Below, in pieces: positions 1-45,194 of a stretch of DNA of 45,194 nucleotides. The first letter of the stretch is position 1, and each line of letters opens with the position of its first letter. The DNA is from an uncultured Acholeplasmataceae bacterium (GTDB taxonomy: Bacteria; Bacillota_I; Bacilli_A; Acholeplasmatales; Acholeplasmataceae), in NCBI GenBank assembly GCA_927439925.1, contig CAKMKF010000011.1, positions 1 to 45,194 of the forward strand, given 5' to 3'. Below the pieces are notes generated by a model, which saw nothing but the letters and a program-made list of their open reading frames with translations, did no database searches and was not told the DNA's origin. The position numbers and the translations under genes are program-made.

Positions 1-1319
1 TGGTTTAATCTCGTTTGTGAGATTCGAATTTGTTCGGATAATTCTCTTTTATCTGCTTCAGTTCTTTCTTTTTCTGCGAAATATGCTTGTGTGTAGGATT
101 GAACCTCGGTATTTAAATTAGATAGATTTTCAGATAATTCAGTCGCTGTCAAGCTATCTTCATTGGATTGGAAATAAGAAACGAATGCCTTCATTGCTTG
201 ATTTGGAAGTAAATTGATTAATTCTTTTATCGTATTAAATTCCTTCACAAGCATTTCTTTGACTTGTGATAAGGCTTCCTTTTGTGTTTCGTATTCATGT
301 GCCTTCTTTTGAAGAGATTCTTGGTATTGAGATAATGTTCTTGATAAATCTGAATCATTTTTAGCGCGTTCTAGATTTAGAATTGCTGTATCAGTTTCTT
401 CAATTTGATCATCAATTTGACCTTTAGCATCTCTTAAATAATCGAGTTTTTTCTCGATTTGAGTCAGTTTAAGTTCATTTTCTTTTATAAATGATTCTCT
501 TTTTTCAACCCAGTTTAATTGATCAATTAATTGATTAATATCTTTTTGTTCTTTATTTAAAGTGATTTCCTCACCAAACTTAGTGATGGTATCTAGTTTT
601 TCAAGTTTTTCTTTATCTTTTTTAATTTGTGCTTCAACTTTTTTTAGTTGAGCAACGTTATTTTTCAAAGATTGAATATCGATAGGATCATCATCTAAAA
701 GGAATTCAAAAACGAATGCTTGAAGATCAATGGATCTAAAGGCAAGTGCTTTTGGAAGTATTTTTGCATATTTTGTAGCATCCATTCCAAAGAACCTAGC
801 TAACGCATCCCGATATTTCTTTTGAGACTCAAATGGTTGAAGGTCTACATCAATGCTCTTTAAATAGGCTTTCATGCTCTTAAAGTCTCTTGGATATTTC
901 TTTTCTAGAAATAAACCATCATGTATAGAGACATTATCTAGAAGATAAAATCTTTCTTTAAGTTGAGATAGTTTAGGTAAATCTAGAATAACACCGATGA
1001 CTGAATACTTTTTACTTTGTTCATCATAAAACTCTAAAGCCAAATGTGAAATGACATCGCCATTTCTTAAATATTCTTTATTTTCAGCACCAATTCTACC
1101 TCTTACATATCCCTCAAGGGTACGCTTCGCATCATCGGTTGCTGCAATATTGAATTTAGAACCGCTTCTACCACCTACGAATAGGTATTGCATCGCATCT
1201 AATAAAGTTGATTTACCTGATCCATTTTCACCTGAAATCAATGCATTATCTTTAATCTCAATCGTTTGGTTAGAAAACAAATGCCAGTTAACAAGTTTAA
1301 TCTTCGTCAGTTTCTTCAA
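1..1319 (-). CDS. jetC: JetC-like (MksB-type) SMC ATPase of a Wadjet system, N-terminal part only; truncated by window edge
   Basis: Open minus-strand frame with no stop from a TTG start at 1319 (GGAGGTG SD upstream) to the window edge, so absent from the ORF track. Begins LKKLTKIKLVNWHLFSNQTIEIKDNALISGENGSGKSTLLDAMQYLF: Walker A GENGSGKST, followed by long charged coiled-coil. Directly follows JetB- and JetA-like genes. Confidence 0.83.
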   Translation of the reverse strand, partial: MKKLTKIKLVNWHLFSNQTIEIKDNALISGENGSGKSTLLDAMQYLFVGGRSGSKFNIAATDDAKRTLEGYVRGRIGAENKEYLRNGDVISHLALEFYDEQSKKYSVIGVILDLPKLSQLKERFYLLDNVSIHDGLFLEKKYPRDFKSMKAYLKSIDVDLQPFESQKKYRDALARFFGMDATKYAKILPKALAFRSIDLQAFVFEFLLDDDPIDIQSLKNNVAQLKKVEAQIKKDKEKLEKLDTITKFGEEITLNKEQKDINQLIDQLNWVEKRESFIKENELKLTQIEKKLDYLRDAKGQIDDQIEETDTAILNLERAKNDSDLSRTLSQYQESLQKKAHEYETQKEALSQVKEMLVKEFNTIKELINLLPNQAMKAFVSYFQSNEDSLTATELSENLSNLNTEVQSYTQAYFAEKERTEADKRELSEQIRISQTRLN

Positions 1320-1935
1320 TGTCTTCACCTCCAGCTTCTACATATCCTTCAAGTTTTTGAACGATTTCTTTAATTGAATCTAAATTGGTGACGTATAAAA
1401 TGGTTGGATAGATCTTTATTCTTGCATCATCATGTAAACCTTTATCGATATAATCGATGATATTATAGTTTCTCAAAAACGTTAGTGCAGGTTTCAATTT
1501 GTCTTTTGTAATTCTTTTGTGATCTAAATAACCGATTCTAGTTAATTCTTCATGAATTTCATTTAAGAAGATTTCAACATTTTCATCTAGTGTAACGAAA
1601 TCTTTTTTGCGTTGATAAATAATTCTGATGACTAAAAGTAGAACACTTTCAGTCTTTCTCAAACGCATATGATTGAATAAATTATCATTTTGAATATAGA
1701 CGACTTCATCTTCTCTTTTAATATTTAATGTGAAATCTGATAATACAAAGAACGCTTCAAAGACTTCCTTAAAAGCTAGTATAAAGCGATAATCATTGGT
1801 ATCTCCAGGCTTTCTTTTGGTTAGAAAGTTTACTTGGAAAAGTTTATTAACGATTCTAGAAAAGGTAGACTTTTCGCCTTCCTTCATGACTATATATTCA
1901 TCACTAAATGCTTTAAGTGCTTGTGTCTTATTCAT
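1297..1935 (-). CDS. jetB: JetB-like (MksE / DUF4194-type) Wadjet subunit
   Basis: 212 aa ORF; size, composition and position between JetA-like and SMC-like genes fit DUF4194/JetB. ATGA overlap with jetA. Confidence 0.8.
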   Translation of the reverse strand: MNKTQALKAFSDEYIVMKEGEKSTFSRIVNKLFQVNFLTKRKPGDTNDYRFILAFKEVFEAFFVLSDFTLNIKREDEVVYIQNDNLFNHMRLRKTESVLLLVIRIIYQRKKDFVTLDENVEIFLNEIHEELTRIGYLDHKRITKDKLKPALTFLRNYNIIDYIDKGLHDDARIKIYPTILYVTNLDSIKEIVQKLEGYVEAGGEDIEETDED

Positions 1936-3314
1936 CGTCTCACCTCTTTGATTTTAAAGTTTTGGAAGGTAATGTCATTATTCTTACAATCTTTACCCAT
2001 TAGCTCGATATCGTAGTGCATACCAACTGACTTAGAATATAAGAAAATTAAAATGAGCTTTACAAAATCTTCTTGAGTCTCTAAATTGATGTTTGCTGCT
2101 TCTATTGATTTTTCTCCACCTAGTAAATCTCTAACGTGTTGATCAATATCTTTTTTGCCGTAAATATTATTTTTAAGTAATGCTTTAATTTTTTCTTTTC
2201 GATATTCATCAGAAATCATATCATCTTCAAAAAATATTTCTTCAGAGACTGGTTCTATTCTAGCTCTTCTTTGATTGTAGAGTGAATAGGTATCTAGGTT
2301 TCTCACTTGAGTGATATTAAACAATTTGGTGTAATCTTCAACTTTATTTGCCATAATGACTCTAAACAGACGATTGAATATGCCTTCGATATCATCAGAC
2401 TGATTTGTGAAAAACATGATTTTAGAAGCTGCAGCTGTAATATACTGTTCATTTTTTCTATCAATTGCTAGAATTAAATGCTCTAATGCTGTAAAGCTAT
2501 CTGTGATGTATCTAAGACGATCTTCGACATAATGAAAAGCTTCATTATAGTCTTCGATGCGTTTCACCTTCATCACCATTGCAGCAAGCTTCTCCATCGT
2601 TTCTTCAGTATTCTGAATTCTATTGATAGATTCTAAAATTGCTCTTTTATATCTCGGTAAACTATCTGTTGTTTTTAAGTTGTAATATGCTGAATCAAAG
2701 AAGTTTTGTTTATATTCAATTAGCAATTTCTCTAATAGATGTTTTAAATCATGTTTCGATTGCTTTTTAGTAATATCGTAGTAGTATCTATAAATATTTG
2801 CTTTCAAGGATTTTAGTTTTCTTAAGATATCATTTGTCTTCTGATAAGCTTGTTCTAAAACACCAATGCCTTCTTCAATAGCAAAAGAAGTCAAAAGAGA
2901 ATACACGGTGAATATTTCACCAGTATATTCGCTTTGACGATTTTCTTGTATACTCTCTAAAATATCTATAATTTGTATGGAATAATCAAATAGGTTTAAG
3001 GATGTTTTATAATCTCCGAGTTCTTCTTCTCCGAGCCACCCATTCTTTTTTAAAACATTAATGACATGAACTGCTTTTTGTCTTGAAGTTCTTGCAGGTT
3101 CATCATCTTCAATATCGAGGAAATCATCACCAGGTTCTTCATCGAAGTAATCAATGAGCCTTTGAACGATATATTCTCTATCCCCCTGAAAAGCATCTTC
3201 TATCGTATCAATAGCATGATAAATAATAAAAATACAATCGATATATGTCTTTTTGTTAGGGGAGGAAAGCACACTAAAAAAATTGCTGTGTATTGTTTCA
3301 AACAGATGTGCCAT
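1932..3314 (-). CDS. jetA: JetA-like (MksF/kleisin-type) Wadjet subunit
   Basis: ORF track 1932..3359; internal ATG at 3314 (MAHLFETIHSNFFSVLSSPNKKTYIDCIFIIY) is preceded by AAAGGAGGATCAG SD. N-terminus resembles the Wadjet JetA family. Confidence 0.8.
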   Translation of the reverse strand: MAHLFETIHSNFFSVLSSPNKKTYIDCIFIIYHAIDTIEDAFQGDREYIVQRLIDYFDEEPGDDFLDIEDDEPARTSRQKAVHVINVLKKNGWLGEEELGDYKTSLNLFDYSIQIIDILESIQENRQSEYTGEIFTVYSLLTSFAIEEGIGVLEQAYQKTNDILRKLKSLKANIYRYYYDITKKQSKHDLKHLLEKLLIEYKQNFFDSAYYNLKTTDSLPRYKRAILESINRIQNTEETMEKLAAMVMKVKRIEDYNEAFHYVEDRLRYITDSFTALEHLILAIDRKNEQYITAAASKIMFFTNQSDDIEGIFNRLFRVIMANKVEDYTKLFNITQVRNLDTYSLYNQRRARIEPVSEEIFFEDDMISDEYRKEKIKALLKNNIYGKKDIDQHVRDLLGGEKSIEAANINLETQEDFVKLILIFLYSKSVGMHYDIELMGKDCKNNDITFQNFKIKEVRR

Positions 3315-3402
3315 CTGATCCTCCTTTATTTTTATAAAATAAAAAAATATGAATATCATATTAATTGTAACATGAATTAGACATATTTTCTATTTTTTTC
3401 GA

Positions 3403-5157
3403 TTATTTGTCGCCTAAAATGGTAATCTTTATCTTCTTACCATTGAAGAGCTTGTTATTTACTTCATCTAAGCGCTTAATAGCTGCTGGATGAATTTGAA
3501 ATTCTGTTTCTTGTGGATAGATTGTGATATCTCCAATATTCTTTGGATAAAGGTCTGCATTTTTCTTTAAATAGTCAAGAAGTGCTACTGGTCTAATACC
3601 ATCTTGTTTACCTAAATTAATCATTGCATTCTTGTATGGACCTTCTGCTCCTCTTGATCTTGGTTCTGATGAATCATGAGATCTTTGAGGACGTGAATCC
3701 CTTGAATCTCTTGAACCTCTAGAATCTCTGGAATCACCTGATCTTGATGAATTAGAATCTCTAGGACCTCTTGATCTGGAATCATTTCTTCCTCCACGAT
3801 CTCTTGAACTTCTTGGATCAGAATACGAATCATTTCTCTTTTTAGCTGGTGCTTCAATTTGATCATAAGTCTTTTGTTCTACTGAGACTTGAGCTAGCAG
3901 TGCAGAAATAATATCATGGTCTTCGAATCCATCTTCATGAAGCTTTTCAATGACTGCATCGTAACTGACTTCGTTTTTGACAACCATGTCCATGATGTGA
4001 TCATAATTTCTTTGTTCTCTTCTTTGATTGATTTCTTCTTGTGTTGGAATTTCTTTTTCAATCAGTTTGGTTTTGATGTATCTTTCAATCATCGCAAGCT
4101 TACCTCTCATACTAGGATAAACTAGTGAGATAGAAATACCTGCTTTTCCAGCTCTTCCTGTACGACCGATTCTATGAACATAAAGCTCATCTTCGAAAGG
4201 AATTTCGTAGTTGATAATCATATCAACATGTGAGATATCAAGTCCTCTTGCTGCCACGTCAGTAGCAATTAAATACTTAAGTCTCTTGGATCTAAAACGA
4301 CCCATTACGTAGTCTCTTTGACTTTGTTTTAAATCACCATGAAGAGCATCTGCTTCATAATTGTGTTTTTGAAGGAATGCGGATAGATTATCAACATCGA
4401 CCTTTGTGTTCGCAAATATAATTGCAGAGATTGGTTCATAGAAATCTAATACTCTAAGTAAGAGTTGATCTCTATCAGACTTTCTGACATTATAGTAGAA
4501 TTGATCAATCTTGGAGACTGTAACAGTTGGTGTTTCAATTCTAATAATTTCAGGGTTTTTCTGGTATTTTTCAGCAACCTTCTTGATGAAAGGAGGTATC
4601 GTTGCTGAGAATAATGCGGTTTGTCTAGTGGATGGAGTATCTTTTAATAGTTTCTCTAAATCCTCTTGGAACCCCATTTTCAGCATTTCATCTGCTTCAT
4701 CCATAACAAGAATCTTTAAACTTGAAAAGTCTAGAGTTCCTCTTTCTAAATGGTCGATTGCGCGACCTGGTGTAGCAACCACAATTTGTGGGTGCTCGGC
4801 AAGTGCCTTGAATTGTTTGTTGTAAGATTCCCCACCATAAATTGATGTAATCTTAACAGCTCTGTTAAATTTAATTAGCTTTAGAAATTCCTTATATACT
4901 TGTAGCGTTAGTTCTCTTGTAGGACAAATGACTAATGCTTGAATTTTCTTATCTTCCGTGTCAATTTGTTCTAGGATGGGTATAGCGAAAGCGAATGTCT
5001 TTCCCGTACCTGTCTGTGCCTGGCCAATTAAATCCCTTTTCTCTAGCATTTTAGGGATTGCGTGGTGTTGTATCGACGTGGTTTCAACCAATCCTAATGC
5101 CTCAATTGCAGTTTTTGTTTCCTCTTTAATCTGTAAATCATTAAATAAAATATTCAT
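3403..5157 (-). CDS. cshA: DEAD-box ATP-dependent RNA helicase, CshA/DeaD-like, with RS/RG-rich linker and DbpA-like RNA-binding C-terminus
   Basis: AQTGTGKT, DEAD (VMDEADEML), SAT, HRIGRTGRAG motifs; ATG at 5157 with GAGGA SD preferred over upstream TTG at 5169. Confidence 0.93.
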   Translation of the reverse strand: MNILFNDLQIKEETKTAIEALGLVETTSIQHHAIPKMLEKRDLIGQAQTGTGKTFAFAIPILEQIDTEDKKIQALVICPTRELTLQVYKEFLKLIKFNRAVKITSIYGGESYNKQFKALAEHPQIVVATPGRAIDHLERGTLDFSSLKILVMDEADEMLKMGFQEDLEKLLKDTPSTRQTALFSATIPPFIKKVAEKYQKNPEIIRIETPTVTVSKIDQFYYNVRKSDRDQLLLRVLDFYEPISAIIFANTKVDVDNLSAFLQKHNYEADALHGDLKQSQRDYVMGRFRSKRLKYLIATDVAARGLDISHVDMIINYEIPFEDELYVHRIGRTGRAGKAGISISLVYPSMRGKLAMIERYIKTKLIEKEIPTQEEINQRREQRNYDHIMDMVVKNEVSYDAVIEKLHEDGFEDHDIISALLAQVSVEQKTYDQIEAPAKKRNDSYSDPRSSRDRGGRNDSRSRGPRDSNSSRSGDSRDSRGSRDSRDSRPQRSHDSSEPRSRGAEGPYKNAMINLGKQDGIRPVALLDYLKKNADLYPKNIGDITIYPQETEFQIHPAAIKRLDEVNNKLFNGKKIKITILGDK

Positions 5158-5237
5158 CTTTTTCCTCAATTCTTTTTAAACCTTATATACTATACCACAA
5201 AATATATAAAAACACTATGAAATTAAGAAAAAAAGAC

Positions 5238-5894
5238 TCATCTGGCCTTCTTTCTCTCGCAATTATCGTCTTCACAGTAATCTGTCTTACTATATGTGGC
5301 AGATGCCATATTTAAAGCTTCTATAATTTGTTCATCAGTATGATAGTTTTTAAGTCTATTCTTACCATCTATTCTAATATGTGGAACCTCAAATATACCC
5401 TTAAGTATTGCATTTTCTCTGTTTAAAGTTACTGACTCAAGATATCTTTCAGAGGATAATACATATTCAACTTCTTCTTTATTTAAACCGACTTTTAAGG
5501 ATATCTCCATTAGCACTTCATGATTGCTAATGTCTTTTTTGTACTCATAGTAGTATTTGAACACCATTTGATTGTACTCAAAAGCTTTTTCTGATTTTTT
5601 TGCTAGATGAGACAACCTGTGAGCATCAGTCACTTTTACTGGTTTTAAATCTTTTGGAATGTCAGTAAATACTTTTTTAGTTTCTTCAAAAGTTAATACA
5701 TGATGTTTAGATAAAATATCGTAAAAAGTACAATCCTCAAGTGGTTCAAACTTAGGAATCATTTCATAGCTTCTATATAAAAGCTCTAAATCATTAAATT
5801 GATATTTCTTGAATAAAAGTTCAATTGCTTGGTGTTGTTTGTGGCAAATTGGACTTAAATAATCAAACCAAAATTCTAGTTTCAACCCTATCAT
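5238..5894 (-). CDS. DsbA-family (FrnE-like) thioredoxin-fold protein
   Basis: FrnE-like pattern: LEFWFDYLSPICHKQH, DAHRLSHLAKK, GIFEVPHIRIDGKNRLKNY. Start may be TTG at 5885. Confidence 0.8.
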   Translation of the reverse strand: MIGLKLEFWFDYLSPICHKQHQAIELLFKKYQFNDLELLYRSYEMIPKFEPLEDCTFYDILSKHHVLTFEETKKVFTDIPKDLKPVKVTDAHRLSHLAKKSEKAFEYNQMVFKYYYEYKKDISNHEVLMEISLKVGLNKEEVEYVLSSERYLESVTLNRENAILKGIFEVPHIRIDGKNRLKNYHTDEQIIEALNMASATYSKTDYCEDDNCERKKAR

Positions 5895-5973
5895 CCTATT
5901 CTCTAAATCATTACAAGTATTTTAACAAGAGGTTACATACAAATCAAATATTATGCGCTAAATATGAACATTT

Positions 5974-7458
5974 CTACAGTTTATTTTTATCGTAGACAAT
6001 TCTTTCATCAATTACTGTCATTTCGACGATATCTTCTTTGAATTTGTTCGGATGCATACTTAATAAATCATGCTTAAAAATAGATAGATCGGATACATAT
6101 CCAACCTTTAAATACCCTCTATTTTTATGCTCTGTAGAATAGTTCGCACCAATGGTATACATCGAGATGGCTTCAAATCTAGATAGACTCTCTTCAGTGA
6201 AATAAGCTTTACCATCATGAGATGATTCTCTGAAAACTGCAGCGTGAATTCCTAAAAGAGGATTAGGAATTTCTACTGGTGCATCACTACTACCAGCAAG
6301 ATTTAATCCAGCTTCTAATAATGTCTTCCATGGAAACACCAACTCCGGTGTTTCTGAGAAGAAATCTAATGCCCAGGGAAGATCACTCGATAAGAACTGT
6401 GGTTGTATATCAAGTGAAACTCTTAATTTCTTTAGTTCATCAATCGTTTCTTTTTTTATCCAAGGTGTATGAATTAAACGATCATGATGATACATTTTTG
6501 GTGGATACGTTTTTATGATTTCAATCACTTCATCAAGACCTTGGTCTCCGATAACATGAACTGCAATTGGTAAATGATAATTTCTAGCTTGCTTAACAAG
6601 TTCGATGAACTTTTCTTTTCCATTCACATTTTGACCAAAATCGTTTGAATTTTTGTAAGGTTTCTTCATAAGTGCAGTCTTTGAAGATACTGTGCCATCA
6701 TAAAACATCTTCACAGCACCAAGTTGAAGATAATAGGTTTGATCTAAATAAGTTCTACCAGATTTTTTAAAATCTTCTATTGTCATATGGTGCATCAATA
6801 GATGTGCACGAAATGGAAACTTATCTAAGACATTTTCAAATACTGCTACAGTTTCATCAAACCCGTTAAAATAATATAAGTCATCCGAGTGTCCACCAGT
6901 GATCCCGTATTTATACAAACTTTTTAAGGAAAGAGTTAAAATCTTCTCAACTTCTTTTTGTTTATATTTAGGAAATGAATCAATTGCGTGTTGAGCAACT
7001 TCTTCAGTTAGCACTCCTGTGTCATGTGTGATCTGAGAAAGTTCTAATACTTTATCATTAACTGTTAAGCTATGATAATCGTTATGTCTTAATAATATCG
7101 GATGCGTTGTTGATATTTGATTTAAATCATCTTTTGTAATACCACATTCACGATAACCTTCAGCAAAAAGCTTTTCATTTTTAAATATCTTTTTGAGTTC
7201 ACTTAATATCTCATCTTTTTCCTTTAAGTGAGAAAGATTGTGATGAAGTAATTTTTGTCCATAACCTAAAAGATGAAGATGTGCATCAACAAATCCAGGG
7301 TAAACGTGTGCTTTATTCAAGTCAATTACGCGATCAAATTCAAGGTCTTTGATTTCATCATCAAAACCAATGATTAGACCGTGATCTGTTGCCATCAAGT
7401 GATACGTTTTTTGTGGGTCTTCCATGGTATGAAAATATCCGTTTTTCCAAAGTTTCAT
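5974..7458 (-). CDS. Amidohydrolase family 3 (YtcJ-like) metal-dependent hydrolase
   Basis: PGFVDAHLHLLGYG, AVHVIGDQGLDEVI, AGSSDAPVEIPNPLLGI motifs. Confidence 0.9.
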   Translation of the reverse strand: MKLWKNGYFHTMEDPQKTYHLMATDHGLIIGFDDEIKDLEFDRVIDLNKAHVYPGFVDAHLHLLGYGQKLLHHNLSHLKEKDEILSELKKIFKNEKLFAEGYRECGITKDDLNQISTTHPILLRHNDYHSLTVNDKVLELSQITHDTGVLTEEVAQHAIDSFPKYKQKEVEKILTLSLKSLYKYGITGGHSDDLYYFNGFDETVAVFENVLDKFPFRAHLLMHHMTIEDFKKSGRTYLDQTYYLQLGAVKMFYDGTVSSKTALMKKPYKNSNDFGQNVNGKEKFIELVKQARNYHLPIAVHVIGDQGLDEVIEIIKTYPPKMYHHDRLIHTPWIKKETIDELKKLRVSLDIQPQFLSSDLPWALDFFSETPELVFPWKTLLEAGLNLAGSSDAPVEIPNPLLGIHAAVFRESSHDGKAYFTEESLSRFEAISMYTIGANYSTEHKNRGYLKVGYVSDLSIFKHDLLSMHPNKFKEDIVEMTVIDERIVYDKNKL

Positions 7459-7472
7459 AAGTTTTCCTCCAT

Positions 7473-7511
7473 AAAAAAGTCTCTTATCATGATTTTACCA
7501 CGATAAGAGAC
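7473..7511 (-). terminator. Rho-independent terminator/attenuator between recX and the amidohydrolase gene
   Basis: Minus strand GTCTCTTATCGTGGTAAAATCATGATAAGAGAC followed by TTTTTT. Confidence 0.8.
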
Positions 7512-7518
7512 AAATGTT

Positions 7519-8271
7519 TTAGTTAAGGACTTTTTGAATATCTTCAAGCTGATATCCCTTTTGATAAAGCTTTTCTTTGATGCTGGATTTCAGTTCATAT
7601 CCACTTAGTTTTTTGGATAATCTTAGATAGAGTTTATCATAATCCTTTTGGATAAGTTTGAGTTCATCACCTTGATATTGATCTGCAGTTTTCTCTAAGA
7701 TGCTAGATACAACTTGGTTTGAATAACCATTTCTAATGAAATGTGTTTTTACATTGAGTAAAGCTTGTCGCTTTGGTTTATTTTTGATAGATGTTAGTTT
7801 TTTAGGGATTTGATGTGATAAGATTTCATGCTCATCAATTTTATCGATTTCTTCATGAATCAAATCAAAATCAATTCCTTTATCTCTTAACTGATGTTCT
7901 AGAACCAAAGGACCATATTGATACTTCTTCATTTGAATATAATCTTTTGTATAAAGAAGATCATCTAGATATCTTTTTTCATCGTATTTTGAAATGACTT
8001 GTTTAACTACACCTTCACTAGCTCCAAGAGAGATCAAATAGTTTTTCATTTCATATCTAGTAAGCATTTTTTTAAGCTTGATGATCCCTAATTTATAGTA
8101 TTTTAAATAATCATTTTCTGTAATTAATTCTTTCCATACTTTTTCTTCTAATTCAAGTCCTTCACGCAAATGAAATTTCAAATACATCTCAGGCTCTATA
8201 TCATAGGTTTCATTTTTAACTGTGAGTTGAACTATTTTCTTTAATTTTTTGACTGCATCTATTTTTTTCAT
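7519..8271 (-). CDS. recX: RecX-like regulatory protein
   Basis: Repeated three-helix RecX pattern (YEMKNYLISLGASEGVVKQVISKYDEKRYLDDLLYTKDYI... LEHQLRDKGID). Confidence 0.82.
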   Translation of the reverse strand: MKKIDAVKKLKKIVQLTVKNETYDIEPEMYLKFHLREGLELEEKVWKELITENDYLKYYKLGIIKLKKMLTRYEMKNYLISLGASEGVVKQVISKYDEKRYLDDLLYTKDYIQMKKYQYGPLVLEHQLRDKGIDFDLIHEEIDKIDEHEILSHQIPKKLTSIKNKPKRQALLNVKTHFIRNGYSNQVVSSILEKTADQYQGDELKLIQKDYDKLYLRLSKKLSGYELKSSIKEKLYQKGYQLEDIQKVLN

Positions 8272-8272
8272 A

Positions 8273-9772
8273 TCAACTGTTTTTAATGATTGAAATAAGT
8301 TCTTGAAGTTGGAAATCTAGCGAGCTATCTCTTAAATCTTCTAAGTATTCGTCAAAAATGATTTTAGAAACTTCAAAATTGATTTGATCAACACCTGTTA
8401 GAGCATGTGTCTCATTAAATGATAGAACTGCATCTTCTGTTTTTTGGTCAAAATAACCATCAGTTCGTAGAATTTCAGTTCCTGTAAGGTCTAATTTATA
8501 ATTTAAAAATGCTTGGTAAGTAGTTAATGATTCTGAAACCATATCGAGTGAAAGTGATTCAACAAAAAATGGGATATCTATTTGTTGAACACCTGATTGT
8601 GAAATTGGAGTTACTACGAGTGGAACTTCAGCTACATTTTTACCATTGTCATAAAACCATTCACCTTCTGTATAAGCTAGAGAATAACGAACCCCCTCAA
8701 TATCTCTTAATCTAACTTGATTTTGGTAAACACCTTTTCCATATGACTCTTCCCCAAATAATTCGTATCCACCTCTAGTATTTAAGGAAGCAGCAAGCAC
8801 CTCAGCTGCAGATGCTGAATTATTATTGATTAAGATTTTGATATCATATGGTTTTGGACTGATTAATCCACCATAAAAGTATTGAACTTTTCCAGTTTTT
8901 GGTACCATGGTGAATGCAGGATTGTCTAAATCTCTAACGAGCAATTGTTGAACGATTCCTGGGAATGCACCATCAACACCTTGGTTATGCAATGCAGATA
9001 ATGAACCACCTGGATTATCTCTTAAATCAAGAATTAAAGTTTTATTTTCTCCTAATAAAGTCGATTCTTCTAAAGATTTTAAGATCTCAGCAAATACTTG
9101 AGCAGTACCTAAACCATTAGATTCAGCAGCAAACTGTGTTATTTTAATATAAGCTATATCATTTTCGTTCAAATTCACTGAATAAGCTGTAGGGGTTGCG
9201 AATTCAGAGTATGTTATATCTTTATAAGAAACTTCTGTACTTTCTGGTGATAAAACAATTAATCTTTTCGTATCGTTTAACTCACCTTGAAGATAGCTTA
9301 ATACCTCTGTTTCACCAGATAGACTATCAAATAGAATTTCTACATTATCGATGACGATGCCTACAACAAGATCGTTTGGATAAAGCACTTGATGTGCAGC
9401 ACTTCCGTAAAAAACATTCGTTATTCTAATGTTATTATCTTCAAATACCAAATTAATACCAATACCAACAAAAGTCTCATTATCTGAAGGAGTAGCATTT
9501 AAAGGAGTTGATACAAGTCTTGTGTATGGATCGTTATTCGATTGTGCATATGAACTAATGGTTGCTCGCATTGATTCAATAAACGCATTGAGTTCATCTG
9601 TTTCATCAATATCGTAATAATAATATCTTTCAAAGCTTTCAGTGATGAGACTAAACATGTCATCACCATTTCCAACTGGTACTTCGGGTAAGATACGTGA
9701 AGAGAAAAAACCTGCAAGAAATGCGAGGACTACACTAATTAAAAATAATATCCCTAATTTTTTCTCTACCAT
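8273..9772 (-). CDS. S41 (C-terminal processing) peptidase with C-terminal peptidoglycan-binding-like region
   Basis: N-terminal TM, PDZ-like region, LDLRDNPGGSL, NNSASAAEVLAASL (Ser), GEESYGKGVYQ (Lys). Confidence 0.9.
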   Translation of the reverse strand: MVEKKLGILFLISVVLAFLAGFFSSRILPEVPVGNGDDMFSLITESFERYYYYDIDETDELNAFIESMRATISSYAQSNNDPYTRLVSTPLNATPSDNETFVGIGINLVFEDNNIRITNVFYGSAAHQVLYPNDLVVGIVIDNVEILFDSLSGETEVLSYLQGELNDTKRLIVLSPESTEVSYKDITYSEFATPTAYSVNLNENDIAYIKITQFAAESNGLGTAQVFAEILKSLEESTLLGENKTLILDLRDNPGGSLSALHNQGVDGAFPGIVQQLLVRDLDNPAFTMVPKTGKVQYFYGGLISPKPYDIKILINNNSASAAEVLAASLNTRGGYELFGEESYGKGVYQNQVRLRDIEGVRYSLAYTEGEWFYDNGKNVAEVPLVVTPISQSGVQQIDIPFFVESLSLDMVSESLTTYQAFLNYKLDLTGTEILRTDGYFDQKTEDAVLSFNETHALTGVDQINFEVSKIIFDEYLEDLRDSSLDFQLQELISIIKNS

Positions 9773-10626
9773 TTTGCGTCCTCCCTTGAAAATCCTTGTC
9801 CAAGAGCTTCTTTAGTCTTGGTAACGAATGTGAATGCCGTAGGATCTGTTTCTTTAATAATCATTTTGAATGGATATAATTCTCTTCTATCTACTGTACA
9901 TATGATTAATTCTTTATCTTGTTTGGAGTAACCACCGACAACTTTAACTTTGGTTAGTCCACGATCAATTTTTTCATAAATTCGTTTTTGTAATAGATCA
10001 CTATTTGTACTCACAATGAAGACTGTGTATCCAGCTTTACCTTCTATGGCTAATCGATCAACGATGATACCAATAATAATCATCGATCCTACTGCATATA
10101 ATCCCAATTGAAAATTAATGAGCATCGCTACAAAGATGACTGCACCATCCGTAAAATACATAGCTGTAGAAAATGGGATGTTTAAAAACTTATTTAAGAT
10201 GCGTTGAACAACATCAATTCCACCTGTAGTTCCATTATTTCTAACAACTATACCAAGACCTGCACCAATGAAAATTCCACCAAAAGTCGCTCCTATTAAT
10301 AGTGGACTTTCGGTCATATGTCTCATAAAGTAGTTGGAATCTATTGTTTTTTCTAATATAAAGATAATGGTTGGTGACAGTAGAGTTGCGTAGACTGTTT
10401 TATAGAAAAACACTTTACCTAAAAACAAACCACCAATAATGAGTAAAATAATATTTGCAACATACATAAATAGACTGACTGGAATTTGATCTTGAAGTAA
10501 GACTGAAACCCCCATTACACCACCGATTACAAGACCTAAAGGTAATAAGAAAAAATAGAAACCTAAGGATAGTAAGACTACTCCTATTGTGATTTCTAAA
10601 ATTTCACGACGTTTTGCATTATTCAT
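9766..10626 (-). CDS. YitT family membrane protein
   Basis: Multi-TM, GGTTGGIDVVQRILNK and C-terminal DUF2179-like domain. ORF track start 10635 is GTG; ATG at 10626 with AGGTG SD is more likely. Confidence 0.88.
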   Translation of the reverse strand: MNNAKRREILEITIGVVLLSLGFYFFLLPLGLVIGGVMGVSVLLQDQIPVSLFMYVANIILLIIGGLFLGKVFFYKTVYATLLSPTIIFILEKTIDSNYFMRHMTESPLLIGATFGGIFIGAGLGIVVRNNGTTGGIDVVQRILNKFLNIPFSTAMYFTDGAVIFVAMLINFQLGLYAVGSMIIIGIIVDRLAIEGKAGYTVFIVSTNSDLLQKRIYEKIDRGLTKVKVVGGYSKQDKELIICTVDRRELYPFKMIIKETDPTAFTFVTKTKEALGQGFSREDAKW

Positions 10627-11719
10627 TGTTGTCACCTGCTTTTAAGTAAGCATTGATAAATCCATCGATTTCTCCGTCCATAACTAAATCAACTTGAGAA
10701 ACTTCGTAATTGGTTCGATGATCTTTAACCATTTGATAAGGATGGAAGACGTAGGATCTAATTTGTGAACCCCATCCTATTTCTTTTTGTTCGCCTTTAA
10801 TCGCTTTAATATTTTCCTCTTGTTTCTTGATTTCTTCTAGCACAAGCTTTGATTTTAAAACAGTCATCGCAGATTCTTTATTTTTTAATTGGCTACGTTC
10901 ATTTTGACATGTGACAACGATATTGGTAGGTAGATGTGTAATTCTTACTGCAGAGTCTGTCGTATTGACAGATTGTCCACCAGCACCACCACTTCGATAT
11001 ACATCGATTTTAATATCTTCATCTTTAATCTCAATTTCGATATCATCATTGATTTCTGGAATGACATCTAGTGAAGCGAATGATGTATGTCTTCTTGCAT
11101 TGGAATCAAAAGGAGATATTCTAACTAAGCGATGTACTCCACGTTCTGCTTTTAAATATCCATAAGCATATGGTCCTTTTATTAGTACAGTAACGCTTTT
11201 AATTCCCGCTTCTTCACCTGATTGATAATCTAGAACTTCAATTTTAAACTTTCTACGTTGTGCATATCTAGTATACATTCGATATAGCATATCTGCCCAG
11301 TCTTGCGACTCAGTTCCGCCAGCACCAGGATGAAGTTCAATTATTGCGTTACTGTTGTCATATGGTCCGTTGAGTAATGTTTCAATTTCGAATGCTTTCA
11401 AATCTTTTTGAAGAGTTTCGATGTCATTTTCTAAAATTGTCCATTCTTCAGTTCCTTCTTCACTAATTGAAAACCATTCGACAAGATTTTTATATTTTTT
11501 TTCTAAAGCAAAGAAATCGTCAAGTTTTTGACGAATTTCGGTTGCTTCTTTTGAAGTTTTTTTAGCTGAATTTTGATTACTCCAAAAATTTGGTTCTTGC
11601 ATAAGAAGATTTAATTTCTTATAGTCGCTCTCAAGTTTTTCTGGATTAATTGCTTTGTTTAAATCATTGATGCTTTCTTCAAATAAAGATAATATTTTAT
11701 TGACTTCATATGTTTCCAA
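10619..11719 (-). CDS. prfB: Peptide chain release factor 2
   Basis: SPF codon-recognition tripeptide (RISPFDSNARRHTSF) and GGQ (GAGGQSVNTTDSAVRITH). TTG start with GGGGGT SD. Confidence 0.97.
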   Translation of the reverse strand: METYEVNKILSLFEESINDLNKAINPEKLESDYKKLNLLMQEPNFWSNQNSAKKTSKEATEIRQKLDDFFALEKKYKNLVEWFSISEEGTEEWTILENDIETLQKDLKAFEIETLLNGPYDNSNAIIELHPGAGGTESQDWADMLYRMYTRYAQRRKFKIEVLDYQSGEEAGIKSVTVLIKGPYAYGYLKAERGVHRLVRISPFDSNARRHTSFASLDVIPEINDDIEIEIKDEDIKIDVYRSGGAGGQSVNTTDSAVRITHLPTNIVVTCQNERSQLKNKESAMTVLKSKLVLEEIKKQEENIKAIKGEQKEIGWGSQIRSYVFHPYQMVKDHRTNYEVSQVDLVMDGEIDGFINAYLKAGDNNE

Positions 11720-11732
11720 GAAAAGTACCCCC

Positions 11733-14201
11733 TTAACGCCAAGGCTGATTTCTTCTATCTCTGTTTTTTCTTACTTTTGGCTTTTTAGGTTTAGCGTCTG
11801 TTCGACCTTCATTGGTTTGTGTATTTTTAACAACTGCTTCACGCTCAACATTATATTGAATTTGAGCACGAATTGCGTATCTTGCAATGTCATTAGAAAT
11901 ATTTTTAACCATTTCATTAAACATTTCAAGACCCTGTTTTTGATAAATAACTAAAGGACTTTGCTGAGCATATGCCTGTAGAGATACACCTTGTCTAAGT
12001 TCACTCATTGTGTCAATATGACGCATCCAGTAGGTATCAATGACTCTTAACATAACTACTTTTAAGAACTCGTTATAAACTTCTGGTGGAACTTGACTCT
12101 TTTTACGATCAAGCTCTAATTCTGCAATTTCTAGAATATGATCTTTTAATTCATTTTCATCCATTTTTTCGATTTCTTCTTTGATTAAAGTGTTTGGCAT
12201 GAAAATATTTCCGTTAAAGGTTGCGATGATGTTGTCATCATCTATCTTGAATTGGTTTTTTCCAACTGGATGGATAAACTGTTGTAACGTATTTGATAAA
12301 CTATTTCTAACTGTATTTCTAACTTGATCTTCAATGGATGGAAGTGTTAAAACATCACGACGTTCTTTATAAATAATTTCTCTTTGTTTACGTAGTACAT
12401 CATCATATTTTAAGACATTCTTACGTGAATCGTAGTTATTTCCTTCGATTCTTTTTTGTGCACTTGTCACAAATCTAGAAAATAGTTTAGATGAAAGTGG
12501 TTGTCCAGTTGTATTTAATCTTTCCAACATTTCAATTCTTCTTTTAAAGGTTTCACCACCGAAACGCATCATCAATTCATCTTCAGCTGAAAGGTAAAAT
12601 CTTGAGTAACCTGGGTCACCTTGACGACCAGCACGACCACGTAACTGATTGTCAATACGTCTTGATTCATGACGTTCACTACCGATAACCGCTAAACCGC
12701 CTAATGCAACAACACCTGGCCCAAGTTTAATATCCGTACCACGACCAGCCATATTGGTAGCAATCGTAACAGATCCTAAGAAACCTGCTTTAGCAACAAT
12801 TTCAGCTTCTCTTTCATGATTCTTCGCATTTAAGACTTCGTGAGGAATTCTTCTTGCCTTCAGCATTCTTGATAAATCTTCTGAAGTTTCAACAGCTATT
12901 GTACCAATTAGCATTGGTTGTCCAATTTGATGTCTTGCTTCTACTTCATCAACAAGAGCTTTAAATTTTTCCTCTAGGTTTGCGTATATGTAATCTGGTT
13001 CATCTTTTCTAATGACTGGAGCATTGGTAGGAACTTCAACAACATCCATGTTATAAATGTCTCTAAATTCTTCTTCCTCAGTCTTCGCAGTACCTGTCAT
13101 ACCAGAAAGTTTTTTATACATTCTAAAAAAGTTCTGATAAGTAATGGTTGCTACAGTCACGGTTTCCTTCTTAACTTGAACGCCTTCTTTGGCTTCCAAA
13201 GCTTGATGCAGACCCTCAGAGAACTGACGTCCTCTTAAGATACGACCGGTAAACTGGTCAACAATTAATACTTCATCGTTATCAACGACATACTCTTTAT
13301 CTCTAGCCATAATATGATTTGCACGTAGTGCGTTATTGATATGATGAACTAAAGTAACATGTTTTAAATCATATAAGTTTTCTAATTGGAAAATTTGTTC
13401 TGCTTTTTTAATTCCCGATGGAGTTAATGCGATACTCTTGGATTCCAAATCAATTTCAAAATCTTCATCGCGAAGTGATTTAGAGAATCGATCTGCAGCT
13501 TGATATAAGTTATGATTATTTTTAGAACCACCAGAAATAATTAATGGCGTTCTAGCTTCGTCAATTAAAATGGAGTCTACTTCATCGATTATTGCATAAT
13601 TAAGTCCACGTTGAGCAACCATATCTTTAGCATATAAAACCATGTGATCTCTTAAATAGTCAAACCCTAATTCAGAGTTCGTTGAGTATAAGATATCGCA
13701 GTCATAAGCGTCTTTTTTTTGTTCTCTTGTTAAATCTCTTAAGTTTAGACCAACAGTTAAGCCTAAAAAGCGGAATAAATCTCCGATTTCACCTTCTGCT
13801 TCACGTTTAGCCAAATATTCATTGACGGTAACAATATGAACACCTTCACCATTTAATGCACTTAAATATGCTGGCATAACTGCTGTTAACGTTTTACCTT
13901 CACCAGTTCTCATTTCAGCGATATTACCATGAAATATAGCAACAGCACCTAATACCTGTACATAATAAGGAAATAATTTGGTAACACGTCTAGATGCTTC
14001 TCTAACGACAGCAAAAGCTTCTGGCATAATACTTTCTAATGATTCACCCTTTTGATATCTATCTTTAAAGAGAGTTGTCTTTTGAGTAAGTTCATCATCT
14101 GTTAACTTTTCTGTTTCTGCTTCAAGAGAAAAAACGACATCTGCAATTTTTTTGGCATCTTTAATTTCTCTTTTACCTGGGTCAAACCATTTTTTTAACA
14201 T
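11733..14201 (-). CDS. secA: Preprotein translocase ATPase SecA
   Basis: AEMRTGEGKTL, DEVDSILIDEARTPLIISG, TNMAGRGTDIKLG, QLRGRAGRQGDPG. Confidence 0.99.
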   Translation of the reverse strand: MLKKWFDPGKREIKDAKKIADVVFSLEAETEKLTDDELTQKTTLFKDRYQKGESLESIMPEAFAVVREASRRVTKLFPYYVQVLGAVAIFHGNIAEMRTGEGKTLTAVMPAYLSALNGEGVHIVTVNEYLAKREAEGEIGDLFRFLGLTVGLNLRDLTREQKKDAYDCDILYSTNSELGFDYLRDHMVLYAKDMVAQRGLNYAIIDEVDSILIDEARTPLIISGGSKNNHNLYQAADRFSKSLRDEDFEIDLESKSIALTPSGIKKAEQIFQLENLYDLKHVTLVHHINNALRANHIMARDKEYVVDNDEVLIVDQFTGRILRGRQFSEGLHQALEAKEGVQVKKETVTVATITYQNFFRMYKKLSGMTGTAKTEEEEFRDIYNMDVVEVPTNAPVIRKDEPDYIYANLEEKFKALVDEVEARHQIGQPMLIGTIAVETSEDLSRMLKARRIPHEVLNAKNHEREAEIVAKAGFLGSVTIATNMAGRGTDIKLGPGVVALGGLAVIGSERHESRRIDNQLRGRAGRQGDPGYSRFYLSAEDELMMRFGGETFKRRIEMLERLNTTGQPLSSKLFSRFVTSAQKRIEGNNYDSRKNVLKYDDVLRKQREIIYKERRDVLTLPSIEDQVRNTVRNSLSNTLQQFIHPVGKNQFKIDDDNIIATFNGNIFMPNTLIKEEIEKMDENELKDHILEIAELELDRKKSQVPPEVYNEFLKVVMLRVIDTYWMRHIDTMSELRQGVSLQAYAQQSPLVIYQKQGLEMFNEMVKNISNDIARYAIRAQIQYNVEREAVVKNTQTNEGRTDAKPKKPKVRKNRDRRNQPWR

Positions 14202-14300
14202 AGATACACATCCTTTACGTTCTTTATTATATTACTATAATACAGGTGTTTTTACAAGCGATTTCACTGTTTATGGGATTTTAACATAATTTGATAAATC

Positions 14301-14341
14301 ATTAAAAAAGAATGGATTGGTAATAAAATTAATCCATTCTT
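14301..14341 (-). terminator. Rho-independent terminator (second of tandem pair after lemA)
   Basis: AAGAATGGATT/AATCCATTCTT 11-bp stem followed on minus strand by TTTTTT. Confidence 0.8.
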
Positions 14342-14373
14342 GAATAACTATATAATCGCTTTATAAAGGTATT

Positions 14374-14403
14374 AAAAAAATAAGACGCCAATGGCATCTT
14401 ATT
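14374..14403 (-). terminator. Rho-independent terminator (first of tandem pair; overlaps lemA stop)
   Basis: AATAAGATGCC-ATT-GGCGTCTTATT followed by T-tract on minus strand. Confidence 0.82.
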
Positions 14404-14968
14404 AGAAATCAAATTTAACGTCTTCTCTTTTAAGCGCTTCAGCTTCAAAGAATGCACGTTTTTCAAACTTCTTCCAATTCGCAATGATATTGCTTGGGAA
14501 TACAACAACTTTTTGGTTGTAGTAAGATACGTTTGAATTGTAAACACGTCTTGCTGCTTGAAGGTTTTCTTCTACTTCAGCAGAAGCATCTTGTAGCTTA
14601 CCAATATTTTGAGAAGCTTTTAGATCTGGGTATTGTTCAACGACCACATTGATTGCTTGAAGACCTCTTGAGACTTCATTGGCAAATTCTTGTTTTTCAG
14701 CCATTGGAGCTCCATGAGATGGTTGTCTCATCGCAACTACTTTAGTCAATGTTTCTTGCTCATGCTTCATGTAACCTTTAGCAGCTGAAAACATTTTAGA
14801 TAGAAGATCAAAACGTTTAGTAAGCGCGACATCGATGCTTGATTCCGATTCATCGATTTTTACAAGCATTCTTCTAAATGAATTGATGGTACTAATCACC
14901 CATCCCAATACTACAACAAATAGAAACCCTAAACCTAATACGATGTATAAAACTGTATAATCTGTCAT
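14402..14968 (-). CDS. lemA: LemA family protein
   Basis: Single N-terminal TM, INSFRRMLVKIDESESSIDVALTKRFDLL, YNQKVVVFPSNIIANWKKFEKRAFFEAE. Confidence 0.93.
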   Translation of the reverse strand: MTDYTVLYIVLGLGFLFVVVLGWVISTINSFRRMLVKIDESESSIDVALTKRFDLLSKMFSAAKGYMKHEQETLTKVVAMRQPSHGAPMAEKQEFANEVSRGLQAINVVVEQYPDLKASQNIGKLQDASAEVEENLQAARRVYNSNVSYYNQKVVVFPSNIIANWKKFEKRAFFEAEALKREDVKFDF

Positions 14969-14983
14969 TTTTTTCTCTCCTTT

Positions 14984-15886
14984 CTAAAGAGGGTTCTTGA
15001 ATTTAGAACTATCTAATCGCAATTCATTGATGATTGCTGGTATTAGATCAATATCACCCATGAATGTTTTGAGTGATTCTTCATTAATTGGCGTTTTAAC
15101 AGATAATTCCATATAATCTCTTCTGTCATTTACACCAATGTGTAATTCATTACCTGCATAATAATATAATATAGACCCACGATGCAACTTTTCAAGCTCC
15201 ATCAGTTTTTCAATCATTGAAGATGTTATGTGATAAAATCCATACTCTTGAGTTGAGGCGTAAATCGCGAATTTCTTGTTAAATTCAATACTTTCAGTAT
15301 CGATTTTAACTAATCCTCTTGTGTTGACTTGATAGCCTCTACCTTCACAAATCTTTAAGACATCTTTAAATCTTCTTTCAAATTGATAGATGTACCATCT
15401 ACCTTTGAAATATGTTTGATAAGAGACATGAACATTTCCTTTTGAATCTCTCGTTTCAACACGTTCTTTTAAATCAACATCTGAAACTTGGAAGTTAACC
15501 CCTTTATAGGATCCTCGAATATAGTCTTCACCATGAAACCGGTCTGGTCTTTTAACCATACCAGTTGAGACAATAGTTGATGAAGGAATAAATCCTTTCG
15601 CATCATAGGAGACGTTATCGAATTGATCTTGTAATAAAGTTAAGATTAATTCAGATTTAATCAGTGTTCTAAATGTCTGAACATGTCGTTGAGCAACTCC
15701 TAAAAAAATGAAACCAACTAAAGCTACAATACCTGCAAGAAAAAATAATAATTCTAAACCAAATAGAAATCCTGCGATTGCAATTAATAAAGCAACCACA
15801 ATAAAGATAATTCCTCTTTTTGATTCTTTATCATACTTTTTGTATATCTCAAGTCGTTTTTGCTCTAGAACTTCAAGATTGCTCAT
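14984..15886 (-). CDS. DUF3137-like membrane protein
   Basis: 300 aa, two N-terminal TMs followed by a soluble domain; DUF3137-like and adjacent to lemA. Confidence 0.72.
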   Translation of the reverse strand: MSNLEVLEQKRLEIYKKYDKESKRGIIFIVVALLIAIAGFLFGLELLFFLAGIVALVGFIFLGVAQRHVQTFRTLIKSELILTLLQDQFDNVSYDAKGFIPSSTIVSTGMVKRPDRFHGEDYIRGSYKGVNFQVSDVDLKERVETRDSKGNVHVSYQTYFKGRWYIYQFERRFKDVLKICEGRGYQVNTRGLVKIDTESIEFNKKFAIYASTQEYGFYHITSSMIEKLMELEKLHRGSILYYYAGNELHIGVNDRRDYMELSVKTPINEESLKTFMGDIDLIPAIINELRLDSSKFKNPL

Positions 15887-15906
15887 ATTATCACCTAGTT
15901 ATTATT

Positions 15907-17055
15907 CTATAATAGATTTCTAAAAATATCAATCTTATTGAGTTTTTCCCAACTAAATGTTTCTTCTTCTCTACCAAAATGTCCGTATGCTGCAGTTTTC
16001 GCGAATATTGGTCGTTTTAATTCTAATGTTTTGATAATTGCTGAAGGTCTTAAATCAAAGTTTTTTTGAATCGCATCATAGATTTTATCAACTGAAACCT
16101 TTTCTGTACCAAAGGTGTTTACATTAACACTTACTGGTTCTGCAACTCCTATTGCATAGGCGATTTGAATTTCACATTGATCAGCAATTCCTGATCCAAC
16201 GACATTCTTAGCGATATATCTAGCCATGTATGCTGCGCTTCTATCAACCTTAGATGCATCTTTACCTGAGAATGCTCCACCACCATGGCGAGCATATCCA
16301 CCATAAGTATCGACAATAATTTTTCTTCCTGTGAGTCCTGCATCACCGTGTGGACCACCCATCACAAATCTTCCAGTTGGATTGATTTGATAAATGGTAT
16401 TGGTTGTATCGTATCCTTTTAGAATAGGTTTTAATACATGCTCATGAATTTCTTTTTTAAGATCCTCTTGGTTCCATTCTTCATCATGTTGCGTGGAAAG
16501 TACAACTGTATGAATAGACGTTGGATAGTTATTTTCATCATATTCGACAGTGACTTGAGTTTTACCATCTGGACGTAGTCCTGGGATAATATTTAACTTT
16601 CTAACTTCACTCAAACGTTTTGCTAATCGATGCGATAAATCAATTGGAAGTGGCATTAAATTGACTGTTTCGTTACATGCGTAACCAAACATCAAGCCTT
16701 GATCTCCAGCTCCTTGTTCTTTATTTTCTTTTTCATCAACACCGAGTGCGATATCAGGTGATTGAGGTTTAATTCTAACATCAACAACGACATCATCAGC
16801 ATTATAACCATATTCTTTTTTATTGTATCCAATATGATGGATAGCTTTTCTAACTACAAATTCAAAATCGATTGTAGCGTTGGTTGTTATCTCACCAAAA
16901 AGTAGGGCATAATCAGTTGTTACTGCTGTTTCACAAGCAACTCTTGAATTTGGATCTTGCTCTAATACTGCATCTAAAATGGAATCAGAAATAAAGTCTG
17001 CGACTTTATCTGGATGTCCTTCTGTTACGGATTCACTGCTAAATAATTTTCTCAT
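15907..17055 (-). CDS. metK: S-adenosylmethionine synthetase
   Basis: [56 protein letters not shown]. Confidence 0.99.
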
Positions 17056-17082
17056 GTTCTATTTCCTTTCGTTTAAACATAT

Positions 17083-17230
17083 AAAAAGCGCTCTTCTCAA
17101 GGAAAAGCGCCATTAATGGTATTTTTCCTTATTGATGGGTTATTTTTACCCCTCGTGGGAAGCACCTAATCAAATAGGTTGCTGCTACTTCGTCGGTCAC
17201 TGGCCTCCATAGCTCTGAATAAGTAATACT
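17083..17230 (-). promoter_or_regulatory. SAM riboswitch (S-box/SAM-I-like) with terminator/antiterminator expression platform upstream of metK
   Basis: Minus strand CTTATTCAGAGCTATGGAGGCCAGTGACCGACGAAGTAGCAGCAACCTATTTGATTAGGTGCTTCCC...CAATAAGG: S-box-like CAGAG, GGAGG, AGCAACC and GGTGC elements; P1 CTTATT/AATAAG. Followed by GCGCTTTTCCTTGAGAAGAGCGC-TTTTT terminator. Confidence 0.9.
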
Positions 17231-17306
17231 TATTATTTTTTTATTACCGATTTATAATACATGATAATACAAGATAAGTCAAGAATTTTAATAAGATTTT
17301 TAGTGA

Positions 17307-18617
17307 TTAAAAATTATTATACATTTCTGCAAACTCATCATTAAACTTTAAGAATCTTTCTTTTAAGTCATAGTCAAAATAATTTGAAAGTTCTGTTTGA
17401 AATGATTTTAAAACAATGTTATGTGCCATAGGTCTCTTATAAGGCTTAGGTCCACGCATCGTAATGTATAAATCAGCTAACAAAATGATTTGTGCTTCAA
17501 GTTCTGGTTGAATCACTAGCATTTCTTTTAAGAACTTCTCATTTGCAGTATCTTCAATATGTGCTCTAGCAATATCTTCACATTTTTGAGCGAGCTGCAT
17601 ACGTTTCGCTATTTTAGAACCTAATTCAGTTTTCTCTTTTAAAATGTCATATGATTTTTCATCAAATGAATTCATATCATTTAAAAGATTCTTAATTTCT
17701 TGGTACTGCAAATGAATCATTGCATATTGATTCATTTCTGTTTTCTTTTGAATAGGTAAACCCACATAATCAGCTAGTTTCTCACTCATTTGTTGGACTT
17801 GATATGCATGTCTTTTATCCATTAACGTATAGGAACTAGAAAATACTACAGAGAACAAGTCACCAACAATGTGAGAAAAGTCTCCTTGAACTTGTCTTCT
17901 TTTAATCAATTCCAGTTTTCGTTCTTCTTGCATATATTGACCCATCGATACGATGGCGTAAACTACGAAGTAAAACAAAATGAATAGTAAAGTTCTCAGT
18001 AAGATATCAGAAAATTCTGGCATTCTAACGAATCTTGGTAAGAATTCGATAATCGTTTCTTCACCCACAAGACCTTGTATACTATAAGTCCATATAAAAT
18101 GAATCACAGTTAATAAAGCAAGTAACCCTTGAAAACTTGAGCTAAGTAACTTTCTTTCCTGATATAAAGAGATAACAACGACAGCATAATACATTAATAT
18201 ATAAGCAGCAGTTTCAAAATATTCTTTTTCATAAAGTCGCGCATAAATTAAAATCGATGAAAAGAAAATATAAAATGCTGCTACATACATGGCAACTGAT
18301 TGTTTGGTTTTATCATGTGGATCCATGTTAATCAGTTTCTTCAAGAATTTATTGATGACATAAGTCAGTGGGAATGCGACAAATGCAACTACCCAGTCTG
18401 CAACTTGCCCTTGTGTTGATAGGGATAATAAAAATAAGATTATAGAATACATCAAGTTTGAAACAAAGACTATATTTTTAATAACGACGTTTCGTCTGTA
18501 TAAGACTGCAACATCATCTGTAATATCTACACCTTGTTCAAAACCAAAAAATCTAGCAAATATATCCTTGCCAAGTGCTTTAAGATTCCAAATGCTGTAT
18601 TTTCTAGATTTCCCCAA
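17307..18617 (-). CDS. Multi-TM membrane protein with degenerate HD-GYP-like C-terminal domain
   Basis: About six hydrophobic segments, then AYQVQQMSEKLADYVGLP...YDILKEKTELGSKIAKRM...ILLADLYITMRGPKPYKRPM, resembling HD-GYP spacing but without catalytic HD/GYP residues. Confidence 0.6.
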   Translation of the reverse strand: MGKSRKYSIWNLKALGKDIFARFFGFEQGVDITDDVAVLYRRNVVIKNIVFVSNLMYSIILFLLSLSTQGQVADWVVAFVAFPLTYVINKFLKKLINMDPHDKTKQSVAMYVAAFYIFFSSILIYARLYEKEYFETAAYILMYYAVVVISLYQERKLLSSSFQGLLALLTVIHFIWTYSIQGLVGEETIIEFLPRFVRMPEFSDILLRTLLFILFYFVVYAIVSMGQYMQEERKLELIKRRQVQGDFSHIVGDLFSVVFSSSYTLMDKRHAYQVQQMSEKLADYVGLPIQKKTEMNQYAMIHLQYQEIKNLLNDMNSFDEKSYDILKEKTELGSKIAKRMQLAQKCEDIARAHIEDTANEKFLKEMLVIQPELEAQIILLADLYITMRGPKPYKRPMAHNIVLKSFQTELSNYFDYDLKERFLKFNDEFAEMYNNF

Positions 18618-18634
18618 AATAATCCCTCTTCTTG

Positions 18635-19204
18635 TTATAGATCAAATATCGAAAAACGTTTCAAACCTGATTCTTCATGTGCTGTTTCTTCGCTCATGAC
18701 TTGTGCAACACGAGTAGATGCTGCTGCAGCAATCGCTCCAACAATGTCATCTAGGAATGTATGACAAATACCATCTTCCTTACCCGCATCATTTAATCTT
18801 TTCACGATACCATGCTTATTGACGTCAATATCACCAAAATTCGTTTGACCAATCGTTCCGTATAGTCCAGAAACTTCTAAACCCATGGTCTCATCAATTC
18901 CAAATAAACCTAAGTCTTCATAGATAATGTCTTGGATAGGCCCTTGAAACATACCTTCTTCGGCTAGTCGATCAATTTCAGCTGCTAGCTGAACGTGATG
19001 GAATACATCGCGAAGTGATATGATTTTTTCAACAGATTCTAAACAAATATCTCTTGTGATATTATCTGTGTATTTAGCTTGTTGCTTAAAACTAATTTCT
19101 GCAATTGATTCTAAAGTAACTCCTCGTTTCAATAATGTCTTTTTATTGAATTCAAACATTTCTTGTCTAGTATATATAAGTTTTTTAACTTTATGTTCTG
19201 ACAT
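18635..19204 (-). CDS. pgpA: Phosphatidylglycerophosphatase A / YutG family
   Basis: LLKRGVTLESIAEI, LAEEGMFQGPIQDIIYEDLGLFGIDETMGLEVSGLYGTIGQTNFGDIDVNK, DDIVGAIAAAASTRVAQ. Confidence 0.87.
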   Translation of the reverse strand: MSEHKVKKLIYTRQEMFEFNKKTLLKRGVTLESIAEISFKQQAKYTDNITRDICLESVEKIISLRDVFHHVQLAAEIDRLAEEGMFQGPIQDIIYEDLGLFGIDETMGLEVSGLYGTIGQTNFGDIDVNKHGIVKRLNDAGKEDGICHTFLDDIVGAIAAAASTRVAQVMSEETAHEESGLKRFSIFDL

Positions 19205-19206
19205 GA

Positions 19207-20136
19207 CTAATGACTCCCTTCTATAAACACATCATCATCCTTGATGATAGTTTGACCATTTAAAAAATCCTTAATGTTCATGATTTTCTTTCCTGGAGCT
19301 TGAATTTCTAGAATTTCAATCGAGCCATCTAATGTTTTAATGATTAATCTCTTTTTCGATTGCAGCACAGTCCCAGGAACTGCTTTACTGTCTATTATAT
19401 CACTTTTTTGAGCACGGTAAAATTTGATAATACTATTTTTTAAGATTGCGTGTGCACCAGGTTCTGGTGCTAATCCTTTAATTCTATTGATAATAGATTC
19501 AGTGGATTGATGGAAAGATATAAACTCATCTTCATGCTTTAGTGTATAAGCAAATGATACTTTATCTTTGTTTTGTGGGATTCTATGTTTAATGCCTTGC
19601 GAGATATCGTTTAGCACGCTATCTAATAAGTTCGCACCAACAATACTCATTCTTTCACTTAGAGTTAAGTAATTATCATTTTCATAAATTTGGACAACTT
19701 CTTGTTTGATAATATCTCCACTATCCATTTGAAATGCCATATACATTACAGTGACTCCAGTTTCTTTTAGACCATCAAATAGAGCATATTGAATGGGGGC
19801 ACCACCACGGTACTTTGGCAAAATGGAACCATGTACATTAATTGCTGGTATTTGATCTAATAGTTCTTTAGGAAGCATTTGACCGTAAGCAGCTGTAATG
19901 ATAAAATCAGGTTTTAATTCGATAATTTTTTGATATTCAGTTTTTAATTTGACTGGTTGGAAAATTTCTAGATTTAACTCTTTCGCTTTCACTTTAACAG
20001 CAGATTCTGTTAAAATCTTTTTTCTTCCCGTAGGTTTATCTGGTTGTGTAACAACGAGTAAAACCGTATGTTTTTTATGAAGCATTTCTAGAATTGGAAC
20101 AGCAAATCTTGGTGTTCCCATCATTACAATTTTCAT
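19207..20136 (-). CDS. fmt: Methionyl-tRNA formyltransferase
   Basis: MKIVMMGTPRFAVPILEML, NVHGSILPKYRGGAPIQYALFDG. Confidence 0.98.
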   Translation of the reverse strand: MKIVMMGTPRFAVPILEMLHKKHTVLLVVTQPDKPTGRKKILTESAVKVKAKELNLEIFQPVKLKTEYQKIIELKPDFIITAAYGQMLPKELLDQIPAINVHGSILPKYRGGAPIQYALFDGLKETGVTVMYMAFQMDSGDIIKQEVVQIYENDNYLTLSERMSIVGANLLDSVLNDISQGIKHRIPQNKDKVSFAYTLKHEDEFISFHQSTESIINRIKGLAPEPGAHAILKNSIIKFYRAQKSDIIDSKAVPGTVLQSKKRLIIKTLDGSIEILEIQAPGKKIMNIKDFLNGQTIIKDDDVFIEGSH

Positions 20137-20147
20137 GTCATCATCTC

Positions 20148-22463
20148 CTAAACAATATCTAAGGTCGGATAATATTTGACCCCATAAGGTTCTTGATCAA
20201 AACCTTTTATGATTTCAAAAAGTTTTTTAAAATCTATATCATCATACTTAATTGTAAGTGTAAATCGGTAATTATCTTTAATCTTCTTAATGATTGCTTG
20301 AGTTGGTCCTAAAACATCTATAGATAGAGTTGTAAGACTCTTTTTGATCATAAAGGCATGTTGATATGTCTTTAAGAAATTCGTTCCCTCAACAAGTATT
20401 TGTGAGGTATTTTTGAATGGTAGGTAATTGGATAGTTTTCTGTTATATAGCGCTTCTCTATAAAAGTTTTCATACCCTTCACTTACGCTTTTGATTGCAT
20501 AATGATCTAGGTTGTATCCTTGGATAATAGCTTCTCCTGGAAGAAATCTTCCAGATCTACCAGTGACTTGTGCAAGTAACATATAAGCATTTTCAGATGC
20601 TTTATAGGATGGAACTTTTAAGAGTAAATCTGCCATTAAAACGCCAACTAAAGTTACTTTAGGGAAATCTAGTCCTTTAGCAATCATTTGAGTGCCTAAA
20701 AGTATATCAGCTTCCTCGTTATTAAACTTATTCCATAAGATTTCATGACTACCTTTTGTCCTTGTAACACTTTGGTCCATACGAAGCACTCTAGCTTTAG
20801 GTATCGCTTTTTTAAGTTCACTTTCAACATATTCGATACCTGCACCAAATTCTTTAACTTTAGGTTCACTGCAGATCTCACAGGTTGCAGTGTATGGTTT
20901 CTCATATCCGCAATAATGACATTTTAAAATTTGACGATCTTTATAATAGGTTAAAGATATATCGCAGTGTGGACATGTTGGGACATCTCCACAATTTCTG
21001 CATAATACAAAAGGAGAATAACCTTTACGATTGAATAAAAGAATGGTTTGTTCCTTATTTTCAATTCTTTTCTTCATCCCTTCTAAAAGAGATTTAGAAA
21101 ATATTGAACTATTTTTTTTCTTTAACTCGTCTTTCATGTCGACTAACCAGACAATCGGTAAGATTAAATCAAAAGGTCTTCTTGTGAGTTCTAATAAATG
21201 ATATTCATCTTGTGTTGCTTTATACATTGAGTTTATACTTGGTGTTGCACTTCCTAAAACAAGTGGTGCATGATGATAACTACTTCTTTTTTCTGCAATT
21301 TTTCTCGCATCATAAATGACACCATCTAATTGTTCGTAGGATGGATCGTGCTCTTCATCAATAATAATTAACCCTAAATGATCGATTGGTAAAAATACTG
21401 CGCTTCTCGTTCCTAAAATAATCGAGGCTTCATTAGATTGAATTTTTTTGTATTGATCATAGCGCTCACCTTTAGATAATGCGCTATGATAGATTGCTAC
21501 ATTTTTAAATCTTGACTTCAGTCTTTTTGCCATTGGAGCAATCAAGGTTATTTCTGGAACCAAAAATAAAACCTTCATGTTTTTTAAGATGATATGTTCC
21601 ATGACTTCAATATAGACTTCTGTCTTCCCAGATCCTGTAATACCCTTTAGCAAGAAGGTCTTACGCTTTTTAACTGATTTTAAAATTTCGGTTTTTGCAT
21701 GTTCTTGTTCATCTGTTAAAACAACTTTTTTATCTTCCAAATCGAAATGATGTTTGATATCTCTAAAAACAGCTCTTTCGGATGGTATTAGAACTTGGTG
21801 TTTAACAAGTGTAGAAATAGTTGAAGCAGATACTCCTACATCTAACATTTCTTTTCTTGAAACTTCTTCATTATCTAAAAAGAAATCTAATACAGTCTGA
21901 TACACTTCAATTCGATGATACTGATGATCTAAATTTAGAGTATATATCGTTTCTGTTTTTTCAGACCCTTTTTCTTTAATAACTGTTTCGACTGATATAA
22001 TTTTTTGATCCTTAAGTCTCTTAAGTTTTGGATAATAGATTTGATCTTGTTGATTGAGATTCCATATTCCTTTTGTATTAAAAAAAGGTAGCAATTCATG
22101 AGGGCATTTCTTTTTATCTAATAGTTTAACGACCTTATGATAACTGACTAGCAACTCATTTGGAATAACTGTCGCGAAAACTTCACTATAAAGGCTAGGA
22201 GAATATTTTAAAATATCATTGATGATAACAAATAATTCCTCATCAATGGTAGGATAAGCATCAAGAACTTCTAAAATCATTTTGGTAGCATCTTGACTTT
22301 CTTTCATCAATTCAATAACATATCCTAATCTATTTTGATTACCAAATGGTACTAAAACACGCATGCCACGTTCCAAAAAAGCTCCATAAATTTCAGGAAC
22401 GATATAATCGAATGAATGATTCACTTCTTGATGTTTGATATCGACAATGACCTTAGCGTACAT
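20148..22463 (-). CDS. priA: Primosomal protein N' (PriA helicase)
   Basis: GITGSGKTEVYIE, IIDEEHDPSYEQ, CRNCGDVPTCPHCDISLTYY zinc region, GTQMIAKGLDFPKVTLVGV. Confidence 0.98.
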   Translation of the reverse strand: MYAKVIVDIKHQEVNHSFDYIVPEIYGAFLERGMRVLVPFGNQNRLGYVIELMKESQDATKMILEVLDAYPTIDEELFVIINDILKYSPSLYSEVFATVIPNELLVSYHKVVKLLDKKKCPHELLPFFNTKGIWNLNQQDQIYYPKLKRLKDQKIISVETVIKEKGSEKTETIYTLNLDHQYHRIEVYQTVLDFFLDNEEVSRKEMLDVGVSASTISTLVKHQVLIPSERAVFRDIKHHFDLEDKKVVLTDEQEHAKTEILKSVKKRKTFLLKGITGSGKTEVYIEVMEHIILKNMKVLFLVPEITLIAPMAKRLKSRFKNVAIYHSALSKGERYDQYKKIQSNEASIILGTRSAVFLPIDHLGLIIIDEEHDPSYEQLDGVIYDARKIAEKRSSYHHAPLVLGSATPSINSMYKATQDEYHLLELTRRPFDLILPIVWLVDMKDELKKKNSSIFSKSLLEGMKKRIENKEQTILLFNRKGYSPFVLCRNCGDVPTCPHCDISLTYYKDRQILKCHYCGYEKPYTATCEICSEPKVKEFGAGIEYVESELKKAIPKARVLRMDQSVTRTKGSHEILWNKFNNEEADILLGTQMIAKGLDFPKVTLVGVLMADLLLKVPSYKASENAYMLLAQVTGRSGRFLPGEAIIQGYNLDHYAIKSVSEGYENFYREALYNRKLSNYLPFKNTSQILVEGTNFLKTYQHAFMIKKSLTTLSIDVLGPTQAIIKKIKDNYRFTLTIKYDDIDFKKLFEIIKGFDQEPYGVKYYPTLDIV

Positions 22464-22495
22464 GTTTTCACCCCCTTTATTATACCATTACACCT

Positions 22496-22521
22496 ACAAA
22501 AAAAGTAACCTAGGTTACTTT
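22496..22521 (-). terminator. Rho-independent terminator after rbfA (overlaps its stop codon)
   Basis: Palindrome AAAGTAACCTAGGTTACTTT followed by T-tract on minus strand. Confidence 0.75.
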
Positions 22522-22856
22522 ATTGTTTTTAGAATCTGGTCAATATGATTACCATAAGCAAGTGCTTCATCATATTTAAATATTAAATCAGGAATCTTTC
22601 TAATGTTTTTTATTTTTTTAGCTAGTTCCATACGAATTGTTACTTTAGATTCTTCAATAGACACCTTTGATTTTTCAATAATCTTAGGATCATCAGATAA
22701 AATCGTGTAATAGATGGTTGCAAATGAAACATCTTTAGTCACTTTGACTTCTGTTAAATTGATATAACCAAAGCTTTTATCTTTAACTTCTTGATTGACA
22801 ATAGATGCTAGTTCTCTTTGAATTAAACTAGCTAGGCGATCTGTTGTAATTGACAT
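22515..22856 (-). CDS. rbfA: Ribosome-binding factor A
   Basis: RLASLIQRELASIVNQEVKD, KIRKIPDLIFKYDEAL; downstream of infB. Confidence 0.95.
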   Translation of the reverse strand: MSITTDRLASLIQRELASIVNQEVKDKSFGYINLTEVKVTKDVSFATIYYTILSDDPKIIEKSKVSIEESKVTIRMELAKKIKNIRKIPDLIFKYDEALAYGNHIDQILKTIK

Positions 22857-22857
22857 A

Positions 22858-24726
22858 TTAGTCTACCTCAACTTCCTTCATTTGTGATGCTTCAATAACG
22901 TCTCCCACTTTAAGATCATTAAAATTTTCAATGGAAAGACCACATTCATAACCGTACTTGACTTCCTTAGCATCATCTTTAAATCTCTTCAATGATGCAA
23001 GTTTGCCTTCATAGACAACAACTGAATTTCTTAAGACGCGAACTAACGCATCGCGTTTGATCAATCCATCAGTTACATAACAACCTGCAATTGTACCAAT
23101 CTTAGAGACTTTGAAAATATCTCTTATTTCTGCAGTTCCTGTAACGATTTCTTCAAATGTTGGTGCAAGCATACCTTTTAGAGCTGCTTCAATATCTTCT
23201 TGAACACGGTAAATAATGCTATAAAGTCTAATTTCAACACCTTGTTGGTCAGCGACTTGTTTAACTGCAGCTGAGGGTCTAACATTAAATCCAATAACGA
23301 TTGCACTAGAAGCTGAAGCAAGTGTAACATCACTTTCTGTGATTGCTCCAACTGAAGATCTTACAACATTGACGTGGAATCCTTTAACATCAATGTGCTC
23401 TAGTAAGCCTTTAAGTGCTTCAATAGATCCTTGAACATCACCTTTGATAATGATATTTAGTTCTTTTTCAGTAGATTCAATTTCACCAAACATTGAGTCA
23501 AGTGAAGTTTTCTTAACAGCTTTCGATTCTGTATCTTTAACTCTAGATTGACGCTCATTAGCGATATCTCTAGTTACTCTTTCATCTTTGAAAGCCATAA
23601 AGATATCACCAGCTTGAGGAACTTCATTCAAGCCTGTAATTTCAATAGGTTGTGAAGGGATCGCTTCGTTATATCTCTTCTTTAAATCATCTTGCATCGT
23701 TCTAACTTTTCCATAGGTGTTACCAATAACGATATAGTCACCCACGTGAAGCGTACCAGTTTCAACAATTAAAGTTGCAACTGCACCACGACCTTTATCC
23801 AATTGAGCTTCAATGACTGTACCTTTAGCTAAACGCTTAGGATTCGCTTTAAACTCTTCAATTTCACTAATCAATTGAACAACATCTAATAATTCTTCTA
23901 ACCCTTGTTTTTTAAGTGCTGATACATGAACAAACGGTGTTTTACCACCCCATGCTTCTGGAATTAATCCGTGTTCTGACAATTCTTTCATCACACGGTC
24001 TGGATTTGCTGATGCTTTATCCATTTTGTTCACTGCAACAACAATAGGAACCTTAGCTGCTTTCGCATGATCCAATGCTTCAATCGTTTGAGGCATAACA
24101 CCATCATCTGCTGCAACAACTAAAATAACGATATCTGTAACTTTCGCTCCACGTGCACGCATTTCAGTGAAAGCGGCATGTCCTGGAGTATCGATAAAAG
24201 TAATTGGTTCTCCACTACGAATAACTTGATAAGCACCAATATGCTGAGTAATTCCACCAGCTTCTCCTTCAACGACTCTTGATTTACGAATCGCATCGAG
24301 TAAAGTTGTCTTACCATGGTCAACGTGACCCATAACTGTGACAATCGGAGGTCTTTTCACCATATCTTTTGGATCATCAACTAATTCCATTTCATCATAA
24401 CGTGTAACATCGGTGATGACTTCATCTTCTACTTTATATCCTTCATCAAGTGCAATGACTTCAATCGTATCTCTATCAATAACTTGATTGATGCTTGCCA
24501 TTAATCCTAATTGCATTAATTTTTTAATCATTGCTGCATTACTTAAACCTAGTCCTAATGCTACATCTGCAACATTCATTTCTGGTCTATAAATAAATAT
24601 GCGTTCTCCTACTGCCTTTGGTGCTGTAGGTCTTACATCCCTTTTAGGATAATTTGTTTGTTTTTTTACATCAAACTTTTTCTTAGCTGTACTATTATTA
24701 CTGTTAAACTTCTTTGGTGCTGGCAT
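22858..24726 (-). CDS. infB: Translation initiation factor IF-2
   Basis: [48 protein letters not shown]. Confidence 0.99.
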
Positions 24727-24730
24727 AAAA

Positions 24731-25027
24731 TCACTTCCTTCTCTTGTCCATCAATAATTGACTAAACCCCCTATCGGTTATTCCAATCACTTTGATGTCG
24801 TCTTTGCCTAGTGCATTTGATATTTCAAATGACGATAATTCTTCAATAACCTCTACCTGATAGGTTTTAGCCTTGTCATAAACTTTTTTCTTTGTTGTAT
24901 GTGATGCATCAGTTGCCATGATGATTAACGATAACTTCCCATTTCTGAGTGCTGTAATCGTCACATCAGTACCAACTGTTACCTTCTTAGCTCTACGTGC
25001 TAATCCGATTAAATTATTCATTAGCAA
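24731..25027 (-). CDS. ylxQ: L7Ae/L30e/S12e-like protein (YlxQ)
   Basis: 98 aa, [37 protein letters not shown]; position between ylxR and infB. Confidence 0.88.
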
Positions 25028-25289
25028 TTTTTAGCAGTTCTTCATATATTTCATCTGGAACTGTAACCTCAAGTTTACGGTCAAGAGCTTTATTTTTCTT
25101 TGCTAGTAAAATAACTTCTTTACTGAGTTTTAAATATGCACCACGTCCAGGAGCTTTTCCAACTAAATCGATAGAAACGACACCTTCTTTGGTTGCTGCA
25201 ATTCTAACTAAAGATTTTTTAGGTAAAACTTCTTTAGATACAACACATGTTCTTAATGGTATTTTTTTGACTTTTGTCACTGACATCAC
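25014..25289 (-). CDS. ylxR: YlxR family RNA-binding protein
   Basis: KIPLRTCVVSKEVLPKKSLVRI, KAPGRGAYL; downstream of nusA. Confidence 0.93.
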   Translation of the reverse strand: MMSVTKVKKIPLRTCVVSKEVLPKKSLVRIAATKEGVVSIDLVGKAPGRGAYLKLSKEVILLAKKNKALDRKLEVTVPDEIYEELLKIANE

Positions 25290-25309
25290 CCTTTCTTAAG
25301 GATTATAAA

Positions 25310-26380
25310 TTAATATAGGATGCCTTCGCCTTGAGCCATTTCTTCAGACTTAATATCGATGCTCCAACCACATGCTTGAACAGCGAGCTTAACATTTTGT
25401 CCCAACTTACCAATAGCAAGTGAGAGCTGATCATTTGGCACGATAGCAAGCGCATTTTTTTCTTTTGGATTGACTCTAGTCACTGCAATAACTTCAGCAG
25501 GCTGAAGTGCATTTGCAATTAACTCTTTTTCATTATCACTCCAACGGAATAAATCGATTTTTTCATCAGATAAAGCTTTAACGATTTCCCGTATTCTTGA
25601 ACCACCTTCACCAACGCAAGCCCCAATAGGGTCTACCTTTGGATCATTTGATTTTACACCAATTTTTGAACGGTCTCCTGGGTCACGTGAAATTCCCATG
25701 ACTTCGATAATTCCATCTTTGATTTCTGGAATAAAGCTTTCTAAAAGACGAATGATTAATGATGGATGTGAACGAGAGACGAAAACTTTTGGCCATTTTG
25801 TCTTCATTTCAACATCAGATACATAAACTCTAACATAGTCGCCTACATGGAATTTGTCTTTAGGTAATGCTTCTTTCTTAGGCAGTAAAGTTGTTAAGTC
25901 TTTACCTATGTCTAAGCGGTAATGCTCATCTGCAACATCGATGACACGTGCAGAAATCATTTCGTGTTCGAATTTCTTGAAATGCTTGTATAAATTCTCT
26001 TTTTGCATGTTGATTAATGTTTCATTCAGTCTACTCTTAAAATCACGCACAGCAAAATGTCCAAAATCTTTTGGATCAATCTTTTCTTCGATGACATCAC
26101 CGACCTTAGCACGTGAATTGATTGCTTTCGCTTCATCAATTAAGATTTGTGAGTAGTTCTTGTCTGCATCCATTGTATATTCTTCAACAACTAGATGTTG
26201 TTTATAAACAAGAATTTCGCTTTTTTCTTCTTTGATTTCTACTCGGCATGAACGCACATCATGTGCCTTCTTGCAACCAGCGATCATTCCTTGAACAAAC
26301 GCTTCTAATACTTGGTCATGCGTTAATTCTTTTTCATCAGCAACCGCTTCAATGTTTTTAAAAAATTCTTTACTGATCAT
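25310..26380 (-). CDS. nusA: Transcription termination/antitermination factor NusA
   Basis: S1/KH arrangement: VDPIGACVGEGGSRIREIVKAL, LSLAIGKLGQNVKLAVQACGWSIDI. Confidence 0.98.
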   Translation of the reverse strand: MISKEFFKNIEAVADEKELTHDQVLEAFVQGMIAGCKKAHDVRSCRVEIKEEKSEILVYKQHLVVEEYTMDADKNYSQILIDEAKAINSRAKVGDVIEEKIDPKDFGHFAVRDFKSRLNETLINMQKENLYKHFKKFEHEMISARVIDVADEHYRLDIGKDLTTLLPKKEALPKDKFHVGDYVRVYVSDVEMKTKWPKVFVSRSHPSLIIRLLESFIPEIKDGIIEVMGISRDPGDRSKIGVKSNDPKVDPIGACVGEGGSRIREIVKALSDEKIDLFRWSDNEKELIANALQPAEVIAVTRVNPKEKNALAIVPNDQLSLAIGKLGQNVKLAVQACGWSIDIKSEEMAQGEGILY

Positions 26381-26389
26381 GATATCCTC

Positions 26390-26830
26390 CTAAAACTTGA
26401 TGGCTGTACGCATTTTTTTTGCGTCATCAAACTTGATTTCAATTTTTCTTATACGACCTTTTTCATTAATCTCTAATATTAGTATATCATCTACGAATGA
26501 AACCAGTGTACCTAAGCCTTTAAATTTTTGTGATTCTAAATACATATATTTGCCTACTGCTTTAAAAAGATCTTCTTTTTTCTTTAAAGGTCTTTCTGCA
26601 CCAACTGATGACAATTCTAAAAAATAATCTGGATCCATGTCATCATCGGAAAGTGTTTCTATATATTCGAGATGTATCTTTTCAAGATCATTGATATCAA
26701 TAGAATCTGTATCTATTAATATCTCAACAATCTTTTCACCATACTCTTTTTTAGTTCTTATCGAATAGATAGAGAGTTCACTTTTATTTAATATAGGTAT
26801 TAATTTTTCTTTCATTTTTTCTAAATTCAT
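26390..26830 (-). CDS. rimP: Ribosome maturation factor RimP
   Basis: First gene of nusA operon; LELSSVGAERPLKKKEDL motif. ATG at 26830 with GAGG SD preferred over the ORF-track start at 26872. Confidence 0.92.
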   Translation of the reverse strand: MNLEKMKEKLIPILNKSELSIYSIRTKKEYGEKIVEILIDTDSIDINDLEKIHLEYIETLSDDDMDPDYFLELSSVGAERPLKKKEDLFKAVGKYMYLESQKFKGLGTLVSFVDDILILEINEKGRIRKIEIKFDDAKKMRTAIKF

Positions 26831-26833
26831 ATT

Positions 26834-26881
26834 GACCTCAATAAAATGAGTGGAAATCATCATCCCACTCATGTTTAGGTC
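26834..26881 (-). promoter_or_regulatory. 5' leader hairpin of the rimP-nusA-infB operon
   Basis: Minus strand GACCTAAACATGAGTGGGATGATGATTTCCACTCATTTTATTGAGGTC: inner 8-bp stem ATGAGTGG/CCACTCAT, possible outer GACCT/AGGTC stem covering the SD. Confidence 0.55.
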
Positions 26882-26884
26882 TTC

Positions 26885-26913
26885 ATTATAACATTTATTC
26901 TATAAGAATTCAA
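26885..26913 (-). promoter_or_regulatory. Sigma-A-type promoter of the rimP-nusA operon
   Basis: TTGAAT - 17 nt - TATAAT on minus strand. Confidence 0.75.
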
Positions 26914-26961
26914 TTTTTTTAGGTCGTTTTTCAAGGAAATATAACGACTTCTTTATTTTAT

Positions 26962-27019
26962 TGCGAATTATTTGCAAATAGAGTTTAATATGCTATACTA
27001 TAAATGCGAATTGTTCGCA
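26962..27019 (+). promoter_or_regulatory. Zinc-uptake operon promoter with two palindromic Fur/Zur-type operators
   Basis: TGCGAATTATTTGCA (26962-26976) and TGCGAATTGTTCGCA (27005-27019); between them TTGCAA-16-TATACT promoter-like elements. Confidence 0.75.
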
Positions 27020-27035
27020 ACAAGGAGATATGTAT

Positions 27036-28007
27036 ATGAAAAAATTTGCAAGTATTACATTATTAATTATAACACTGTTTGTCCTTGCTGCTTGTGGTGA
27101 TAGTAAGAAAGCTGATATAGTAACGACTATGTTTCCCCAATATGATTTTGCACGACAAATCGTAAGCGATAAAATGACTGTGAGTTTACTCATTCCACCA
27201 GGAGCTGAAATACACGACTATGAAGCTACTAGCAAAGATATGGTAGCCATTAAAGAATCCAAACTATTCATTTTTACAAGTTTAGAAATTGATTCTTGGA
27301 TTAATGATGAAACATCTATTGGTGGAGAAAACACAATCGTTTTAAACCTTTCCACTGCTTATGAACTCATGGAGCATGAAGATCATGACCATGCAGTAAA
27401 TCATTCTAATCTTTTATATAACCTTGCTGGAGATGATCATGACGATGAAGAAGAAAACAGAATCCATTATTGGACAGATCCTACAACAGCAATGCAGTTA
27501 ATTGAAGCTATTTTAGAAAGTATTATTGAAATTGACCCTGAAAATGCAGCTTTCTATACTGCAAATGCACATGCATACATAGAGGTCATAGAAGAAATCC
27601 ATCATGAACTAGATGAATATTTAAGAGTTTATGCTGATTCTACTATATATTTTGCTGGACATAATGCTATGGGTGCATTTGCTGCAAGATACGATTTACA
27701 TATTGAATCATTATTTACAGATTTTAAACCAGACGCTGATCTAACAAGCGCTGAACTCATTAACTTCGTCAATGAAGTTAAAACTGCAAATACAAGTTAT
27801 CTATTTATTGAGGAATTGGTTGAACCTAAAGCAGCTAACAAAATTAAAGATGAACTCGCTAAAGACAACTTCACATTAAACTTATTGGTCTTACATGGAT
27901 ATCACAATGTTTCAAAGACAGAATTGGAGGATGGAGTTACATACAGTTCCTTACTACAAATGAATTTTGATCATTTAAAAATCGTACTGAATGGCACTTC
28001 GATATAG
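27036..28007 (+). CDS. znuA: Zinc ABC transporter substrate-binding lipoprotein (ZnuA/TroA-like)
   Basis: Lipobox LAACG, His/Asp-rich loop HEDHDHAVNHSN...DDHDDEEENRIHYWTDP; ATG at 27036 has better SD spacing than 27030. Confidence 0.9.
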   Translation: MKKFASITLLIITLFVLAACGDSKKADIVTTMFPQYDFARQIVSDKMTVSLLIPPGAEIHDYEATSKDMVAIKESKLFIFTSLEIDSWINDETSIGGENTIVLNLSTAYELMEHEDHDHAVNHSNLLYNLAGDDHDDEEENRIHYWTDPTTAMQLIEAILESIIEIDPENAAFYTANAHAYIEVIEEIHHELDEYLRVYADSTIYFAGHNAMGAFAARYDLHIESLFTDFKPDADLTSAELINFVNEVKTANTSYLFIEELVEPKAANKIKDELAKDNFTLNLLVLHGYHNVSKTELEDGVTYSSLLQMNFDHLKIVLNGTSI

Positions 28008-28009
28008 AT

Positions 28010-28675
28010 ATGATTGAATATAAAGATGTATCGGTTTCATTTGGAAAATTTATAGCGCTTCATGATGTTAATTTTAAACTAAATAAGGGTGATTTCCTAC
28101 ATATTGTTGGACCAAATGGTAGCGGTAAAACAACTTTGGTCAAACTATTGGTCGGCTTATTAAAGCCAACCAATGGTAATATCGTCAACTCTAGTTTAAG
28201 AATGGGATATCTACCTCAAAAGTTAAACACAAAAACCAATATGCCAATGACAGTTAGAGAGGTCATTTATAGTGGATTTGCTAAACAAAAACTTATTCCT
28301 TCTAAAAGCGATTGTGATTTAATCACTTTTTGGTTAGATTTGATGGAGATACCTCAATTATATAACGAGAGTATGGCTTATCTCTCGGGTGGACAACAAC
28401 AAAGAGTTTTTATCATTCGTGCTTTAATTTCAAAACCAGACTTACTTATACTTGATGAACCAACATCTGCATTAGATCCATCATTTAGAGAAAAATTTTA
28501 TCAATTGCTATACAAGCTACAACAAGAAAATCAAATGACAATTATTCACGTTACTCACGATTTAACAGATGCTGTAAAAGAAGATTGCTTAACGATGTAT
28601 GTCGACCAAACCGTAAAATTCTTTGGCAGTTATAAGGCATTTCATTCATTTGAGCATAGGGGGGCATCATCATGA
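28010..28675 (+). CDS. znuC: Zinc ABC transporter ATP-binding protein
   Basis: GPNGSGKTTL, YLSGGQQQRVFIIRAL, LLILDEPTSALDP. Confidence 0.93.
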   Translation: MIEYKDVSVSFGKFIALHDVNFKLNKGDFLHIVGPNGSGKTTLVKLLVGLLKPTNGNIVNSSLRMGYLPQKLNTKTNMPMTVREVIYSGFAKQKLIPSKSDCDLITFWLDLMEIPQLYNESMAYLSGGQQQRVFIIRALISKPDLLILDEPTSALDPSFREKFYQLLYKLQQENQMTIIHVTHDLTDAVKEDCLTMYVDQTVKFFGSYKAFHSFEHRGASS

Positions 28676-29481
28676 TTGATTTCTTGCAATATGAATTTAT
28701 TCAAAATGCTTTAGTTATTGGTATTGCCTTAGCATTATCTGCAGCACTTCTATCACCATATCTTGTCTTAAATCAACAAGCGATGATAGCAGATGGACTT
28801 GCCCATGTCAGTTTTGCTGGTATCATTTTAGGAGTATTACTATCTGGTGAACCATTATATATTGCAATACCTTTTGTAATACTTGCATCACTACTGATTA
28901 AATATCTTTCTCAAACAAAAACGATTAACGCTGATGCTGCGATAGGACTTGTCTCATCGGTATCATTTGCAATAGGACTTATTCTAGTTAAAAAAGGGCA
29001 AGGCTTTAATATCTCTATAGAGAGTATGCTTGTTGGAAACATCTTTACAGCAACAACTGCTGATATGGTTTTATCGATAGTGATTACTGTATTAATAACT
29101 GTCTTTGTATTGGTTTTTTACAGAAAACTATTTATGATTACATATGATCAAAATTATGCTAAATTCTCAAAAGTGAATGTTCAAATACTAGGTTATCTCT
29201 TAGCAGGATTGACAGCATTCTTCATCGTTATTGGTGTAAGAACAATTGGTACATTATTGATTTCAGCGCTTGTTGTCTTTCCATCAGTCATTGCAAGTCA
29301 ACTTACCAAGAGTTTCAAAAACACATTATTATTTGGAATTATCTCATCATTTGTGATTGTCGTTATGGGGATATTTATCGCACACCCGTTAGAAATACCT
29401 GTTGGGTCAACTATTGTTGTCATCTATGCTTTATTACTTTTGATTATATTTATTATCAAATTCATATTAAGGAGAAAATAA
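28672..29481 (+). CDS. znuB: Zinc ABC transporter permease
   Basis: ABC-3 family membrane protein: QQAMIADGLAHVSFAGI, VGVRTIGTLLISALVVFPS. Confidence 0.93.
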   Translation: MIDFLQYEFIQNALVIGIALALSAALLSPYLVLNQQAMIADGLAHVSFAGIILGVLLSGEPLYIAIPFVILASLLIKYLSQTKTINADAAIGLVSSVSFAIGLILVKKGQGFNISIESMLVGNIFTATTADMVLSIVITVLITVFVLVFYRKLFMITYDQNYAKFSKVNVQILGYLLAGLTAFFIVIGVRTIGTLLISALVVFPSVIASQLTKSFKNTLLFGIISSFVIVVMGIFIAHPLEIPVGSTIVVIYALLLLIIFIIKFILRRK

Positions 29482-29483
29482 AC

Positions 29484-29858
29484 ATGAGAATGACAAAACA
29501 AAGAAAAATGATTTTAGAACTTCTCGCAAAAACAGAACAACCTAAAAGTGCAGAAATGATTCTTCTAGAACTTCCTGACCGCACAATGAATTTATCAACT
29601 GTATATAGAACATTAGATACATTTTTTATTCAAGGACTTGTATCCAAGAGTAATATGAAAAATACAGCTTATTACTACATCAATAAAAAAGATCATCATC
29701 ATTATATGATTTGTCTAGGATGTCAAAAAATGTATGAAATTGACTGTCACCTAGATCATATTGCAGATCAAGTCGCTAAAGAGCATCATTTTAAAATCAC
29801 ACATCATGACATGACAGTTTATGGATATTGTGAGCAATGTCAATTGAATCAAGAGTAA
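29484..29858 (+). CDS. zur: Fur-family metalloregulator, likely Zur
   Basis: MRMTKQRKMILELL, NLSTVYRTLDTFFIQGLV, DHHHYMICLGCQKMYEID, CEQC; last gene of zinc-transport operon. Confidence 0.88.
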   Translation: MRMTKQRKMILELLAKTEQPKSAEMILLELPDRTMNLSTVYRTLDTFFIQGLVSKSNMKNTAYYYINKKDHHHYMICLGCQKMYEIDCHLDHIADQVAKEHHFKITHHDMTVYGYCEQCQLNQE

Positions 29859-29865
29859 AGAGATG

Positions 29866-29892
29866 AACCGGTGCGTTAACGTATCGGTTTTC
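29866..29892 (+). terminator. Terminator of znu-zur operon
   Basis: AACCGGTGCGTTAACGTATCGGTTTT hairpin. Confidence 0.65.
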
Positions 29893-29955
29893 TATATTCA
29901 AAATAAGACCTTTATGTTATATTAAAACTAAACGAACATTATGGAGGATATATCT

Positions 29956-31185
29956 TTGAAAAAACATTACTTCAGTTTAGATTTTCTAAGAGGTCTTGGG
30001 ATTTTTATGGTTCTCGTATTGCATACAGCTTTCTATTTTTATAAGGATATCTATGATGTTGACCTAGATAACCCGTCACTTATTATTACTTTAATTGGAT
30101 TCCTTTTAATGTTTGCAGGGTTATTCGCGATGATTTCTGGAGTATCCCATACCGTTTCTTATTTGAATCATTTGGATGAAAAGAAAAATAATAGAACACA
30201 ATATATGATGATCAGTGGAATTTTATTGTTAATCATCGCATATCTATATTTCATCTTTACAGGTCCTGGAATTATCCTTTTTGAGTCAAGAGATATGGAC
30301 GAGAGTTTATTCGTTTCTTTCATCAATAGCGGTAGATTTCAAAACTTAACTTTGACTAGAATACTTTATGTGGATAGTTTAGTTATGCTTGGTATGAATG
30401 TCATATTATTAGGGGTATTATTAAAACTTATCAAAAAACATTTAAATAATCCAAAGATTGTGAATTATCTTCTTGCAGGTGCAACTCTTTTTATGATTTT
30501 ATCCTATATTAGAATTCCTTTGTATAATGTTTACTTACTAGCTCTAGATAATAATCAAATGGGAGTCGTATTACTTCTAAACTGGTTTGTAGCTAAGAAT
30601 AATCCAATACTACCTTTCTTTGCATTTGCATTGTTTGGTGCTTGGATTGGATTAATGATTTATCATCTTGATTTTAAATCGATGAAAAAAAGAGTACTTA
30701 TTGTTGCTGGAGCATATTTGATTATTGGTATATTAGGCTATATATTAGCACCAGAAACAATGCTAGAACGCTCAATTGATCCAACATGGTATTTTATTAT
30801 GGTTATCCAAATCGGATTATTCTTATTTATGATTCTTTTCGCATATCAAGTCTATGATCGAAATGAAACTAAGAAAAATATGGTTTCAATCTTTATTTCG
30901 AGATTTGGTGTAGCTGGTTTAACTGTATTCTTTATTGAATCTGTTGTAAGTGCACTTCTATTTAAGTTCATCAATCTATTTTTCAATTTTAGTCTCGGCA
31001 TTCCTGGGGCTATGCTCTACGGTTTATCTTTAGCTATTATTTGGGGATTCATTCTTTACTTTTGGCAAAAGAGACAATACAAGTATGGTATTGAATGGAT
31101 TCATTCCTCTATTTTAAATCAATTCGGAAGAAGTTCTAAGCTTCAAAAACTGAAAGGAGATCTAGATGATTCAATCGATTCATGA
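29956..31185 (+). CDS. Acyltransferase-like multi-TM protein (DUF1624 / acyltransferase-3-like)
   Basis: SLDFLRGLGIFMVLVLHTAFYFY N-terminus and about ten TM segments. TTG at 29956 with GGAGG SD preferred over ATG 29941, which overlaps the SD. Confidence 0.68.
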   Translation: MKKHYFSLDFLRGLGIFMVLVLHTAFYFYKDIYDVDLDNPSLIITLIGFLLMFAGLFAMISGVSHTVSYLNHLDEKKNNRTQYMMISGILLLIIAYLYFIFTGPGIILFESRDMDESLFVSFINSGRFQNLTLTRILYVDSLVMLGMNVILLGVLLKLIKKHLNNPKIVNYLLAGATLFMILSYIRIPLYNVYLLALDNNQMGVVLLLNWFVAKNNPILPFFAFALFGAWIGLMIYHLDFKSMKKRVLIVAGAYLIIGILGYILAPETMLERSIDPTWYFIMVIQIGLFLFMILFAYQVYDRNETKKNMVSIFISRFGVAGLTVFFIESVVSALLFKFINLFFNFSLGIPGAMLYGLSLAIIWGFILYFWQKRQYKYGIEWIHSSILNQFGRSSKLQKLKGDLDDSIDS

Positions 31186-32500
31186 TTATATACTCTTAAA
31201 AAAACATCAAAAAAAGTATAGTGAAGAGAAAATCAAAAAGTTACAATTCATATCTATCAAAAAAATGATTGACTATGCAAAATTAAACAGTCCTTTTTAT
31301 GCAGAAAAATATAAAGATTTATCATTTAATGATCTAACCGATATCAAAAAATTTCCGATCATCAATAAATCAATCATGATGGAGAACTTTAGTACACTTA
31401 ATACATGTGGAATAGATAAAGAAGATGTCCTGGCTTATGCAGTTGAAAAAGAATTAAATAAAGATTATCTGGGGTATTATCAAGGACTTTATGTTATCGG
31501 ATTATCCAGTGGTACTTCTGGAAATAAAGGCATATATATAACACCTAAAAAGATGACCAAAAGACTTCCAGCAGTCTTTCTAGCAAGAAGTGGATTGTCA
31601 CTATTAGACCTACCTATGCGAATACTTTTTTGTTTACGTGTTTTTTCTCAAGGGTTTAACGATATCAACGCTCCAATGATGAAGCTCAGCTATTTGTCCA
31701 CGATGACTCCACCAATATCAATCATTCATACGTTGAATGAAAAGAAAATTAATATCTTGATGGCTCCACCATCATTAATTCGCTTCTTAGTTCCCTTAAA
31801 AAACGAAATAAAAATAAAACTTAAAAAAATAGTCACTTACGCCGAAGTGCTAACCTTAGAAGATAAACATTTATTTGAAGAGACTTTTAAAACAAAAGTT
31901 ATTGAAATCTATCAAGCTTCTGAAGGGCAAATGGCATCTGCTTGCTCAAAAGGTAAACTTCATATCAATGAAGATTTAGTATATGTAGAACTCTATGATG
32001 AGAATCACCAAGAAATTACGAAACCTCATCTTGTAGGACATCAAATGATTGTAACAAACTTGATTAATTTTGCTCAACCTTTAATTCGCTATGAAATGAA
32101 CGATATGATTGTTTTAGATGAACCATGTAGCTGTGGTTCACATTTTAGAACTATTGAAAGAATTATCGGTAGAAGAGATGATTTGCTCTACTTCTATAAT
32201 CTGCAACATGAAAAGAAATATGTATTTCCTGATCTTTTTGCTAGATGGATCATTACAACGAGTGATTTGATTAGAGAGTTTCAAGTTCGTCAAGATGAAA
32301 TTGGTCATATCATAATCACTATAGATGCTCCGCTTGACTTTGAAGTTCTTCTTTTGGAGGAAAGAGTCCATAAAGAACTAGAAGAACTTCATTTATCAGC
32401 AAAGATAGCTATTGAAATAAAACCCATTCAATTGCCTAAAGATAAAAACAAGTATAAACGCTTTATAACTGAAAACATAGATAAGAAAGAGGTATTTTGA
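31166..32500 (+). CDS. Adenylate-forming enzyme, PaaK / coenzyme F390 synthetase-like
   Basis: LSSGTSGNKGIYITPKKM, EIYQASEGQMASAC, RTIERIIGRRDDLLYF; AAGGAG SD. Confidence 0.78.
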   Translation: MIQSIHDYILLKKHQKKYSEEKIKKLQFISIKKMIDYAKLNSPFYAEKYKDLSFNDLTDIKKFPIINKSIMMENFSTLNTCGIDKEDVLAYAVEKELNKDYLGYYQGLYVIGLSSGTSGNKGIYITPKKMTKRLPAVFLARSGLSLLDLPMRILFCLRVFSQGFNDINAPMMKLSYLSTMTPPISIIHTLNEKKINILMAPPSLIRFLVPLKNEIKIKLKKIVTYAEVLTLEDKHLFEETFKTKVIEIYQASEGQMASACSKGKLHINEDLVYVELYDENHQEITKPHLVGHQMIVTNLINFAQPLIRYEMNDMIVLDEPCSCGSHFRTIERIIGRRDDLLYFYNLQHEKKYVFPDLFARWIITTSDLIREFQVRQDEIGHIIITIDAPLDFEVLLLEERVHKELEELHLSAKIAIEIKPIQLPKDKNKYKRFITENIDKKEVF

Positions 32501-33933
32501 TGACTGAACAACAAAATGTGCTCCATATTAGTAAAAAAGCTTTTCTAAATGTTGTTTATATTTTACTTGGTTTAATCCTAATCGCTGGCATTTTAACGCT
32601 TTTCATACCTTCTGGAAACTATTTAAGAGATGCTGAAGGCAACGTCATTGCAGGTAGTTTTACTTATCTAAGTGATGTAAGTTATCCATTTTGGAGATGG
32701 TTTACAGCTCCAATAGAAGTTCTATGGGGTGTAGATGCACTTAATATTATCGTTATTGGTTTATTTCTAATTATATTAGGTGGAGCATTTGCAGTCATGG
32801 ATAAAACAGGCGGAATATTAGTTGTTATCAAAAAATTGATTGAGAGATTTAAAAATAATAAGTATTTGTTACTGAGAATGGTTACCTTAATTTTTATGTT
32901 ATTTGGTGCGTTCTTTGGTATTTTCGAAGAGTCTATGGCACTTCTCCCAATCTTAATCATATTGTCTCTATCGATGGGTTGGGATACATTGACAGGAATT
33001 GGAATGTGTTTGCTCGCTGCAGGATTTGGTTTCGCATCTGCAGTCACCAATCCGTTTTCAATAGGGATTGCATCGACGCTTGCAGGAACTAACATTTTAA
33101 GCGGTGCGCTTTATCGAATATTTGTTTTTATCATAATGTATTTATTATTATCAACCTTTTTAGTTAGATATGCTAAAAAAATAGAAAGTAACCCCTCTTC
33201 TTCAATGACTTATGAAGCTGATTTAAATAAATCAAAGGAATTTGACTTGAATCAAAACTTACCATTTTCAAATGAGAAAACCATATTCAAATCATTTATG
33301 TGGATGTTCATCATTTTATTTGTAGGTATTATTGGTGCAGGACTTGCTGAGTTATTCTTTGATTTATCGATACCTTCAATTCCAATTATGGCTATTATCT
33401 TTTTGTTTGGTGGATTCATTGCTGGAATGATTGTTTCAAAGAGTATCAAATTTACCGCTAAAACGTTCTTTAGTGGCATGATGAGTGTAGCACCAGCATT
33501 TGTCTTAATCATGCTAGCAGTCAGCGTTAAGCACATTATTACAGAGGCTATGGTGATGGATACCATTTTATATTATCTAGCAAATCTTTTAGATGGAAGA
33601 TCTGCGATTGTTGGAATTCTATTCATTTATCTTTTAGTGCTTATTATTCAATTCTTTATAGGTTCAGCATCTGCAAAGGCTTTTCTGATAATGCCGTTAC
33701 TACTTCCTTTAGTATCGTTAATTGGTATAAGTAAGGAACTTGCTATACTAGCCTTCGTCTTTGGAGACGGTTACACGAATGTTATTTTTCCTACCAATGG
33801 AGTGTTACTGATAGGTTTATCAATTGCTGGAGTCAGTTATGGGAAATGGTTTAAATTCACCTATAAGCTGCAGTTGATCACACTCGCTCTTACAGTAATT
33901 TTTCTAGTGATTGCTACAATGATTGGATACTAA
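32497..33933 (+). CDS. YfcC-family (C4-dicarboxylate/amino acid carrier-like) membrane transporter
   Basis: Polytopic, FIPSGNYLRDAEGN, FGIFEESMALLPILIILSLSMGWDTLTGIGMCLLAAGFGFASAVTNPFSIGIA, FGDGYTNVIFPTNGVLLIGLSIAGVSYGKWFKF. Confidence 0.85.
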   Translation: MMTEQQNVLHISKKAFLNVVYILLGLILIAGILTLFIPSGNYLRDAEGNVIAGSFTYLSDVSYPFWRWFTAPIEVLWGVDALNIIVIGLFLIILGGAFAVMDKTGGILVVIKKLIERFKNNKYLLLRMVTLIFMLFGAFFGIFEESMALLPILIILSLSMGWDTLTGIGMCLLAAGFGFASAVTNPFSIGIASTLAGTNILSGALYRIFVFIIMYLLLSTFLVRYAKKIESNPSSSMTYEADLNKSKEFDLNQNLPFSNEKTIFKSFMWMFIILFVGIIGAGLAELFFDLSIPSIPIMAIIFLFGGFIAGMIVSKSIKFTAKTFFSGMMSVAPAFVLIMLAVSVKHIITEAMVMDTILYYLANLLDGRSAIVGILFIYLLVLIIQFFIGSASAKAFLIMPLLLPLVSLIGISKELAILAFVFGDGYTNVIFPTNGVLLIGLSIAGVSYGKWFKFTYKLQLITLALTVIFLVIATMIGY

Positions 33934-33949
33934 AATAGTTAATCGAATC

Positions 33950-33987
33950 AAAAAAAGGATGAATCCAATAGATTTCATCCTTTTTCT
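33950..33987. terminator. Bidirectional terminator between convergent genes
   Basis: AAAAAAAGGATGAAtcCAATAGATTTCATCCTTTTTC, A-tract and T-tract flanking a hairpin. Confidence 0.82.
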
Positions 33988-34004
33988 TATCTAGTTCTTC
34001 TAAA

Positions 34005-34835
34005 TTAATTCCACTTTCTTGGATCATCTTTGATGGTATCCAAGAATTGTACATCTTTTTCATCCATCTTAAAATCAACTTGTGAATTTTCAATAATACG
34101 ATGTTCCTTCGTTGATTTTGGAAGTGGTGCAGTTCCCTTTTCGATGCAATAACGAATACATATTTGTGCAGGAGTTTTTTTATATTTTTCTGCCATTTTA
34201 ATAATATGTTCATTTGATAATGCATATCCAATTGCTAGTGGTGAATAAGCTTCGACCAAGATATTGTGTTCTTTGCAGAACTTATCTGTTTCTGCTTGAT
34301 TGTTACCAATGAAGAATGCGATTTGATTTGCATGAGGAACAATTTCACAATTGTCCATAATGTTTTTTAAATCTTTAGAATCGAAGTTAGATACTCCAAT
34401 AGCTCTTACCTTTTTTTCTTTATAAACTTTTTCCATTGCTTTGTAAGCTTGCACATTTCCTTCTCTGCAATCCTTACCAATTTCATTCCATGGCCATGGA
34501 GCGTGAATCAAATATAAATCAAGATAACCTAAATCAAGTTCTTTCATCGTTTGTTCAAAAGCAGCTAATGCTTCATCATAACTTTTAATATGAGATGGTA
34601 ATTTGCTCGTTACAAATATTTCTTCTCTTGGAATACCTGAATCTCTAATTGCTTGACCGACTGAAGCTTCATTTCTGTAAGCTGCAGCTGTATCAATATG
34701 ACGATATCCATTTTTAAGTGCCATTGTTACAGACTCGTATGCGATATCTCCACTAGGAACCTGCCATGTTCCAAAACCAATCTTTGGCATCAATACGCCA
34801 TTGTGTAGTTTATAAGTATCTGTTAATGTTTTCAT
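34005..34835 (-). CDS. Aldo/keto reductase
   Basis: MPKIGFGTWQV, GYRHIDTAAAYRNE, LDLYLIHAPWP, RAIGVSNFD. Confidence 0.96.
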   Translation of the reverse strand: MKTLTDTYKLHNGVLMPKIGFGTWQVPSGDIAYESVTMALKNGYRHIDTAAAYRNEASVGQAIRDSGIPREEIFVTSKLPSHIKSYDEALAAFEQTMKELDLGYLDLYLIHAPWPWNEIGKDCREGNVQAYKAMEKVYKEKKVRAIGVSNFDSKDLKNIMDNCEIVPHANQIAFFIGNNQAETDKFCKEHNILVEAYSPLAIGYALSNEHIIKMAEKYKKTPAQICIRYCIEKGTAPLPKSTKEHRIIENSQVDFKMDEKDVQFLDTIKDDPRKWN

Positions 34836-34871
34836 ATTTTCATTCCTCCTATACTTTATTATACCAGTTTA

Positions 34872-34896
34872 AAAGAAAAGGATGCAAATCGCATCC
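34872..34896 (-). terminator. Rho-independent terminator
   Basis: GGATGCGATTTGCATCC followed by TTTTCTTTT on minus strand. Confidence 0.75.
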
Positions 34897-34904
34897 CTAA
34901 ATTT

Positions 34905-35294
34905 CTATTTTTGTTTTAACAATCTCAACTGCATATTAATACCATATGATGCAATCCCCATTAAGATAATACCAACTATAGTACTTAACAACTTTGGATC
35001 TACTGTAATGATTGAAGGTAGAATCATGTTAACGATATAAACAAAGAAATATCCATAAAGTAAATATCGGATTAAATTCATTTCTTTTGGTAGCATGACA
35101 ACAATTCTTAAATCTTCTTTTTTATAAAGTATAAATCCGTACACTGCGAATGCAATCAACACACCCAATAAGACGAAATTAATCCATCCCAAAGTTTCAC
35201 CTAGATATGCACCGACAATGATGTTTGCACCCATGATGAAAAACACGATAAATAACAATAATTGAATAACAAGACTTTTACGATAAACGTTCAT
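34905..35294 (-). CDS. Small membrane protein of unknown function
   Basis: 129 aa, about four hydrophobic segments; own terminator. Confidence 0.65.
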   Translation of the reverse strand: MNVYRKSLVIQLLLFIVFFIMGANIIVGAYLGETLGWINFVLLGVLIAFAVYGFILYKKEDLRIVVMLPKEMNLIRYLLYGYFFVYIVNMILPSIITVDPKLLSTIVGIILMGIASYGINMQLRLLKQK

Positions 35295-35363
35295 TTTTTA
35301 ACACTCCTTTGTGATTTTTTTTTATAATTTAATGTTATACTAAATATGAAATGAGGTAGAACT

Positions 35364-35861
35364 ATGAAAAAAGCTGTGTATCCAGGAACATTTGATCCTC
35401 TAACGATTGGACATTTAGATATTATCAAACGTGCATCACGATTTGTTGATGAGCTTCATGTTGTAGTTGCTGACAACTACAAGAAAATCCCTACTTTTAC
35501 TACTGATGAACGTATTGATATGATTACACGTGTTACAGCAGATATACCTAATATTATTGTAACATCTACTACTGATCTTGTAGTGCGTTATGCCCAAAAA
35601 AATGATATTGATTTAATGATTCGAGGACTTAGAAATATTCCTGATTATGAAAATGAATATGCACTTTATCAATTTAATAGAAACTTAAATCGAAATATTG
35701 AAACAATTATATTATTCCCATCTTCTAGAAACCACTTCGTTTCATCATCTGCGATTAAAGAACTTATCATTCATCATGCAGATATATCTCCATATGTTCC
35801 AAAAGAAATAATTAAAGATGTCCAAGATAAACTACGTCCTAAATTAGACCAATCAACTTAA
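35364..35861 (+). CDS. coaD: Phosphopantetheine adenylyltransferase
   Basis: AVYPGTFDPLTIGHLDIIKRA, RGLRNIPDYENEY. Confidence 0.98.
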   Translation: MKKAVYPGTFDPLTIGHLDIIKRASRFVDELHVVVADNYKKIPTFTTDERIDMITRVTADIPNIIVTSTTDLVVRYAQKNDIDLMIRGLRNIPDYENEYALYQFNRNLNRNIETIILFPSSRNHFVSSSAIKELIIHHADISPYVPKEIIKDVQDKLRPKLDQST

Positions 35862-36615
35862 AAAAATCGTAAAGCTGATCTTCCTTGATATGAGGAGCAA
35901 TATGATCGGCTTTTTCTTTTAATTCTATAAATCTTGTGTTGTCCATAGCAATTCCGATATCTGCCATCTCTATCATTTGGATATCGTTTGCTCCATCTCC
36001 TACACAAATAAGTCTAAAATCTTTTTCATGCTCAATTGCTTTTTTAATACCGTATGCTTTATTCATAAAGGGGTAAATAAAATCTGCACCACCTTTATGC
36101 CATGGGTATATTTGAAACTTAGGCATCTTTTTAGCAATATCATAAAGTTTATCTTCGTGATCTGCGAATAACCATAATTGGTAAACCTTGTTTTTAAGGT
36201 GAAACTCTTCGTCAACCTTTGGAAATATTCCACGAAGTGCTTTCATGCCATAACTAACACGTTCATCCCAATAATTGACTGCTTCATCATGAATACCAAC
36301 CATTCCAACATTAAAATCATTACCCTTAGTAATCTCTAACACTTCATTGATATCTTCATTAAGAATTGGTTGTTCAAATACCATTTCATCATTCTTGTAG
36401 ATGACTGAACCATTAATGAGTACTTTATATGTGAATAAATATAATAGGTCTTGTATAATCTCTAATTTCTTTAGACCTCTACCAGTAGCAAGCCCCAAGA
36501 TGACATCTTCTTTTTCAGATAATTCTTTCAAAAGCTTGACTGTTTGGATTGGAACCATGCCCAATGTATTATTATACAAGGTGTTATCTACATCGAAGAA
36601 TATAATTGTTTTCAT
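35839..36615 (-). CDS. Cof-type HAD-IIB family hydrolase
   Basis: FFDVDNTLYNN, LATGRGLKKLE, VGDGANDIQMIEMADIGIAMDN. Confidence 0.92.
   Translation of the reverse strand: MKTIIFFDVDNTLYNNTLGMVPIQTVKLLKELSEKEDVILGLATGRGLKKLEIIQDLLYLFTYKVLINGSVIYKNDEMVFEQPILNEDINEVLEITKGNDFNVGMVGIHDEAVNYWDERVSYGMKALRGIFPKVDEEFHLKNKVYQLWLFADHEDKLYDIAKKMPKFQIYPWHKGGADFIYPFMNKAYGIKKAIEHEKDFRLICVGDGANDIQMIEMADIGIAMDNTRFIELKEKADHIAPHIKEDQLYDFFKLIGLI
35871..35919 (+). terminator. Candidate coaD terminator lying inside the 3' coding part of the convergent HAD gene
   Basis: AAAGCTGATC ... GATCGGCTTTTTCTTTT stem with T-tract on plus strand. Confidence 0.6.
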
Positions 36616-36718
36616 GCGCCACCTCTAAAATATTATAGCATATTATGTATTACACTACCATTTTCCTAAGTTTTATTATACAATAGATATGAAATATTCG
36701 CTGCTGGAGGATTAAACA

Positions 36719-38404
36719 ATGAAAAATCCGTTACTTAATACCGGTGAACTCGGCATTTTTGCACTAGGGGGACTCGGAGAAGTTGGAAAAAATACATACA
36801 TCTATGAAATAGAAGATCAAATTTTTATTGTAGATGCGGGAATTCTTTTTCCTGATGAACACTTATTAGGAATTGACTACGTCATTCCTGATTATACATA
36901 CTTAGTTGAAAACCAAGATCGTATCGTGGGTCTTTTTATCACGCATGCTCATGAGGATCACATAGGTGGTATACCTTATTTACTTAAAAAGATTAACGTA
37001 CCAAAGATTTATGCTGCAGGGATCGCTGTAGATTTTATTGAATATAAGTTATTAGAGCATCCTGACATTAAAGCACCACAAATTGAAGAATATAAGAGTT
37101 ATTACAAGTATCAGTTTAAGAATGTTGAATTATCATTCATTAGAATGAATCATTCCATTCCTGATATGTTTGGCTTCGTTTTCAGAACACCTCAAGGAAT
37201 ATTATTCCATACAGGAGACTTTAAAATAGACTTTACACCTGTAGGACCTAGTTGTGAGTTTGATAAACTCGCAGCAATTGGTAGTGAAGGTGTGCTTTGT
37301 ATGATGTCTGACTCTACAAATGCTGAACGTGATGAATTGATTCAATCAGATAGCAAGATTGGTAAATCAATCAATGAATTATTTTCAAGAATGCCAGGAA
37401 GAATCATTATTGCTACATTCGCATCCAATATGTATAGAATTCAACAGATTATCGAATCTTCTGTTTTAAATGGTAGAAAAGTAGCTGTTTTTGGTAGAAG
37501 TATGGAACGTGCGATTGAAATCGGTATGCAAACAGGTTACATTAAAGCACCAAAAGATACGATTGTAAATAATGAGCAGTTTAATAGATTAAAACCTCAT
37601 GAACTGACTATACTTGTTACTGGTTCACAAGGTGAACCGTTAGCTGCACTTTCAAGAATCGCGAATGGTTCACATCGTCAAGTTAAGGTTTTACCAAAAG
37701 ATACTGTTATCTTCTCTTCTTCTCCAATTCCTGGAAATCAAGAAGGAGTTAACCGTACAATCAATAAATTATTTAGATTAGATGTTGATGTCATAACACA
37801 TGGTCCACTTGCAGATACCCATACATCGGGTCATGGAGCACAACAAGATTTAAAACTTGTTTTATCTTTAGTGAAACCAAAAATGTTTATCCCAATTCAT
37901 GGTGAGCATCGCATGCAAAAACATCATAGAGAACTTGCTATAGATTGCGGAGTGAATCCTAAAAACATTTTGATATTGGATAACGGTGATGTTGCTGCAA
38001 TTACTGCAGATACGATTAGACTTGCTGGTAAAGTTACTAGCGGTGAAGTCTATATTGATGGTACTGGTATTGGTGATATCGGAAGTATTGTTATTAAAGA
38101 AAGAAAACTATTATCTGAAGAAGGATTATTTTCTGTCATTCTATCGATTAATTCTACAACAAAAAAACTTGTCAATGAACCCACAATTATATCTAGAGGT
38201 TTCATCTATATGAAGGGTAATGAAGAGATTACTCAATCACTAGCAAATGAAGCGAAAAAGATTACTCAAATTGAGTTGAATAAGAAATTATACAACGAAC
38301 TCAATTTGAAACAAGCAGTTATTGATCATTTGAATACAAAAATATTCGAATTAACACAAAGAAAACCACTTGTTATTCCTGTCGTGGTTGACTTGAAAGC
38401 TTAA
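36719..38404 (+). CDS. rnj: Ribonuclease J
   Basis: GGLGEVGKNTYIYE, FITHAHEDHIGGIPYLL, HTGDFKIDFTP, TGSQGEPLAALSRIANG, IHGEHRMQ. Confidence 0.97.
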   Translation: MKNPLLNTGELGIFALGGLGEVGKNTYIYEIEDQIFIVDAGILFPDEHLLGIDYVIPDYTYLVENQDRIVGLFITHAHEDHIGGIPYLLKKINVPKIYAAGIAVDFIEYKLLEHPDIKAPQIEEYKSYYKYQFKNVELSFIRMNHSIPDMFGFVFRTPQGILFHTGDFKIDFTPVGPSCEFDKLAAIGSEGVLCMMSDSTNAERDELIQSDSKIGKSINELFSRMPGRIIIATFASNMYRIQQIIESSVLNGRKVAVFGRSMERAIEIGMQTGYIKAPKDTIVNNEQFNRLKPHELTILVTGSQGEPLAALSRIANGSHRQVKVLPKDTVIFSSSPIPGNQEGVNRTINKLFRLDVDVITHGPLADTHTSGHGAQQDLKLVLSLVKPKMFIPIHGEHRMQKHHRELAIDCGVNPKNILILDNGDVAAITADTIRLAGKVTSGEVYIDGTGIGDIGSIVIKERKLLSEEGLFSVILSINSTTKKLVNEPTIISRGFIYMKGNEEITQSLANEAKKITQIELNKKLYNELNLKQAVIDHLNTKIFELTQRKPLVIPVVVDLKA

Positions 38405-38425
38405 AATATTATAGTATATTATAGA

Positions 38426-38460
38426 AAATGCGAACTCAGCATGAGCTCGCATTCTTTTTT
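38426..38460 (+). terminator. Rho-independent terminator after rnj
   Basis: AATGCGAACTCAGCATGAGCTCGCATT-CTTTTTT hairpin. Confidence 0.85.
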
Positions 38461-39286
38461 ACATGTAATCTAAAAATGAGTCAAATACATATTTCGTAAC
38501 TAGTGCATCATCTTTCGCATCATGTTCCTGTACAAAATCAACTTCAAAGTATGTCTTGTATGCTTTAAACAATCCCAAATCATCTTTTAAATTATAATAG
38601 TCTTTATGTAATTTAAGTAAATCTATAAAATCATAATCATTGGTTAACTTTTCTTTTTCATGAATTTCATAAGAATCATTTAAAGCTGTTAAGTCGTTTT
38701 TACCCCAAACCACAAGTTTAGGTTGGTATTTTTTAACTAGTTTTTCTAGGTTACTATAAAAGTAGTCATATGGAGTTGCATCCATAAAGAATTGCTCTTC
38801 ATCAAGTTTTAAGAATTTTTTTGTGCGTTTTGATAATGTTGTTCTTTCTTTGGGAAGCACATAATAACCATCAGAATGGATGATAGGACCTCTAGCTTCA
38901 GCTAAAACATATCCAACTTGGATAATTTCAGGTTTAAAATCTGTATCATGATATCCAGGCATCGTCATTTCAAAATCAATAAATAGGTAATATTTATGTT
39001 TGTTTAAGACATCTCTCATATCATGTCTTAATTTAAATAGATCGTAGTGAACGATATAAGGACTAAGTGAAATAATTTGGTTAAAATGGGCAACTTGATA
39101 AAACGAGTATTTCCCAATTCTTTTCATTTTTGGTGCGATTTCAAAATCGATTAGTACACCTTTACTTAAATATGGAAAAAAAGTTTTGGATAAGCGGTTG
39201 GTTAAATAAAAACCAATCTTTCTACCATCATATATCATATAGAAGATTTTCTGTTTTTGATCGACGCTGTGTATAATTCTTTTCAT
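38459..39286 (-). CDS. 3'-5' exonuclease (DEDDh, RNase T/KapD-like) with N-terminal extension
   Basis: YYLFIDFEMTMPGY (DxE), QVGYVL, LVVWGKNDLTAL, HDAKDDALVTKYVF (HxAxxDA). Confidence 0.83.
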   Translation of the reverse strand: MKRIIHSVDQKQKIFYMIYDGRKIGFYLTNRLSKTFFPYLSKGVLIDFEIAPKMKRIGKYSFYQVAHFNQIISLSPYIVHYDLFKLRHDMRDVLNKHKYYLFIDFEMTMPGYHDTDFKPEIIQVGYVLAEARGPIIHSDGYYVLPKERTTLSKRTKKFLKLDEEQFFMDATPYDYFYSNLEKLVKKYQPKLVVWGKNDLTALNDSYEIHEKEKLTNDYDFIDLLKLHKDYYNLKDDLGLFKAYKTYFEVDFVQEHDAKDDALVTKYVFDSFLDYM

Positions 39287-41013
39287 GTTAATTCCTCTTT
39301 CAACTTTTTAGCAATCTCTATCGGTATACCTAGCTCTACTAAGGTTTCTTCACTTGCATTTCTAATATCTTCAATGCTTGAGAAGTGGCTTAAGAGAGCC
39401 TTTTTTCTAATAGAACCGATTCCTTTGATATCATCAAGTGGTGATGAGATTGCTTTCTTATTTCTAGTGGATCTATGGAAGTCAATTGCGAACCTGTGAA
39501 CCTCCTCAGAAATCTTTAACAAAAGTTTATAAACTTCACTTTGCTTGAGTAATGGAATGACTTCATTTTGATAAACTAAAGCTTCAAGGCTGTGTGTTTT
39601 ATCTTTCTTTAATCCAGCAATTTTAATCTTGATTCCAAGGCTATCTAAAATCTCTTGTGCTGCAGAAAGTTGACCTTTTCCACCATCAACTAAGATTAAA
39701 TCTGGAAATGGCTTATTTTCTAAAAGTAACTTCTGATATCTTCTATAAGTTACTTCTTTCATCGCTTGATAATCATCGTTTGTTGTCGTTTGTAAGTGAT
39801 ACTTGCGGTAACTTTTTCTTTCAAAATCACCATCTCTAAATACGACAAGTGCTGATATTGGTGCAGTTCCGAAGAGCTGTGCATTATCAAAAATTTCAAT
39901 ATAGTTTACCGGATGCTTAATGAGTTCTGCTAAATCTTCTAGTGCTCTTTGTTTTTTCTCATCTTTATGGCGATATAGCATATAGTGATGTTCTAAATCG
40001 TAATCTGCATTTTTGGAAGCGAGTTCTGTGATCTTCTTCTTATCTCCCTTTTGAGGAATCAATGCTTTCTTACCAAAATAGGGCTCGACATCTGCCCACT
40101 TGAATCTGTCACTAAATATTAACTCATCAGGTGTAATCAACTCATAGAATTGTTGAAGATATGAAAATACAGCTTCCATAACTTCTCCAACATATGCAAA
40201 TACGACTTGATGATGATCTATTAATTTACCTTGACGCATCATGAGTATTTGAAGAGAGATATCATCTTTAGAGAATGCATAACTAATCGCATCTCTATCT
40301 TTAAAATCATTTAAATTGATAATTTGTTTTTCTGTTGTCGCTTCAATATGGTTAATCATGTCTCTAAATTCTATTGCTTTTTCATAAGCCATATCTTCAG
40401 AGGCTAAAACCATTTCGCGATTCAACTTATTTAAAACTTCTTTTGTATCCCCTTTTAAAAATTTAGTAATTTCAAGAACAGTATCCGTATAATCAACATC
40501 TTTTTTGATACATGGGGCTAAGCACTGTCCAATATGAAAATAAAGACATTCTTTTTTTGGTAGAGTCTCACATTTTCTTAAGGGATAGATTCTATTTAAT
40601 AATCTAACAGTTTCTCTAGCTCCATAAGCATTAGGATATGGTCCAAAAACTTTTCCTTTGACATCTTTTTGTCTTACAACTTGAAGTTTAGGGTATTCTT
40701 CTTCAGTAATCTCAATATATGGATAAGTCTTATCGTCTATAAGTCTAATATTATATCTAGGTAAATATTGTTTAATTAAATTCATTTCAAGTATGAGTGA
40801 TTCATGTTCACTGTTGGTAAGCACATATGAAAAATCACGAATCTCAGAAACTAGTCGAGTCGTTTTTTCGTTGTGTGCTCCTGTAAAATAGGTCTTCACA
40901 CGATTCTTTAAATTCTTCGCTTTACCAACATAAATGACTTCGTCATTACTATTTTTCATTAAATAGCAACCTGGTTCAGTTGGTAATAACGATATCTTGT
41001 CTTTTAAATTCAC
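39283..41013 (-). CDS. uvrC: Excinuclease ABC subunit C
   Basis: LPTEPGCYLMKNSNDEVIYVGKAKNLKNRVKTYF, UVR motif, PDLILVDGGKGQLSAA, HhH C-terminus. Confidence 0.99.
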   Translation of the reverse strand: MNLKDKISLLPTEPGCYLMKNSNDEVIYVGKAKNLKNRVKTYFTGAHNEKTTRLVSEIRDFSYVLTNSEHESLILEMNLIKQYLPRYNIRLIDDKTYPYIEITEEEYPKLQVVRQKDVKGKVFGPYPNAYGARETVRLLNRIYPLRKCETLPKKECLYFHIGQCLAPCIKKDVDYTDTVLEITKFLKGDTKEVLNKLNREMVLASEDMAYEKAIEFRDMINHIEATTEKQIINLNDFKDRDAISYAFSKDDISLQILMMRQGKLIDHHQVVFAYVGEVMEAVFSYLQQFYELITPDELIFSDRFKWADVEPYFGKKALIPQKGDKKKITELASKNADYDLEHHYMLYRHKDEKKQRALEDLAELIKHPVNYIEIFDNAQLFGTAPISALVVFRDGDFERKSYRKYHLQTTTNDDYQAMKEVTYRRYQKLLLENKPFPDLILVDGGKGQLSAAQEILDSLGIKIKIAGLKKDKTHSLEALVYQNEVIPLLKQSEVYKLLLKISEEVHRFAIDFHRSTRNKKAISSPLDDIKGIGSIRKKALLSHFSSIEDIRNASEETLVELGIPIEIAKKLKEELT

Positions 41014-41080
41014 AAATAATCACCATTAATATTGTATCATATCTTGTAACTAGCTCATTTGAAAAAGGTTAATGCCAAAT

Positions 41081-41100
41081 AAAAAAGCGATTGCTCGCTT
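41081..41100 (-). terminator. Rho-independent terminator after rpoZ
   Basis: AAGCGA-GCAA-TCGCTT-TTTT on minus strand. Confidence 0.8.
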
Positions 41101-41105
41101 ATCTA

Positions 41106-41321
41106 TTAGGATTCAAAATCAATTTTTACTTTTCCATCTAGAATTTCTTCTAGTGCAATGCCAATCGATTTCACACATTGTGTATCTTCGACTTTTAATT
41201 TTTCTGCTTCGATGATTTGTGCAACTTTACTTGCTGCATATACCAATTTGTATTTAGAATCAATCTTTGATAACAGTTTGTCAATCGATGGGTAACGCAT
41301 ACCGTCTTTGTTCTTTATCAT
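41106..41321 (-). CDS. rpoZ: RNA polymerase omega subunit
   Basis: RYPSIDKLLSKIDSKYKLVYAASKVAQII; adjacent to gmk. Confidence 0.92.
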   Translation of the reverse strand: MIKNKDGMRYPSIDKLLSKIDSKYKLVYAASKVAQIIEAEKLKVEDTQCVKSIGIALEEILDGKVKIDFES

Positions 41322-41323
41322 TT

Positions 41324-41944
41324 TTATTTTTCTCCAATCATCTTAATATAGTTGTGAATTGTTCTTTCTGTCTTCGCATGTTCAGCACGTATAATTGCCA
41401 TAATACGGTCAGCAGCATTATTGACTTCATCATTAACAACGATATAATCGTATTTATGAGCAAGTAAAAACTCTGATTCTGCTTTCTTCATGCGCTTTTC
41501 AATCATTTCAAGAGGTTCTGTACCTCTGTTTTTTAAACGTTCATATAAAGCTTTTTTCCCGGGTGGAACCAAGAAAACGAAAACAGCTTCTTTCATTTGT
41601 TTACGAACTTGAAGTGCACCTTCAACTTCTATTTCTAAAACAACTTCTTTACCATTATCAAGTTGTTCATCTACTTTATCACGTGGTGTTCCATAATAAT
41701 TGCCGACAAACTCTGCCCATTCTAAAAACTTATTTTCTTTAATTCGTTTCAAAAATGTTTCTTTATCAACAAAGTAGTAATCGACCCCTTCAACCTCTCC
41801 TTGTCTAGGAGCTCTTGTTGTCATCGATACTGAATATACAAGGTCATGGTGAGGCATTTGAAATAATGCTCTTCTTACCGTTCCTTTTCCAACACCTGAA
41901 GGACCAGAGATAACGACTAATAATCCGCGTTCATTTAATTTCAT
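41324..41944 (-). CDS. gmk: Guanylate kinase
   Basis: GLLVVISGPSGVGKGTVRRAL, SVSMTTRAPRQGEVEGVDYYFV. Confidence 0.99.
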   Translation of the reverse strand: MKLNERGLLVVISGPSGVGKGTVRRALFQMPHHDLVYSVSMTTRAPRQGEVEGVDYYFVDKETFLKRIKENKFLEWAEFVGNYYGTPRDKVDEQLDNGKEVVLEIEVEGALQVRKQMKEAVFVFLVPPGKKALYERLKNRGTEPLEMIEKRMKKAESEFLLAHKYDYIVVNDEVNNAADRIMAIIRAEHAKTERTIHNYIKMIGEK

Positions 41945-42091
41945 GGGCTCCTCCTTATGCTTGATATTTATAATCTATTATATATGATAAACTGATGAGT
42001 GTAAATAGATTTGAAAATATTTACATGAAAAGAACGCTTACAGGAACAATTTTTCGTGTAATTATGTGATAAAATGATTTAGAGGTGGATT

Positions 42092-43660
42092 ATGGCATTC
42101 GATGGGTTTTTTATATATCATTTGATTCAAGAACTAAACCAAAATCTTACAAAGGCTAGATTAGAAAAGGTCTATCAAAACGATGAATTTTCGTTTGTTT
42201 TTGTCTTTTATTTGCGTGGTGAAAGAAAGCATTTACAGATCTATTTGTCACCTAATCGATTTGGAATTCACCTATCCAAACATCCGACACAAAATCAAGC
42301 ATCTTCTCAATTTTTAAACACTCTTAAAAAACATCTAGAAGGTGCAATCTTAGAAAATATTACACAATATGAGACAGATCGAGTTATCACTTTAAACTTT
42401 ACTGTTTACGATTTTATAGATGGACCTGTAAGTAAAAAGTTGGTGTTTGAAGCGATGGGGAAACATTCAAATTTACTTCTTGTCAAAGACAAGACAATCG
42501 TTGATACTTTGAAGAAAATGTTTTTTGAAGAAGGAAGACAACTTTTACCTCAAGCAGAATTTGAGTATTTTCCGACGGACAAAAAGTCTTTTTTAGATAT
42601 CGATTATAATCTTATTCATTCTCCAAAGGATTTAGTAGACCAATACATGGGTGTTTCACCTTTTATAGCAAAGTATCTATTTGAGCATCAAGTTCAACTA
42701 GAATCTATTGTATGCAAACCAACTAGAGATTTAACATCCAATAAAGATTATGTATTTGATCTATTTGACTCTTCACATGAGAAAAAATATTATCCCACCA
42801 TTTCAGAGATGATTGACGATCAAAAAGAGGAGAAAAAAGTATCATTTTTATCCCATCAATTGTTTATCGATAAGCAACTCAAAAAATACGAGAAAAAGCG
42901 TATACAATACGAAGAAATGCTCCTTGAGGCTGAAGAAAAACTAAACCAAAGACACTATGGTGACTTAATCTATCAATCAGGTTTAGATTTAAATGAAAAG
43001 TATTCTTCAATTGAACTTGGGGGAGAAAACGTTGTTTTAGATCCGATGAAGACCTTAAATGAAAATGCACAAGAATTTTTTAAATATTATCAAAAAGGTA
43101 AAAGAGGTATGCTTCACATCCAAAATCAAATGAAACAAAATGATGAGTTCATCGAACTGTTTCAAGAGTTTAAAGGATACCTTAGCTTTGCAAGTCCTGA
43201 TTCATTAAAAGATTTGGAAAAGGATTTAATTCCATTTGGTTATAAAGGTACTAAAATAAAAGTCGTACACTCTAAAAAAGTAAATAAACCAAACGTATTA
43301 AGGATTCAAGATCATGAAATCATATATACTATTGGAAAAAATAATCTTCAAAACGAATATATAACTCATGAACTCGCACAAAAAGATGATTACTGGTTTC
43401 ATGTTAAAGACGCACCTGGAGCTCACTTGATTGTCAACACGAATAAACTTAATGAAGAAATATTACGAAAAGCTTGTATGTTAGCAGCTTACTTTTCAAG
43501 CCAAAGAGAATCATCTAGTATTCCTGTAGATTATACTCTGGTTAAAAATTTAAAAAAGATACCAGGTTTACCTGGATATAAGGTCTCTGTAAAAAATCAA
43601 CAAACCATGTATATCGATATTGATATGGATAAAATTGCATCTTACTTAAAGAATGTCTAA
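42092..43660 (+). CDS. rqcH: NFACT family protein (RqcH, ribosome-associated quality control)
   Basis: MAFDGFFIYHLIQELNQNLTKARLEKVYQ, coiled coil, DDYWFHVKDAPGAHLIV, PVDYTLVKNLKKIPGLPGYKV. Confidence 0.95.
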   Translation: MAFDGFFIYHLIQELNQNLTKARLEKVYQNDEFSFVFVFYLRGERKHLQIYLSPNRFGIHLSKHPTQNQASSQFLNTLKKHLEGAILENITQYETDRVITLNFTVYDFIDGPVSKKLVFEAMGKHSNLLLVKDKTIVDTLKKMFFEEGRQLLPQAEFEYFPTDKKSFLDIDYNLIHSPKDLVDQYMGVSPFIAKYLFEHQVQLESIVCKPTRDLTSNKDYVFDLFDSSHEKKYYPTISEMIDDQKEEKKVSFLSHQLFIDKQLKKYEKKRIQYEEMLLEAEEKLNQRHYGDLIYQSGLDLNEKYSSIELGGENVVLDPMKTLNENAQEFFKYYQKGKRGMLHIQNQMKQNDEFIELFQEFKGYLSFASPDSLKDLEKDLIPFGYKGTKIKVVHSKKVNKPNVLRIQDHEIIYTIGKNNLQNEYITHELAQKDDYWFHVKDAPGAHLIVNTNKLNEEILRKACMLAAYFSSQRESSSIPVDYTLVKNLKKIPGLPGYKVSVKNQQTMYIDIDMDKIASYLKNV

Positions 43661-43686
43661 GTTACTTCTAATTTAGACTTTTTTTA
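43655..43686 (+). terminator. Rho-independent terminator after rqcH
   Basis: GTCTAAGTTACTTCTAATTTAGACTTTTTTT. Confidence 0.75.
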
Positions 43687-43762
43687 ATATAAATACGCAT
43701 ATGATTTGATATAACTGTATAAAAGAGGTAAGATAAAGGTATAAATTATAGGAGGTACTATT

Positions 43763-44371
43763 ATGACATACGAATTACCAAAACTAGGCTTTGCATATGA
43801 TGCATTAGAGCCATTTATCGATGCTAAAACAATGGAAATCCATCATACAAAGCATCATCAAGCTTACATTACAAACCTTAACGCTGCATTAGAAAAACAT
43901 CCTGAATTAAAAACACCACTAGAAACACTACTCGCTGATCTATCCTTAGTCCCAGCTGATATCCGTGGTGCTGTTCAAAATAATGGTGGTGGACATTTTA
44001 ACCACACATTCTTCTGGCAACTACTTAAGGTTAACAACGGAGAAACACCAAAAGGTGCATTCGGAAAAGCAATTGACGATGCATTCGGTACTTTTGGAGC
44101 ATTCAAAGAAGCATTCTCAAATGCTGCTAAAACAAGATTCGGTAGCGGATGGGCTTGGCTAATTGTAACACCTGAAAAATCTTTAAAGGTTTTATCTACT
44201 CCAAACCAAGATACACCACTAGCTGATGGAACACCAATTTTAGGATTAGATGTGTGGGAACATGCATATTACCTAAACTATCAAAACCGTCGTCCTGATT
44301 ATGTTTCTGCATTCTTCAATGTAGTAAACTGGGAATTTGTTGCTAGTCTTTATCAAAAAGCAGTTAAGTAA
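43763..44371 (+). CDS. sodA: Superoxide dismutase (Mn/Fe family)
   Basis: [64 protein letters not shown]. Confidence 0.98.
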
Positions 44372-44380
44372 CTAAAGATA

Positions 44381-44411
44381 AGCAGGTGCCAAATACACCT
44401 GCTTTTTTTTT
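44381..44411 (+). terminator. Rho-independent terminator after sodA
   Basis: AGCAGGTGCCAAATACACCTGCTTTTTTTT. Confidence 0.93.
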
Positions 44412-44478
44412 ACATAATCTTGAATCAAGCATTATCTTTTTCAAAGTGTTACAATGATATCGATTTGAAGGAGGGCAT

Positions 44479-44994
44479 ATGAATAGATTATTGAGTATCT
44501 TTATATCGATAGTTGGTATGATTATGGTTGTTATTTTTTCTATGAACAGCATCTTATTTATTACGCATCCAGGTTTAAGTTATGGAACTGAAGGTATGTT
44601 TCATATTTCTATTATTTTTATGCTGTTTGCTTTGGGAATCCTCTTCTTTCTATCCAAACTTAATGAACATTATTTTGAGGATTCAAATGATTCAGACGAA
44701 CATTTCTTAAGTTTGATATTTAAACATGATGTAGTCATATTAAACATAATTTCCATTTCTGTGTTAATTCTATTTTTCATCATCAATCAAATAGAGATAT
44801 CATTACCATTATTTGCTATTATCATTTTCTTAATCTTTTTAATAATTGTATGGGTAGTATCTGTTTTATGGATACATCAAAAAAAAGAGAGAAACATCAA
44901 ATGGATGTTTCCAAATCTTATATCAAACATTATATTTAGTGCATTTACAGTTTATTTGTTTATCGAATTATTTCTATATATCAATTTAAATTAA
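44479..44994 (+). CDS. Small membrane protein of unknown function
   Basis: 171 aa, about four hydrophobic segments, GAAGGAGGGCAT SD. Confidence 0.65.
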   Translation: MNRLLSIFISIVGMIMVVIFSMNSILFITHPGLSYGTEGMFHISIIFMLFALGILFFLSKLNEHYFEDSNDSDEHFLSLIFKHDVVILNIISISVLILFFIINQIEISLPLFAIIIFLIFLIIVWVVSVLWIHQKKERNIKWMFPNLISNIIFSAFTVYLFIELFLYINLN

Positions 44995-45015
44995 ACTGCA
45001 TATGCAGTTTTTTTT
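44994..45015. terminator. Terminator between convergent genes
   Basis: AAACTGCATATGCAGTTTTTTTT palindrome with T-tract. Confidence 0.65.
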
Positions 45016-45194
45016 ATATTACAGCGGCTGAAAATAATCCATAAAGAATTGCTGGTAATACAACTCCAAGGAAAAGAAAGAACATATTGAAATTAAAAGA
45101 GAAAATATGTTTTTGAAGTTTAATAGTATAAAGATAATGTAGGAAAGTAAATAAGATTGGGAAAAAGAGGATATATAAAATTGACACATAAAAA
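45014..45194 (-). CDS. C-terminal fragment of a membrane protein (runs off right edge)
   Basis: Minus-strand open frame ...FYVSILYILFFPILFTFLHYLYTIKLQKHIFSFNFNMFFLFLGVVLPAILYGLFSAAVI*. Confidence 0.5.
   Translation of the reverse strand, partial: FYVSILYILFFPILFTFLHYLYTIKLQKHIFSFNFNMFFLFLGVVLPAILYGLFSAAVI

Follow-up and report, generated by a model that had tools for sequence, protein, structure and literature searches.

Does the operon at the left end of this DNA belong to an anti-plasmid defence system, or does it encode the machine that organises the host's own chromosome? The stretch analysed here (the window, 45,194 nucleotides in full length) begins with genes of the Wadjet type. The known Wadjet type I system (JetABCD/MksBEFG) uses such subunits together with a nuclease, JetD.

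The jetABC locus

The following genes were found at the locus:
3..1328, minus strand: jetC, N-terminal 442 aa of an SMC ATPase, cut at the contig end (PADLOC JetC, 5.5e-112)
1297..1935, minus strand: jetB, 212 aa, KITE subunit with DUF4194 (PF13835, 7e-24; PADLOC JetB, 8e-63)
1932..3314, minus strand: jetA, 460 aa, kleisin subunit (PF18982, 2e-85; PADLOC JetA, 5e-99)

All three genes were strong matches to Wadjet type I in both Pfam and PADLOC, and they lie in one operon. The sequence-only reading had recognised three overlapping minus-strand genes of the JetA (460 aa), JetB (212 aa) and JetC type, and the profile searches it had suggested for JetA, JetB (DUF4194) and JetC returned all three as type I. 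The upper limit of the extent it gave (1-3359) is not a gene start: jetA begins with the ATG at 3314, and 3359 belongs to an in-frame extension upstream of that codon. The jetA TGA stop is overlapped by the jetB ATG. jetB is in turn overlapped by jetC, which starts at about 1328 and whose frame is still open where it runs off position 3. As jetA ends in TGA and overruns under table 4, the host uses the standard genetic code. Its nearest named relatives are Acholeplasmataceae, in agreement with the Mollicute host that had been suspected.

Window position 1 is the first base of the contig (G000:C11), and the interruption of jetC at the window end, correctly noted before, is a break in the assembly. 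The remainder of jetC was absent elsewhere in the assembly (1.94 Mb, 211 contigs, 80.6% complete). The window part carries the Walker A motif GENGSGKST and the start of the coiled coil, and PADLOC matched it to profile positions 1-441 of 1097. The nearest relative has an intact JetC of 1097 aa (P0001), 98% identical to the window protein over 2-445. In close relatives, Walker A, the SKEKSGGETQ signature and VLFDEAFNNMD are intact. The ATPase (Walker A, signature and Walker B) is hence read from the window for Walker A and from relatives for the rest, the C-terminal half of the window gene being unassembled.

The JetC profile matched the solved E. coli JetC (8as8, 4e-35) over positions 4-1082, i.e. 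nearly end to end. A direct phmmer search of the PDB gave no match; profile and fold searches did. The structure model of JetA was modest (pLDDT 71, pTM 0.40). Its best PDB matches were Wadjet II JetA, MukF and E. coli Wadjet JetA, with low TM-scores that probably come from flexible domain placement. Judged by this model, JetA looks like a kleisin of the MukF/JetA type.

Gene neighbourhood and constraint

The conserved neighbours of the operon in the window are:
3403..5169, minus strand: DEAD-box RNA helicase, the gene usually found next to jetA on the upstream side, outside the complex (synteny; generic helicase matches)
5238..5894, minus strand: DsbA-like protein (synteny; named from reading of the sequence)
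7519..8271, minus strand: RecX-like protein (synteny; named from reading of the sequence)
10619..11770, minus strand: prfB (TIGR00020; synteny)
11733..14231, minus strand: secA, used as a yardstick of vertical inheritance (TIGR00963; synteny)

Synteny was compared over 29 named loci that share this jetA. Across Acholeplasmataceae the neighbourhood was fixed as secA-prfB-...-DEADbox-jetA-jetB-jetC-peptidase. The upstream side was stable in relatives and ran as in the window (secA, prfB, YitT, S41 peptidase, RecX, amidohydrolase, DsbA-like, DEAD-box); in more distant members, single genes were moved or missing. Other genes of the window are housekeeping genes as well (metK, fmt, priA, infB, nusA, coaD, uvrC, gmk). 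Five other window genes searched against PADLOC gave generic helicase matches only.

The dN/dS values of jetA, jetB and jetC between the window and two relatives (L001, L002) were 0.014-0.027. For comparison, secA reached 0.027 and prfB 0.032, and the neighbouring recX was higher than jetABC. Moreover, JetABC distances tracked those of SecA and PrfB across 17 genomes (Mantel r 0.95, 0 of 2000 permutations). The operon is thus vertically inherited and under strong constraint, like core genes.

Search for JetD

A jetD gene had been predicted just beyond position 1. This prediction found no support. The JetD families PF09983 and PF11795 (DUF3322/DUF2220), named beforehand for a profile check, had no match in the host genome (80.6% complete). 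The window's own DNA beyond jetC is unassembled, and the downstream side was judged from the operons of relatives. Wherever enough downstream DNA was available, the gene after jetC encoded a C1-type peptidase, except in Haploplasma modicum, where unrelated genes came next. jetD never followed jetC in these same-operon relatives, including the complete copy of a 98%-identical relative, and no conserved fourth gene was found beside jetABC across lineages. The locus hence combines an SMC protein, a kleisin and a KITE subunit with no JetD/MksG. Because JetD is absent, Wadjet-style plasmid cleavage would be impossible for JetABC here.

The complete anti-plasmid system that had been assumed is not borne out by the order either: JetD was confined to 8 of 101 genomes, and none of the JetD loci inspected coincides with the conserved jetABC locus. 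A further 40 regions comprised 13 full jetABCD loci, 25 jetABC loci with no jetD, one partial locus and one JetD-only locus. The complete genome G060 has an orphan JetABC and a separate JetABCD at different places; MO-XQ (CP017948) has an identical orphan locus.

A cryptic JetD variant behind the orphan jetC of other families was considered and rejected, as reading of the sequences gave GlgC/GlgD-like proteins, a sugar ABC ATPase, a dehydrogenase or Leu-tRNA synthetase instead. The IFDR motif at the JetB N-terminus, which contacts JetD (PMC10586767), could not be aligned in these sequences. Seven columns were conserved in JetD-linked complexes and lost in orphan ones, which ranked 8 of 35 equivalent splits and gave no signal.

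Distribution of SMC complexes

In the order (101 genomes), JetA was found in 78 genomes and JetC in 80. Canonical SMC, ScpA and ScpB were each over the curated cut-off in 0 of 101; in the SMC search, scoring was limited to a few top candidates from each genome. The host genome itself gave weak SMC matches only, far below the cut-off. The families that define Smc-ScpAB (SMC_prok_B, ScpA, ScpB) were thus not recognised, and a nuclease-less complex of the Wadjet group takes their place in the genome. Control genomes were positive for SMC, ScpA and ScpB, and the JetD control was positive in Corynebacterium glutamicum. The sample is partly made up of draft MAGs, and 67 of the 101 genomes are ≥90% complete and ≤5% contaminated; several are single contigs.

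Setting aside the strongly reduced genera g7 and g9, which are probably phytoplasma-like judging by their size, JetC was present in 50 of the 51 genomes of the same family. Several genomes, namely G025, G038, G047 and G053 (g7), g9 and the family f5 (G064, G067, G072, G074), had no JetA/JetC, SMC, ScpA or ScpB over cut-off.

The class sample (298 genomes) contained JetA in 83 genomes, JetD in 22 and SMC or ScpA in 137. The majority of JetA-positive genomes (71 of 83) had no SMC/ScpA, and JetD was absent in 67 of these 71. The other 12 kept SMC/ScpA, and 10 of them had a JetD match (Fisher p 2e-8). Neither JetA nor SMC/ScpA was found in 90 of the 298 genomes; therefore, a condensin may be dispensable.

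Those genomes of the families f8, f18 and f25 that have an in-frame TGA in the SMC or ScpA gene (Mycoplasma-type code) keep Smc-ScpAB. From these gene contents, the condensins of the two wall-less lineages appear to differ.

Two genomes of f12, G107 (L092) and G149 (L093), carry an orphan JetABC alongside Smc-ScpAB, a combination also reported for Pseudomonas aeruginosa with its MksBEF. In G107, JetD lies on a contig other than that of jetABC, and its jetABC is therefore an orphan by adjacency. As orphan JetABC and Smc-ScpAB occur together in such genomes, an orphan locus is not in itself proof of a takeover. One very divergent JetABC (L094, G207) has no adjacent JetD, and Smc-ScpAB is present; its tree position is unsure (long branch).

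Phylogeny of JetABC

A concatenated JetABC tree was calculated (quick LG+G4, midpoint root for drawing only, five long-branched rows left out). The orphans of Acholeplasmataceae grouped in a single clade with full support, which is nested within the JetD-linked loci (96*/92). Those of other families (f3/f23/f24, f11/f21 and f7) were placed elsewhere, and f7 grouped with JetD-linked loci of f12 (98*). A single clade of all nuclease-less JetABC was rejected by the AU test (p 6e-5), as was a grouping of f1 with f3. A separate, long-branched nuclease-less clade was seen in f21 and f11 (L099-L101, L090, L091, L106, L107), also with no SMC or ScpA.

Two or more independent losses of JetD are supported by this tree, and their exact number is provisional. 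The conversion to a nuclease-less complex probably happened more than once, because the orphan clade nests among nuclease-bearing Wadjets and one origin is rejected by the AU test.

Proposed function of the nuclease-less complex

Taken together, the gene content, vertical descent and nesting point to a nuclease-less Wadjet I complex that has replaced Smc-ScpAB as the housekeeping condensin and is the sole recognised SMC complex of the cell. We put the probability of this at roughly 0.8. As far as the sequences go, the picture is the one that the sequence-only reading had itself named as speaking against a defence system, i.e. no JetD-like gene and a housekeeping use of the Mks/Muk kind.

The complex shares with Wadjet type I the JetA, JetB and JetC families, the order jetA-jetB-jetC and the overlapping genes. 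It differs in the missing JetD, the fixed core-gene location, the vertical inheritance and its position as the sole recognised SMC complex. A parallel in function would be E. coli MukBEF, likewise a Wadjet-group SMC complex lacking MksG/JetD, and a housekeeping condensin; several other members of the group also lack JetD (PMC7617805). MukBEF is nevertheless a separate lineage: JetC here has 1097 aa, whereas MukB is longer (NCBIfam model of 1486 positions), and the subunits are typical of Wadjet I. MksBEF of P. aeruginosa coexists with Smc-ScpAB (PMC7485682), which is absent here. With Smc-ScpAB the complex has the SMC-kleisin-KITE architecture in common, and the same role is predicted for JetABC; unlike JetABC, Smc-ScpAB was over cut-off in none of the 101 genomes of the order. 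In JCVI-Syn3A, which derives from a mycoplasma, Smc complexes are described as the main machinery of partitioning (PMC13142093).

By analogy with MukBEF and Wadjet, dimers of JetC, with JetA and JetB as the bridge, would load on the chromosome and use ATP to extrude loops. The loops would organise sister chromosomes and help to separate them, as MukBEF does. The ancestor would have been a plasmid-restricting JetABCD, which lost JetD and took over the role of Smc-ScpAB; the loss of JetD may have preceded or followed that of Smc-ScpAB.

The alternative that survives best is defence or plasmid control independent of JetD, in which small circular DNA is silenced or mis-segregated by extrusion alone or an unrelated nuclease is recruited. 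In Wadjet, it is JetABC that senses circular DNA (PMC10586767), and in G107 and G149 an orphan JetABC stands beside an Smc-ScpAB that already covers the chromosome work; it is in genomes of this kind that plasmid control by means other than cleavage is most plausible. For the operon of the window we consider it unlikely, given that no conserved fourth gene was found across lineages, that the chromosomal job would be vacant with Smc-ScpAB gone, and that constraint and descent are core-gene-like.

A complete Wadjet anti-plasmid system would place jetD just past the contig end or in trans. The subunits are genuinely those of Wadjet I, the locus is cut by the end of a contig in an 80.6% complete assembly, and true JetABCD loci do occur in the order. 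Nevertheless, the lack of JetD in the host genome, the C1 peptidase or unrelated gene after jetC in all same-operon relatives with enough downstream sequence, and a core synteny and near-universal presence at odds with the patchy spread of defence genes make this reading very improbable. A decaying Wadjet remnant with no current function would fit the loss of JetD but is hardly credible with a dN/dS of about 0.02 over all three genes, ATPase motifs intact in relatives and retention in reduced genomes.

Returning to the condensin reading, it is somewhat favoured, at little better than even odds, that Wadjets were converted in several independent events among the lineages around wall-less bacteria, each becoming the sole condensin through JetD loss as Smc-ScpAB vanished. 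The literature searched for Acholeplasma with Wadjet, condensin or MukB (subscription papers being outside its scope) reports no order-wide replacement in wall-less bacteria.

Defence-finding tools may count core condensins of this kind as Wadjet. The proposal made for MukBEF, a condensin descended from a defence system, can now be tested on extant relatives: related complexes that have or lack the nuclease occur within one family, and both forms are present in the complete genome MO-XQ. The order provides wall-less bacteria with a Wadjet-type complex as the only recognised SMC complex. If repeated conversion is true, the chromosomes of the two wall-less orders would be handled by different SMC machines.
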